DNA of 64,000 bases from Hirsutella rhossiliensis (Eukaryota; Ascomycota; Sordariomycetes; Hypocreales; Ophiocordycipitaceae). The translations under genes were made by a program, and so were the position numbers. Below the pieces are notes generated by a model, which was not told where the DNA came from, made no database searches, and saw nothing but the letters and a program-made list of their open reading frames with translations. The DNA lies in assembly GCF_020360975.1 (NCBI RefSeq), contig NW_025408673.1, forward strand, positions 1,364,001 to 1,428,000. Direction: 5' to 3'. Of this stretch, positions 1 to 64,000 are shown piece after piece (within the stretch, counting starts at the first letter, position 1; every line of letters starts with the position of its first letter).

Positions 1-1018
1 TAAGGTATTTTACCCCTCTTATTAATACTAAATACCTAGGCCTAGAACGGAGGGGTAGAAAAATTAAGGGGTACTATAGTTAAAAAGGCCTATATAATAA
101 GACTTACTATAAGGCTTCTATATAACCTTTAAAGGGAAGTCGTTAAGACCGCTTATTACCTTTAAAAGTAAACCTTAAAAGACCTTAAGAACTCTAAGGA
201 ACTAAACTAAGGAATAAACTAAAAATCCCCTTTTAAGCTCTTTATAAAAAATAAGGCCTCGCTAGCCTACCTTTATACTTATAGCTATAAGGTATATATT
301 ATAACTACTAATATATAGCTAAAAAGAAAGAAGAAAAGAAAGCTTAATTTTAAAGCCTTTATTAGTTACCTTATTAATTAAAATTTTATAAATATCTTTT
401 AGATTTAGATTCCTTTTTTATAAAAGGTAATTTAAACTAAGGATATAATTTCTAGTAAATCTAGCGTTTTTAATAAAAAGAGGGATTAATAGCCCTTCTT
501 ACTTTTATAATATTAGTTAATTTAAAAGATCTAAATCCCCCCTTCTTAATAGTCTTTAAAAGAGGTCTTAGATAAGGAAAAAAAAAGAAACTAATATTAA
601 TATAGTTTAAGATAATACTACCTTTAAAGAAGAAAAAGAAGAATCTATTAAATTAGATAATCTAGAAAAAGAAAGAGACTATAAGAAAGTAGTAGAGCTA
701 AAATACGCCTACCTTCCTATACCTTTACTTATAAAATAAAAAGAAGATCTAAAAGTAGCTTTTTTTATTAGTCTTCTTATCTTAACCTTTAATGGGGTAC
801 GAAAAGCACCTTCCTTAAAAGATTACCTAGCTGCCTTTTTATCTTTACTTTAAGAAGTAAAGGAAGGTATAGGGCCTAATATAGTGATTAAAAAAGACTA
901 ACTACTCCTTTATTTTAATCGATTTTCTAACTTTTATTTAATGCCTATAAAAGACGGTTCCTATAAAGTTTTTATAGTAAGCTAGCTCTTTAAGATATAG
1001 CTATTAATAAAGAAAGTA
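1..1018 (+). mobile_element. Copia-A internal fragment (integrase end to start of reverse transcriptase), RIP-dead
   Basis: Base by base this stretch follows the full-length Copia-A copy from about 8546 to 9525, in the same orientation, and then stops matching near 1018. It should encode the end of the integrase and the linker toward reverse transcriptase. CA and TG are absent, so the frame is full of TAA and TAG. The left end runs out of the window and the right end is an abrupt breakpoint. It is a degenerate relic and not functional. Confidence 0.8.
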
Positions 1019-2498
1019 TTTTAATAGGGATAAAGGTATATACCTAAAGTATATATAGTATATAGCTAAGGATTAATAAAGTAATTAACTATATAATTAT
1101 TTAGTTATTAGTTTAATATATAGCTCTAAGGGTCTTAGGTTATTAATATAAGTCTTAGAGATTTCTTTACTTTATACCTCTTTATCTTTATTAAAGTCGC
1201 GTAACTAGCGGCCTTTACTTTAAAAGGGAAAAATAAATATTCGAATTAATTATAATTAAGGAAGATACTTAATTAAATAATTTAAGCCTTTATAAAGCCT
1301 TTAAGTATACTTAGAGGGAAGTTAGATAAAGAGCGCTAGGGGTCTTATCCCTTTAATAGGCTAATATCTATAAGGGTACGATCTTATTTATTAAACTATA
1401 GCGGCCGCGATCCTCGCCGCTTAACTAAGTAGCTTAATAATATCTACTATTTATAGCTTAGTCTTATAAAATAACCTTTACTACTATAGCCCGGCTATAT
1501 ATATATAGCCTAGCTATATATATAGCCTACTAAATAATACTATAGGTAGTCTTTCTTTTCTTTATAAGGAGGTAATTTAATATAAGAAGGAAGGATATCG
1601 CTATAGCTCTCTAGGTTATATACTTAGGTATATACCTAGCTATATAATATCTAGCTTATATATCCTCTTTCTCCCCTTTAGCTAGCTATATAAAGGGTAT
1701 TTCTATTCTTTCCTTTAGCTAGTAGTAATTAATTACCTTATCCCTTTTTTATTTATAGTAAAAGGATATATACTTATATATTCGCTGCCTTAAAGTTAAA
1801 GACTTTATTTAGAAGTAATTAAGCGCGTCTTATACTAATAAATAATACTAATTTTAGTTTATTATATAGTAGCCGACTTACTAGACCTACTAGCTATAGT
1901 AAAAAGTCTATTATATTAACTACCTTATTATATAAGCCTAGGAATACTAGTGCTTTTAACCTTATTAAATACTAAGATCGAAAAGGGTTAGCTAAGCTAT
2001 ACTAGCTATAATAGTTTTAAAGTTATAGTATTTCTTTCTAGCTTAAATATAAAAAAGATACTTTATAAGGAGGTTTAAATAGCTTATTATACTTAAATAA
2101 AGAGAGTAAAGACTTAAATAAAAAGGGGAGGAAAATAAACTTTTCTTAAGCTAAGCCTTTAATATATATTAAATAAAATAAAGCTATCTTTTATTATAGT
2201 AAATAAAGAAAGCTACGCTTAATTTAATAGGAAGTAACTATATTAGTCCGCTACTAATCCTCTATAAAATAACTATAGTAAGCCGCTACTAACTTAAAGC
2301 ATTATATATTATTAATATAATAAAGGCTATAATTAAAAGGTTAATATTTCGACTTAGCCCTAACTAATAGCTATAAGACTATAAAAATATCTTAGTAATT
2401 CTAGCTCTATTACTATTAATTTAGCTTATATTTTTCGTTTATATAGTATAGGTATTATTAAGGTTTCTAGTACTATATTTAAGGTAGGAAGCTAAGCG
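1019..2498. other. Unclassified RIP-mutated DNA, probably a transposon relic
   Basis: CA and TG are nearly absent, stops occur in all frames, and there are TA-rich tracts (for example around 1494-1530). It matches none of the other families in the window that I could recognise. The block continues beyond the solo LTR at 2504-2962, because the 5-bp duplication there shows that the flanks were once contiguous. No domain could be named. Confidence 0.5.
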
Positions 2499-2503
2499 AC
2501 TTT

Positions 2504-2962
2504 TCTCGCGTAGAGAGATACGAGAAATATATATAAAATATACGAAGGTGAAATTAAAAGTAATAGGTCGGATAGGCAGGGCAGAGAGATTTAATTCTTA
2601 TAGGAGCAGTAATAAAGGTAGGGGAGTAATTATTATATTGCCTTAATTATCCTTCTTTCCTCTATCTAACGCCCCTATTTATACCCGTCTAGCATCTTAA
2701 TTAATAAAGAAGATCCTACTTAAAGAAGCTACTAATATCCTTTTAACTACCGAGCTTTTTGCCGGTTTTTTCCTTCCTTTATAGCCGTTTCCCGCACATC
2801 CGTCTTATCTCTCGCTACTTTATACTTTCCCTTATACCCCTACCCTCCTTTCTATACCTTCTTTTTAGCTCCTTCTTCTATACTAGGTGTTTTTAGCTTC
2901 CTTAGTCCTTCTTACTAAGGGATATCTCCGAGAACTATGAAATTAAGCTACGCTTCGCGATA
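2504..2962 (-). repeat. Solo LTR of Copia-A with 5-bp target duplication
   Basis: This 459-bp sequence is the reverse complement of the Copia-A LTR, running from tctcgcg to cgcgata. It is flanked by acttt on both sides (2499-2503 and 2963-2967), with no internal retrotransposon sequence attached. That is the signature of LTR-LTR recombination after insertion. Some CA/TG remain, so this copy is less RIPped than the DNA around it. Confidence 0.88.
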
Positions 2963-2967
2963 ACTTT

Positions 2968-4461
2968 ACTATTTTTTCTCTTAGTCGCTATTTAATTCTA
3001 TAATAATAGTAAATAAGAACTATTTAGTAAAAGGATTTATCGCTTACTTAAATCTACCTAAGAATAGTTAATTACTTAGTTAAGTTTAAGGTCGAAGAAT
3101 TATATTATTAGCTTTATATACTAGCTAGTAATAGGTTAACTACTAGCCTTTTATAGTATTACTACTTTATTTAGTAATTAGACTCTTAGAAGATTAATAT
3201 ATAGTCCCGCTACTAAGTTATAATATATTTAAATACTAACTTAAAGTACTTAAATAACTAAAAGGAAAATCGCTTAAACTAAAATAAGATAGATAGGGGC
3301 TTTTATAATAGTCCCCCTTATCGCTTACTATAACTAATACCTACTTAGCTAGTACCTAGATAAATTTTATAGACTAGCTTTACCTAACTAATCGATTAAC
3401 GTAGTTATAAATTTAATAAATAGTACCTTAGCTAGATTACTTATAAGGACGCTTAATTACTTATAAGGCTAAGTAAGTACTTACTATATCTATTACCTCT
3501 TAATAAGGTAGGTTAGTTAGCGTATATATTATCGTTATTACTATCGCTACTAGTTTTACTATATATAAGTTCTACTTATTTATAGTCCTAAGATATATAT
3601 AGTAGATATTTAGAACTATACTTAGGCTATTATAATTTATATTATATACTATACCTTATATTCTTATTATACTACCCATTTATAAGCTAGATATTATTAT
3701 AATAATCCCTTATATATTATTTACTTCCTTAATAGCTTTAGCTATATCGCTCTTTAATACTACTTAGATATATAGTATCCATAGTAATAATATATACTTA
3801 TATATATCTTTTATTTAGTATATCTATACTATTTATAATACTATAATAATCTTTTATATTAGTAATATAAACCTCTTAGTTATATAATTTCTTAAGGCTA
3901 CTAATAGATATTTTATTAGTAAGGTCTAAAGATTAATATAAAGTTTAATTATAGCTTATTTATATTATTCCTTTATTATTTAAATATTAGCCTTAAATAT
4001 AGCTATAGTCTTTACTATTATACGAAACGCGCTTATAATAGCTTATACCCTTACTATTTATACTTTATTTATCTAAGCTATATATTTTATATAGAGGGTA
4101 TATATCTAGATATTAAAGGTATAATCTATAGCTAGTATAACTATTACTTTAAAAAGTTATCTTAATACTCTTAGTAATAGTATCTTTAACCTTCTTAGGC
4201 CTATAAAGGCGCTAAGTCCTTTAGCGGCTGCTTTTATTATATATTACTAGAATCATAGCTCGTTATTTATAATTACTCTTAGAATCTTAGTACTCTCCTT
4301 AAGTTAGACCTCTTTACCTATAATTAGAAATAGCCTATTACTATTATATATAGTAGCTCGCGTAAAATAAATAATCGTTATATTATTTACTATAAAGGTT
4401 ATACCGCTACTATACTATATACCTTTTACTTAAGCGTATTATTAATAACTACTTAAATACC
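2968..4461. other. Unclassified RIP-mutated DNA
   Basis: This AT-rich stretch lacks CA and TG and is saturated with stops. It was continuous with 1019-2498 before the solo LTR arrived. It may be a RIPped transposon body, but I see no conserved motif that would place it in a family. Confidence 0.45.
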
Positions 4462-4473
4462 TTCTTAGTTTAC

Positions 4474-5297
4474 TTTATTTTTTTATATTATTATTTATAT
4501 ATAGCTTTTAGGGCTTTAGTAAGGCTAATAAGGGCCTAGGCCCTATTAATAGTTCTAGCTAGCTATAGAGCCTAGGGGCCTATAACTAATTAAGGAAAGG
4601 ATAGCTATAAAAGTAAGATAAAGGAAAGGTTAATCTAGTTCCTTTTATATAGTATTTCCCCCCTTTAAGGGCCCTAGGGCCCCTAGGTTACTCCTTTTTA
4701 AGCTACTTAGCTATCCTTATCTCTATCCTAGCTAAGAAGGTTAAAAGGGCTTCCCTTCCTTTCTTAGAGCTATAAAGAAAAAGTAAGCTAAGGGCCCCCT
4801 TTTATTTCTTAAAGGTCTAGTAAAGGACCTCTCTTTCCCTCCTATAGTTCGGGCACCTTAGGATAAGGTGCCTAGCTATATACCTTCCTTAAGTATAGCG
4901 GTAATTATCTTAGTCTATCTTATTAGTCCTTTTTAAAAAGGAAAATAAGAAGCTAGCCTTAAAAAGGAGCTAGTAAAAAGCTAAAAGGATCGGCCTAGGC
5001 CTCTTATAAGGTCCTTTTCTAGGCTAAGGGCTAAGTAAGGGGTCTTTTAAATAGATATATAGTACTTACCTAAGCCCTTAGCCCTAAGGCCTTTAGCTGC
5101 CTTAGTAGCTTAAAGGCCCTTTTAATAGTCTTTAGTAGCTTACTAGACCTTTTTTTATAAGTAGCTAATAAAGACTAAAGGGGTCCCTTAGGTAAGGGCT
5201 TCTAAGCCTTTCTTAGCTAGCTAGTTAGCTAGCTCGTTACTAAAGATCCCTAGGTAGCTAAGGTATTAATATAGCTATATATTATAAAAGTCTTTTA
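4474..5297 (-). mobile_element. 5'-truncated Tad-like LINE with 12-bp target duplication
   Basis: The sequence matches, in reverse complement, the end of the LINE at about 27590-28397: the RNase H C-terminus, the GC-rich 3' untranslated region and a poly(A), seen here as a T-run near 4478-4484. The duplication ttcttagtttac lies at 4462-4473 and 5298-5309. Truncation at the 5' end, a poly(A) tail and a long variable duplication are the marks of target-primed reverse transcription. The copy is RIPped and dead. Confidence 0.85.
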
Positions 5298-5309
5298 TTC
5301 TTAGTTTAC

Positions 5310-5661
5310 CTTTATAGTAGGCCCAGTTACCTAGGCCGAGTTTTATTATCTTTTATTATTTTTATCTTTACTTTTAATTATTTTCGTTGTTTTATTTTAT
5401 TTTATTTATTTTTATACTACCTTATTTTCTATTTTTATTTTCGTTTATATACTATTAGTTAAGTTCGCGGGTAACGCCGCCCCTTCTATCTTTACCGCGC
5501 TAAACGCTACTACTTAGTATAGCTTACTTATATATAGGGTACTAACTCTTAAACTAGCCCGCGCTAGCCTATAGCCTTCGATACTCTACCTTTAGCGCGG
5601 CCTATTACGCTATTATAAAGCTAAACCCTTAATCTAGGGTATCCTATTTAGTTCTCTATTA
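5310..5661. other. RIPped spacer with a T-rich tract
   Basis: No gene is seen. It holds a T-rich, attt-repeated tract at about 5340-5450, followed by a somewhat GC-richer stretch with CpG retained. It separates the LINE relic from the full-length Copia-A and ends in that element's left target duplication. Confidence 0.5.
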
Positions 5662-5666
5662 ATACC

Positions 5667-6152
5667 TATTATAAAGCGTAGCTTAATTTCGTAGTTCTTA
5701 AAGATATCCCTTAGTAAGAGGGACTAAGGAAGCTAAAAACACCTAGTATAAAAGAAGGAAGAAGGAGCTAAAAAGAGGTATAAAAAGGAGGGTAGGAGTA
5801 TAAAGGGAAGTAAAAGTAGCTATAGCTTCTTATAGAGGTAGTAAGAGATAAGACGGATATACTAGTAACGGCTAGAAAAGAAGGGAAAAACTAGTAAAAA
5901 GCTTAGTAGTTAAAAGGATATTAATAGCTTCTTTAAGTAGGATCTTCTTTATTAATTAAAATACTAGATAGGTATAAAGAGGGGCGTTAAATAAAGGAAA
6001 GAAAGAGAATTAAGGTAATATAATAATTACTCCCCTACCTTTATTAATGCCCCTATAAGAATTAAATCTCTCTCCCTTACCTATCCGACCCCTTACTTTT
6101 AATTTTACCTTTATATATTTTATATATACTTCTTATATCTCTCTTTATAAGA
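5667..6152 (+). repeat. 5' LTR of Copia-A
   Basis: It aligns along its whole 486 bp with the 3' LTR at 11472-11957. The differences I see are chiefly C-to-T and G-to-A in CA/TG contexts, with some CG sites also changed. The first bases, tattataaagcg, correspond to tatcgcgaagcg in the right LTR and to a TGTCG start in the better preserved copy at 41037-41514. Confidence 0.92.
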
Positions 6153-6169
6153 GTTATAGGCCTAGGAGG
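6153..6169 (+). promoter_or_regulatory. Primer-binding site, initiator tRNA-Met half molecule
   Basis: The sequence gttataggcctaggagg directly follows the LTR. Other copies read gttataagcc at the same point. Allowing for RIP G-to-A, this is complementary to the anticodon arm of initiator tRNA-Met (CAU in the middle), which is known to prime Copia and Ty5 elements as a half-tRNA. The assignment to tRNA-Met is from knowledge of that arm; the host tRNA is not in this window. Confidence 0.75.
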
Positions 6170-6199
6170 AATAGAATTCCTATATATTCCGGCTGCTAT

Positions 6200-7650
6200 A
6201 AAAGGTACCTTTCTTATATCCCTTATAGCTCCCTTTTACCCCTCTTACTAAAAAAGCTAATTTTTAACTAACTTTTCTACCCTTCCCTTATAATAATATT
6301 AAAAAATAACTCTATTATCCCTATAGTCTATAAGACGATTTTTATAAAGCCTTAAGATTAGTATAAGTAGTTAAAGGAGCTATAGGCTTATATAGATACA
6401 ACTATCTATAATTTAGTCTTCTTTAATAAGTAGGACCCTCTTAAGCCCCCTCTTTATCCTAGGGTAATAGAATTTATAAAGGGAGCTTCCCTCTTCTCTA
6501 AGCTAACCTCCGTATAATAGAGAGCTTTTTCTACTACCTGAGGTAACTATAAGAGTTATCGTAAGGAATACCTTTATAAGATAAAGCTACTAACTACTAC
6601 TTATATAGTAATAACGGAATCCGTTAGTACTATAAAGCTAATCTCTTTTTAAGAGGAAGAGACTCCTAAGTAGTAGCTTTTAAAGCTTAAGACCTCGATA
6701 GCTCCCTTAAGGGGCTATATAACTAACTATATTAAGAAGACTTATATAGTATACCTAGGAGCTTTTTTTACTAGGAACCTACTAGCTTCTTTATAGCTAG
6801 CTAAGTAAGAAGAAATTCTTAAGGAAGCTAACTAATACTTCCTTATAAAAGCTCTTTCTAGCTAGTAGCTATAGGATATATTTCTCCTAATAAAGCCTAT
6901 TAGTAACGGTTACTCGACTATCTTTTAAGAAGCTAGCTAGGAACTAAATAAAGAGGCTATTAAAGTATAATAGTAAGTAGTCTTATTCCTTTATAGCTAG
7001 TACTTAACCTAGATAGTTTAACCTATAGCTATCGTAGCCCCTATTACTACGGCCCCCGCTGCTGCTACTACGGCTGTTGCTCCTTTAGCTCCTTCTCCCT
7101 TAAGAGCCTTAACCCCGTCTTTAATAGCTGCCCCGGTCCTAGCTCCGCCTCTTACTCTAGTCCCGGCCCCGGTCCCGTTAATTAGACCGGCCTAACTAGT
7201 CCCTTAATAGACCTTTTAGTCCGTTAGTCGAAAAATTAAGGAACTAGTTAAAATCGAACCTCTTTATTAAAATTAGTAATAAGGGGTAAAAAGGGGGGGT
7301 TTTTAAGCAAACCTTTTAAAAAGGGACGAGGACTCCTTAAAGAAATAATATATAAGGAGGAATCGACCTACCTACTAAGTATATAAAAATCCTTATTAGC
7401 TAGAAGACTACTAGTAGGTATTTAAGGAAAACCGACTTAAAGGAATTAACCCTTTAAAGAGGCTATAAGAAATAGTATAATAGTCTCTTAAGGAGGACCC
7501 CTTATTATAGAAGAAGATAGATAAGATTTAGGTTACTAAGAAATAGTAATTAACGCTACTACTATAAATTTAAGAAATAATTATTAGTATAGTAAATCCG
7601 GCCTTTATCTTCCCTACGGATTAATAAAGCTAAGACTAACTATTAAGACC
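6200..7650 (+). pseudogene. Copia-A gag, RIP-dead
   Basis: This is the region between the primer site and the protease. It has no open frame after RIP. A stretch near 7020-7200 reads as an Ala/Pro-rich linker (gcc, gct, ccg and ccc codons), and the region recurs in the gag pieces at 28524-29545, 45700-46775, 47390-47700 and 63312-64000. I could not identify a zinc knuckle with confidence because TGY (Cys) codons become TAY (Tyr). Boundaries are approximate. Confidence 0.7.
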
Positions 7651-7659
7651 CTCTAACTA

Positions 7660-10600
7660 TCCCCTATAAAAATTAGTAATCCTTAACTTTAGTAATTACC
7701 TTAATATCTATAATATACTCTTATAATTCCGGTCCTTTAAGAAGGCATAGAGGGAATACCTTATTACCGGAGACTTAACTATATAGATAAAGGGATATAA
7801 AAGGGTAAATTTCACGATAAAATTACCTAACGGGTCTATATAAACTCTTCGACGAAAAAGGGTAGCTTTTTACCCTCGATTTTTAATAAGCCTAATTTCC
7901 TTCTACCCTCTTAAGAGAAAGGAATCTTTTAGGATATAACGTTTAAGCCTATAAGGCTAGTTTAAAAGAATTAGACTATTAGGCTTATTAAGGAGAAATT
8001 CGGTTAATTTATTCTTAAATTCCGACCTATCCTTAGGAAGGAATCTCTTAAGAAGTTAGCTTTCCTTACTTAAAGGAGGGTAGGTTTAAAGGACCCTCTT
8101 TTAGTAGCCTTAGGAGATAGCCTTCTTTAGCACGCACGACTTAGTTACCTAGGCCCCCTAGCTTAATATAAGCTAGGCTAATAATAGGGCGTACGAATAA
8201 GGGGCCTAAAGATAGTTAAATATAAATACTACGGCTAAGGAAAGACTAAGAGACGAATTTCTAAACGAACCCCTTTATAGCTAAACTAACTATATAAGGA
8301 AATTTAGGTAGACTAAACTAACGTCTCTAAGGACTAAGAAAGCTTTATTAAGGTAATGTTTTTTATAGACGCTTTTTTAGGGATAGTTTTCCCTTATTTC
8401 TTATAGACCTACCTAAGTAAGTATAACTAGTCTACCCTCTAGGACTTTATTAACTATATAAAATCCTACTTTAGCTATAGGGTAAAGAAGATACGGTTTA
8501 ATAGAGAGCTATTTATAAAGGATATCTTAAATTAGCTTTAAAAAGGGGCATTTTACCCCTCCTATTAGCACTAAATACCTAGGCCTAGAATAGAGGGGTA
8601 GAAAGATTAGGGGGTGCTATAATAGAAAGGGCCTATACGATAAGACTTACTATAAAGCTTCCTTATAATCTTTAAAGGGAAGTTATTAAGACCGCCTATT
8701 ACCTATAGAACCGGACCCCTAAAGGGACTACTTAAGGAATAGACTAGAAATCCCCCCTTAAGCTCTTTACGAAGAAGAGGGCCTCGCTAGCTTACCTTCG
8801 TGCCTATAGCTATAAGGTATATATAATAACTACTAATATATAGCTAAAAAGGAAGAAGAAAAGAAAGCTTAATCCTAGAGCCTTTATTAGTTACCTTATT
8901 AGTTATAATTCTATAAATATCTTCCGGATTTAGATTTCTCTTTTATAGAAGGTTATTTTAACTAAGGATATAATTCTCGACGAATCTAGCTTTTTCGATA
9001 GTAAGAGGGATTAATAGCCCCTCTTACTCTTATAAAGTTAGCTAATTTAAAAGATCTAAATTCCCCTTCCTTATAGTCTTAAGAAGAGGTCCTAGATAAG
9101 GAAATAGAAGAAGAAACCGATATTAAAGTAGTTAAGGATAACGCTAACTTTAAAGAAAAGGAAGCTATTAGATTAGATAATCTAAATAAAGAAGGAGACT
9201 ATAAGAAAGTAATAGAGCTAGAATACGCCTACCTCCCTACGCCTCCTCTTATAAAATAAGAAGAAGATCTAAAAGTAGCTTTTTTAGTTAGTCTTCCTAT
9301 CTTAACCCCTAAGGGGGTAAGAAAGGCACCTCTCTTAAAGGATTACCTAGCTGCTTTTTTATCCCTGCTTTAAGAAGTAAAGGAAGGTATAGGGCCCGAT
9401 ATAGTTACTAAAGAAGACTAACCTCTCCCTTATTTCGATCGTTTTTCCGACTTCTATCTAATACTAATCAAAGAAGGTTCTTATAGAGCGTTTATAATAG
9501 GCCGGCTTTTTAAGCTACTATTAGTAAGGAAGGTATATAAAAGAGACCTCCTAGACCTACTAGTAAACTAAAAGCAGCTAGAAAGACACTATTTTAAAAA
9601 CTAGTTTTTCTAGGCCTAGAAAGACTACCTAGCCTTATATAAATAGATAGGGTCTTTTAAAGAGGTCCTTAAGGAAAGGGTAAGAGGAAAATAGGTCCTT
9701 AGCTATAAGTAGGTCTTTATCTAAAAAACTAATAAATATAGCTTCCTTTAGAAGTATAAAGCCCGGCTAGTTATTTATAGTAATTAATAGGAAAAAGGGG
9801 ATCTACCTACTAAGGCAACTACCTTAGTAAGGATATCTTTTCGGACTCTTATAGCTATAGTAGTAGAATTTAACCTTAAACTTAACTAGATAGATATAGT
9901 TAACGCCTTTATTAACTGCTTACTTAAGGAAGAAGAAGTTATCTATATATACCTTCTACTAAGCTTTTAATAGATAGGAAAGGTTCTATAGCTTAGGAAA
10001 GCTCTATACGGACTATAAAGATTACCCCTTCTTTAGTAATAGTATTTAATAGGTTCCCTTAAAGCCCTAGGCTTTAAGAAAGTCCCTAAGGAACTATATA
10101 TAATATAAAAGGGTAAAATTATAGTCTTATTCTACGTTAATAATATTATCTAGGCTTACTTAAAAGAAGAAGAAGCTACTACTAAGGAGGCTATACGATG
10201 CCTATAATAAAGGTATAAGATAATTAAGTTAAGGGAGCTAAAGTAGTTCCTAGGGATATAAATCCTTTAGAATAAGTCTTAACGGACTATCTAGCTTACC
10301 TAAGACGCCTATATCGATAAGGTCGCTTATAAATTCCTCCCTAATTCCCTTAATAGGAAGCTTCCCTTTATACCTATATTAAATAAAGAGCTTTTACCTA
10401 ATCTATCCTTTTAAGCTAAGGAGTAAGAGAAATACTAATATTAATAGAAGGTAGGCTTCCTGCTTTTTTTTAGCTATTTCTACTAGACTAGATATCTCTT
10501 TTACGGTCTCCTAGCTAGCTAGGTATAACTAGAATCCTAGCCCTAGGCTTTAAGAAGTAGTAGATAGAGCTATCCTTTATCTTTATTTAATAAGATTATA

Positions 10601-11455
10601 TAGTCTACGCCTAGGAGGGTAGGAAAGGAAGAAATTAGCTACTAAAATCTTCCTTTATTAAGTAATTCGTCCTTTATAGATAATTCCTTAGATAAAAAGA
10701 GCTTATAAGGGTATATTATATCCCTTTTTAAAGGAACTATTACTTAAAGAGCTTTAAAGCAAGCTACCGTTACGACTTTTAGTATAAAGGTAGAGCTACT
10801 AGCTCTTTTAAAAGTATTAAAAGAAGCGATTTTCCTTAGCCGGCTATTAATATCTCTACGACTATAAATTCCGACCCTATTAGCTATAAAATGCGATAAT
10901 ATATAGACTATACGAATTCTTATAGAAAATAGTAAGCTATCGACCTAGCTATAGTATATCGATATCTACTAGTATTAGTTACGCTAAGAAGTCTAAAGGG
11001 GACTTATTTCTATTTATTAAGTACTAACGGCATCGATAAAAGCCGACGGTATTACGAAGCCCCTACCGAAGTAGAAGCTAGCTATCTTTTTATAGTAAAT
11101 TAGGCTAGAAGACGTTTAAGAGAAGCTGTCCTTAGAGGCCCGCCTTAAGAGTCTATAAGAGGAGCTAATAGTATATATAAGAAGGTAACGTCTATAGCCG
11201 AAGAAGAAGGAAGAGGTTTTCCCTTTAGAGGGCCCCCTATTTTAATTAGGTTTTTCCCTTTTAAAGAAGGCCCCCTTTCTTATAGGACTTTCCCCTCTTT
11301 AGGCCCCTATTCCTTAAGTAGGTCTAAAAGAGCCTAGGGACCTAAAAGGGCCCCTACTTTCCTCGAGTAAATAGAGAAGTATAGAGCTAAGAACCTCCTC
11401 TATACGCTTACTAGCCCGAAGCCGTATTAGCTATGCCCTTACTATAAGGGCAGGC
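7660..11455 (+). pseudogene. Copia-A pol (protease, integrase, reverse transcriptase, RNase H), RIP-dead
   Basis: Landmarks can be read through the stops. A protease site is at about 7685-7700, where DSG-like codons became Asn-Phe-Ser. The GAG-pre-integrase block His-Ala-Arg-Leu-Ser-x-Leu-Gly-Pro-Leu-Ala is near 8130. A zinc-finger end, Cys-like then Gly-x-Gly-Lys-Thr-Lys-Arg-Arg, is near 8225-8260. Integrase core sequence follows to about 9100. Reverse transcriptase carries a Phe-Tyr-Val-Asn-Asn box (from YVDD) near 10130-10145, and an RNase H region lies at about 10740-11100. No product can be made. Boundaries are approximate. Confidence 0.8.
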
Positions 11456-11460
11456 TATAG

Positions 11461-11471
11461 CTAAGGGGGTA
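11461..11471 (+). promoter_or_regulatory. Polypurine tract of Copia-A
   Basis: The sequence ctaagggggta abuts the 3' LTR. The equivalent site in the minus-strand copy at 41515 reads ctaagggggtg. The same tract borders the LTR of the miniature element at 52451-52847, which links the two families. Confidence 0.75.
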
Positions 11472-11957
11472 TATCGCGAAGCGTGGCCTAATTTCGCAGT
11501 TCTCGGAGATATCCCTTAGTAAGAGGGACTAAGGAAGCTAAAAACACCTAGTATAGAAGAAGGAAGAAGGAGCTAAAAAGAGGTGCAGAAAGGAGGGTAG
11601 GGGCATAAGGGGAAGCAGAAGTGGCGATGGCTTCCTATAGAGGTGGCGAGAGATAAGACGGATATGCCGGCAACGGCTAGAAAAGAAGGGAAAAACCGGC
11701 AAAAAGCTCGGTAGCTAAAAGGACATTAGTAGCTTCTTTAAGCAGGATTTTCTTTGTTAATTGAGATGCTAGATAGGTATAAAGAGGGGCGTTGGATAGA
11801 GGAAAGAAGGAGAATCAAGGCAATATAATAATCACTCCCCTACCTCTATTGCTGCCCCCGCAAGAATCAAATCTCTCTGCCCTACCTGTCCGACCCCTTA
11901 CTTCTAATTTCACCTTCGTGCATTTTACATGCACTTCTCGTATCTCTCTTCGCGAGA
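11472..11957 (+). repeat. 3' LTR of Copia-A, largely spared by RIP
   Basis: This 486-bp LTR still contains many CA and TG dinucleotides, unlike its partner at 5667-6152. It is therefore the best guide to the original LTR. A TATA-type motif, tataaag, lies at 11778-11784 and fits plus-strand transcription of the element. It ends in cgcgaga and is followed by the duplication atacc. Confidence 0.92.
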
Positions 11958-12050
11958 ATACCAATGCCTAGGGACAAGCCCCATTCTCTATTGCACCCAA
12001 CGTCCACATGCATCCACCTATGCCCTTTCGGTCCGCGCCCTGGCGCGCGG

Positions 12051-12407
12051 CTAGGTTTGTCCATACGGCCCCGGGTTGGATGGACAGCACGGTAGGCAAT
12101 TGTTACCACCCTTGCGGTCACAACAATGGACTTTGAGAAAGCTCACTTTCGCGCGCTCCACGCACGTTTTATGCCGGCCGCACGGCGCGTGGGTCGCTGG
12201 CCCTCTCAACCACTGCCACCACTCCCGCGTGTGTTTGACAGTCACCTTCACTTTGCCACCAGTGCCACTGCCCGTACTACACTCGGTCCGAACAATCCCG
12301 GCCGCTCGCCATGTGCCGAGGCAAGGACGGCCGGCAACACAACCGCCCCCATGGGCCGTGACGCTTCCAATCAAAACCACTACTACTGCAAGTGTACTCA
12401 AAATCAT
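12051..12407 (-). CDS. Candidate small secreted cysteine-rich protein (118 aa)
   Basis: This is not a family I recognise. The frame starts at an ATG at 12407 and ends at a TAG. Residues 2-18 form a hydrophobic run (Leu/Val/Ile-rich, ending Ser-Val-Thr-Ala), followed by His-Gly-Gly-Gly, which looks like a signal peptide with cleavage after Ala18. The remaining 100 or so residues carry ten cysteines, including two Cys-Cys pairs near the C-terminus, and several Gly and basic residues. Size, signal and cysteine content match the general profile of fungal secreted proteins, including effectors and antimicrobial proteins, but the cysteine spacing is not one I can name. It lies in the RIP-free island next to a Copia LTR, a setting typical of effector genes in some plant-pathogenic fungi. 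Longer overlapping frames on the plus strand (12076-12489) mean a chance frame cannot be excluded. An intron is possible and was not resolved. Confidence 0.45.
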   Translation of the reverse strand: MILSTLAVVVVLIGSVTAHGGGCVAGRPCLGTWRAAGIVRTECSTGSGTGGKVKVTVKHTREWWQWLRGPATHAPCGRHKTCVERAKVSFLKVHCCDRKGGNNCLPCCPSNPGPYGQT

Positions 12408-12470
12408 GATAGTGCGCTGCCTTTTTACTGAGATTACTGGGGCAGCGCTCTTCGGTCGTGCTTATCTAGA

Positions 12471-12516
12471 TCGTGGGTTGTTGCTTTAAATCGTGGGTCG
12501 TTGTTCCTTTTTAAAT
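12471..12516 (-). promoter_or_regulatory. Possible promoter of the 12051-12407 frame
   Basis: About 100 bp upstream of the ATG at 12407 (at higher coordinates, since the gene is on the minus strand) there is a TATA-like atttaaaaa at 12508-12516. Between it and the gene lies a 13-bp direct repeat, tcgtgggtygttg, at 12471-12483 and 12491-12503. Two copies two helical turns apart suggest a factor-binding site. This is an inference from position only. Confidence 0.3.
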
Positions 12517-12940
12517 AATAATAAAAAACGGGACGAGATAGGTAATCTTGGGCTCGTTTTTCCGAAAGACTGAGATATTAGGCGGCAGATCACGGGATCC
12601 GGTAGATAGCCGGAGAATCCTTTCTGGTCTATAGTCGCTAGTTTAGGCTAAAAAAGAAGCTAACTAAAAAAGCTGGTTGTATTTATCGCGTCTCGAGTCG
12701 ATTAGTCCGATCCGATTCCTAAGGGTTCTTTACTATCCTTAGAGGAAGGAGAATATAGTTTATAATAGCTTTAAAGCCTTAGTAGAGATATCTATTATCG
12801 GTAAAGAAAATAAGGTAGTGAGTAGTTTAACGTTCTATAGGAGCGAACGTCTCCTTATATTATATACCTAGATAATTATAGCAGAATAGAGTAATCTTTC
12901 CTAGATGCCTTAGGAACTATAATAACCCTCTACTATCTCG

Positions 12941-13008
12941 GAATAGCAGTTCTAGGAATGTGTTTCTAGTAGAGAAATTTTCCTCCGTTGCTAAGATATT
13001 TGTGTTCG
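12941..13008 (+). repeat. 68-bp direct repeat, copy 1
   Basis: It matches 13597-13664 at all but a few positions, with mostly G/A and C/T differences. The two copies frame 588 bp of non-RIPped DNA. They could be the ends of a small insertion or a segmental duplication. A shorter partial copy of the core ctaggaatgtgt occurs just after, at about 13016-13027. Confidence 0.8.
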
Positions 13009-13596
13009 CTAGTATCTAGGAATGTGTCGAGAAGAAGGGTCTAAGACTTGGTCCTGACATTGAGAAGAAGGTCCGGTCTTGGCTGTGAAGCCCGTAGCTT
13101 GCTTAATAAGTTGATGACTAACTTAATAGGTCCGTAGGCTGGAGCTAATGCAACTGGAAGAGGTTAGAGAGGTTTGAAAGGCAAGGTCTAAATAATAGGG
13201 TATAAGGAGGGGACGCCTTTATAAGGAAGACTATAGAAAAGGATTTTTCAAATTCACATACAAGAGAGATATACGGTTGATCTGACTTATCTTTTTTCCC
13301 CTTATAATCTTTTTCTATTCCCCCGTATAGCTCTTTTCGCGAGACCTGAAACCTGATAGCTAGCTGAAGGTGTAGGGACGAGACAGGATGAAACTGGGAT
13401 GACTTGGCAAGCTGACGCGGAGAGAGGGTCAGAGGGCGCCTATGCATTAGTAAGTCTGCGAGGAAGGAGATGGTAGACTAAAGAAGAGAGGGCAAGGGCA
13501 TAAATGGGAGAATGGTACAGCAGACAGGGGAAAAAATGGATAAGGACATATGCATTCTAAAAACATTATGCCCCTTGCCCTGCTCTCTACGCGAGA

Positions 13597-13664
13597 GAAT
13601 GGCAGTTCTAGGAATGTGTTTCCGGTAGAGAAATTTTCCTCCGTTGCTAAGATATTTATATTCG
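13597..13664 (+). repeat. 68-bp direct repeat, copy 2
   Basis: This is the partner of 12941-13008 in the same orientation. The sequences outside the two copies differ, so the repeat ends are fairly sharp. No terminal inverted repeat or target duplication was found around the pair. Confidence 0.8.
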
Positions 13665-13898
13665 AAGGTATTTAACTCGGTTTGAGATCTTTGGAATTCA
13701 GCCCAGGTGTTCAGCACACCGTGGAACAGATAGAACATTTAGTGCCATGCGCGCTAGATCAGGTTGCGTATGGTAGTGTCACGGGCTGTGCCCGGCTTGG
13801 TGGACCCGGTTGTATCGGGTCCGGCGGGTCATGCCCCGGCCCCGCTCCACGGAGCCGGATGCTACGAGAACATTCTACGATGAGCGATATAAGCTCGC

Positions 13899-13919
13899 GC
13901 TCGAGGCTTCGCCTCGAGC
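13899..13919. repeat. Short GC-rich hairpin
   Basis: A perfect 9-bp stem (gctcgaggc / gcctcgagc) closes a 3-base loop, ttc. It sits in the GC-rich part of the island with no gene I can recognise. It could form an RNA or DNA hairpin; no function is implied. Confidence 0.6.
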
Positions 13920-14654
13920 TCGGCTTTCTTTCCTCCTTAGTTCTAGATATACAACACCTAGGCACCTGCTTGTTGAGTAAACGCCGGGCCGGCCTCTTAC
14001 AGGGGCAATTGCTAGGCACGCCGGACGCCGTGTGGCTGAGACTCCAAATCGGGCACCGTCTCGGTTTTCAGCAAACCAAAATTTCTTGGCCAGAAGCAAG
14101 GCTCCTGTATCCGTTCTAATGCGACAATTTGCGGTTCGTGAGGAAGACTACGGAGCGAGACTGGCTAAATAAGTTTCAGTTGGGCCGAGGCATAAGAAAA
14201 TTCGAACTTTGGTGACCCAAATTAATTACAGTCACACATGGATACAATCCTTGCGGTTTTCCTTCGCTAACAGAACATGACAGGACTGCGGCCGCTGGAG
14301 AGGCAGGGTGCTTGCGGGAGCTTTGCCGTTTGCGCTTTGGTCGAGCTTCCTGCTGCTCATCAGAACTGATCTCCCATTCTGACCGTCGCCGCCGCAAGAT
14401 AGGTTGCCTCCTGCGGCCAGCTTGTCGCACGCCTATCCAGGGCTCCGAATAGTGTAACCGGTCCGATTTCCTGCCTCAAACCGCCTTAACGGTCCGTTCA
14501 AGCCGGCCGAACCGAACCGACGGTTTGTCTCGAACTCGCGAACCGCAATAATTCAGCCGAAGGCTGACTTTACATTAATCTAAATAAATTTTCCCAAATA
14601 TGAGGGTTTGGTGCAGACAGGGATTAATACGTTTGCTTATATCTTATGAATTGC

Positions 14655-14686
14655 TACACCGGCATGACTCTTACACCGGCATGACT
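14655..14686 (+). repeat. Tandem 15-bp repeat
   Basis: Two copies of tacaccggcatgact lie two bases apart (14655-14669 and 14672-14686). They are followed by a CCAAT-like attgg at about 14701. The arrangement could be part of a promoter, but no gene starts nearby that I can support. Confidence 0.6.
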
Positions 14687-15005
14687 TTTTACAGCCTCTG
14701 ATTGGTCCATCCCTTTTTGTTAGTGCATTTGGATTCTGCTAACAACTCCCGTTGTACCTCGGGCTTAGGGCCTGATCCACAACGCCTCGCAAAGAGCGAG
14801 ACGGACGTGCCGCTCGGGTAAAAGAGTATCTATACCCCGATTAATAGCGTTTTTTAGTGTAAATAAAAAAGTGCAAGCTCCTCCTTCCCTAGAAGTATGT
14901 CGACCCCTGCTAATAATATATCGAGCTAGTAGGGGCCGTATAGATGCCTATATTAGGGAAAGATACTAAGAGGAAGGCAGAAAAAGGCTAGTTTTTAGCC
15001 TAAGT

Positions 15006-15054
15006 CGCCCCGAAAGAAAAGAGGCGGTGTTAGAGCGTTTTTTCTTTCGGGGCG
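15006..15054. repeat. Perfect 15-bp inverted repeat
   Basis: The arms cgccccgaaagaaaa (15006-15020) and its exact reverse complement (15040-15054) enclose a 19-base loop. It lies at the edge where RIP resumes. It may be a hairpin or the remains of a small inverted-repeat transposon. Neither arm contains CA or TG, so RIP would not have altered it. Confidence 0.75.
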
Positions 15055-15192
15055 GCCTTAAGCTATAAACTATACCTTTCTATTAAGCCTTAAGATAACT
15101 TATAGGCTGCTTAGCGACTTTTATAGCCGCCTCGTATATAAAGATAAGGCTAATAATAATCTTAAAATAGCTATTATAACGTTAGCTATAGT

Positions 15193-15240
15193 ATAATATT
15201 ATAGCTACTTTATTTATAGTAGGAACACCGTTCTTTATAA
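15193..15240 (-). repeat. LTR2 end fragment
   Basis: About 48 bp match the end of LTR2 as it appears at 21020-21067. The match stops where the LINE begins at 15241. Only this end is present, so it is a truncated relic. Confidence 0.6.
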
Positions 15241-17917
15241 AGTAAGGTTCTCTTTTATATAAATAGAAAACTCTTTTTACCTTTACTAACTAAGGGTATA
15301 TACCCCTTACTAATAGGACCTAGCTTAGACCTAACTTAGGACCCTAGATTAAGCTTAAGAAGGGCCCCTTTAACCCTTACCCTCCTCTTAGCTTAAGGGC
15401 TAAAATAAGTATATTAAAGGCTAGGGCCTACTTAAAAAAAGCTTTAAAAGGCTAGTGCCTTTTAAAGACCCTAGAAAAAAGGCCTAAGGCCTAAGGCTAA
15501 GATAAAAAGGATATAAAGATAAAAGATAATACCTAGCTTATATTAAAAACTAGCTTTTTTAGACCTAGCCTAGCCTTACCTTAAGCTAGTTACTTTTAGC
15601 TTAACTAGTATTTAAAGTAAGTAAAAAGGTAAAAGAAAGTTACCTTTAATAGCTTTATTAGCTTTATATCTATTTAACTTATATTTTAATACTTATAGTA
15701 AACCTAGCCTTAGCTTTAGTACCCTTTCTTTAAAGACTAAGCCTAGGGCTTTTTTTAAATAAGCCTATTAAGCTTATAAAAAGATATAAGTAATAAGTAT
15801 AAGATCGGGTAATTAATAAGGTAAGTAGAGAGATCGTTTAAAGGAGTATAAAGTAGGATTTTATTTAAAATTTTTAATAAGTATATAAAGGGCTAAATAA
15901 TATATTAAAAAATAGAGGTATAAAAGATACTTATAAACTTACTTATTCTATCTACTACTCTTAAGGAAATCTTTTATCTTTTATAGACTATTGCTCGCTT
16001 ACTAGTAGACTAATTAGTTAGCTTTTAAGTATATCCTATAGTACTTAAAAAGCTCTATCTATAATATATCTTCCGAACTTAATAGGTAGTTTAATTATAG
16101 CGTAATAGTTAACGTAAGACTATAAGTTTTAGTATAAGTAGTAGATTTAACTAGAATATTCTATGCCCTACCTATTCTTATATCGCGGATATCTTTAGAA
16201 CCGCTAAGCTAAATTAAGTAATAAGGTATTATTTTTACTTATAAATAACTTATATATTTTATATATATTTCTATTTATTAAGATAAGCTTACCTTAATTA
16301 ATCTTCCTTAAAGGAAGCTATAGATATTTAGTAAAAGTCTTTTGTCTTTAAGAGTTATTTACTTAAACTATATTATAAAGCTTACTTTTACTAGCTTATT
16401 CTATAAAGCCTCCCTATACTTATTATTTCTTTATAATAAAAAAATAAGAATATAAAGGTATATTCTTATAAAGCTTTTAAGGAAGCTTAGAAAATTAAAT
16501 CCTTTTATAAAACCCTTATAAAAGGGCTTAAGAAGGTAACTATAAAGACTCTAGACCGCTAACAGCCCTTATAATAGTACTTATACTAGCTTATAGCCGC
16601 TTAGTAGCTTAAAGCTACTTAAGGAAACCTTAAAGCTAGCTTATAAGTAAAGGTTATTATAAAGAAATCGCTTAAGGCCTTAGTAAATACCTTAGCTAAA
16701 GCTCTAGCTAAGGCTTTAGCTAAAAGGAATATAAAAGAGAACTTTTAACTTTTTTTAAAGCTAAAAAAGAGATTACTAACGCTAACTATTAACCTTATTA
16801 TTCTTAATAATAAGCTTAATAAAGCTATAAGGAAACTAGCTATATTAGCTTTATTAACTTTAAATAAAAGTAATATAGTTATAATTATAAAGGCCCTTTA
16901 TATAGTAAAGAAGCTTTTAAATTAGCGGGATAAGTAGTCCTTATACCTTAAGAAGCTACCTTTTAAATCCGCTAACCTTTTTACTAGCTAAACTAAGCTA
17001 GTAGCTTAAAGTATTCCTAACTTTTTAAAGACTCCTATCCTTAATATCTTTATTATAAAAGCTAATACCTTTAGTAAGATTAATATCTTAAGGCAGCTTA
17101 AGTAGCTAAGTACCTTAAGCTTAACGTAAAAAGTAAGATCTATTATCTTTATAGTCCCTTTAAAGGCTATAAGGGCTAAATACTAAAAAAAAGGCTTTTA
17201 TATAATAAGTATATATATTTAAGTTAAGGCTTATAAGGAATATACTATATATATATAGTACTATAAGTGCCTTTCTTTTAGCTATAACCTTTAAACCTAT
17301 TAATAGCCTCTTAAGTATACCTTTTACCTAAGAAAGTACTTAACTAAGAACTATAATTACTTTAGCTATAAAGCTAGCTAAAGCTACTCTTACTTTAAGG
17401 TTTAATACTATAACTATAAAAAAGAGTACCTTATAACTAATAAGGTATAATATAAAGTTTATAAAGGAATAACTAATACTTAATAGCTTTAGCCTTATTA
17501 TACTTATAAGGCTCTTAAGGCCCCTTAAGCCCCCTAAGCTTAACTATAACCCTATTAATATTATATAGTATAATACTAATAAGTAGGAAATAACTAACTT
17601 ATTAATTTTAAAGTAAGCCTTAAAAATTAAAGTAAACCTTATCTTATTATAAGAGCGCTACTTTTATAAGATCGATAATAGCTATATCCTTATATAGTAT
17701 TTAGCCTATAATATTATAACCTTTATCCTTTTTATTAACTTTCCTAAGCTTACTAAGAGGCTTAGGGTTATAGCTTATAAGAAAAAGGAAGCTTAAATAA
17801 AAGCTAGTCTTAGCTTTAACCTCTTTTATAACTTTAATATATAAGCTATAAAGGTAAAAGGTACTAAGCTATTTACCTTTATTAACCTATATAATAAAAA
17901 AGAAGTTAAAAGGGCCT
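15241..17917 (+). mobile_element. 5' portion of a Tad-like LINE, RIP-dead, interrupted by LTR3
   Basis: The piece runs from the 5' untranslated region through ORF1 to the start of the endonuclease ORF. It matches the minus-strand copy at 37594-39460 throughout. Near 17260-17400 a zinc-knuckle block can be read (Tyr for Cys after RIP: Y-x-x-C, then Y-x-x-x-Y spacing), typical of Tad1 ORF1. It stops matching the LINE at about 17917, just after the position equivalent to 24590. An LTR3 copy sits inside at 15775-16470. Confidence 0.75.
15775..16470 (+). repeat. Solo LTR3 with 5-bp target duplication
   Basis: This 696-bp sequence runs from tataaaaaga to tattcttata, probably TG...CA before RIP. 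It is flanked by aagct at 15770-15774 and 16471-16475. Removing it restores the LINE as found at 38880-38950. Related copies lie at 46776-47389 and, reversed, at 61057-61492. No internal retrotransposon is attached, so the superfamily is unknown. Confidence 0.82.
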
Positions 17918-18749
17918 TAGTATTATAAAGTAAGTAAAGATATATATATAGGTACTATTTATAAATAATATTAATAAGCTATATAGAGCTCTTTTATATA
18001 TAGCTAGCCTATATATATATATATATAAGATCTAGCCTTTTATATATAACTATATAGCTTAGGCTAAAGCTTAAGCCTATAACTTATAATAGTTAAAGAC
18101 TTTTATATAATACCTTCCTTTTAATATAGCGCGGCGCTACTTTATTAATAGCTTTTATATAATTAGGCCTTAAGCTCTATATACTACTAGCTTTACCTTA
18201 CCCTTTCCTATTAATTATATTAGTCTTACTAGCCTTATTATCCTTATACTTATTAACTTAGGTAGCTAGAACCTAGCTCTATACTTATTAGCTAGTAAGC
18301 TATATAAATAAAGGTATAACTTATTATATATACTATTAAGAGGCTAGTAGCTAGCTTAGACCTATATAAGCTTTATATTTCCTATCCCTTTAACCTTAAG
18401 TAGCCTCTTTTACTAAGGAGTATATAAAAAGGTATCCTTTTTTCTTCCTTTCTTTCCTTTTCTTTCTTTTTTAACTATAATAATAATAATAATAATTAAG
18501 TTTTACTTTACTTAAAGCGGTAGTTTATTCCTAGCTATATTAGCTACTATATTAATAAGTACTTATAAGAATAGCTACTATAATAATAGTAGTAATAATA
18601 GTAATAATAACTTTAACTAATAAGTCTTTTATCTATTAATATAAAAGGCCGCGATCTATTATATTAAATTAACTTTTATAGTAAATATATTTACTTCTTT
18701 CTTTTTTTCTTTTTTCTTTTTATAGTATATAAAGTTATTTATAAACGCT
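17918..18749. other. AT-rich stretch with promoter-like elements
   Basis: No coding signal is seen. Just ahead of the frame at 18750 there is a TATA-type tataaaaagg at about 18423-18432, a pyrimidine tract at about 18436-18472 and a TAA microsatellite. This order (TATA, CT-rich tract, start) is that of a filamentous-fungal promoter or an LTR. CA and TG are absent. Confidence 0.45.
18479..18499 (+). repeat. TAA microsatellite
   Basis: About six consecutive taa/ata units. A second run of aat units at about 19547-19566 falls in the Asn-rich tail of the dead frame downstream. Confidence 0.8.
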
Positions 18750-19586
18750 ATACTAAGTATAGCTAATAATAACTTAACTATTACCGCTGCTCCTACCTAT
18801 ACCCCTATAACCGCGCTTACCGCCGCTACTTTTACTTTTATTATACTAGCCGCCCTTATATTATCTTTTTAAGTAACGATACTATCCTCGCCGCCGCTTA
18901 AAACGCTTAGCCCTTTTACTCTTACCTTTACCTCTATTACCTTTATAAGATTATTACTTAGTAAGTATAATAATTATTTTCCGCTAACTCCTTAAAGTAT
19001 AAGCGCTAAGTATAAGCTAGAGCCGCTTATATAGCCCCTTATATATAATATATATTATAAGAGCTCCTTTATACTAACTAAGTTAAGCGCTACTATAGTA
19101 GTAGTTATTACTAGTATATATATACTAGCCGTGCTTATAAGGCAGCGCCTCCTATCTTACTTACTATAGCGTTAGCTTAAAAGGCTAGCGCGTATAAGTA
19201 GCTATAAAGGGCTATTAAGAAGCGCCTTACCGCTACTACTACTACTTATTATAATCTCCGCGCCTTTAAGCGCTAAGGCCTTATCCTTAAGTAAGTTCCT
19301 TTTTTCTAGCTCCTTTACTTCCGCTATTAACTCCTTTAGTACTAATAATACTACCTTTATTACTTTATTAGCGGTCTTCTTAACTATACCCGCCGCTACC
19401 CTTACCGCTACTACTAGCTGCCCCCCCCTTACTTTTACCGCCCTTAAAGCCGCCGCTACCGCTAACTAGCTTAAAGGCTTAAAGGGCTACCTAAGCGCTT
19501 TAAAGAGCGCCGCTATTACTAATAAAGTAAAAGAGGATAATAGGGATAATAATAATAATAATAATAAAAGTAAGGATAAGGAATAA
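18750..19586 (+). pseudogene. RIP-killed frame for a Ser/Thr/Pro/Ala-rich protein (278 codons)
   Basis: I do not recognise a family. From an ATA at 18750 (ATG if RIP is reversed) to a TAA at 19586 one frame stays readable. Its only interruptions are TAA and TAG, which RIP makes from CAA, CAG and TGG. The protein would be rich in Thr, Ser, Ala, Pro and Leu in low-complexity runs and would end in a charged Asn/Asp/Lys tail coded by aat repeats. A promoter-like TATA and CT tract lie upstream. It is opposite in direction to the Gypsy pol at 21073-23601, so it is probably not that element's gag. It could be the gag of another element or a duplicated host gene inactivated by RIP. Confidence 0.5.
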
Positions 19587-19721
19587 GTTTAAGTAGTTTA
19601 AGGGCTTTACCTTAAAATAAACGCTATTTTTATCTCTATTTATACTATTACGCTTATATTATTATAACTAATTACTTTACTTTATTTACTTTATAATCTT
19701 AGCTTAAGCTACTATTAATAG

Positions 19722-21067
19722 TCTTAAGGTATATAAGTAAAAGCGGAATTTTAGGAAATTAAGGAATTATATAAGACTATATAATAAAGGGGAAGAAGGA
19801 GTATAAGGTAGGATTTTCAACGGAATTTATTAGTAGTATATTAGTATATAAAAGAGGTATTAAAGTTAATAATTCTATCTCTATTTACTAATAAATATAC
19901 TATCTTATATAGATAATTATAGCTAAATAAAAGAACCTTTCGGAACTAGATTTAAGCTGCTATATAGCCCTAAGACTAAGGAATTCTATAATACCTTAAG
20001 TAAATCTAAAAGTATCTTAGTTCTACTAATATTTATATTTAAAGGAGGTTAGTTATACTAGTATTCTTAAGAGGTCTTAGCTAGTATTCTAAGCTAGCTC
20101 TATTCCTTCGATTCCCGATTATACGATAACCGGTAAACTATTTAATATATTAATAAGATTATACTAGTAACCTTCTAAAGGTATCTAAAACTTCGACGTT
20201 AAATAAGAGGAAAAAACTAAAGTACTTAAAGGAAAACCTTCCCCTCTTTTATAGCTAGTCCGCCCTTATACTAGGTCGCGGTTATAATATATAGGAATCT
20301 TATACCGGCTATCTTAGGTATCGTTATAGTTAGTTAGAATTATATTAGCCCTACTATAAAGTAACCTTAGAAAGTAACTCCTTTATATACGCGGGGTATA
20401 TAGCGTTAATTAGTAGTACGAGCGTTTTTAGTTAACGGTTAATAGTTAATTATATAATTATCTTTAACCTTATCTTATAACGATATCTTCCTAGGCTCTA
20501 CTTTATTTTTCCGCTATAAGGCTTAGCGGGCTATTTTTATTAATACCGGCCTTTAGCCGGGCCGGTAGTTAGGTTATCGTACTAGCTTCGCGCTATACTT
20601 ATTAAGTTACTAGTATTAGCCCTAGGTTTTTATTTTCCTGGTCGGGGGGCCTAGACCGGGGTTAGGGGGAGGTCCTAATAAATTCGTTGCTAGGTCTAGG
20701 TAGGCGAGGTCTTAGCCGGCCTACTTATAGCGGGGCTAGACTGCTAGGATATTTATAAGCGCTTTTAGAAGCGCTAATTAGCTAATTAATAAGTAGGTTA
20801 ACGTAGTTTACTAGTCCGACTAAAATTTAATCGTGCCCTTAGCTAGATTTAAACTAACTCTAGCGTTATAGCTAGTAGGCTTCCTAGGTATATAACTACT
20901 ATACTATAAGGGTACCCGTTTAATATATAATAATATATAAAATAATAAGCGATTCTTACTTTATAAGATAGGATTTTATCTATAATTAATATACTACTTA
21001 TTAGCTTATATAATCGGGACAGTATATTATAGCTACTTTATTTATAGTAGGAATACCGTTCCTTATA
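19722..21067 (-). repeat. Solo LTR2 with 5-bp target duplication, carrying a ~775-bp insertion
   Basis: The two ends match the 568-bp LTR2 copies at 32728-33295 and 37026-37593, from tcttaagg to ccttata. The duplication aatag is at 19717-19721 and 21068-21072. About 775 bp of unrelated sequence (about 20136-20910) interrupts it between cggta and cccgttt. Confidence 0.85.
20136..20910. mobile_element. Unclassified ~775-bp insertion inside LTR2
   Basis: Its limits come from comparison with uninterrupted LTR2 copies. A ggta is present at both edges (20132-20135 and 20911-20914), possibly a short target duplication. The interior has several GC-rich blocks (20560-20720) and no readable protein. 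It may be a solo LTR of a further family. I find no second copy in the window. Confidence 0.5.
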
Positions 21068-21072
21068 AATAG

Positions 21073-23601
21073 TTTATTAGTTTATTATTTTTATTTATTA
21101 GCTTAAATAAGGCCTTAAACTTATTAAGGGCTATAGCTCTTATAAACTTATATATATATTCTTATATAAGGTTAAGATATTTATACTTTAATAAAGACCT
21201 TTTAGCGTTTTCCCTTATTAACCTTTTTTTAGCGCGTAGCTTATATCTCTTTAACCTTAAACTTATCCTTACTTTTTACCTTAATTATAAGTAGTTAAGC
21301 GTCTATAACTTCTTTTCTAAGTAATAAGTTAAAAGAAGCTTAGTAAAAGAGGTTTATATTAATCTTATTATAAACCCTTATTAAAAGACTATTAAGCTCT
21401 ATAACCTATAAGCTAATAACTCTTTATACTATAAACTTAAAATAAAGCTAGTTAAGCTTCTTTTTTAGCTATATTAACCTATAAGTATAAAGGTCTAGCT
21501 ATATATTATCCCTTACTATAAACCTATCTATTAAAGCCTTAGTTTTATAAGTATACTACTTTTAATATTACGCTATAGTAGTAATTAAAGATTAATAATA
21601 ATTTATAGTCTTTAATTGCTTTTATATAAATATAAAAGCGCGGCCTTTTAAAAATAAACTACTATACTACTTTATTATTATATTTATAGTAAAGAGTACT
21701 AGTAAAGGTAGTTTAAAGCTATATATTATAAAGAATAGGGCTATTATAATAAAGAAATATAGTTTACTATTTAATATAAGTTAAGCTATAAGGAGCTATT
21801 AATCTTAGTTTACTTAGTTATAAGCTATTATAGCCTATAAGTAAGCTTATACTTCTTAGGTAACCCTTTTAAGCTCTTTACTAGTTTATATATATTATAC
21901 TATACTAAGTAGCTATATAATTTAAAGTAGCTAGTTTAATTTACTTCCTTATTATATATAATAAAGGCTAGCTAGCTATATAAGTAAACTTAGTATTATA
22001 AGAAGCGCTTTATATAAGACTTTATATCTATAGATAATATTAGCTTAAATACTATAGATTTACTAAGTTAGTCTTTAATTACCTATATATAATAATTACT
22101 ACCTTTTATAAGTAAGAGGTTTATTATAAAGTCTATTTATATATATATATAATACCGGTTAAATACTAAAAGCTACTTTAATAGCCCTTTAAGTTATACC
22201 TTTTAGATTTTAATATAGCTATAAATATTATAGTTATAAAGAAAGTAATAAATATAGTATTATAAAAAGAGCTAGTAAAAGTCTCTTATAAGGCCTACTA
22301 TTATTCCTTACTAGCTTAAGTAACCTATAATACTAAAGTTATATATAAGCTAAACTAGCTTCCCTTAAAGCTTATTTTATTTATTTAGCTTTAGCGGTCT
22401 ATCTTTTTCCTTAGCTTTTATAATATATAATATACTTAGTACCTATAGTCTCCCTTATTAATATAAGTGCTTATATAAGTTAATATAATAATTAGCTACT
22501 TATACCTTTAGCTTAAGCTTTAAATCTAAGTATTATAGACTAAACTTAATAGCGTAGTATATACTTTTATAGGTACGGTCTATAAATAATATCCTATCTT
22601 ATAAGCGTTAAAGGACTTTATATTAAAGTACCCTTACTATATACTTTTTAAGGCTAATTTATCTATCCTCTTTAAACTAAGGTAAGGGTATAAGGAGGCG
22701 CTTATTTAATAGCCCTATACCTTCCTTTATTATAAAAGCTTTTATATAAGTTTATAGCGCTTTTTATAGGATAGGCTATAGGTCTTACGCTTAAATATCT
22801 ACTATTATTAGCTAGTCTTAATCTCTTTAAGAAAGCGCGTTTAGTACTATAAAGTCTTACTTTAGTTAATACTTAATTATAAAGTTAAAGTATAAGAAAT
22901 ACTTTACTTAGTAGGCTTATTACTTTAAAAGGTACTAGCGGGATATAAAGTACTTAAGGTTCCTATAATCTATAAGAACTTTAAAGCTCTTATAGCTTTA
23001 AAACTCTACTTATTATTACTTAAGGTAGCTAATAATTACTAGTATCTTCTTATTATAAATAATATAATTCCGCTCTACTAAGGTTAGGTTATAAGCGTAA
23101 AATACTATTAATAACTTCTACTTATCTACCTCTTAAAAGAGTATCTCTCTAAGTACCTAGCCGCTATAGTTTACTTTAACTAATATAAACTAGTTAAAGT
23201 CCTATTAAAGTAGTACTAAGGCTTATAATATTAAGTCCTTAAGTTTATAAAACGCTCCTTTTTATATAAGCCCTTAATAAAAAGCAGTCTTTTTTTAGTA
23301 ATATTATTTAAGGATATTATAATATAAAAGACGCCCTTAATAAATATCTTATAATAGTTCGTAAACCTAAGAAAGCTTTATATACTTATTTATATAGTTA
23401 GGGCCGCTTAGTCTTAGATCGCTTAGATCTTTATAAGGTCCGCTTATATACCTATACTTATATAGATAATAAAGCTTAGGTACTTAACCCTTTTAACCTT
23501 AAGTTTATAGTTATCTAAGTTAAGGTAAAGCTTATAAAGTTAAAGGTACTTTAAGACCTTTTTTACTTTTTATATATAGTCCTTATAAAAGCCGCTTATA
23601 T
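21073..23601 (-). pseudogene. Ty3/Gypsy pol fragment (reverse transcriptase, RNase H, integrase), RIP-dead
   Basis: Read on the minus strand, the end of reverse transcriptase lies near 23140-23230, with a block resembling F-x-x-L-K-D-L-I...A-L-V-L followed by a residue pattern matching V-E-T-D-A-S-G-x-x-x-G-x-V-L. RNase H follows near 22880-23060, including K-Y-F-x-S-R-Q-Y-L. The integrase core begins near 22120 with x-D-F-I...L-L-L-x-K-G. Reverse transcriptase before integrase defines the Gypsy order. Stops are everywhere from RIP. Gag and both LTRs are missing; the right end is cut by the Copia-A LTR at 23602. Confidence 0.75.
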
Positions 23602-26600
23602 TATTAGAAAGTATAGCTTAATTTTATAGCTCTTAGAGATATTCTTTAGTAAGAGGAACTAAGGAAGCTAAAAAAATAAGTTTTAAAGAAAGAGCTAAAA
23701 AGAAGTATAAAGAGGAGGGTAAGGGTAAGAGGGGAAATAATAGTAGCGATAGCTTTATATAAAGGTAGTAAGAGATAAGATAGATATACTAGTAATAGCT
23801 AGAAAGGAAGGGAAAAACTAGTAAAAAGCTTAGTAGTTAAGAGGATATTAATAGCTTCTTTAAGTATAATCTTCTTTATTAATTACGATATTAAATAAGT
23901 ATAAAAAGAGGCGTTAAATAAAAGAAAGAAAGAGAATTAAAGTAATAAAATAATTACTGCCTTTACTAGCAGCCTATTAAGTATACCTTCTACCTAGAAA
24001 AGCACCTAACTAAGGACTATAACTGCCTTAGCGATAAGGCTAGCTAAGGCTGCTCTTACTTTAAGGTCTAATACTATAACTATAAGGGAGAGCACCTTAT
24101 AACTAATAAAGTATAATATAAAGTCTATAAGGGAATAACTAATACTTAATAGCCTTAGCCCCTTTACGCTTATAAGGCCTTAAAAGCCCCTTAAGCCCCT
24201 TAGGCCTAACTACGACCCTATTAGTATTATATAGTATAATACTAATAGGTAGGAAATAGCTAACCTATTAATCTTAAAGTAAGCCTTAGAAATAAGAGCG
24301 GACCTTATCTTATTATAAGAGCCTTACTTTTATAAGATTAATAATAGCTATATCCTTATATAGTATCTAGCCTATAACGGTTATAACCCTTATCCCTTTT
24401 ACTAACTTTCCTAAGCTCGCTAGGAGGCCTAGGGTTATAGCTTATTAGAGGAAGGAAGCTTAGATAGAAGCTAGCCTTAGCTTTAACCTCTTTTACGATC
24501 TTAATATATAGGCTATAAGGGTAAAAGGCGCTAAGCTATTTACCCTTATTAACTTATATAACGAAAAAGAAGTTAAAGGGTCCTTAGCTAGCTAAGGCTA
24601 GTAAGGGCCCCTTATAATAGAAAGGCTACTATTAATAGCCTAGCTCTTATAGTAGCCCTTCCTACTAGTAAGGGACTTTAACCTATACTACCCTTATTAA
24701 AACCCTTTTATAGAACCCTTTAAGGCCTATAAGGTAGAAGCCCTTATTAGCTAGCTCGACCGCTATAAAGCTTCCTTACTAATAGATCTTAAGGTAGCTA
24801 TAAAAGGCACCTATTAAAGGAAAGGCTTAAAAGGGGCCTCGGTTATAGACCTTACTTTTTATAGCCCCTTTAAATAGCTAACCTAAGCTAACTTCCGCTT
24901 CCTAGAAGCTATAGGCTTAGATTATAAGCCTATAGCCTTTAAAGCTAGCTTAAGGGGCTATAATAGGCTACTACTAGCTAGGCCTACTACTTATAATTAT
25001 AGGAAAGTAAACTAAAGGGTATTCTTAGAATACCTAGCTAAGAAGGAATAGGACCTCCTTATAGCTATAGAGAGGGCTATAAAAAAAGATAACTTAGAAG
25101 GGATAGCTTCCCTTTTAATAAGAACCCTTATAAAGGCCTCGAACGTAGTAATACCGAAAAAGAGGCCTTATAAGGGATCTAAGCCCTAGTAAACTAACGA
25201 GCTAATATACTTTCGGAAAGCCCTAAGCCTAGCCTAATAGGCTTATAGGCTAGCCTAGGATAAAGAGAGCTAGAAGAGCTTTATAAAGGCCCGAAATAGC
25301 TTTAAGTATACTATTAAGGCTACTAAAAAGTAATACTAAGAGAGCTTTTTAATAAAAGTAATAGGAAAGGATATCTTTATAGCCTTTTCCTATACTAAGG
25401 CTAGAGCTAACCCTACCCTTCTTAGTATCTTATATATAAAAGAAGGGATAAAGGTAAAAGCTAATACCTTTATAGAAAAATATAAGGCCTTCCTAATAAC
25501 CTTTTTCCTAACCCTAGACCTTAGCCCTAGCCCTCCTTTTAGCCCCCCTTAGAGCCTAGAAAAAAAAGAGCCCTTAGGCTATATAAGTAGTAAGGGCATA
25601 GTTAAGTAGGACTAGCTAGAGCTAAAAGACCCTAAGATTAAGAGGGCTATTTTTAGCTCTTTTAATAAGAAAGCCCTAAGCCCGGACTCCCTTAGCTTCC
25701 TCCCTATTTAATATACGTATAAAGCTATCCCTATAGTCTTTAATAGGGCCTATAAAGCTTTATTTAACTAAGGATACTACCTTAAGGTATAAAAGGAAGC
25801 TATAGGAATTATACTTCCTAAGTAAAATAAGTAAGACTATACTATCCCTAAGGCCTATAAGGTTATAAGTCTACTTAACTACTGAGGAAAAGTCCTCGAA
25901 AAGCTATATACTACCTAGCTAAGCTATTTAGCTAATACGGCCGGGCTTTTAAACCCTACGTAGCTAGGGGGACGAAAGTAGCGGTTAGCTATAAATATAG
26001 CCCTCCTCCTTTTATACTATATCCAAAAGAAGCGGGAGTCTAATAAGAAGGCTATTACTAGTACCCTCTTATTAAATATAAAGGGCGCCTTTAATTTCGT
26101 ATTAAAGGAATAGCTTATAAGGGTCCTAAGGGAATTAAACCTCCCTAAGGCCCTTATAAGCTAGGTAGACTACTTCCTTACTAAAAGGAAGATCTAGCTA
26201 GCCTTCGAGGGGCAAGTCTAGCCCCTTATAGACCTAGTAATAAGGGTGCCCTAAAGGTCCCTTATTAGCCTTATTTTATTCCTCTTATATATAAGGGGGA
26301 TACTAGCGGCTAAGGGATACTAGCTATCTTATATAGATAACTTTAGTATCTCTATAACGTTAACCTTAGCTAAGAAGAACGTTTAGTAGCTATAAGTAAT
26401 AGCTACTAACCTATTCGAATAAGCTAAAGACTAAGGGGTCTACTTCGACCCCTTAAAGATAGAACTTATTTACTTTAATAGGCAACGACAGCCTATTTTA
26501 AAGGGTATAATAGTAGGAGGCTTATTTTTTAAGGCAAAGCCCTTAATATAGTAGCTAGGGGTCTTCTTTAATTCTAGGCTCTTATTTAAATAATATATTA

Positions 26601-28523
26601 AGAAGAAGGTAGTATCTATATAAGCTACCTTTAAAGGACTATCCCGCTTAACCTCTATATAAAAAGGCTTATTATTTAGAGCCTTTAAATAGCTTTACTA
26701 GGCCTATATAACCTCTATAGTAGACTATAGGGCCTAACTTTAATATAGGGGGCCTAAGACCCCTAAGAACCTTATAAAGCCTTTTTAAAAGCTATAAAAC
26801 TAAGCTCTTTTAAAGGTCTTAAGGGCCTTTAAAGGATCCCTTATTAGGGCCTTAGAAGCTAAAGCGGCCCTACTATTACTAGAGGTATAATTTAAGAGGA
26901 TATACCTCTCCTACGCCCTTTAAACCCTATACCTCTTACCTAGTTACCCTATAAGGCAGGCTTACGACCTAGCTATATAAGATAATCTCGCTAACTTAGG
27001 CTCTAACCTAGGGGCCTTAAGCTATATTAGGCTATATATATAGCTCTTCTACCTCCTTAAAGGTCTAGTAGCGCTTATAGGACCTAATTATAACTTAGAA
27101 AGAAGGAAAGCTAGCTAAGAGCCCTTATAGGCCTTAGAGCCTAAGGCCTCTATTATAATAATAAAGGCCTTTAAGCCCTTAGCTAAGAAGTAATACTAAC
27201 GCCTCTTAGCTAGCCTAGCTAGCCTAGAAGACTTTAGGTTATAGCCCTTAGCCTTTTATACCGACGGCTCTAAGGGGTGCCTTAAGGGGTACCTTATAGA
27301 GACTAATACTTACTCTTTCTACGAAATAAGCCTAGAAAATAAGCCTATTAAGGCGTACTATAAGAACCTAAGGCCCTTAATCGAAGTAGCTAATATAGAG
27401 CTATTCGCGATACTAAGGGTCTTAAAGGACCTAGCTAAGAGGCCTCGGCCCTTAAAGCTTAGCCCTCTTAGCCCCCTTATAAATACCTATACCTTTATAG
27501 ATAGCTAAGCTACTATAAAAAAGGTTATAGGTTTTTAGGACCTAGCTATATATATTAAAAGGCTCCTATTTAGCTTAGAAGCCTCTTATAATATATAGCT
27601 ATACTAGTGCCCTAGTTACCTAGGGATCTTTAGTAACGAGCTAGCTAACTAGCTAGCTAAAAAAGGCTTAGGGGCCCTTACTTAAAGGACCCCCTTAGTC
27701 TTTATTAGCTACTTATAAAGAAAGGTCTAGTAAGCTACTACGGACTATTAAAAGGGACTCTAGGCTACTAAGGCGGCTAAAGGCCTTAGTACTAAGGGCT
27801 TAGGTAAGTACTATACGTCTATTTAAAAGACCCCCCGCTTAGCCCTTAGCCTAGAAAAGGACCTTATAAGGAGGCCTAGGCCGACCTTCTCGGCCTTTTA
27901 CTAGCTCTTCTTTAAGGCTAGCTTCTTATTTTCCTTCTTAAAAAGGACTAATAAAGTAGACCGAGATAATTACCGCTATAGTAAAGGAAGGTATACGGCT
28001 AGGCACCTTATCCTAAGGTACTTAAACTATAAGAGGGAAAGAGAGGTCCTTTACTAAACCTCTAAGAGATAAAAGGGGGCCCTTAGCCTACCTATTCTTT
28101 ATAGCTCTAAGGAAAGAAGGGAAGCCCTTCTAACCTTCTTAGCTTAAATAGAGATAGGGATAGCTAAGTAGCTCGAAAAGGAGTAACCTAGGGGCCCTAG
28201 GGCCCTTAGGGGGGAAAATCACCGCGTAGGAGGAACTAAACTAACCTTTCCTTTATTATTGCCTTTATAGCTACCCTTTCCTTAATTAGTTATAAGCCCC
28301 TAAGCTCTATAGCTAGCTAGGACTACTAATAAGGGCCTAGGCCCTTATAAGCCTTACTATAGCCCTAGAGGCTATATATAAGTAATAATATAAAAAAAAT
28401 TACTCCCTTTCTATAATTACTACCCTTATAAGAATTAAATATCTTTGCCCTACCTATCTAACCCCTTACTTTTAATTTTACCTTTATATATTTTTCTATA
28501 CTTCTTATATCTCTTTTATAAAA
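23602..28523 (+). repeat. Copia-A LTR split by a LINE insertion
   Basis: The LTR's first part is 23602-23958 and its last part 28405-28523, ending just before a primer-binding site (gttataagccgaggagg at 28524). Between them sits the LINE at 23959-28397. It is the 5' LTR of a plus-strand Copia-A piece that continues into gag. Confidence 0.85.
23959..28397 (+). mobile_element. Tad-like LINE, 5'-truncated, RIP-dead
   Basis: It starts inside the ORF1 zinc-knuckle block and runs through endonuclease (about 24560-25200) and reverse transcriptase (about 25700-26500). The catalytic box there reads Ser-Tyr-Ile-Asp-Asn-Phe-Ser near 26320-26340, from YIDD. An RNase H domain follows (Phe-Tyr-Thr-Asp-Gly-Ser-Lys near 27260), then a 3' untranslated region and a short poly(A) at about 28391-28399. 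The duplication aattact lies at 23952-23958 and 28398-28404. RNase H in ORF2 is a feature of the Tad1 clade. It inserted into a Copia-A LTR, and both were later RIPped. Confidence 0.85.
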
Positions 28524-29545
28524 GTTATAAGCCGAGGAGGAATAGAGTTCTTATACCTTCTAGCTACTATAAAAAGCCCCTTTTACCCTTCTTAATAAAA
28601 AAGCTGATTTTTAACTAACTTTTCTACCTTTTCCCGCTAAAATATTAAAAAAACATCTACTACCTTTATAGTCTATAAGACGATTCTTATAGAGCCTTAA
28701 GATTAAGATAAGTAGGTAAAAGAGCTATAAGCTTATATAGATAGAACTATCTATATTTTAGTTTTCTTTAATAAGTAGGACCCTCTTAAGCCCCTTCTTT
28801 ATCTTAAGGTAACGGATTTTATAAAAGGAGCTTCCCTTTTTTTAAGCTAACCTTTATATAATAAAGAGCTTTTTTTACTACCTTAAGTAACTATAAGAGT
28901 TATTATAAGGAATACCTTTATAAGATAAAGCTATTAACTACTACTTATATAGTAATAATAGAATCCGTTAGTAATATAAAGCTAATCTCTTTTTAAGAAG
29001 AAAAGACTCTTAAGTAATAGCTTTTAAAGCTTAAGACCTTAATAGCCTCCTTAAGGGGCTATATAACTAACTATATTAAGAAGACCTATATAGTATACCT
29101 AGGAGCCTTTTTTACTAAGAACCTACTAGCTTCTTTATAGCTAGCTAAGTAAGAAGAAATCCTTAAGAAAGCTAACTAATACTTTTTAATAAAAGCTCTT
29201 TCTAGCTAGTAGCTATAGGATATATCTACTAATAAAGCTTATTAGTAATAGTTACTTAATAATCTTTTAAGAAGCTAGCTAAGAACTAAATAAAAAGGCT
29301 ACTAAAGTATAATAATAACTAGTCTTATTCTTTTATAGCTAGTACTTAACTTAGATAGCTTAACCTACTACCCTTATAGCTACTATAGCTACTCTAGCTA
29401 TAGCTTCTACTACTACTACTACTACTCTAGCTTTAGCTCCGCCTCTTACTCTAGGCCCGGCCCCGGTTTAGTTAGTTAGACCGGCCTAACTAGTTATTTA
29501 ATAAACCTTTTAGTTTATTAGTTAAAAAATTAAGGAACTAATTAA
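28524..29545 (+). pseudogene. Copia-A primer site and gag fragment, RIP-dead
   Basis: It begins with the tRNA-Met half primer site at 28524-28540 and follows Copia-A gag up to the point equivalent to about 7250. There it stops abruptly and joins a minus-strand Copia-A piece starting in reverse transcriptase. Confidence 0.8.
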
Positions 29546-32500
29546 AAAGAAGGGGTAATCTTTATAGTCTATATAGAGCTTTCCTAAGCCGTAAAACCTT
29601 TCCTAGCTATTAAAAACTAAGAGGAAGTCGTATATAGATAACTTCTTCTTCCTTAAGAGGGCAGTTAATAAAGGCGTTAACTATATCTATCTAATCGAGC
29701 TCGAGGTCGAATTCTGCTACTATAGCTATAAGGGTCCGAAAAGATATCCCTACTAGGGTGGTTGCCCTAGTAGGTAGATCCCTCCTTTCCTATTAATTCC
29801 TATAGATAACTAGCCGGGCTTTATACTTCTAAAGAAAGCCGTGTTTATTATCTTATAGATAAAGACCTACTTATAGCTAAGGACCTATTTTCCTCTTACT
29901 TTTTCCTTAAGGACCTCTTCGAAAGACCCTATCTCTTTATATAAGGCTAGGTAGTCTTTCTAGGCCTAGAAAAACTAGTCTTTAAAAGGGTATTTTTCTA
30001 GCTACTTCTAGTTTATTAGTAGGTCTAGGAGGTCTCTTTTATATACCTTCCTTACTAATAGCTATAGCTTAAAGAGCCGGCCTACTATAAACGCTCTATA
30101 GGAACCGTCTTTTATTAGCGTTAGGTAGAAGTCGGAAATACGATCGAAATAAAAGAGAGGTTAGTCTTCTTTAGTATCTATATTAGGCCCTATACCTTCC
30201 TTTGCTTCTTAAAGTAAGGATAAAAAGGCAGCTAGGTAATCCTTTAAGAGAGGTACCTTTCCTACCCCCTTAGGGGTCGAGATAGGAAGACTAACTAAAA
30301 AAGCTACTTTTAGATCTTCTTTTTATTCTATAAGAGGAGGCGTAGGTAGGTAGGCGTATTTTAGCTCTACCGCTTTCTTATAGTCTCCTTCTTTATCTAG
30401 ATTATCTAATCTAGTAGCTTCCTCTTTTTCTTCTTCCTCGAAGTCGGCGTTATCTTCGACTACTTCGACGTTAGTTTCTTCTTCCGTTTCCTTATCTAAG
30501 ACCTCTTCTTAAGACTATTAGGAAGGGGGGATTTAAATCTTTTAAATTAGCTAACGTTAAGAGAGTAAGAGGGGCTATTAATCCCTCTTTCCGTTAAAGA
30601 AGCTAGATTTATTAAAAATTTTATCCTTAGTCGAAATAACCTTTTATAGAAAAGGAATCTAGATCTAAAAGATATTTATAGAATTATAGCTAACGAGGTA
30701 ACTAATAAAGGCTCTAGGATTAAGCTTTCTTTTCTTCTTCCTTTTTAGCTATATATTAGTAGTTATTACGTATACCTTATATTTATAGGTATAAAGGTAG
30801 GCTAGCGAGGCCCTCTTCTTTATAAAGAGCTTAAGGGGGGATTTCTAGTCTATTCCTTAAGTCTTAAAAAGGGTCTTTAGGTCCCTATAGTCCTTTAGTC
30901 CCCTAGGTCCCTTAGGGTCCGGTTCTAAAGGTAATAGGCGGTCTTAACGACCTCCCTTTAAAGGTCGTATAGAAGCCTTATAGTAAGTCTTATTATATAG
31001 GCCCTTTCTATTATAGCACCCCTTAATCTTTCTACCCCTCCGTTTTAGGCCTAGGTATTTAGTACTAATAGGAGGGGTAAAATGCCCCTTTTTTAAAGCT
31101 AATTTAAGATATCCTTCGTAAATAGCTCTCTATTAAACTATATCTTCTTTACCTTATAGCTAAAGTAGGATTTTATCTAGTTAACGAAGTCCTAGAGGGC
31201 AAACTAGTTATACTTACTTAAGTAGGTCTATAAGAAATAAGGGAAAACTATCCTTAAAAAAGCGTTTATAAAGAATATTACCCTAACGAAGCTTTCCTAA
31301 TCCCTAGAGACGTTAGTCTAATCGACCTAAATTTCCTTATATAGCTAGTCCGGCCGTAAAGGCGTTTATCTAGAAATTCGTCTCTTAGTCTTTCCTTAGC
31401 CGTAGTATTCGCATTTAACGGTCTTTAGGCCCCTTATTCGTACGCCTTATTATTAACCTAGCTTATATAAAGCTAGGGGGCCCGGGTAACTAAGTCGTAC
31501 GTACTAAAGAATGCTGTCTCCTTAGGCTGCTGGAAGATAGTCTTTAGATCCTACCCTCCTAGTAGGGAAAGCTAATTTCTTAAGAGATTCCTTCCTAAGG
31601 ATAGGTTAGCATTCGAGAATATATTAACCGAATTTCTCCTCGATAAGACTAATAGTCTAATTCTTTTAGACTAGCCTTATAGGCTTAGACGTTATATCCT
31701 AGAAGATTCCTTCCTCTTAAAGAAGGTAAAAGGAAATTAAGCTCGTTAAAAGTCAAGGGCAAAAAGCTACCCTTTTTCGTCGAAGAATTTATATAGACCT
31801 ATTAGGTAATTTCATCGTAAAATTCACCCTTCTATATCCCTCTATCTATATAGTTAATTCCCTAATAATAAGATATTCCTTTTATACCTTTTTAAAGGAC
31901 TAGAATCGTAAGAGTATATTATAGATATCGAGGGAAGTACTAGAGTTAAGGATAGCTGATTTTTATAGGGGATAATTAAAGGGTTCTAATAGTTAGTTTT
32001 AGCCTTATTAATCCGTAGGGAAGATAAAGGCCGGATTTACTATACTAACGATTTTCCCTTAAATTTATAGTAGCAGCGTTAGTTACTATTTCTTAGTAAC
32101 CTAAATCTTATCTATCTTCTTTTATAACGAGGGGTCCTCCTTAAGAGACTATTATACTATTTCTCATAGCCTCTTTAAAGGGTTAATTCCTTTAGGTCGG
32201 TTTTCCTCGAAGACCTACTAGTAGTCTTCTAGCTAATAGGGCTTTTTATATGCTTAGTAGGTAGGTCGATTCCTCTTTATACGTTTCTTTAAGGAATTCT
32301 TATCCCGTTCTAGAAGGTCTGCTTAAAAACCCTCCCTTTTTACCCCTTATTGCTAATTTAAACGAAGAGGTTCGATTTCGACTAGTTCCTTAATTTTTCG
32401 TTTAACGGACTAAAAGGTCTATTAAGGGACTAGTCGGGCCGGTCTAACTAACGGGACCGGGGCCGGGCCCGGAGCAAGATATATAGCTAGGGCCGGGGCT

Positions 32501-34056
32501 ATAGCTATAGTTAACGACGGCGTTAAGGCTCTCGAGGGAGGAGGAGCTAAAAAGGTAATAGCTATAGTAGTAGCAGCGGGATCCGTAGTAATAAGGGCTA
32601 TAGGTCGAACAGTCTAGGTCGAGTGCTAGCCTCGAAGGAATAAGACTACTTACTATTATACTTTAGTAGCCTCTTTATTTAGTTCCTAGCTAGCTTCTCG
32701 AAAGATAGTCGAGTAACTATTACTAATTGTAAGGAACGGTGTTCCTATTATAAATAAAGCAGCTATAATATACTCTCCCGATTATATAAGCCAATAAGTA
32801 GTATATTAATTATAGACAAAATCACATCTTATAGAGCAAGAATCGCTCGTCATTTTGCATGTTATTATGCATTAAACGGGTTGCCGGTTATCGTATAATC
32901 GGGAATCGAAGGAATAGAGCTAGCTTAGAATGCTAGCTAAGACCTCTCAAGAACACCGGCACGACCAACCTCCTTTAAACACGAATATCAGTGGAACCAA
33001 GACACTTCCAGATTCACTCGAGGTATCACGGAATTCCTCAGTCTCAGGGCTATACGGCAGCCTAAATCTGGTCCCGAAAGGTTCTTCCGTTCAGCTACAA
33101 TTGCCTATATAAGACAGCATGTCCGCTAGTAGATAGATAGAGAATCATTAACTTAAACACCTCTTCCACACACCAATATACTACCAATAAATTCCGTTGA
33201 AAATCCTACCTTATACTCCTTCTTCCCCTCTATCACGTAGTCTTACGTGATTCCTTGATTTCCCAAAATTCCGCTTTTGCTTATATACCTTAAGACTAAT
33301 AGGCTTTATTAGTAGAGATATATCCTATAGCTACTAGCTAGAAAGAGCTTCTATAAGGAAGTATTAGTTAGCCTCCTCGAGGATCTCTTCTTACTTAGCT
33401 AGCTACGAAGAAGCTAGTAGGTTCCTAGTAGAAAAGGCTCTTAGGTAGGCCGTATAGGTCTTCCTAATACGGTTAGTTATATAACCTCTTAAGGGAGCTA
33501 TTAAGGTCTCGAGCTTTAAAAGCTACTACCTAGGAGTCTCTTCCTGTTAAAGAGAGATTAGCTTTATAGCACTAATAGATTCTATTATCGCTATATAAGC
33601 AGCCGTTAGTAGCTTCGTTTTATAGAGGTATTCCTTTCGGTAACTCTTATAGTCGCTTAAGGTAGTAGAAAAAGCTCTCTATTATATAAAGGTTAGCTTA
33701 GAGAAGAGGGAAGCTCCCTCTATAAAGTCCGTTGCCCTAGGATAAAGAGGGGGCTCGAGAGGGTCCTACTTATTAAAGAAGACTAAATTATAGATAGTTC
33801 TATCTATATAAGCCTATAGCTCCTTTACCTACTTATCTTAATCTTAGGGCTCTATAAGAATCGTTCTATAGACCGTAGGGATAGTAGAGGAGTCGATTTT
33901 CGTTATCGTTATAAAAGAAGAGGGGGGGGTAGAAAAGTTAGTTAAAAATCGGCTTTTTTAGTAAGAGGGGTAAAAGAGAGCTACGAGTAATATAAGAAGT
34001 ATGCCTTTTATAGTAGCCGGAAGGTATAGGAATACTACTCCTCCTAGGCTTATAAC
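29546..34056 (-). pseudogene. Copia-A pol and gag (minus strand), RIP-dead, interrupted by LTR2
   Basis: In reverse complement it matches Copia-A from reverse transcriptase (left end, equivalent to about 10045) back through integrase (around 31000-31700), protease (about 32000) and gag (32400-34000) to the primer site cctcctaggcttataac at 34040-34056. An LTR2 copy sits in gag at 32728-33295. RNase H and the 3' LTR are missing because of the junction at 29545. Confidence 0.8.
32728..33295 (+). repeat. Solo LTR2, not RIPped, with 5-bp target duplication
   Basis: This 568-bp copy runs from tgtaaggaac to ccttaaga, with ctaat at 32723-32727 and 33296-33300. The uninterrupted target is seen at 46100-46130. 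CA and TG are abundant, in sharp contrast to the DNA on both sides and to the RIPped copies at 19722 and 37026. It has a TATA box, tatataag, at 33106-33113. It also has a perfect 8-bp stem, atcacgta/tacgtgat, at 33232-33251. A short open frame at 32930-33112 is LTR sequence, not a gene. Confidence 0.9.
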
Positions 34057-34515
34057 TCTCGTAAAGAGAAATATAAGAAGTATATATAAAATACGTAAAG
34101 GTAAAATTAAAAGTAAGGGGTCGGATAGGTAAGGCAAAGAGATTTAATTCTTATAGGAGCAGTAATAAAGGTAGGGGAGTAATTATTATATTACCTTAAT
34201 TATCCTTCTTTCCTTTATCTAACGCCCTTATTTATACCCGTTTAGTATCTTAATTAATAAAGAAGATCCTACTTAAAGAAGCTACTAATTTCCTTTTAAC
34301 TACTAAGTTATTTACTAGTTTTTCCCTTCCTTTCTAGCCGTTTCTAGTATATCCGTTTTATCCCTCGCTACTTTATACTTTCCCTTATACCCCTACCCTC
34401 CTTTCTATACCTCTTTTTAGCTCCTTCTTTTATACTAGGTGTTTTTTAGCTTCCTTAGTCCCTTATACTAAGGGATATCTCTAAGAACTATAAAATTAAG
34501 CTATACTTCGCGATA
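34057..34515 (-). repeat. 5' LTR of the minus-strand Copia-A piece
   Basis: This 459-bp LTR runs from tctcgtaaag to cgcgata, directly next to the primer site at 34040-34056. It is inserted against the Copia-2 relic that begins at 34516. The expected partner duplication is lost on the rearranged side. Confidence 0.87.
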
Positions 34516-37025
34516 AGTAATATCTCTAGAAATAGTAATATTTTTCTTAGAAAAATCCTAGATTTTATCTATATTTTCTAAATAGCCTACTATTATTCTC
34601 TTAAAAGCTCTATTATCTAGCTTATCTTTAAGGTCTTTATTCTTATAATATATAAGGTTTCTAAGGGTCTTAATTTTATTTAAGGTCTTAAAGGGTAGTA
34701 TTATATTATCCTTCTTTTCTATAGGACTTTTAAATCCTATTATAAAATACGGTAATCTATTATATAAATAGGTACCTATTAAAATAGCTTCTCCTTATAA
34801 GTATTTAAGAAGCTTAGTAATAAATAAAAGAGCTCGTACTTTTTTTAATATAGTATAATTTATTCGTTCTATTCTACTATTAGATTCTAGCGTCCGAGGA
34901 GGACTAGAATTAAAGGTAATTCCTTCTTTTTCGTAATAAAGCTTTATTTTATATATAAATTCTTTAGCATTATTAGAAAATGCTTCTCTAATCCTAGTAT
35001 TTTTAGGGTTATTTTCTACCTTATTTTTAAATCCTAAGAACCTATCTAAAGCTTCCCCCTTTTTTTAAAGAAGGTATATTTTTAGATATTAGGTTCCTAT
35101 ATCTAGGAAAGAAATATAATATTAATATTTATTATAAGTAGGCACTTTAATTAGCCCTTAAATATATAATACTATTTTTTCTAAATAGGTATAAGACTTA
35201 TATAAAGGTTATTTATTAACCTTATTCGTTGCTTTAGCTCTAATATATATTTCGTATTATCTTATTTTATTTTCCTCTTTTAAAGGTATTTTTATATCCT
35301 TATTATATCTTTTTAATATTTCTAAAATAGCCCTACTATTTATATACCTTAAGTATAAGTACTAAGTATAAAAATCTATATCCTTTGCTTTTAAAGACGT
35401 AATAAGGATTAATTAGCTTTCTAATAAAGGTTCTATAGGAATATAATATAATTTATTTCTAAGAAATCCTTTAGTAAGGACCTTAGCCTTATTATTTAAT
35501 AAAAGGACTTTATTTCCTTCTATTAAGGCATAGGTATTATTAAAATAAGATTAAGATAGTATATTTACCCTTAATTTAGGTATATAAAAGTAGTCTTAAA
35601 GGATATACCTTTTACTATTATATAGGAACTTAAATACTAAGTCCCCCTTTCCTTTTATTAATATAAAGGAAGCTTTTCCTTAGTAAACTTTAGACTTAAT
35701 TTCTTTATAGTTAATAAGGAAATTCTTATTTAATACTATATACCTAGTAGCTCTAGTATTATAAATAAAATTAAAGATCCTTTTATTCTTATAACTAGAA
35801 AATCCTCCTTCTTTTACCTTTAAAACTAATTCCTTTATTCTAAGAATCGAGGCTTTTAAAGGTCCTTTAAATCCTTAGACGTTTATATAGGGGTCGGAGC
35901 CTTAGAAAGGTCTATAAGGTCGATATCTAGGTCTATATTTACTTATAAAGCTATATTTAAGACCTTATTACTATCGTCTAAATCGAACTCTAGCTTCGTA
36001 ATTTAAGCCTTCCTTCTTTTATTAATAGTAGAAATACTACTAGAAGGGGATTTCTTCCTAGAAGAATAAGAAGAAAAAGATTTTCTCTTCTTAGAAATTT
36101 AAGTTCTATCGTCCTTATTTCCTTTATTTAAAACCTAATAAGTAGGAGCCTTATTTAGATATAATTTATAGCAATTTACTATAAAATGCCCTGGTCTTTT
36201 ATATTCCTTATAATAAGGAGTATCTATAGAATTTCTATAGGATTTCTAAGGCTTCCCTTATATTAAGAAGGCTTTCTCCGAAGATTTATCTATATCCTTT
36301 ATTCTTCTAGCTTTATCTAAAAGACTAGCTATTAAGGATTTAAGGGTAAACGCTATAGAATTATACCTAAGGCTCTATATAATATTTATAATATAGCTTC
36401 TAAATTCCTTATTAAGGTAATTAAGAATCTATACTATAAGGATAACTTTTAGAATTTCTATATTATAGGATTTTAAATCCTTATAGATTTCCTTTACCTT
36501 ATAAAGGTATTTCTCTAAATTAAAGCTTAAGGGACTAAGATTAAAGAGCTGCTTTATAAGTAAATAATTCGATAAAAAATTCAACGGATTATATAGCTTT
36601 ATAAGCTTATCCTAAGTAGCTTTAGTATTTATTAAATGCTTAATTTATATTAAGGAGCTATTGTTAACTTAAAGAAAAATATAAGATAAGGCTTCTATAG
36701 TCTTTATATAATTTTCTTACCTTAAGGTAGCGATAAGCTTTTCCTTAGTAAGGGTAACTCTTATCCTTATAGTTTAAAGAGTATAATTTAAATTTCCCTT
36801 AAGTCTAAAGAGTTTATATTCTTTCTATCTACCTATTTTATATAAATTTAGTATTATTTTATTCGTAGGGATTAAGAAGTCTAGATAGGAGTTTAAGGGT
36901 ATAGTAAGGTAGAAGAAGTTATTAGGGGGATTTTCGAAAGGAACTTTAATCGGGTATTTCGATAAGGAATTTTAAAGGTATAAGTTAATTTCCTAGCTTA
37001 AAAGGAGTAAGCTAGGCTTATAACC
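34516..37025 (-). pseudogene. Second Copia family (Copia-2): integrase, protease and gag, RIP-dead
   Basis: Read on the minus strand from right to left, gag lies at about 36300-36990. A zinc knuckle at about 36170-36240 reads Tyr-Tyr-Lys...Gly-His-Phe-x-x-x-Cys, with Tyr from RIPped Cys. The integrase core near 34900-34960 reads Asn-Asn-Ala-Lys-Glu-Phe, with the second catalytic Asp turned to Asn. The catalytic-Glu box Asn-x-Arg-Ile-Glu-Arg-Ile-Asn-Tyr is at about 34850-34880. A Val-Gly-Tyr-Leu...Ser-Arg-Asp-Ile block at 34520-34600 marks the integrase end. It differs clearly from Copia-A. Reverse transcriptase is missing, cut off by the LTR at 34515. Confidence 0.72.
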
Positions 37026-37593
37026 TCTTAAGGTATATGAGTAAAAGTAGAAATTTAGGAAATTAAGGAATTACGTAAGACTATATAGTAGAAGGGAAGA
37101 AGGAGTATAAAGTAGGATTCTTAACGGAATTTATTAGTAGTATATTAGTATATAAAAGAGGTATTAAAGTTAATAATTCTATCTCTATTTACTAGCGGAC
37201 ATACTATCTTATATAGATAATTATAGCTAAACGGAAGAACCTTTTAGGACTAGATTTAAGCTACTATATAACCCTAAGACTAAGGAATTCCGTAATACCT
37301 TAAGTAAATCTAAAAGTATCTTAGTTCTACTAATATTTATGTTTAAAGGAGGTTAGTCGTGCTAGTATTCTTAAGAGGTCTTAGCTAGTATTCTAAGCTC
37401 GCTCTATTCCTTTAATGCCTAATTATATAATAACTAGCAACCCGATTAATATATAATAATATATAAAATAATAAGCGATTCTTACTCTATAGGATAGGAT
37501 TTTATCTATAATTAATATACTACTTATTAGCTTATATAATTAGGAGAGTATATTATAGCTACTTTATTTATAGTAGGAATACCGTTCCTTATA
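37026..37593 (-). repeat. LTR2 copy, partly RIPped
   Basis: It is exactly 568 bp, from tcttaagg to ccttata, the same length as the un-RIPped copy at 32728-33295. A few TG/CA remain. Its flanks are two different elements (Copia-2 on the left, LINE on the right) and show no convincing 5-bp duplication, so it may mark a recombination joint rather than a simple insertion. Confidence 0.82.
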
Positions 37594-39460
37594 ATAAGCT
37601 ATAACCCTAGGCCTTCTAGCGAGCTTAGGAAAGTTAGTAGAAGGGATAAAGGTTATAACGTTATAGGCCGGATACTATATAGGGATATAGCTATTATCGA
37701 TCTTATAGAGGTAAGGCTCTTATAATAAGATAAGGTCCGCTTTTATTTTTAGGGCCTACTCTAAGATCGATAGGTTAGCTATTTCCTACTTATTAGTATT
37801 ATACTATATAATACTAATAGGGTTATAGTTAGGCCTAGGGGGCCTAAGGGGCTCTAAGGGCCTTATAGGTATAAGGGGGCTAAGGCTATTAAGTATTAGT
37901 TACTCCTTTATAGACTCCGTATTATACTTTATTAGTTATAAAGTGCTCTCCTTTATAGTTATAGTATTAGACCTTAAAGTAAGAGTAGCCTTAGCTAGCC
38001 TTATAGCTAGGGTAGTTATAGTCCTTAGTTAAGTGCTTTTCTAGGTAAAAGGTATACTTAATAGGCTGCTAGTAAGTCTAAGGGTTATAGCTAAAGGAAA
38101 GGCACCTATAGTACTATATATATATAGTATATTCCTTATAGGCCTTAACTTAAATCTATTAACCTATTATATAGAGGCCTTTTTTCTAGTATTTAGCCCC
38201 TATAGCCTTTAAAGGGACTATAAAAACGACCTATCCTACCTTCTACGTTAAGCCTAGGGTGCCTAGCTACCTAGGCTGCCTTAGGATATCGATCCCGCTA
38301 AAGGTTTTAGCTTCTATAGCGAAGATACCGAAGATAGGGGTCTCTAGGAAGTTAGGGACGCTTTAAGCTACTAGCTTAGTCTAGCTAGTAAGAAGGTCGG
38401 CCGATTTAATAGGTAGCTCCTTAAGGTATAGGGACTACTTCTCCTACTACTTTAAAAGCTTCTTTATTATATATAAGGCCTTTATCGTTATAACTATATT
38501 ATATTTATTTAAGGTTAATAAAGCTAATATAGCTAGTTCCCTTATAGCTTTATTAAGCTTATTATAAAGCGTAATAAGGTTAATAGTTAGCGTTAGCGAT
38601 TCTTTCTTTAGCTTTAAGATAAGTTAAAAGTCCTCTTTTACGTTCCTCTTAGCTAAGGCCTTAGCTAGGTCTTAGCTAGGGCTTTCGCTAGAGCCTTAGC
38701 CGGGGCCTTAGCTAGGGCCTTAAGCGCTTTCTTTATAGTAACCTTAGCCTACGAGCTCGCTTTAAGGTTTCCTTAGGTAGCCCTAGGCTACTAAGCGGCC
38801 TTAGGCTAGTATAAGGGCTATTATAGGGGCTGTTAGTAGTCTAGGGTCCTTATAGCTGCCTTCTTAAGCCCTTTTATAAGGGTCTTATAAAAGGGTTCGA
38901 TTTTTTAAGCTTCCTTAAGGGCTTAAAGGGCCTACTAAAGGAAGCCCTAGGCCTAGTTCCTAGGGAAGGGGTACTACGGCTAGGGCTAGGTCTACTATAA
39001 GTATTAGAACGTAGGTCGGATAGGTATAGGGCTAATAAGGCTATTAAGTATAGCTCTCTTTTACCTCTTTACTTACTTTAAGGGCTAGTTAAGCTAAAAG
39101 TAGCTAGCTTAAGGTAGGGCTAGGCTAGGCTTAAAGAGGCCAGTCTTTAGTATAGGCTAGGTATTATCTTTTATCTTAATATCCTCTAGGTCCTAGTCTT
39201 AGGTCCTAGACCTTTCTTCTAGGGTCCTTAGAAGGCGTTAGCCTTTTAAAGCTTCTTTTAAGCGGGCCCTAGCCTCTAAGGTACTTATTTCGACCCTTAA
39301 GTTAAGGGGGTTAAAGTTAAAGGGACCCTCCTTATATCTAAGCTAGGGTCCTAAGTTAGGTCTAGGCTTAAGCTTATTAGCGGGGGGGGGGGTATATACC
39401 CTTAGTTAGCGAGGGTAATAAAGAGTTTTCTACCTATATAGGGGAGAACCTCGCTTAATT
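37594..39460 (-). mobile_element. 5' portion of a Tad-like LINE (minus strand), RIP-dead
   Basis: It is the reverse complement of the LINE piece at 15241-17770, from the end of ORF1 at left to the 5' untranslated region at right. The zinc-knuckle block of ORF1 lies at about 37960-38140. This copy lacks the LTR3 insertion and so shows the empty site. The 5' limit is uncertain; 39461-39613 may be more 5' untranslated region. Confidence 0.72.
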
Positions 39461-39613
39461 CGTAATCTTTAATAGTATATTACGCACCTACTAATAGCTA
39501 TCCGAGGCTATACTTAAGGGGGCGTAATACGCTATTCTTAATAGTTCTAAGCGTATACTTTTTTTATGTTTTAAGCTTAGTTTCGAAAAGTTAGCTAAGA
39601 AGATATAGTAAAA
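39461..39613. other. Short unassigned RIPped spacer
   Basis: It lies between the LINE 5' end and a Copia-A fragment. It keeps CpG and has an odd T-run with a TG near 39567. No gene is seen. Confidence 0.4.
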
Positions 39614-39723
39614 TCTTCCTTTATTTAAGTAATTCGTTCTTTATAGATAATTCCTTAAATAAAAAGACCTTATAAGGGTATATTATATTCCTTTTTAAAG
39701 GAACTATTACTTAAAGAGCTTTA
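39614..39723 (+). mobile_element. Copia-A RNase H fragment, plus strand
   Basis: About 110 bp match Copia-A from 10646 onward. It then switches, without spacer, to the minus-strand sequence of nearly the same part of RNase H, making a fold-back joint. Confidence 0.72.
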
Positions 39724-41036
39724 ACTATTAGCTTTTATTAATACTATTAAAACCTAATAAATAGATATAAGTCCCTTTTAAACCTCTTAGTATAACTAAT
39801 ACTAATAGATATTAATATATTATAGCTAGGTTAATAGCTAACTATTTTCTATAAGAATTTATATAGCCTATATATTATTATATTCTATAGCTAATATAGT
39901 TAGAATTTATAGTTATAGAGATATTAATAGCTAGCTAAGGAAAATCGCTTTTTTTAACGCTTTTAAAAGAGCTAGTAGCTCTACCTTTATATTAAAAGTT
40001 ATAATAGTAGCTTATTTTAAAGCTCTCTAAGTAATAGTTCCTTTAAAAAAGGATATAATATACCCCTATAAGCTTTTTCTATCTAAGGAATTATCTATAA
40101 AGGATAAATCGCTTAAATAAAAGAAGATTTTAATAGCTTATTTCCTTCCCTACCCTCCTAAGTATAGACTATATAATCTTATTAAATAAAGATAAAGGAT
40201 TACTTAGTCTACTACTTTTTAATACTTAAGGCTAGGATTTTAATTATACCTAGCTAGCTAAGAGACCGTAAAAGAAATATCCGGTCTAGTAAAAATAGCT
40301 AAAAAAAGTAAGGAGCCTACCTTCTATTAATATTAGTATTTCTCTTACTCCCTAGCTTGAAAGGACGGATTAAGTAAAAGCTCTTTATTTAATATTAATA
40401 TAAAGGGAAGCTTCTTATTAAGGGAATTAAGGAGGAATTTATAAGCGACCTTATTAATATAGGCGTCTTAGGTAAGCTAGATAGTCCGTTAGGACCTATT
40501 TTAAAGGATTTATATTCTTAGGAACTACTTTAACTCCCTTAGCTTAATTATCTTATAGCTTTATTATAGGCCTTATATAGCCTCCCTAGTAATAGCTTCT
40601 TCCTCTTTTAGGTAGGCCTAGATAATATCGTTAATATAGAAAAAGACTATAACTTTTTCCTTTTATATTATATACGGTTCCTAAGGGACTTTCTTAAAGC
40701 CTAAGGCTTTAAAGGAACCTATTAAATACTATTACTAAAGAAAGGGTAATCTTTATAGTCTATATAAAGCTTTCCTAAGCTATAGAACCTTTCTTAGTTA
40801 TTAGAAACTAAGAGGAAGTTATATATAAATAACTTTTTCTTCCTTAAGTAAGTAGTTAATAAAGGCGTTAACTATATCTATTTAATTAAGTTCGAGGTCG
40901 AATCCTACTATTATAGCTATAAAGGTCTAAAAGGATATCCCTACTAAGGTAGTTACCTTAGTAGGTAAATCCCTTTTTTCCTACTAGTTCCTATAAATAA
41001 CTAGCTAGGCTTTATACTTTAAAAGGAAGCTATATT
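39724..41036 (-). pseudogene. Copia-A RNase H and reverse transcriptase fragment, RIP-dead
   Basis: It follows the reverse complement of Copia-A from RNase H into reverse transcriptase, parallel to 41960-43260. It is interrupted at 41037 by the 3' LTR of another minus-strand Copia-A copy, which therefore inserted into this older one. Confidence 0.75.
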
Positions 41037-41514
41037 TCTTATATAGAGAGATATAAGAAGTATATAAAAATATATAAAGGTGAAATTAGAAGTAAGGGGT
41101 CGGATAGGCAAGGCAGAGAGATTTAATTCTTATAGGAGCAGCAATTACGGTAGGGGAGTAATTATTATATTACCTTAATTATCCTTCTTTCCTCTATCTA
41201 ACGCTCCTCTTTATACCTATCTAGCATCTTAATTAATAAAGAAGATCCTACTTAAAGAAGCTATTAATGTCCTTTCGACTACCGAGCTTTTTACCGGTTT
41301 TTTCCCCTCCTTTCTAGCCGTTACCGGCATATCCGTCTTATCTCTCGCTACCTCTATAGGAAGCTATCGCTACTTCTGCTTCCCCTCTTACCCCTACCCT
41401 CCTCTCTATACCTCCTTTTAGCTCCTTCCTTAAAACCTATTTTTTTAGCTTCCTAGGTCCCTTATACTAAGGGATATCTCCGAGAACTACGAAATCAGGC
41501 CACGCTTTACGACA
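41037..41514 (-). repeat. 3' LTR of a minus-strand Copia-A, partly spared by RIP
   Basis: This 478-bp LTR runs from tcttatatag to cgacaca, with its last bases (gacaca) preserving the original TG start on the minus strand. It adjoins the polypurine tract at 41515. CA/TG survive mainly near 41140, 41340-41390 and 41490-41520. Confidence 0.87.
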
Positions 41515-44500
41515 CACCCCCTTAGCTATAGCCTGCCCTTATAGAAAGGGTAAAGCTAAATACCTAGGCCGGTGAGCGTATAGAGGAGGTCTTAGTCTAT
41601 ACTTATCCCTTACTCGAGAAATCCGGGTTTTAGCCCTAGGCTCTTTTAGACTTACTTTAGGAAAAGGGGACTTAAGGAGGAAATTAAGTCCTATAAGAAA
41701 GGGGGGCTTCTCTAAGGGCAAGTCCCTAAAAAGGGGGCCTTTAAGAAGAATAAGTCCTAATTAAGCTAGGGGCCCTCCTCTAGGATAAGTCCTAATTCCT
41801 CTCTTTAACTATAGATGTCTCCTTCCTCCTACGTACTATTAGCTCCTCTCGTAGACTCTTAAGGCGGGCTTCTAAGGATAGCTTCTCTCGAACGTCTTCT
41901 AGCCTAATTTACTATAAAAAGACAGCTAGCTTCTACTTCGGTAGGGGCTTCGTAAGACTATCGGCTTTTATTAATGCTATTAGAACCTAACGGACGGAAA
42001 TAAGTCCCCTTTAGACCTCTTAGCGTAACTAATGCTAGTAGATATCGATATGCCGTAGCTAGGTTAATAGCTTACTATTTTCCTTCGTAAGAATTCGTAT
42101 AGTCTACGTATTATCGTATTCTATAGCTAACGGGGACGGAATTTATAGTCGTAACGATATTAGTAGCCGGCTAAGGAAAATCGCTTCTTTTAACGCTTTT
42201 AAAAGAGCTAGTAGCTCTGCCTCCGTACTCGAAGTTATAATAGTAGCTTATTTCGAAGCTCTCTAAGCAATAGTTCCTCTAAAAAGGGATATAATATACC
42301 CTTATAAGCTCTTTCTATCTAAGGAATTGTCCGTAAAGGACGAATCGCTCGAATAAAGGAAGATTTCGGTAGCTTATTTCCTTCCCTGCCCTCCTAGGCG
42401 TAGACTATATAATCTCGTTAAATAGAGATAAAGGATAGCTCTATCTACTACTTCTTAATACCTAGGGCTAGGATTCTAGTTATGCCTAGCTAGCTAGGAG
42501 ACCGTAAAAGAGATATCCGGTCTAGTAGAAATAGCTAAAAAAAGCAGGGAGCCTACCTTCTATTAATATTATTATTTCTCTTACTCCCTAGCTTAAAAGG
42601 ACGGATTAGGTAAAAGCTCTTCGTCTAATATAGGCGTAGAGGGAAGCTTCTTATTAAGGGAATTAGGGAGGAATTTATAATCGACCTTATCGATATAGGC
42701 GTCTTAGGTAAGCTAGATAGTCCGTTAGGACCTATTTTAAAGGATTCGTATCCCTAGGAACTACTTTAGCTCCCCTAGCCTAGTTATCTTATACCTTTAT
42801 TATAGGCCTCGTATAGCCTCCCTAGTAGTTACTTCTTCCTCTTTTAGGTAGGCCTAGATAATATCGTCGACGTAGAAAAAGACCGTGATTTTACCCTTCT
42901 ATATTATATACGGTTCCTAAGGGACTTTCGTAAAGCCTAGGGCTTTAAGGGAACCTATTAAATGCTATTACTAAAGAAGGGGTAATCTTCGTAGTCCGTA
43001 TAGAGCTTTCCTAAGCCGTAGAACCTTTCCTAGTTATTAGAAACTAAGAGGAAGTCGTATATAGATAACTTCTTCTTCCTTAAGAGGGTAGTTAACGAAG
43101 GCGTTAACTATATCTATCTAATCGAGCTCGAGGTCGAATTCTGCTACTATAGCTATAAGGGTCCGAAAAGACATCCCTACTAAGGTGGTTGCCCTAGTAG
43201 GTAAATCCCCCTTTTCTTATTAATTCCTATAGATAACTAGCTAGGCTTTGCACTTTTAAAGGAAGCCGTGTTTATTAGTCTTATAGATAAAGACCTACTT
43301 ATAGCTAAGGACCTGTTTTCCTCTTACCTTTTCCTTAAGGACCTCTTTAAAAGACCCTATTTCTTTATATAAGGCTAAGTAGTCTTTCTAGGCTTAGAAA
43401 AGCTAGTCTTTAAAGAGGTGTTTTTCTAGCTACTTTTAGTTTACTAGTAGGTCTAAGAGGTCTCTTTTATATACCTTCCTTACTAATAGCTATAGCTTAA
43501 AAAGCTAGCTTACTATAAACGCTTTATAAGAACTATCTTTTATAGTTATTAAATAAAAGTTAGAAAAATAATCGAAATAAGGGAAAGGTTTAGTCTTTTT
43601 TTATATTAGTCCTTATACCTTCCTTTACTTCTTAAAGTAGGGATAAAAAAGTAGCTAGGTAATCCTTTAAGAAAGGTACCTTTTCTACCCCCTTAAGGGT
43701 CGAGATAGGAAGACTAACCGAAAAAGCTACTTTTAGATCTTCTTTTTATTCTATAAGAGGAAGCATAGGAAGGTAGGCGTATTCTAGCTCTACTACTTTC
43801 CTATAGTTTCCTTCTTTATTTAGATTATTTAATCTCGTAGCTTCTTCTTCTTTAAAGTTAGCGTTATCCTTAACTACTTTAACGTTAGTTTCTTCTTCTA
43901 TTTCCTTATCTAGGGCCTCTTCCTAAGACTATTAAGAAGGGGAGATTTTAATCTTTTAAATTAGCTAACGTTATAAAAGTAAGAGGGGCTATTAATCCCT
44001 CTTTCTATTAAAGAAGCTAGATTTATAAAAAATTATATCTTTAGTTAAAATAACCTTTTATAAAAGAGGAATCTATATCTAGAAGATATTTATAGAATTA
44101 TAACTAATAAAGTAACTAATAAAGGCTCTAAGATTAAGCTTTTTCTTCTTTTTCCTTTTTAGCTATATATTAGTAGTTATAGCGTATACCTTATAGCTAT
44201 AGGTATAAAGGTAGGCTAGTTAGGCCCTCTTCTTTATAAAGAGCTTAATAGGGGATTTCTAGTTTATTCCTTAGGTAGTCCCTCTAAGGGTCCGGTTTTA
44301 AAGGTAATAGGCGGTCTTAACGACTTCCCTTTAAAGGTTATAAAGAAGCCTTAAAGCTAGTTTTATTATACGGGCCCTTTTTATTATAGTACCCCTTAAT
44401 CTTTCTACCCCTCCGTTCTAGGCCTAGGTATTTAGTACTAATAAGAGGGGTAAAATGCCCCCTTTTTAAAGCTAATTTAAGATATCCTTTATATATAACT

Positions 44501-46775
44501 CTCTATTAAACTATATCTTCTTTACCTTAAAGCTAAAGTAGGATTTTATTTAGTTAATAAAGTCCTAGAGGGTAGACTAGTTATACTTACTTAGGTAGGT
44601 CTATAAGAATTAAGGGAAAACTATCTTTAAAAAAGCGTCTATAAAAATATTACCTTAATAAAGCTTTCTTAGTCCTTAAAGACATCGGTTTAATCGACCT
44701 AAATTTCCTTATATAGCTAGTCTAGCTATAAAGGGGTTCGTCTAGAAATTTATCTCTTAGTCTTTCCTTAGCTAAAGTATTTATATTTAATAGTCTTTAG
44801 GCCCCTTATTTATACGCCCTATTATAGGCCTAGCTTATATAAAGCTAAGGGGCTAAGGTAACTAAGTTATTTATACTAAAGAAGACTATCTCCTTAGGCT
44901 ATTATAAGAAGGTCTTTTATAGTAAACCTATTCCTCTTAGTAGGGAAAGCTAACTTCTTAAGTAGTTCCTTCCTATAAATAGGTCGGAATTTAAGAATAA
45001 ATTAACCGAATTATTGCTTAATAAGCTTAATCGTCTAATATTTTTAAACTAGCTTTTTAGGCTCTAACGTTATATCCTAGAAGATTCCTTCCTCTTAAAG
45101 AAAGTAAAAGGAAATTAAGCTCGTTAAAAATTTAAGGTAAAAAGCTACCCTTTTTCGTTAAAGAATTTATATAGACCTATTAAGTAATTTTATTATTAAA
45201 TTTACCCTTCTATATCCCTCTAACTATATAGTTAATTTTATAGTAATAAGGTATTTCCTTTATACCTTCTTAAAGGACTAGAATTATAAGAGTATATTAT
45301 AGATATTAAGGGAAGTACTAAAGTTAAAGATAGTTAATTTTTATAGGGGATAGTTAGAGGGTCCTAATAAGTAGTCTTACTAATTTATAAGGAAGATAAA
45401 TACCGGATTTACTATACTAATATTTTTTCCTTAAATTTATAGCTTAAATAAAGGTAGCGGCGTTAATTACTATATCTTAGTAACCTAAATCTCGTTTATC
45501 TTTTTTTATAATAAGGGGTCCTCCTTAAGAGACTATTATATAATTTCTTATAGCCTCTTTAAAGGGTTAAATCCTTTAAGTTAGGTTTCCTTAAAGACCT
45601 ACTAGTATTATAATAATCGATAACCTAGGGATTTATAGGCTAGGTAGCCGTTTCGCCTTTTAGTTTTCTATTTCTTTAAGGAATCCTCGTCTTAGTTTAG
45701 AAGGTCTACTTAAAAAACCTACCTTTTTACCCCTTATTACTAATTTTAATAAGGTTCGAATTTAACTAGTTCCTTAACTTTTCGATTAATAGACTAAAAG
45801 GTCTATTAAGGGACTAGTTAGGCCGGTCTAACTAATAGGGCTAGGGCCGGGCCCGGAGTAAGATATATAGCTAGGGCTAGGGCTATAGTTAAAGATAAGG
45901 TTAAGGCTCTTAAAGGAGGAAGAGCTAAAGGAGTAATAACTATAGTAGTAGTAGCGGGGGCTATAGTAATAAGGGCTATAGTAGTTATAAGGGTAGTAAG
46001 TCGAACCGTTTAGGTTAAGTACTAGCTATAAAGGAATAAGACTACTTATTATTATACTTTAATAGCCTCTTTATTTAGTTCCTAGCTAGCTTTCTTAAAA
46101 GATAGTTAAGTAACTATTACTAATAAGCTTTATTAGTAGAGATATATCCCTTAGCTACTAGCTAGATAGAGCTTTTATTAAGAAGTATTAGTTAGCTTCC
46201 TTAAGGATTTCTTCTTACTTAGTAAGCTATAAAGAAGCTAGTAGGTTCCTAGTAGAAAAGGCTCCTAGCTATACTATATAAGTCTTTTTAATACGGTTAG
46301 TTATATAGCCCTTTAAGGGAGCTATTAAGGTCTTAAGCTTTAAAAGCTACTACCTAGGAGTCTCTTCTTCTTAAAGAGAGATTAGCTTTATAGTACTAAC
46401 GGATTCTATTATTACTATATAAGTAGTAGTTAGTAGCTTTATTTTATAGAGGTATTTCTTTCGGTAACTCTTATAGTTACCTAAGGTAGTAGAAAAAGCT
46501 CTTTACTATATAGAGGTTAGCTTAGAGAAGAGGGAAGCTCCCTTTATAAATTCCGTTGCCCTAAGATAAAAAGGGGGCTTAAAAGGGTCTTACTTATTAA
46601 AGAAAACTAAATTATAAATAGTTCTATTTATACGAGCTTATAACTCCTTTACCTACTTATCTTAATCTTAGGGCTTTATAAGAATTATTTTATAGACTAT
46701 AAGGATAGTAGAGTCGTTTTTCGATATCGTTATAAGAGAGGGGGTAGAAAAGTTAGTTAAAAATCGGCTTTTCTA
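41515..46775 (-). pseudogene. Copia-A internal region (RNase H to gag), RIP-dead
   Basis: In reverse complement it covers RNase H (41900-42300), reverse transcriptase (42650-43400), integrase (about 43900-45200), protease (about 45350-45450) and gag (45700-46775). It stops in the first part of gag at the LTR3 fragment; the 5' LTR is gone. It forms one arm of a large inverted repeat with 47390-51869. A short open frame at 41539-41721 is a chance frame in this relic. Confidence 0.82.
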
Positions 46776-47389
46776 GTTTCGTCCGGAATTTATAATAAGT
46801 ATATAAGGGGCTGAATAATATATTAAAAGAATAGCGTTGCAAAAGATACTTACGAACTTGCTTGTTTAATCTACTACTCCTAGGGAAATCCTTTGTCTTT
46901 TATAGACCATTGCTCGCCTACTAGTAGACTAATTAGTTAGCTTTCTAGCCTATTCTATAGTGCTTGAAAAGCTCTATCTATAGTATATCTTCCTAATCTA
47001 GTAGGTGGTCTGATTGTGGCGTGATGGTTGACGTAAGACTATGGGTTCTAGCATAAGTAGTGGATTTAACTAGAATGTTCTATGCCCTACCTATTCTCGT
47101 ATCGCGGATATCTTCGGAACCGCTAGGCTAAAATAGGCAATAGGGTTTTCGTTCTGCTCGTAATTAACCTATGCATTTTATATATATTTTTATTTATAAG
47201 GATAGGCTTATCCTAACCCGCTTTTACTAAAGGAAGGTATAGATGTCTAGTAGAGGTCTTTATCTTTTAAGGGTTATTCCCTTAGACTATATTATAGAGC
47301 CTCTTTTTACTAGCTTATTCTATAAAGCCTCCCTATACCTATTATTTCTTTATAATAGTAAAATAGGAATATAAGGGTATATTCTTATA
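46776..47389 (+). repeat. LTR3 copy, truncated at left, mostly not RIPped
   Basis: It matches the last ~610 bp of the LTR3 copy at 15775-16470, ending attcttata. CA and TG are present in its middle part (about 46830-47170), so RIP was light here. It lies exactly at the centre of the inverted Copia-A arms. Confidence 0.78.
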
Positions 47390-50300
47390 CTACTAAAGTA
47401 TAATAATAAGTAGTTTTATTCTTTTATAGTTAGTACTTAACTTAGATAGCTCGACCTACTACCTTTATAGCTACTATAGCTACTCTAGCTATAGCTCCCG
47501 CTATTACTACTACTACTCTAGCTTTAGCTCCGCCTCTTACTCTAGGCCTAGCCCTAGTCTAGTTAGTTAGACTAGCTTAACTAGTCCTTTAATAGACCTT
47601 TTAGTTTATTAGTTAAAAAATTAAGGAACTAGTCGAAATTAAACCTCTTTATTAAAATTAGTAATAAGGGGTAAAAAAGGAGGGTTTTTAAGTAGACCTT
47701 TTAAACTAAGATAAAGATTCCTTAAAGAAATAAACTAATAAGAATCGACCTACCTACTAAGTATAAAAAAGGCCCTATCGGCTAAAGAACTACTAGTAGG
47801 TCTTTAAGGAAAATTAACTTAGAGGAGTTAACCTTTTAAAAAAGCTATAAGAAATAGTATAATAGTCTTTTAAGGAGGACCCCTTATTAAAAGAAGATAA
47901 ATAAGATTTAGGTTACTAAGAAATAGTAATTAATAACGCTACTACCTTTATTCGAGCTATAAATTTAAGGAAAAGGCGTTAGTATAGTAAATCTAGCTTT
48001 TATCTTCCTTATAAATTAATAAGGCTAAGACTAACCGTTAAGACCCTCTAACTATTTACTATAAAAATTAGCTATCTTTAACTTTAATACTTCCCTTAAT
48101 ATTTATAATATACTCTTATAATTCTAGTCTTTTAAGAAAGTATATAGGGAATACCTTATTACTAGGGAATTACCTATATAGATAAAGGGGTATAGAGGGG
48201 TGAATTGTATAATAAAATTACTTAATAGGTCTATATAAATTCTTCGATAAAAAAGAGTAGCTTTATACCCTTAATTTTTAATAAGCTTAATTTCCTTTTA
48301 CTTTCTTTAAAAGGAAGGAATCTTTTAAGATATAACGTTTAAATATATAAGGCTAGTTTAAAAGAATTAAACGATTAAGCTTATTAAGGAAAGATTTAGT
48401 TAATTTATTCTTAAATTCTAACCTATCTTTAAAAAGAAATCTCTTAAGAAGTTAGCTTTCCTTACTACGAGGAATAGGTCTACTATAAATAACCCTCTTT
48501 TAGTAGCTTAAAAAGATAGTTATTTTTAGTATATATAACTTAGTTACTTAGGCCCCTTAGCTTTATATAAGCTAGGCTAATAATAAGGTATATAAATAAA
48601 AAGCTTAAAGATTATTAAATATAAATATTATAGCTAAGGAGGGACTAAGAAATAAATTTCTAAACGAACCCCTTAAAGGCTAAACTAGCTATATAAGGAA
48701 ATTTAAGTCGTCTAAACTAATATCTTAATAAACTAAGAAAGCTTTATTAAGGTAATAATTTTATAGACGCTTTTTTAAAGATAGTTTTCCCTTATTTCTT
48801 ATAAACCTACCTAAGTAAGTATAACTAGTTTACTTTCTAGGACTTTATTTACTAGATAAAATCCTACTTTAGCTATAAGTTAAAGAAGATATAGTTTAAT
48901 AGAGAGCTATTTATAAAGGATATATTAAATTAGCTTTAAAAAAACGAATTTTACCCTTTATATTAGTACCGAATACCTAGGTTTAGAACGGAGGGGTAGA
49001 AAGATTAAGGGGTGCTATAATAGAAAAGGCCTATATAATAAGACTTACTATAAAGCTTCCTTATAACCTTTAAAGGGAAGTTATTAAGACCGCTTATTAC
49101 TTTTATAACTAGACCCTTAGGGACCTTAAGAACCTTAAGGAACTAAACTAAGGAATAAATTAAAAATCTTACTTTAAGCTCTTTATAAAAAAGAAGGCCT
49201 TACTAGCTTACCTTTATACTTATAGCTATAAGGTATATATTATAACTATTAATATATAGCTAAAAAGGAAGAATAAAAGAAAGCTTAATCTTAGAGCCTT
49301 TATTAGTTACCTTATTAGTTATAATTTTATTAATATCTTTTAGATATAGATTCCTTTTTTATAGAAGGTTATTCTAACGAGGGATAGAATTTTCGATAAA
49401 TATAGCTTCTTTAATAAAAAGAGGTATTAATAGCCCTTCTTACTCTTATAATATTAGCTAATTTAAAAGATTTAAATTCCTCTTTTATAATAGTCTTAAG
49501 AAGAGGTCCTAGATAAGGAAATAAAAAAAGAAACTAATATTAAAGTAGTTAAAGATAAAGCTAACTTTAAAAAAGAAAAAGAAAAAGCTACTAGATTAAA
49601 GAATTTAAATAAAGAAAGAGACTATAAGAAAGCGGTAGAGCTAAAATACGCCTACCTTTTAACGCCTCCTCTTATAAAATAAGAAGAAGATCTAAAAGTA
49701 GCTTTTTTTATTAGTCTTCCTATCTTAACCCTTAAGAGGGTAGGAAAGGTACTTTTATTAAAGGATTACCTAGCTGCCTTTTTATCTTTACTTTAAGAAG
49801 TAAAGGAAGGTATAGGGCCCGCTTCTCCCTTATTTTAATTATTTTTCTAACTTTTATTTAACGCTTATAAAAGATAGTTCCTATAAACTATTTATAGTAA
49901 GTCGACTTTTTAAGCTATAGCTATTAGTAGGGAAGGTATATAAAAGAGACCTCTTAGACTTACTAGTAAACTAAAAGTAGCTAGAAAAACACCCTTTTAA
50001 AGACTAGTTTTTCTAGGCCTAAAAAGACTATCTAGCTTTATATAAAGAGATAAGGTCTTTTAAAGAGGTCCTTAAAAAGAGAGTAAGAGGATAATAGGTC
50101 TTTAGCTATAAGTAGGTCTTTATTTATAAGACTAATAAATATAGCTTCCTTTAAAAATATAAGGCCTAGCTAGTTATTTATAAGAATTAATAGGAAAAAA
50201 GGGATTTACTTATTAAAATAACTACTTTAGTAAGGATATCTTTTTAAACCCTTATAGCTATAGTAATAGAATTCGACCTTAAACTTAATTAAATAGATAC

Positions 50301-51869
50301 CGTTAATGCTTTTATTAACTACTTACTTAAAGAAGAAAAGGTTATCTATATATACCCTTTACTAAGCTTTTAATAGCTAGGAAAGGTCCTATAGCTTAGG
50401 AAAGCTTTATATAGACTATAAAGATTACCCCTTCTTTAGTAATAGTATTAAACTAGTTCCCTTAAAGTACTAGGCTTTAAGAAAGTCCTTTAAGAACGAT
50501 ATATAATATAAAAGAGTAAAATTATAATCTTCTTTTACGTTAATAATATTATCTAAGCCTACTTAAAAGAGGAAGAAGTAAATACTAAGGAGGCTATATA
50601 AGGCCTATAATAAAGGTATAAGATAACTAAGCTAAGGGAGCTAAAGTAGTTCCTAAGGATATAAATCCTTTAAAATAAGTCTTAACGAACTATCTAGCTT
50701 ACTTAGGACGCCTATATTAATAAGGTCGCTTATAAATTCTTCCTTAATTCGCTTAATAAGAAGCTTCCCTCTATACTTATATTAAATAAAGAGCTTTTAC
50801 TTAATCTATCCTTTTAAGCTAGGGAGTAAGAGAAATACTAATATTAATAAAAGGTAGGCTCCTTACTTTTTTTAGCTATTTCTACTAAACTAGATATCTC
50901 TTTTATAGTCTCTTAGCTAGCTAGGTATAACTAGAATCCTAGCCTTAGGCACTAAGAAGTAATAGACTAAGTAATCTTTTATTTTTATTTAATAAGATTA
51001 TATAGTTTATACTTAAAAGGGTAGGAAAGGAAACTAGCTATTAAAATCTTCCTTTATTTAAGCGATTTAGCCTTTATAGATAATTCCTTAAATAAAAAGA
51101 GCTTATAAAGGTATATTATATCCCTTATTTAAGGAACTATTACTTAGAAAGCTTTAAAGTAAGCTACTATTATAACTTTTAATATAGAGGTAAAGCTACT
51201 AGCTCTTTTAAAAGTATTAAAAGAAGCTATTTTCCTTAGCTAGCTATTAATATCTTAATAACTATAAATACTATCCCTATTATCTATAAAATAAAATAAT
51301 ATATATACTATATAAATTCTTATAGAAAATAATAAGCTATTAACCTAGCTATTATATATTAATATCTACTAAAATTAGTTATACTAAGAGGTCTAAAAAG
51401 GACTTATTTCTATTTATTAGGTTTTAATAGTATTTATAAAAGTAAACGGTCTTATAAAGCCTTTACTAAAGTAAAAGCTAGCTATCCTTTTATAGTAAAT
51501 TAAGCTAGAGGATATTTATAAGAAGCTATCCTTAAAGGCCCGCCTTAAGAGTTTATAAGAGGAGCTAATAGCTTATATAAGAAGGTAATATCTATAGCTA
51601 AAGAAGAAGGAAGAGGTTTTCCTTTTAAAGGGCCCCTTATTTTAATTAGGTTTCTCCCTTTAAAAAAGGCCCCTTTTCTTATAGGACTTTCCCCTCTTTA
51701 AGCCCATATTTATTAAGTAAGTTTAATAGAGCCTAGGGACCTAAAGGGCCCTTACTTTCCTTAAGTAAAAGGATAAGTATAAAGCTAAGAACCTCCTTTA
51801 TACGCTTACTAGCCTAAAGCTATATTAGCTATACCCTTACTATAAAGGTAAGCTATAGCTAAGCGGGTA
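47390..51869 (+). pseudogene. Copia-A internal region (gag C-terminus to RNase H), RIP-dead
   Basis: It parallels the reference copy from about 6965 to 11471: gag end, protease (about 48060-48100), pre-integrase block (about 48540), integrase, reverse transcriptase with Tyr-Val-Asn-Asn near 50535, and RNase H (about 51150-51450). It lacks the 5' LTR and the first 700 bp of gag. Confidence 0.82.
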
Positions 51870-52354
51870 TATCGCGAAGTATAGCTTAATTTTATAGTTC
51901 TTAGAGATATCCCTTAGTAAGAGGGACTAAGGAAGCTAAAAATACTTAGTATAAAAGAAAGAAGAAGGAGCTAAAAAGAAGTATAAAAAGGAGGGTAAGG
52001 GTATAAAGGGAAGTAAAAGTAGCGATAGCTTTTTATAGAGGTAGTAAGAGATTAAATAGATATACTAGTAATAGCTAGAAAGGGGGGGGGAAACTAATAA
52101 AAAGCTTAGTAGTTAAGAGGATATTAATAGCTTCTTTAAGTAAGATCTTCTTTATTAATAAAGATACTAAGTAGGTATAAAGAGGGGCGTTAAATAAAGG
52201 AAAGAAGGAGAATTAAGGTAATATAATAATTACTCCCTTACTATAATTACTACCTTTATAAGAATTAAATATCTTTGCCTTACCTATCTAACCCTTTACT
52301 TTTAATTTTACCTTTATATATTTTTATATACTTCTTATATCTCTCTTTATAAGA
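51870..52354 (+). repeat. 3' LTR of the plus-strand Copia-A piece
   Basis: This 485-bp LTR runs from tatcgcgaag to tataaga and is heavily RIPped. A run of nine G near 52082 is unusual against the other copies. The left partner is missing, so no target duplication can be tested. Confidence 0.87.
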
Positions 52355-52450
52355 AGAGTATTATTATTTACCTTAGAGTAAATCTCTATTTAGCTTAGAT
52401 TATCTAGAAATCCTCCTTTTTAATTAAATAATATATATCTTAGTTATTAT

Positions 52451-52548
52451 TATCGCGAAGACTATTACGCTATATAGGCAAAAGTAGAACGCGCTCCGAT
52501 AAGTGCGCTGCAATTAATATATATAACTAATAACCGCGTTTTCCGATA
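52451..52548 (-). repeat. Miniature element LTR (3' on minus strand)
   Basis: This 98-bp repeat differs from its partner at only a few sites, G/A or C/T. Its tatcgcgaag end is identical to the end of the Copia-A LTR at 11472-11481. Confidence 0.88.
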
Positions 52549-52732
52549 CACCCCCTTAGGGATCGCGGCTCCGCCGGGATTCCTAGACCTAAGACCACGA
52601 CGCGGGAGTCGAACACTAAGCACCGCGCCTATTACCTAGGGAAATCTAAGAGAGAGAGGGGTACACGGCTATCTACGGGTATTACCCCGCAACGCGTAGT
52701 TACTAGAAGTTATAAGGGGTAGTTTGCTACCC

Positions 52733-52749
52733 CCTCCCGGGCTTATAAC
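52733..52749 (-). promoter_or_regulatory. Primer-binding site of the miniature element
   Basis: On the minus strand it reads gttataagcccgggagg, directly after the LTR. The Copia-A sites at 28524 and 34040 read gttataagcc followed by gaggagg or taggagg. It is the same half initiator tRNA-Met site. Confidence 0.78.
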
Positions 52750-52847
52750 TATCGCGAAGACTATTACGCTACGTAGGTAAAAGTAGAACGCGCTCCGATA
52801 GGTGCGCTATAATTAATATATATAACTAATAACCGCGTTTTCCGATA
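52750..52847 (-). repeat. Miniature element LTR (5' on minus strand)
   Basis: This is the partner of 52451-52548, also 98 bp. It is more RIPped than its partner at the ca/tg sites near 52780 and 52810. It is followed by the duplication attat. Confidence 0.88.
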
Positions 52848-53131
52848 ATTATTATAATATCTTACTTATTTTTAAGTCTTATTTTATATATCGCGCTTAT
52901 CTTATATAAGGGATAAACCCCTATAGTAGGGCCCCTCCTTAAGGGGGACCCCTCCCTTACTAGCTTAGGCGCTTAAGTATACTTTTCTAAAGTAAGAGCT
53001 CTCTAGAAATTTCTAAGGATTTTCTATTAAGAGATAGCTAATATAAAGTACTAGCTAGTAATATCTAGGTACTTTTACTTTAATAGGTTAAGCTAAATAG
53101 AGATTTACTTTAAGGTAAATAGTAATACTTT

Positions 53132-53832
53132 ATAAGAAAGTTTAAGAGTAAAAGGGCCTTATTATTTACTTAGTATATACTTAGCGCTATAAGTTAGCTA
53201 TACTTATATTTACTTTTTATTATTCTTATTATTTAAGTATATTTTACTTTTAAGCTACTATTACCCCTTACTATTAATCTTACTTAAGGTAGTAGTACCT
53301 CCTTTATAACTTAATAGGCTTAATAGTGCTTTTTAAACTTAACTTATATACTTATAAAAGAGATTTAGGTAGTTTTTATAGCCTTTAACCTCTTAAATCT
53401 ATTTTAATTATTCTTATATTCTTTATAATTTAAATTAAATAAAAAGGGACTAATCTTAATACTATAACTTTACTTTATCTTTACTTTTATTAACTTAATA
53501 TAGTAATTATTAAGGAGAGTAAGTATAAAAGGCTTTAGTTATACTTAGTAGACTTAATAGTTATATAAAAGGAGGCTTACTTAATTAATATAACTCCTTT
53601 AGCTTAAGAATATTATATAAGCCTAGCTTAGGTATAAGAATATCTTAATACCCTCTTTTAGCTAGCTATATATAGTTACTATACTTATATAAGCCCCTCC
53701 TTTATCTTAATAGATAAACTAAGATATATATTACTAAATTTACTTTTTTATACTTTTATTTCTTTTACTATACTCTTAAGCCCTTACTTAAGAGTTATAA
53801 GCCTAGCTTATATAGCTAGATTATCTTTTACT
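53132..53832. other. Unclassified RIPped DNA left of Copia-3
   Basis: It is very AT-rich, with no CA/TG and no readable frame. It was continuous with 59895-61056 before Copia-3 inserted. It could be the LTR and leader of another retrotransposon whose gag-like body lies at 60100-61050. Confidence 0.45.
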
Positions 53833-53850
53833 TACTAATATTACCTTTAA
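53833..53850 (+). repeat. 18-bp direct repeat at the left edge of Copia-3
   Basis: The sequence tactaatattacctttaa is repeated exactly at 59877-59894, each copy touching an LTR end. Copia integrases normally leave 4-6 bp, so this duplication is unusually long. Confidence 0.9.
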
Positions 53851-54050
53851 TGTGGACAGGCTCTTCACTGCAGTGAGGTTATTCGAACTGGTTCAATTGG
53901 TTATATCTTGTGTAACTAGGGAAACGTGTCCCATACAAACTGTGTGCAAAGACCTTCCTCCCTGTGTCTCACCTCTTACTCGCACGTGACTAGCGCGGTC
54001 GATTAGTTATACGTGCGCGATCGGTGCCTAGTGCACAGGTGGATCCAACA
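53851..54050 (-). repeat. 3' LTR of Copia-3 (200 bp)
   Basis: It is identical to 59678-59876 except for one extra G (ggg at 53919-53921). It contains the palindromes cactgcagtg and cacgtg. TG...CA ends are intact. Confidence 0.95.
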
Positions 54051-54328
54051 CTGGAACCTCTTTCTAAATCGATGATCGCGCACTAATCAATCCACCAAAA
54101 CACACCAAACACAGCGAATTAAGATGAGATAGGAAAAACACGAACAAGAACACCAACAAACTCCTACCACGATGCATCACTATGTTGGATAGTGTGCTCT
54201 GACTGTAGCTCTCCTCCCCACACTGGGTGTGTTCTGCCACACGCCATCATGGGCCGCATTTCGAGCGCCGGATGCGCTAGCTGATTCCATCGGTCCCACG
54301 TTGGAATATGGACACGAGGATCTCCTCG
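54051..54328 (-). other. 3' untranslated region of Copia-3
   Basis: It lies between the stop of the RNase H frame and the 3' LTR. No frame is conserved. It holds the possible polypurine tract close to the LTR at about 54060-54070. Confidence 0.7.
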
Positions 54329-55468
54329 TTAATGTGAATGGAATAAAAGAACGACGGTAAAGCAGAAGAAGGGAACGAAAAACCGATTAAATCTCGTCGA
54401 GAATTGTTGTGTTATTGCGATGAACGAATCCTTCCACCTCACGTTTAGCTGATTGTCGCTAATAAACTGCGTGAGGGCGCTGTTTGGTGATGCCTTCGTC
54501 ATAGCATCGGCAGGGTTATCTGCGCCGTTGACCCAACGGATTTCCGCAATATCCCTTGATTCATATGCCTGCCTCAGCGCCATGATATCTATCATGAGTC
54601 GCTTCTCTGTTGTGGTGCCAAGTTTGACGAGGCACTCATAGAGGCTATATGAATCTGTGCAAATGACGAGCGGGATTTGCTTCAGATCAAGGCGTTGTGC
54701 GATCGTATTGACCGTTTGCTTGATCACAAATGCGAGATCGAAGCCCGATGTCAATCCATAGATCTCTGATGCAAGAACGCTTCGAGTAACGCGCTTGCAT
54801 TTAGTTGAGCTCCAATGAAGAATGTTTCCGCGGATGGAAAATGAATCGGTTGATTGCGCGGTCTCATTGGCGATGATAATCACAAAGCCGATTTGAGAGC
54901 TTAAATCCTTATTGTTGGCGAATGATCCATCGGTGAACACAAAGATCTTCGCGCTCTCGAGATCGATGGGTATGTAACATAGGCCACGGTCGGGATTGTT
55001 GATCTGCCATTCAATCCGCTTGTTCAAAGCCTTGAAGTCGGTATTAACGGGCTCTTGGGCTTGTGCCGCAACGGAACAATCGTATGTTGCTTCGGGTTGG
55101 CAAATCGAAGCGATATATGCCCCCGGCGCGTTGAGGAGCATAATCCTGATGCCTACTTGATGCCTGAAGATTGATCTCCTCGAGGTTTTGGGCTTGGCCC
55201 TTCTGCCTGACGATGACACAGCCATGTTGGCCTTAAAGCAGAGTTCTTTCTCCTCGATCTTGAGAAATGCATCTGTGCCAACAATGAATGTGTCATCCGT
55301 TTGCAAGGCCGCGATGCCAAACAGGTCCTTGTCGGCGATGTTGTTTGCCGTGATCAGAAGGCACGGGTCAAACGAAGAGGTTTCCATATTAAGCTTGCGG
55401 CAGTGATGGTCGTGATATGTGTTGAACCAGTGGGCTCCTGCCTCTGCGATGCCATATAGCGGCTTCAC
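54329..55468 (-). pseudogene. Copia-3 reverse transcriptase end and RNase H
   Basis: One 379-codon frame. It opens in the reverse transcriptase K-P-L-Y-G-I box, followed by A-H-W. The catalytic box is Leu-Gln-Thr-Asp-Asp at residues 55-59; fungal Copia elements often have QTDD where Ty1 has YVDD. The RNase H acidic residues are visible: Asp180 in F-T-D-G-S, Glu235 in A-S-E-I-Y-G, Asp272 in C-T-D-S-Y, and Asp in A-D-N-P-A-D-A-M-T-K (317-321). Residues about 82-112 read out of register: the expected connection sequence appears in another frame, which implies two compensating shifts near 55225 and 55120. It ends with a hydrophobic tail. Not functional as it stands. Confidence 0.9.
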
Positions 55469-55980
55469 GATTCGCAGGATTGTTCCTCTGGATATCTTCT
55501 TTTGAGTTCTTGAGGAAGGGCTGCCAGGATGACACGGGCCAGCTTGGTCTGGGATTGTGTGTATGCCATCGTGATGTCTCTGATCATGATGAACATATCC
55601 CGTGTGCAGAGAAACGGTGCTAAGGCCAAGGCCACGCGTTGTGCGGGCCGGCTGATGGTAGGGGCTTGTGTGAGGATCCCACGTTTCCCATCATCATTGT
55701 ATCCTTGCACAACGAGGCGTGATTTCTCGTATGGCGTTGCAGTATTTCTTCCTTAACCTCTCTGACCATTCGTGATTTGAAGACACGATATCCACCATGT
55801 TTATTCGCATCGAATTCTTCGGGTACAATGACCCCAGCGGCGAGGAGGTTCGTGAGCTCGAGTGTGTCGGAAGCTTCAAATGGGAAACCGGTGCTTGTGA
55901 TCTTTCCTTCAGCTCGTAGCCGCTTGGCTAGGCCGAGATGTTCCATTTCTTTTCGAACAAGAAACGCATTAGCTTCATGA
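55465..55980 (-). pseudogene. Copia-3 reverse transcriptase N-terminal part, frame-shifted
   Basis: Two frames cover it. The first (to about 55745) carries the start of the domain, with L-T-N-L-L-A-A-G-V and G-G-Y-R-V-F-K-S-R. The second (55710-55465) carries S-R-L-V-V-Q-G-Y and the catalytic R-D-I-T-M-A-Y-T-Q-S with its Asp. A shift near 55745 joins them, and another near 55480 leads into the QTDD frame. Together with 54329-55468 this makes a complete domain in content, though not in one frame. Confidence 0.85.
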
Positions 55981-56082
55981 TGAACGATAAATTGAACGGG
56001 TGAGCAAACAATAGTGGATTCTGATGTGCCATTTTGTGCAGCATCCTTCCTAGGTCAGCCACGCCTGCGCGGCCTCTTTGGC

Positions 56083-56952
56083 TCAGGGTATTCGAAAGGT
56101 TTGGGTTGGTCTTCTGTGGTAGGAAGAGGAAGAGGTTGTTGAGTTGTGGGTGGAAGGGAAGAGGGTTTTGAAGAGGATGTTGTTGATCGGATTGTGTTGA
56201 GGAAGGAGTGATTGTTGTGTTGATGGGTCTGTGCGGCTAGGGCTAGGGTCGGGTTGCAACTGAGGAAGGAGCGATTCCGGGTGACGATAGTACGGTTGGA
56301 CGCATGTACTGCGAAATTTCGCTGGTCCGTTGTCCAGGTCAACTGCGATTTCCGTATCCGTCACCTCGAGCACTTTATATGGGCCTTGCCATCCGTGCTT
56401 CTCGCGAAATACGCGAACTTCGCTTCCTAGCGCCAGGGATAGGGGCAGGCGCAACGCTGTATCAGGCCCATTACGCGTATTTAACGCGGTCTGAACCTTC
56501 CTCTGGGCGTTGATCTTCCTCAGCTCTGACATCGTTCGCCACACCGCCTTAGCTCTTGCCATTGCGGAAGGTGTAGGCGGCGAATCCATCGTCATTCGAG
56601 GCAGAGCACCGAAGACGAGGAGGGTTGGAACGAGGCCATCCGGACCGGCTGTGTCGTTGACAGCCTTGAAAGCCATTTGAAGGACTTGATCAGGGCTCAC
56701 GGTATCCTTCAGCTCTGCCTTTAATATATCATATGCTCTTCGGACGGGCACATGATACTTCTCAACCTTCCCAACAGCCCAATGTGCTTCCACAGGCACC
56801 TGATGACACGTTATTCCCATCAATTTCGCTTCTGCTTGGAACTCGGCAGCAGCGAAATTCGTGCCTGCGTCATGAGTGATCACATCGGGTGGTCCAAGGT
56901 ATGTATCCATCCAACATTGTTTCAACGCGAGCCACGTTTCCTTGGCCGTCAT
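56083..56952 (-). pseudogene. Copia-3 integrase catalytic core and C-terminal domain
   Basis: This 289-codon frame holds the second and third catalytic residues: Asp28 in T-H-D-A-G-T and Glu64 in V-G-K-V-E-K-Y, spaced exactly D-x35-E as in retroviral-type integrases. Residues about 200-240 form the C-terminal domain with W-x-G-P-Y-K-V-L and a F-R-S-T-x-V-Q-P-Y-Y end. After that the frame turns into a Ser/Pro/Thr-rich stretch that is better continued in a second frame (56342-56055), ending in a basic R-P-R-R-R patch. A shift near 56960 separates it from the first Asp. Confidence 0.9.
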
Positions 56953-57857
56953 GTTGGATAGGAATCTCCTGCCTGATAGGCGGTGGCTTGATCAACAACA
57001 TGGAGGACTGGTCTGCCACCCAATGTCATGACATCAACGATGACTTCGTAATTGAAGTCACAATCATCCTTCAAGCTGAACTTGAACCTTCGTGGCGGGT
57101 CGGATTTCATCTGACAGTAGTGGCAGAACTTCTTGATCATTTCCAGAGCTTCGATTTCCACATCATGGCCAGCCGAATTCAGCAGCTTGTGCAGCCGATA
57201 CACGGATGGATGACCAAAACGCGTGTGGAGGCGCCGCAATTCAGCCTCCGTGAGATATGCCACTGATGCCTCTTGTTTCCGCAAGAAGAACCACGCGTGA
57301 CCCCATCTTCGAATCACTGGAACGCTCACACCATTGCCAACGAGCTCGTTCGTGACGTTATTTAAATATACGCCGAGCCGATCCATATCAGCTAGGCATA
57401 GGAGGAATGGCGTTGGCACGTTGACTATATGAAAATCAACCTCTCCCACTGGTGTGTTCAAGGTGATCACGCCAAGTGGTGTTTCCAATCTTCCTGCACC
57501 AAATCTAACTGGTTCGGGCTTGCGATCATCACGGAATTGGACTGGGGGCATCTCTCGTTGGAGAGCACGCAGTTGTTCGATTCCTCCCGTCGATATGCAT
57601 GCCGCACCTGTGTCCGGCATGATTCCTTGGAACGAGTCTTGAGAGTAACGATCTAGTATGAATTGTGTGGGTTCGTCACTGTTGAATAACTTGATGCCTA
57701 CTGGAGATCCGATGATGGAAAGCTTCGTTGGACAGAAAGGTCGCAGCAGCGTAGAACGATTCATAAGGGTCAGAGGAGTCAGAATCGTCGGATTCCTCGG
57801 TGCTCGAGTCATCCTGATCCTGTGATTCCCCTTCATAGTCAGCCAAGAACATAGCAT
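56949..57857 (-). pseudogene. Copia-3 protease, pre-integrase and integrase start
   Basis: The genuine part of this frame begins near 57720. The aspartic protease site is Asp82-Thr-Gly-Ala at about 57606-57614. The GAG-pre-integrase zinc finger has His211 and His216 with Cys245-x-x-Cys248. The first integrase Asp (I-V-D-V-M-T-L, residue 275) is at about 57035. The first 45 or so residues are out of frame with gag and probably not translated that way. A frame shift near 56960 cuts it from the rest of the core. Confidence 0.9.
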
Positions 57858-57859
57858 AC

Positions 57860-59410
57860 GAACGAGATTGACCGTGGAAGCCTCTCTCGTAGATACTTCT
57901 CTTTGGCTGCTTTTCTCTCGTTTTCAGGATGTCTCGTTGAGAAACAACCTTCCTTGCCGCAAACGTAGCATTTCTTCTTCCAATTTGGCTGACGCCTTTG
58001 TGATTGACCTCTTGTTCCGCCGGAATTTCGCTGAAATTTGCGATCCACGAAGTGCTGATCATGTCCTCTATCCAGGTCTTGGGGATATTGGCCACTGGGT
58101 TGTTCAGATCGTTCATCTTGCATGGCAGATAGCGATGATCGAAGCTGTGATGCCAATCCTCAAATGTAGGTGCGGGAGAGTATATCGCGAGTCGGAATTC
58201 AGGCACACCACGGCACGCCCTGAGCGTTGCATCGATCAGGCCACCTTCGCCGCCAGACTTATCCCCGAGTGCTCTCCTACAGAGCCGCAATTTCGTAAGA
58301 AGGGCCTGGAGGACCTCGTCAGATGACTTACCGGGCATCTCAGCCCGAAGTCGGCTGAAGGTGAGGGTGCTCAGTGGGTATGATACATCTTCTGGTTGAT
58401 TTCGGTGTCAAAGTGCTCTTTCATCTTCTGATACATCTCAGCGAAGGTTAAATCAGTGCTGATTTCGTGTAGAAAGAAGGACTGAGCTTCCTTAGCCAGA
58501 ATCGAAGGAAAACACCATGGAATTTAGACGGAGGAATGTTTGCTTGACGGCACACGCTCATGAATTTCCGGATCTTGTCATCGAAGATATCGTATGGTTC
58601 GCCGGTATAGGCTAGTTTCTTGTCCCATATCTTAATGAATCTAATCGTGAGATCGGCCTCAACTTCCTCGTTCTCGAATCGAACAGGTGGAATGCTCGTG
58701 TATGCATCTCGGAAGTTGGTAGTCCGTACGGGGCGTCTGCTGATACCGAGGATTCGCGCCATTGATGCTGAGGCTCTTGCTGAGCGGGTTGATGGGTCTC
58801 AATGATCTGAGGGATTCCGGTTCCGCCGGTCGGGTAATAGTTGGCTGCTGGATTACTACCGGTGCCGGTGACGATATAGCCGCTTTAACAGTTCCTTGGA
58901 GCAGCTTCTGTTTCACCTTATATGCCACGGTGTTTTCAGCAACCTCTTGACCAAGCAACTCGTTCTCATCCCATTCAGGAAGTTCGTTACTTGTTAGAAG
59001 GCCACATAAAGCTCGAGAGATGCTAGAGTTGGCCTTGCCCATATAGATCCCCCTAATTCTGAGAAGCGTCCGGAGTCTTGATCTAAGGCGTGGGTTGATT
59101 AGTTCGAAGTCATCATAGCTCCATCCCGTGAAGTCGTTATACAGATCCCCAAGCAGGGCAATTCCGTGGTTACGTTTATCCACCGTGTATGTTGCCACAC
59201 AGCCTAAGAAGAAGCTGTTGCGGTGGACAAGGGAGGAGCTTTGGGTGATAGGTTCGTTGAGGAAATCCGCGTCGAAATGCCTGATCGGGAGTGAAGGAGC
59301 TCCACGATCGTCAGGTTCCGTTCAACGAGTTGCCTGTCTTCGAGAGACACGTTGGCCGGGGTATCCTGGGCTGTTGCCGGGGCTAGTGCGGCAGATGAAT
59401 TGTCAGACAT
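57860..59410 (-). pseudogene. Copia-3 gag, frame-shifted
   Basis: The likely start is the ATG at 59410 (Met-Ser-Asp-Asn-Ser-Ser), the first Met with Ala/Ser/Thr-rich gag-like sequence after the leader. Gag content can then be followed across frames with shifts near 59279, 58760, 58515, 58380, 58150 and 57880. A nucleocapsid-type zinc knuckle, C-x2-C-x4-C-x4-H, lies at 57929-57970. It has the Cys-Phe-Ser-Thr-x-His form seen in fungal Copia gag instead of the usual CCHC. An acidic Asp/Glu/Ser-rich linker to the protease follows at about 57740-57830. No stop codon disrupts the correct frame; all breaks are shifts. Confidence 0.85.
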
Positions 59411-59677
59411 ATTGACAGGCTGTGTGCTGAGAAACAGGGCACAGGGTGTCAATGAGGTTATCAATGTGCGATAGGGCACGCCTAAGGGTCGCTGATGACA
59501 GCAAAGCTTAGGCACGGTTGGATAACTAGAGTGGGCTCTGATGCAGAGTCTTCGTAGCAATCCGCGCGTTGTAGCAACTATCCTACCGTCAGGAGCTCGC
59601 TTTGCAGAGCGTGACGATAGGTTAGCTCTCTTCCGTCTTGCTGTTCTGTGTCACCTTTGCCGGGCGACACTGATCAG
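59411..59677 (-). other. Leader (5' untranslated region) of Copia-3
   Basis: It lies between the 5' LTR and the gag Met. The LTR is followed on the minus strand by ctgatcagtgtcgcccggc, which includes the palindrome ctgatcag. It does not resemble the tRNA-Met half site or a TGG-type primer site. An upstream in-frame extension to 59560 is open but looks like leader. Confidence 0.6.
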
Positions 59678-59876
59678 TGTGGACAGGCTCTTCACTGCAG
59701 TGAGGTTATTCGAACTGGTTCAATTGGTTATATCTTGTGTAACTAGGAAACGTGTCCCATACAAACTGTGTGCAAAGACCTTCCTCCCTGTGTCTCACCT
59801 CTTACTCGCACGTGACTAGCGCGGTCGATTAGTTATACGTGCGCGATCGGTGCCTAGTGCACAGGTGGATCCAACA
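59678..59876 (-). repeat. 5' LTR of Copia-3 (199 bp)
   Basis: It is identical to 53851-54050 apart from one missing G at 59746-59747. It drives transcription leftward. It is directly followed by the second copy of the 18-bp duplication. Confidence 0.95.
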
Positions 59877-59894
59877 TACTAATATTACCTTTAA
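59877..59894 (+). repeat. 18-bp direct repeat at the right edge of Copia-3
   Basis: An exact copy of 53833-53850. The bases beyond it do not match those beyond the left copy, so the repeat ends sharply. Confidence 0.9.
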
Positions 59895-61056
59895 AGCTAT
59901 TTATAAGCTATTAACGCTATTATAATACTTAAATTATAGTATTAAGGTAAGGAACCTAGCTATACTAAGGGGTACTATTAGAAATATATAAATTATATAT
60001 CCCTTAAAAAGGATATTACTTATTAAGTAAGATTCCTTAATTTTCTTAAGATAATATTAAAGAAAGTAAGAGGGGATAATTATATTATAAGACTAAAGAA
60101 AAGCCTTAATTAGACCCTTTAAATTAAAGGGATTAACTTATAGGCCTAGACTTATAAGATTTAAGAATATATTAACCTAGATAGTATAAAGGAGCTTAAA
60201 TAGCTTTAATAGCTATACTAAGAGTAATTTATTATTAACCTTAGAAAGAGACCTTCTTAATAAAAAGATAAGACTAACGCTATATTCTTTATAAGGCGAA
60301 TAGGCTATAGGGAATAGTACTAAGAAATAAAGGACTGCTTTTATAACCTTAAAAACGGTTCTAGCTATAATTTAATTGCTATAAGGATTAATAGAAAGCT
60401 TTAATTATACTTTAAGAATTAATTAAGAAAACGATTAGTTTAGGGCTTTAAGGGGTAACCTTAAAATATAATAAACTAAGAGAGAAAATTAAGGAATTAA
60501 AGAAGTAAGCTTTAGCTTTAAAGGTAAAAGAGAAAAAGCTAATTTATTAAAGATATAACCTTTATTAATAAAAGAGGTATATAAGACTAGAAAGTATAGG
60601 TAAAATAGCTCGATTAAATTACTATAGATTTATAAGTCCTTAAGGTTAATATACTTAACGATATAAGAATAAGATAAGATCTTTTTATAATAGTAAATAA
60701 GTAAGACTTATATTAGTTTATAATAATAAGGGCTCTTAACCTTTATAATAAAAGATATAGTAAGAATTAACTTCCTTTAAAGAACTTAATTACTAACTTT
60801 AAATAAGAATATACTTATAAAAAGAAGTTATAACTACTTATAAAAAAGGAAGCGCTATTTAAATCTCTAGGAAAGTAAATATCTAAGCTAAATACGTTAG
60901 CTATAAGTAGTACGTTAATAGCTTAATAAGCTTATAAGAAGATTACTACTTACTATAAGGAATATATAATAAGAAGCCCTTAATAGGCTAGAAATATAGT
61001 AATCTAGCTAAATAAAATATTAAAGAATAGCTAAAGGATTATTTAAATAAGTAAGT
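59895..61056 (+). other. Unclassified RIPped relic, possibly retrotransposon gag
   Basis: This is the continuation of 53132-53832. From about 60230 to 60660 the plus strand can be read as a Lys/Glu/Leu-rich protein broken mainly by RIP-type TAA/TAG, as expected of a gag. I could not find a zinc knuckle or any pol motif. It is cut at 61057 by an LTR3 fragment. Confidence 0.4.
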
Positions 61057-61492
61057 TATAAGAATATACCCTTATACTCTTATTTTACTATTATAAAGAA
61101 ATTATAAGTATAAGGAGGCTCTATAAAATAAGCTAGTAAAAAGAGGCTCTATAATATAGTCTAAGAAAATAACCCTTAAAGATAAAAGACCTTTACTAAG
61201 TATCTATAGCTTCCTTTAAGAAAAATAGGTTAAGATAAGCCTATCTTAATAAATAAAAATATATATAAAATATATAAGTTATTTATAAGTAGAATAAATA
61301 CCCTATTTCCTATTTTAGCCTAGCGGTTTAAAAGATATCCGCGATATAAGAATAGGTAGGGTATAGAATATTTTAGTTAAATCTACTACTTATACTAAAA
61401 CCTATAGTTATACGTTAACTATTACGCTATAATTAAACTGCTTATTAAGTTAGAAAGATATACTATATATAGAGTTTTTTAAGTACTATAAA
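61057..61492 (-). repeat. LTR3 fragment, RIPped
   Basis: It is the reverse complement of the last ~430 bp of LTR3 (compare 16040-16470), starting tataagaa. Its other end is cut by the Copia-A LTR at 61493. Confidence 0.75.
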
Positions 61493-61967
61493 TCTTATAA
61501 AAAGAGTTATAAAAAGTATATAAAATATATAAAGGTAAAATTAAAAGTAAGGGGTTAGATAGGTAGGGTAAAGAGATTTAATTCTTATAGGAGTAGTAAT
61601 AAAGGTAAGGGAGTAATTATTATATTTCCTTAATTATCCTTCTTTCCTTTATCTAACGCCCCTTTTTATACCTATTTAGTATCTTAATTAATAAAGAAGA
61701 TCCTACTTAAAGAAGCTATTAATATCCTTTTAACTACTAAGCTTTTTACTAGTTTTTCCCTTATTTTCTAGCCGTTGCTAGTATATCTATTTTATCTCTT
61801 ACTACCTTTATAAGAAGCTATTACTACTTTTACTTCCCTTCTTACCCTTACCCTCCTCTTTATACCTTTTTTTAGCTCCTTACTTAAAACCTATTTTTTA
61901 GCTTCCTAGGTCCTTAGTACTAAGGGATATCTCTAAGAACTATAAAATTAAGCTATACTTAGCGATA
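61493..61967 (-). repeat. Copia-A LTR inserted in LTR3
   Basis: This ~475-bp LTR runs from tcttataaaa to cgata and is RIPped. A tataaa occurs at both edges (61487-61492 and 61966-61971), so a target duplication is possible but ambiguous in such AT-rich DNA. Confidence 0.8.
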
Positions 61968-62380
61968 TAAATAGGTAGAGTAAAGCTATATAATTCTTAT
62001 AAGGGTAGTAATTAAGGTAAGGGAGTAATTATTATATTACCTTAATTCTCCTTCTTTCCTTTATCTAACGCCTTTCTTTATACCTATTTAGTATCTTAAT
62101 TAATAAAAAAAGATCCTACTTAAAGAAGCTATTAATATCCTTTTAACTACTAAGCCTTTTACTAGTTTTTCCCTTTCTTTTTAGCCGTTACCGGTATATC
62201 TATCCTATCTCTTACTACTTTTATAAGAAGCTATTACTACTTTTACTTTCCTTCTTACCCTTACCCTCCTCTCTATACCTCCTTTTAGCTTCTCCCTTAA
62301 AACATATTTTTTAGCTTCTTAGGTCCCTTATACTAAGGGATATCTCTAAGAACTATAAAATTGAGCTATGCTTTATAATA
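61968..62380 (-). repeat. Second Copia-A LTR, truncated, in tandem
   Basis: It matches the LTR from about 70 bp inside its end to the terminus tataata. It has the same orientation as 61493-61967 and directly follows it. Tandem LTRs of this kind arise by recombination between nested or adjacent copies. Confidence 0.78.
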
Positions 62381-62820
62381 ATACTTACTATAAGAAGAAA
62401 AGGTATTTAGTTAAAGATTACTAGTATCTTTACTTAAAAGAGACCCTTAAAGGCTTTTCTAAAATTTAAAAATTTAAAATAAAGAAATACCTTTTAAGAG
62501 GCTTAGAAAACCTTATAAAGAAGGAAATCCTATCGAATTAAACTCTTATATTAATAAGAAAAAGAAAAAACCCTTTTCTTTATATATATTAAAAGTAGAA
62601 AAAATAGAAATCGATAATTAAATAGATAAAGAACTAGAAATCGATTTTTCTATTCCTCCTCCTACCCTTAAAGGTTATAAAAGCTCTAAAAAAGAAGCAG
62701 AGGTATATATATCTTTAAATACCTTTTAAAAAGCTGTATTTAATAATAGGTAAATAGGACCTTTAAATTCCTCTTAAACTAAAGACCTTATATATAAGGT
62801 AAAAGAGAAGGAAATACCTT
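62381..62820 (+). other. Unassigned RIPped coding relic between LTRs
   Basis: The plus strand reads as a Lys/Ser/Glu-rich protein with few breaks, including a Pro-rich stretch near 62650. It does not match Copia-A. It may be the linker after integrase of Copia-2 or another element. Confidence 0.35.
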
Positions 62821-62825
62821 ATAAA

Positions 62826-63311
62826 TATCGCGAAGTATAGCTTAATTTTATAGTTCTTAGAGATATCCCTTAGTATAAAGGACCTAGGAAGCTAATAATA
62901 CTTAATATAAAAGAAGGAAGAAAGAGCTAAAAAGAGGTATAAAAAGGAGGGTAAGGGTAAGAAGGGAAGTAAAAGTAGCGATAGCTTCTTATAGAGGTAG
63001 CGAGAAATAAGATAGATAAGCTATTAATAGTTAGAAAGGAAGGGAAAAACTAATAAAAGGCTTAGTAGTTAAAAGGATATTAATAGCTTCTTTAAGTAGG
63101 ATCTTCTTTATTAATTATGATACTAAATAAGTATAAAGAAGGGCGTTAAATAAAAGAAAGAATTATAATTAAGGTAATATAATATTTATTCCCTTATTAT
63201 AATTACTACCCTTATAAGATTTAAATATCTTTACCTTACCTATCTAACCCCTTACTTTTAATTCTACCTTTATATATTTTATATATACTTCTTATATCTC
63301 TCTTTAAAAGA
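62826..63311 (+). repeat. 5' LTR of a further Copia-A copy
   Basis: It is 486 bp, the full length, from tatcgcgaag to taaaaga, and heavily RIPped. It is followed by the primer site gttataagcctaagagg at 63312-63328. Confidence 0.88.
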
Positions 63312-64000
63312 GTTATAAGCCTAAGAGGAATAGAATTTCTATACCTTCTAGCTACTATAAAAAGCACCTTTCTTATATCTCTTATAACTTCCTTTTACCC
63401 CTCTTTCTAAAAATGCCGATTTTTAACTAACTTTTCTACCCTTTCCTTATAATAATATCGAAAAACGACTCCTTTACTATCCTTATAATCTATAAGACGA
63501 TTCTTATAAAGCCCTAAGATTAAGATAAGTAGGTAAAGGAGCTATAAGCTCGTAAAAATAGAACTATTTATAATTTAGTTTTCTTTAATAAGTAGGACCC
63601 TCTTAAGCCCCCTCTATATCTTAAGGCAATAAAATTTATAAAGGGAGCTTCTTACTTCTTTAAGCTAACCTTTATATAATAGAGAGCTTTTTCTACTACC
63701 TTATATAACTATAAAAGTTATTATATAGAATACCTTTATAAGATAAAGCTACTAACTACTATATATATAGCGATAATAAAATCTATTAGTATTATAAAGA
63801 TAATCTCTTTTTAAGAGGAAGAGACCCTTAAGTAGTAGCTTTTAAAGCTCGAGACCTTAATAGCTCCCTTAAGGGGCTATATAACTAACTATATTAAGAG
63901 GACCTATATAGTATACCTAGGAGCCTTTTCTACTAAGAACCTACTAGCTTCTTTATAGATAGCTAAGTAAGAAGAGATCCTTAAGGAAGCTAACTAATAT
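63312..64000 (+). pseudogene. Copia-A primer site and gag start, RIP-dead, continues past the window
   Basis: It parallels 6153-6840 of the reference copy. The element presumably continues to the right, outside the window. There is no open frame. Confidence 0.82.

Follow-up and report, generated by a model that had tools for sequence, protein, structure and literature searches.

Composite insertions join a miniature LTR retroelement of Hirsutella rhossiliensis to Copia retrotransposons at a common primer-binding site

Introduction

The identity of a TRIM helper is often a guess from brief common motifs, or no helper is found. A 64,000-nucleotide stretch of the genome of the fungus Hirsutella rhossiliensis (contig NW_025408673.1, positions 1,364,001 to 1,428,000; hereafter the window) contains a 397-bp miniature LTR retroelement and raises the question of which element moves it. 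A preliminary description of the locus had proposed the reverse transcriptase and integrase of a local element, Copia-A, on the basis of a common primer site, a common polypurine tract and a common LTR end. Here we report the anatomy of the miniature element, its relatives in the host genome, and a set of composite insertions in which its sequences are joined to those of Copia elements.

Results and Discussion

Anatomy of the window element

The element occupies positions 52451-52847 of the window on the minus strand, with an interior of 201 bp, and has the following features:

52750..52847, minus strand: 5′ LTR, 98 bp (TATCGG...CTTCGCGATA)
52451..52548, minus strand: 3′ LTR, 98 bp
52733..52749, minus strand: primer-binding site GTTATAAGCCCGGGAGG (un-RIPed form GTTATGAGCCCGGGAGG)
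52549..52559, minus strand: polypurine tract CTAAGGGGGTG, adjoining the 3′ LTR (CTGAGGGGGTG in un-RIPed copies)
52549..52749, minus strand: non-coding interior of the alpha subfamily (GGTAATACCC block)
52706..52740, minus strand: hairpin region near the primer site, from folding
52446..52450, no strand: left target-site duplication attat, 5 bp
52848..52852, no strand: right target-site duplication attat, 5 bp

By all structural features tested, the element is a TRIM. The primer site lies directly 3′ of the 5′ LTR and the purine tract directly 5′ of the 3′ LTR. The two 98-bp LTRs, the attat duplication (ATAAT/ATAAT on the element strand) and the lack of coding capacity noted in the preliminary description are all present, the longest ORF being 52 amino acids. 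The LTRs differ at six positions, by transitions only, in a window that bears a strong RIP signature (index 1.48).

The TRIM family in the host genome

A search of the host assembly (81.8 Mb, 40 contigs) with the 397-bp query returned at least 43 matches, a lower bound because 40 of 245 candidates were scored. Paired LTRs were sought at 43 loci, a non-random sample composed of the window copy, the 33 best matches of this search and nine matches to junction patterns; six loci with one TRIM LTR each (L028, L039, L041, L042, L043 and L046) and the partial locus L048 had been left out beforehand. An LTR pair was obtained at 42 of the 43 loci, L047 giving none because it is a composite. All 42 copies span 387-404 bp, with one disrupted LTR in L022 and in L060. 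Exact 5-bp duplications flank 31 of them, two have one mismatch and nine have two or more, whereas pairing flanks across copies would be expected to give 0.66 exact duplications in 42. The interior opens with GTTAT in every paired copy, a motif that the script sought there. The expectation that a genome search would bring up further copies with intact duplications was therefore borne out and, together with reversed-pattern controls that gave 0 matches for both junctions, the copies and their duplications exclude a chance origin of the match.

Differences between paired LTRs amount to 317 transitions and 38 transversions over the 42 pairs, and 19 of the transversions stem from the two disrupted pairs. 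L029 has identical LTRs within the exact duplication TCCCG; TRIM activity is therefore recent. The un-RIPed LTR reads TGTCGG...CTTCGCGACA; the un-RIPed primer site GTTATGAGCCCGGGAGG is preserved in 10 of the 42 copies, and the un-RIPed tract CTGAGGGGGTG in 11 by the register of the script, with three more in a shifted register. A TRIM of 0.4 kb is near the length limit of RIP known from Neurospora. An escape from RIP through small size was set aside, as the copies are partly RIPed (median index 1.2). Six copies (L029, L032, L038, L059, L062 and L067) with a GC content of about 0.58 and a RIP index near or below zero coexist with strongly RIPed ones. At L016, L049 and L059, the five letters upstream (CGAGA or CGACA) resemble the end of another LTR, as in two-LTR junctions.

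Signals common to the TRIM and Copia-A

Copia-A is represented in the window by the following features:

5674..11950, plus strand: Copia-A copy, RIPed, comparison element (LTRs 5674-6145 and 11472-11950; interior 6153-11471)
62826..63311, plus strand: Copia-A LTR, opening with TATCGCGAAG (primer site GTTATAAGCCTAAGAGG at 63312)

Both the primer site and the tract of the TRIM were found in the local Copia-A, as first described. Once RIP is removed, this agreement is complete for the primer site, which is identical over 17 nt in un-RIPed copies of the two elements, but not for the tract, the TRIM form CTGAGGGGGTG differing from the Copia-A form CTAAGGGGGTG at one of 11 positions. The reported identity of 10 bp at one LTR end did not survive, since it compared opposite ends. 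In the TRIM, TATCGCGAAG stands at the LTR 3′ end, whereas in Copia-A it stands at the 5′ end, and the match is explained by the inverted ends of the Copia-A LTR (TGTCGCGAAG...CTTCGCGAGA). In like orientation, the LTR 3′ ends (CTTCGCGACA in the TRIM, CTTCGCGAGA in Copia-A) match at nine of 10 positions, and TGTCG is common to the 5′ ends. The un-RIPed junctions of LTR end and primer site consist of nine identical bases, one different base and 18 identical bases.

When L032 was compared with the Copia-A LTR plus 400 bp at each interior end, the best matches were the primer site and the tract/LTR start (E 0.006 each); the remaining ones were 8-9 letters long with E above 1, apart from an 11-letter match to this LTR start. 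An origin of the TRIM as a deletion derivative of Copia-A is unsupported, there being no similarity beyond the signals over the LTR and both 400-bp interior ends. Its LTR may derive from another Copia, given locus L065 (see below).

Predicted protein domains place Copia-A in the Copia superfamily, with a Copia-type pol in which the integrase side precedes RVT_2. A gag_pre-integrs domain scored above the cut-off in one of five pieces (E 3e-7), in L073 at about 1.9 kb from the start of the Copia part. In other copies, RVT_2 lies 3.4-3.6 kb downstream of Copia-A junctions, for example at C1:9013317 and C2:7589162 (150 of 1324 candidates scored). Matches to Pol_BBD and SH3_retrovirus were below the cut-off, and no match to the core integrase domain (rve) was obtained for Copia-A.

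Over 13 nt, the un-RIPed primer site is the complement of nucleotides 26-38 of a host tRNA-Met (CAU) in L070. This segment covers the 5′ side of the anticodon stem and the anticodon loop and extends one base beyond; with another host tRNA-Met (L069) the complementarity is 12 nt. A complementarity of 17 nt was rejected on this measurement, and a search for an exact 19-nt tRNA match (pattern CCTCCCGGGCTCATAACCC) found no site. The complementary stretch is internal to tRNA-Met rather than at the tRNA 3′ end, which suggests Copia-type half-tRNA priming by a 5′ tRNA-Met fragment. This putative priming signal resembles the Copia/Ty5 mode, in which a tRNA fragment acts as primer; such a mode has been reported for Helenus TRIMs of fungi as well (PMC10886601). 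ARAGORN also called a tRNA-Thr (agt) at 39114-39212, in a repeat-dense region of the window.

Directly downstream of the primer site is a hairpin with the outer stem CCGGGAG/CTTCCGG and variable inner stems. The outer stem forms in six of eight folded elements, namely the TRIM L032, L063 (of another miniature family, TRIM-B), L066, L054, L065 and the Copia-A of L068. It does not form in L050 (of a further such family, TRIM-C) or in the RIPed window copy, where it is degraded (CTTCTAG) and the inner stem alone folds. Hairpin z scores were −2.7 for L032 and L068, −2.2 for L066 and −0.4 to −1.7 for the other five.

Composites of TRIM and Copia sequences

The 5′ TRIM LTR is missing in six of 40 loci. 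Longer loci revealed four of these (L052, L075, L076 and L077) as composites with Copia-A; the upstream end of L043 consists of Copia-A U5 letters, and L042 carries the LTR of another TRIM. Genome-wide, a Copia-type U5 followed by the primer site and a TRIM-type interior was found at 28 sites (22 exact and six with one mismatch), 15 of which are known from the pattern alone. Among the 13 examined in context, seven have an annotated upstream Copia-A LTR, five the U5 end only, and one (C22, L074) the LTR of another Copia family; at L072 the interior is that of TRIM-B. The arrangement of TRIM U5, primer site and Copia-type interior was found at 20 of 73 sites listed, which is not a rate because the pattern favours the Copia form; at one of the 20 (C11:601868) the last letter differs. 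The remaining listed sites are of miniature type (51, including at least one TRIM-B, and L076) or TRIM-C type (two).

Six composites (L052, L064, L068, L073, L075 and L077) were read whole as TRIM LTR, Copia-A interior, Copia-A LTR, TRIM interior and TRIM LTR. Three more (C13, C16 and C18) were seen at both ends, with 5.83-5.84 kb between the start of the Copia-A interior and the Copia-A U5 end. The survey of duplications covered TRIMs and composites alike and, with the best of one to four boundary candidates taken by the script, all nine TRIM-outer composites have an exact 5-bp duplication (ATAAT, ATTAT, ATTAT, TTAAT, ATAAT, GTAAT, ATAAA, ATATT and ATATT). Each was therefore inserted as one unit.

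Other forms occur as well. L053 is the reciprocal element, with a duplication matching at four of five positions (AGTAT/GGTAT). L056 consists of a Copia-A LTR, a TRIM interior and a TRIM LTR within the exact duplication ATAAT, and L076 of a full Copia-A followed by a TRIM interior and LTR within the exact duplication ATAGT (both by script); the join in L076 lies about 20 bp further inside U5, outside the 28-bp stretch of LTR end and primer site. Over all forms and partners, the duplication is exact in 14 of 15 two-ended composites, the exception being L053, and Copia-A is the partner in 12. This count leaves aside the one-ended composites L022, L043, L072 and a second one in L078, as well as L088, whose left end is rearranged.

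The TRIM-outer composites with Copia-A have the features of template-switching complexes, namely three LTRs, two interiors, outer LTRs that are alike (91-95% identical in the three self-compared composites L052, L064 and L068) and a flanking duplication. At the marker base of the LTR end, six of 11 TRIM-outer composites are of TRIM type on the left and Copia type on the right; four are of Copia type and one of TRIM type on both sides (two of the 11, on C2 and C11, are known from pattern letters alone). What the composites record is a meeting of TRIM and Copia sequences ahead of one integration, and not the identity of the protein that acted.

Further partners and miniature families

Copia-A is not the sole partner. 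L074, in un-RIPed DNA, is a short hybrid like L056, but its Copia LTR is a different one and its duplication, exact by eye, is GACAC. This 275-bp Copia LTR belongs to a young family; with 40 of 132 candidates scored, at least five pairs lie 5.3 kb apart at 96-99% identity to the query. RVT_2 was found inside at least three LTR pairs of this family, one 5.3 kb and two 6.7-7.5 kb apart. Two composites involve a second TRIM family, L047 in the three-LTR form and L078 in the short hybrid form, both with duplications exact by eye, that of L047 within an ATA-rich repeat.

At least two further miniature LTR families, TRIM-B and TRIM-C, have a primer site and tract identical or nearly identical to those of the TRIM. 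TRIM-B copies lie in L063 (about 715-1074), L055 and L072 (7024-7294), and TRIM-C copies in L050 (about 733-1110, duplication ATTTA) and L088 (about 486-785). A Copia-A LTR precedes one TRIM-B (L072, annotated) and one TRIM-C (L088, by eye).

L065 (6300-7090, minus strand) has a Copia gag region behind a TRIM-like LTR of about 95 bp with the same primer site, and may be either an old composite or a Copia whose LTR is of TRIM type. Elsewhere in the genome, with all 31 candidates scored, its gag piece has matches of 69-77% identity that extend over no more than 140 bp. L054 (600-1800) is an un-RIPed Copia relative with an LTR end, CTTCGCGACA, like that of the TRIM and a gag frame that is open by eye; with 40 of 405 candidates scored, a 993-bp query from it returned at least 11 near-full-length matches, itself included, of no less than 84% identity. 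Also in the window, an un-RIPed Copia-like element (53851-59876, minus strand) has 200-bp direct repeats 99.5% identical and a weak gag_pre-integrs match (E 2e-4, below the cut-off). Its flanks have 18 bp in common (TACTAATATTACCTTTAA) instead of a 5-bp duplication, and its ends and primer region are unlike those of Copia-A.

Proposed mechanism and identity of the helper

The simplest reading of the composites is that TRIM and Copia RNAs share particles and that reverse transcriptase jumps at the common primer site. We consider it very probable that the TRIM is packaged, reverse transcribed and integrated by Copia proteins, and that the composites arise in shared particles by a strand jump. 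The TRIM LTR would drive a short non-coding RNA. Its primer site, of Copia type, would accept a 5′ tRNA-Met fragment, and it would also have a purine tract and LTR ends on which a Copia integrase can act. Copia proteins, including those of Copia-A and of the younger 275-bp-LTR family, would package, reverse transcribe and integrate this RNA. A minus strand begun on TRIM RNA would stop at the primer site, which is also that of Copia RNA, pair with the Copia primer site, extend through Copia U5-R, and then move to the 3′ end of Copia, from where the entire element would be copied; the three-LTR form would be closed by plus-strand transfer of the TRIM. If the plus strand began at the Copia tract, the short hybrid with two different LTRs would result. 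A start on Copia RNA would give the reciprocal composite, and a Copia plus-strand transfer with a jump slightly inside U5 the form seen in L076. All of these products would be inserted with 5-bp duplications like normal copies.

The preliminary description had Copia-A itself moving the TRIM. Movement in trans is supported by the composites, indirectly but more strongly than by the cis signals. L074 shows a second Copia partner. Copia-A proteins may have moved the TRIM. It is conceivable, although we rather doubt it, that the main helper is another Copia family and that the Copia-A composites reflect co-packaging only: the TRIM LTR ends in CGACA like that of L054 and unlike the CGAGA of Copia-A, the young 275-bp-LTR family made its TRIM hybrid in un-RIPed DNA, and L065 reads as a Copia with a TRIM-like LTR. 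This alternative has to be set against the predominance of Copia-A, both as partner in the two-ended composites (12 of 15) and as the most frequent interior among the sites listed for this junction (the list covers about 100 of 424).

For the jump step, the main rival is recombination between finished cDNAs, either linear or one-LTR circles, at the common 28 bp, with no jump of reverse transcriptase. A crossover in the stretch of LTR end and primer site would give an equal composite topology, and the marker base in six of the 11 TRIM-outer composites is what a single reciprocal crossover would leave; these six also fit the strand jump directly. The other five fit neither a single reciprocal crossover nor, directly, one jump at the primer site; under a strand jump, the minus strand would need to have run a few bases into U5, or the mismatch to have been resolved the other way. 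At both of its junctions L073 carries the variant CTTCCCGAGA, a CTTCCC variant that is also present in the Copia U5 of L077, again contrary to a crossover. Moreover, 28 bp is short for recombination and ample for strand transfer. We therefore regard a cDNA crossover as unlikely; in that case, too, Copia proteins would serve the TRIM. By either route, the two sequences had come together before they integrated.

Repeated origin of the composites

Several composites are alike in topology and near-equal in length, with a junction spacing of mostly 5.72-5.87 kb, as would be expected if one composite had formed once and then multiplied as a unit. We consider this very improbable. A tree was built in purine/pyrimidine coding from 59 interiors plus 3′ LTRs (43 plain and 16 composite); it omits matches that do not cover the interior from the primer site on, and three further rows (one duplicate and two with the LTR of another TRIM) were dropped. 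On the TRIM part, the test rejects a single clade of composites (delta logL 116, AU p 4.5e-84). The composites are scattered, with 16 changes for 16 composites against a mean of 14.5 in 500 shuffles, a soft count because many rows are near-identical in this coding. Unlike this count, their occurrence in both the alpha and the beta interior subfamilies, which differ by a sequence block, is not soft, and the composites have three different partners. Since no single clade unites them, the composites arose repeatedly. In trees of the Copia pieces they also intermix with ordinary Copia-A, on which we place no weight because these trees are poorly supported.

That neighbouring TRIM and Copia-A copies recombined or nested after integration is scarcely credible, for although the window is dense with Copia-A and TRIMs do insert into Copia-A LTRs (L058 and L067), the exact 5-bp duplication surrounds the whole unit in all two-ended composites except one, and the Copia part of the TRIM-outer form has one LTR, not two.

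Implications for TRIM replication

The genome itself thus records helper and parasite joined before one integration, repeatedly and with more than one Copia family. The question of which element moves this TRIM turns into a sequence search applicable to any assembled genome. The composites also suggest a route for LTR exchange between elements, and the Copia gag behind a TRIM-like LTR in L065 could be a switching product that stayed. As a tentative extension, in which we have less than even confidence, TRIM and autonomous Copia families would form a network tied by a near-identical module of LTR end, primer site and hairpin, in which switching is a regular by-product of TRIM replication and swaps LTRs. 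If this is true, module switching would move promoters along with LTRs between parasites and helpers, and primer-site composites would provide a general way, from sequence only, to name the helper of any TRIM.

Comparison with known systems

The pair of TRIM and helper had been thought to be an undescribed kind of system. As such it is not, because Copia helpers have already been proposed for fungal TRIMs in rusts (Kojima 2024, PMC10886601). In the parts of that paper considered here, Helenus elements are, like ours, short non-coding LTR elements of fungi with 5-bp duplications, their tRNA-iMet anticodon-loop primer site is common with Copia elements, and one helper-like pair has common interior ends. 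Helenus LTRs contain a tRNA-like sequence with A and B boxes, whereas none was found in the LTR or interior of the TRIM family of the window. T-arm-like motifs (GTGTTCGACTCCC and GGGGTTCAATCCCC) can be seen by eye in TRIM interiors, yet no tRNA was found in the TRIM by Infernal (window stretch and four loci) or ARAGORN (nine loci), and a tRNA- or SINE-derived interior was rejected. The sole match of an Rfam search, caiA, was far below the cut-off. Membership in Helenus was dropped because of the Infernal and ARAGORN results. In the same parts of the paper, Helenus helpers are argued from sequence similarity, whereas here TRIM-helper composites were found. In the literature searched, we found no report of such composites, which here are repeated and of several forms.

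Template-switching complexes are also in print. Those of Triticeae, rice and maize (Sabot and Schulman 2007, PMC1950507) have the order LTR-interior-LTR-interior-LTR with 5-bp duplications, attributed to template switching between two packaged RNAs, and resemble our composites as multi-LTR units with such duplications. They join members of one family (Angela, Squiq or Opie), in the R region according to the model, and are rare, with two in about 7 Mb of Triticeae sequence, one in rice and one in maize. Here, in contrast, the primer site is where a TRIM meets a Copia element or a different TRIM, in many insertions of one genome and in several forms. ONSEN likewise has recombinant insertions, formed while co-packaged RNAs were reverse transcribed (Sanchez et al. 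2017, PMC5668417). In the part of the study considered, this recombination is within the same family and no TRIM is treated, unlike the joining of TRIM and Copia here.

For TRIMs of other hosts, a paper on bivalves reports, in the part considered, that no helper was found (PMC6934838). The maize TRIM Wukong is closer to our case, since a Copia helper, Sanzang, was proposed for it from a short common LTR motif of 12 bp and an intermediate element (PMC4528315). One Wukong copy contained a 5.5-kb copia-like sequence, described in the part of that source considered as an insertion, whereas the TRIM and Copia sequences of the composites reported here were joined before integration.
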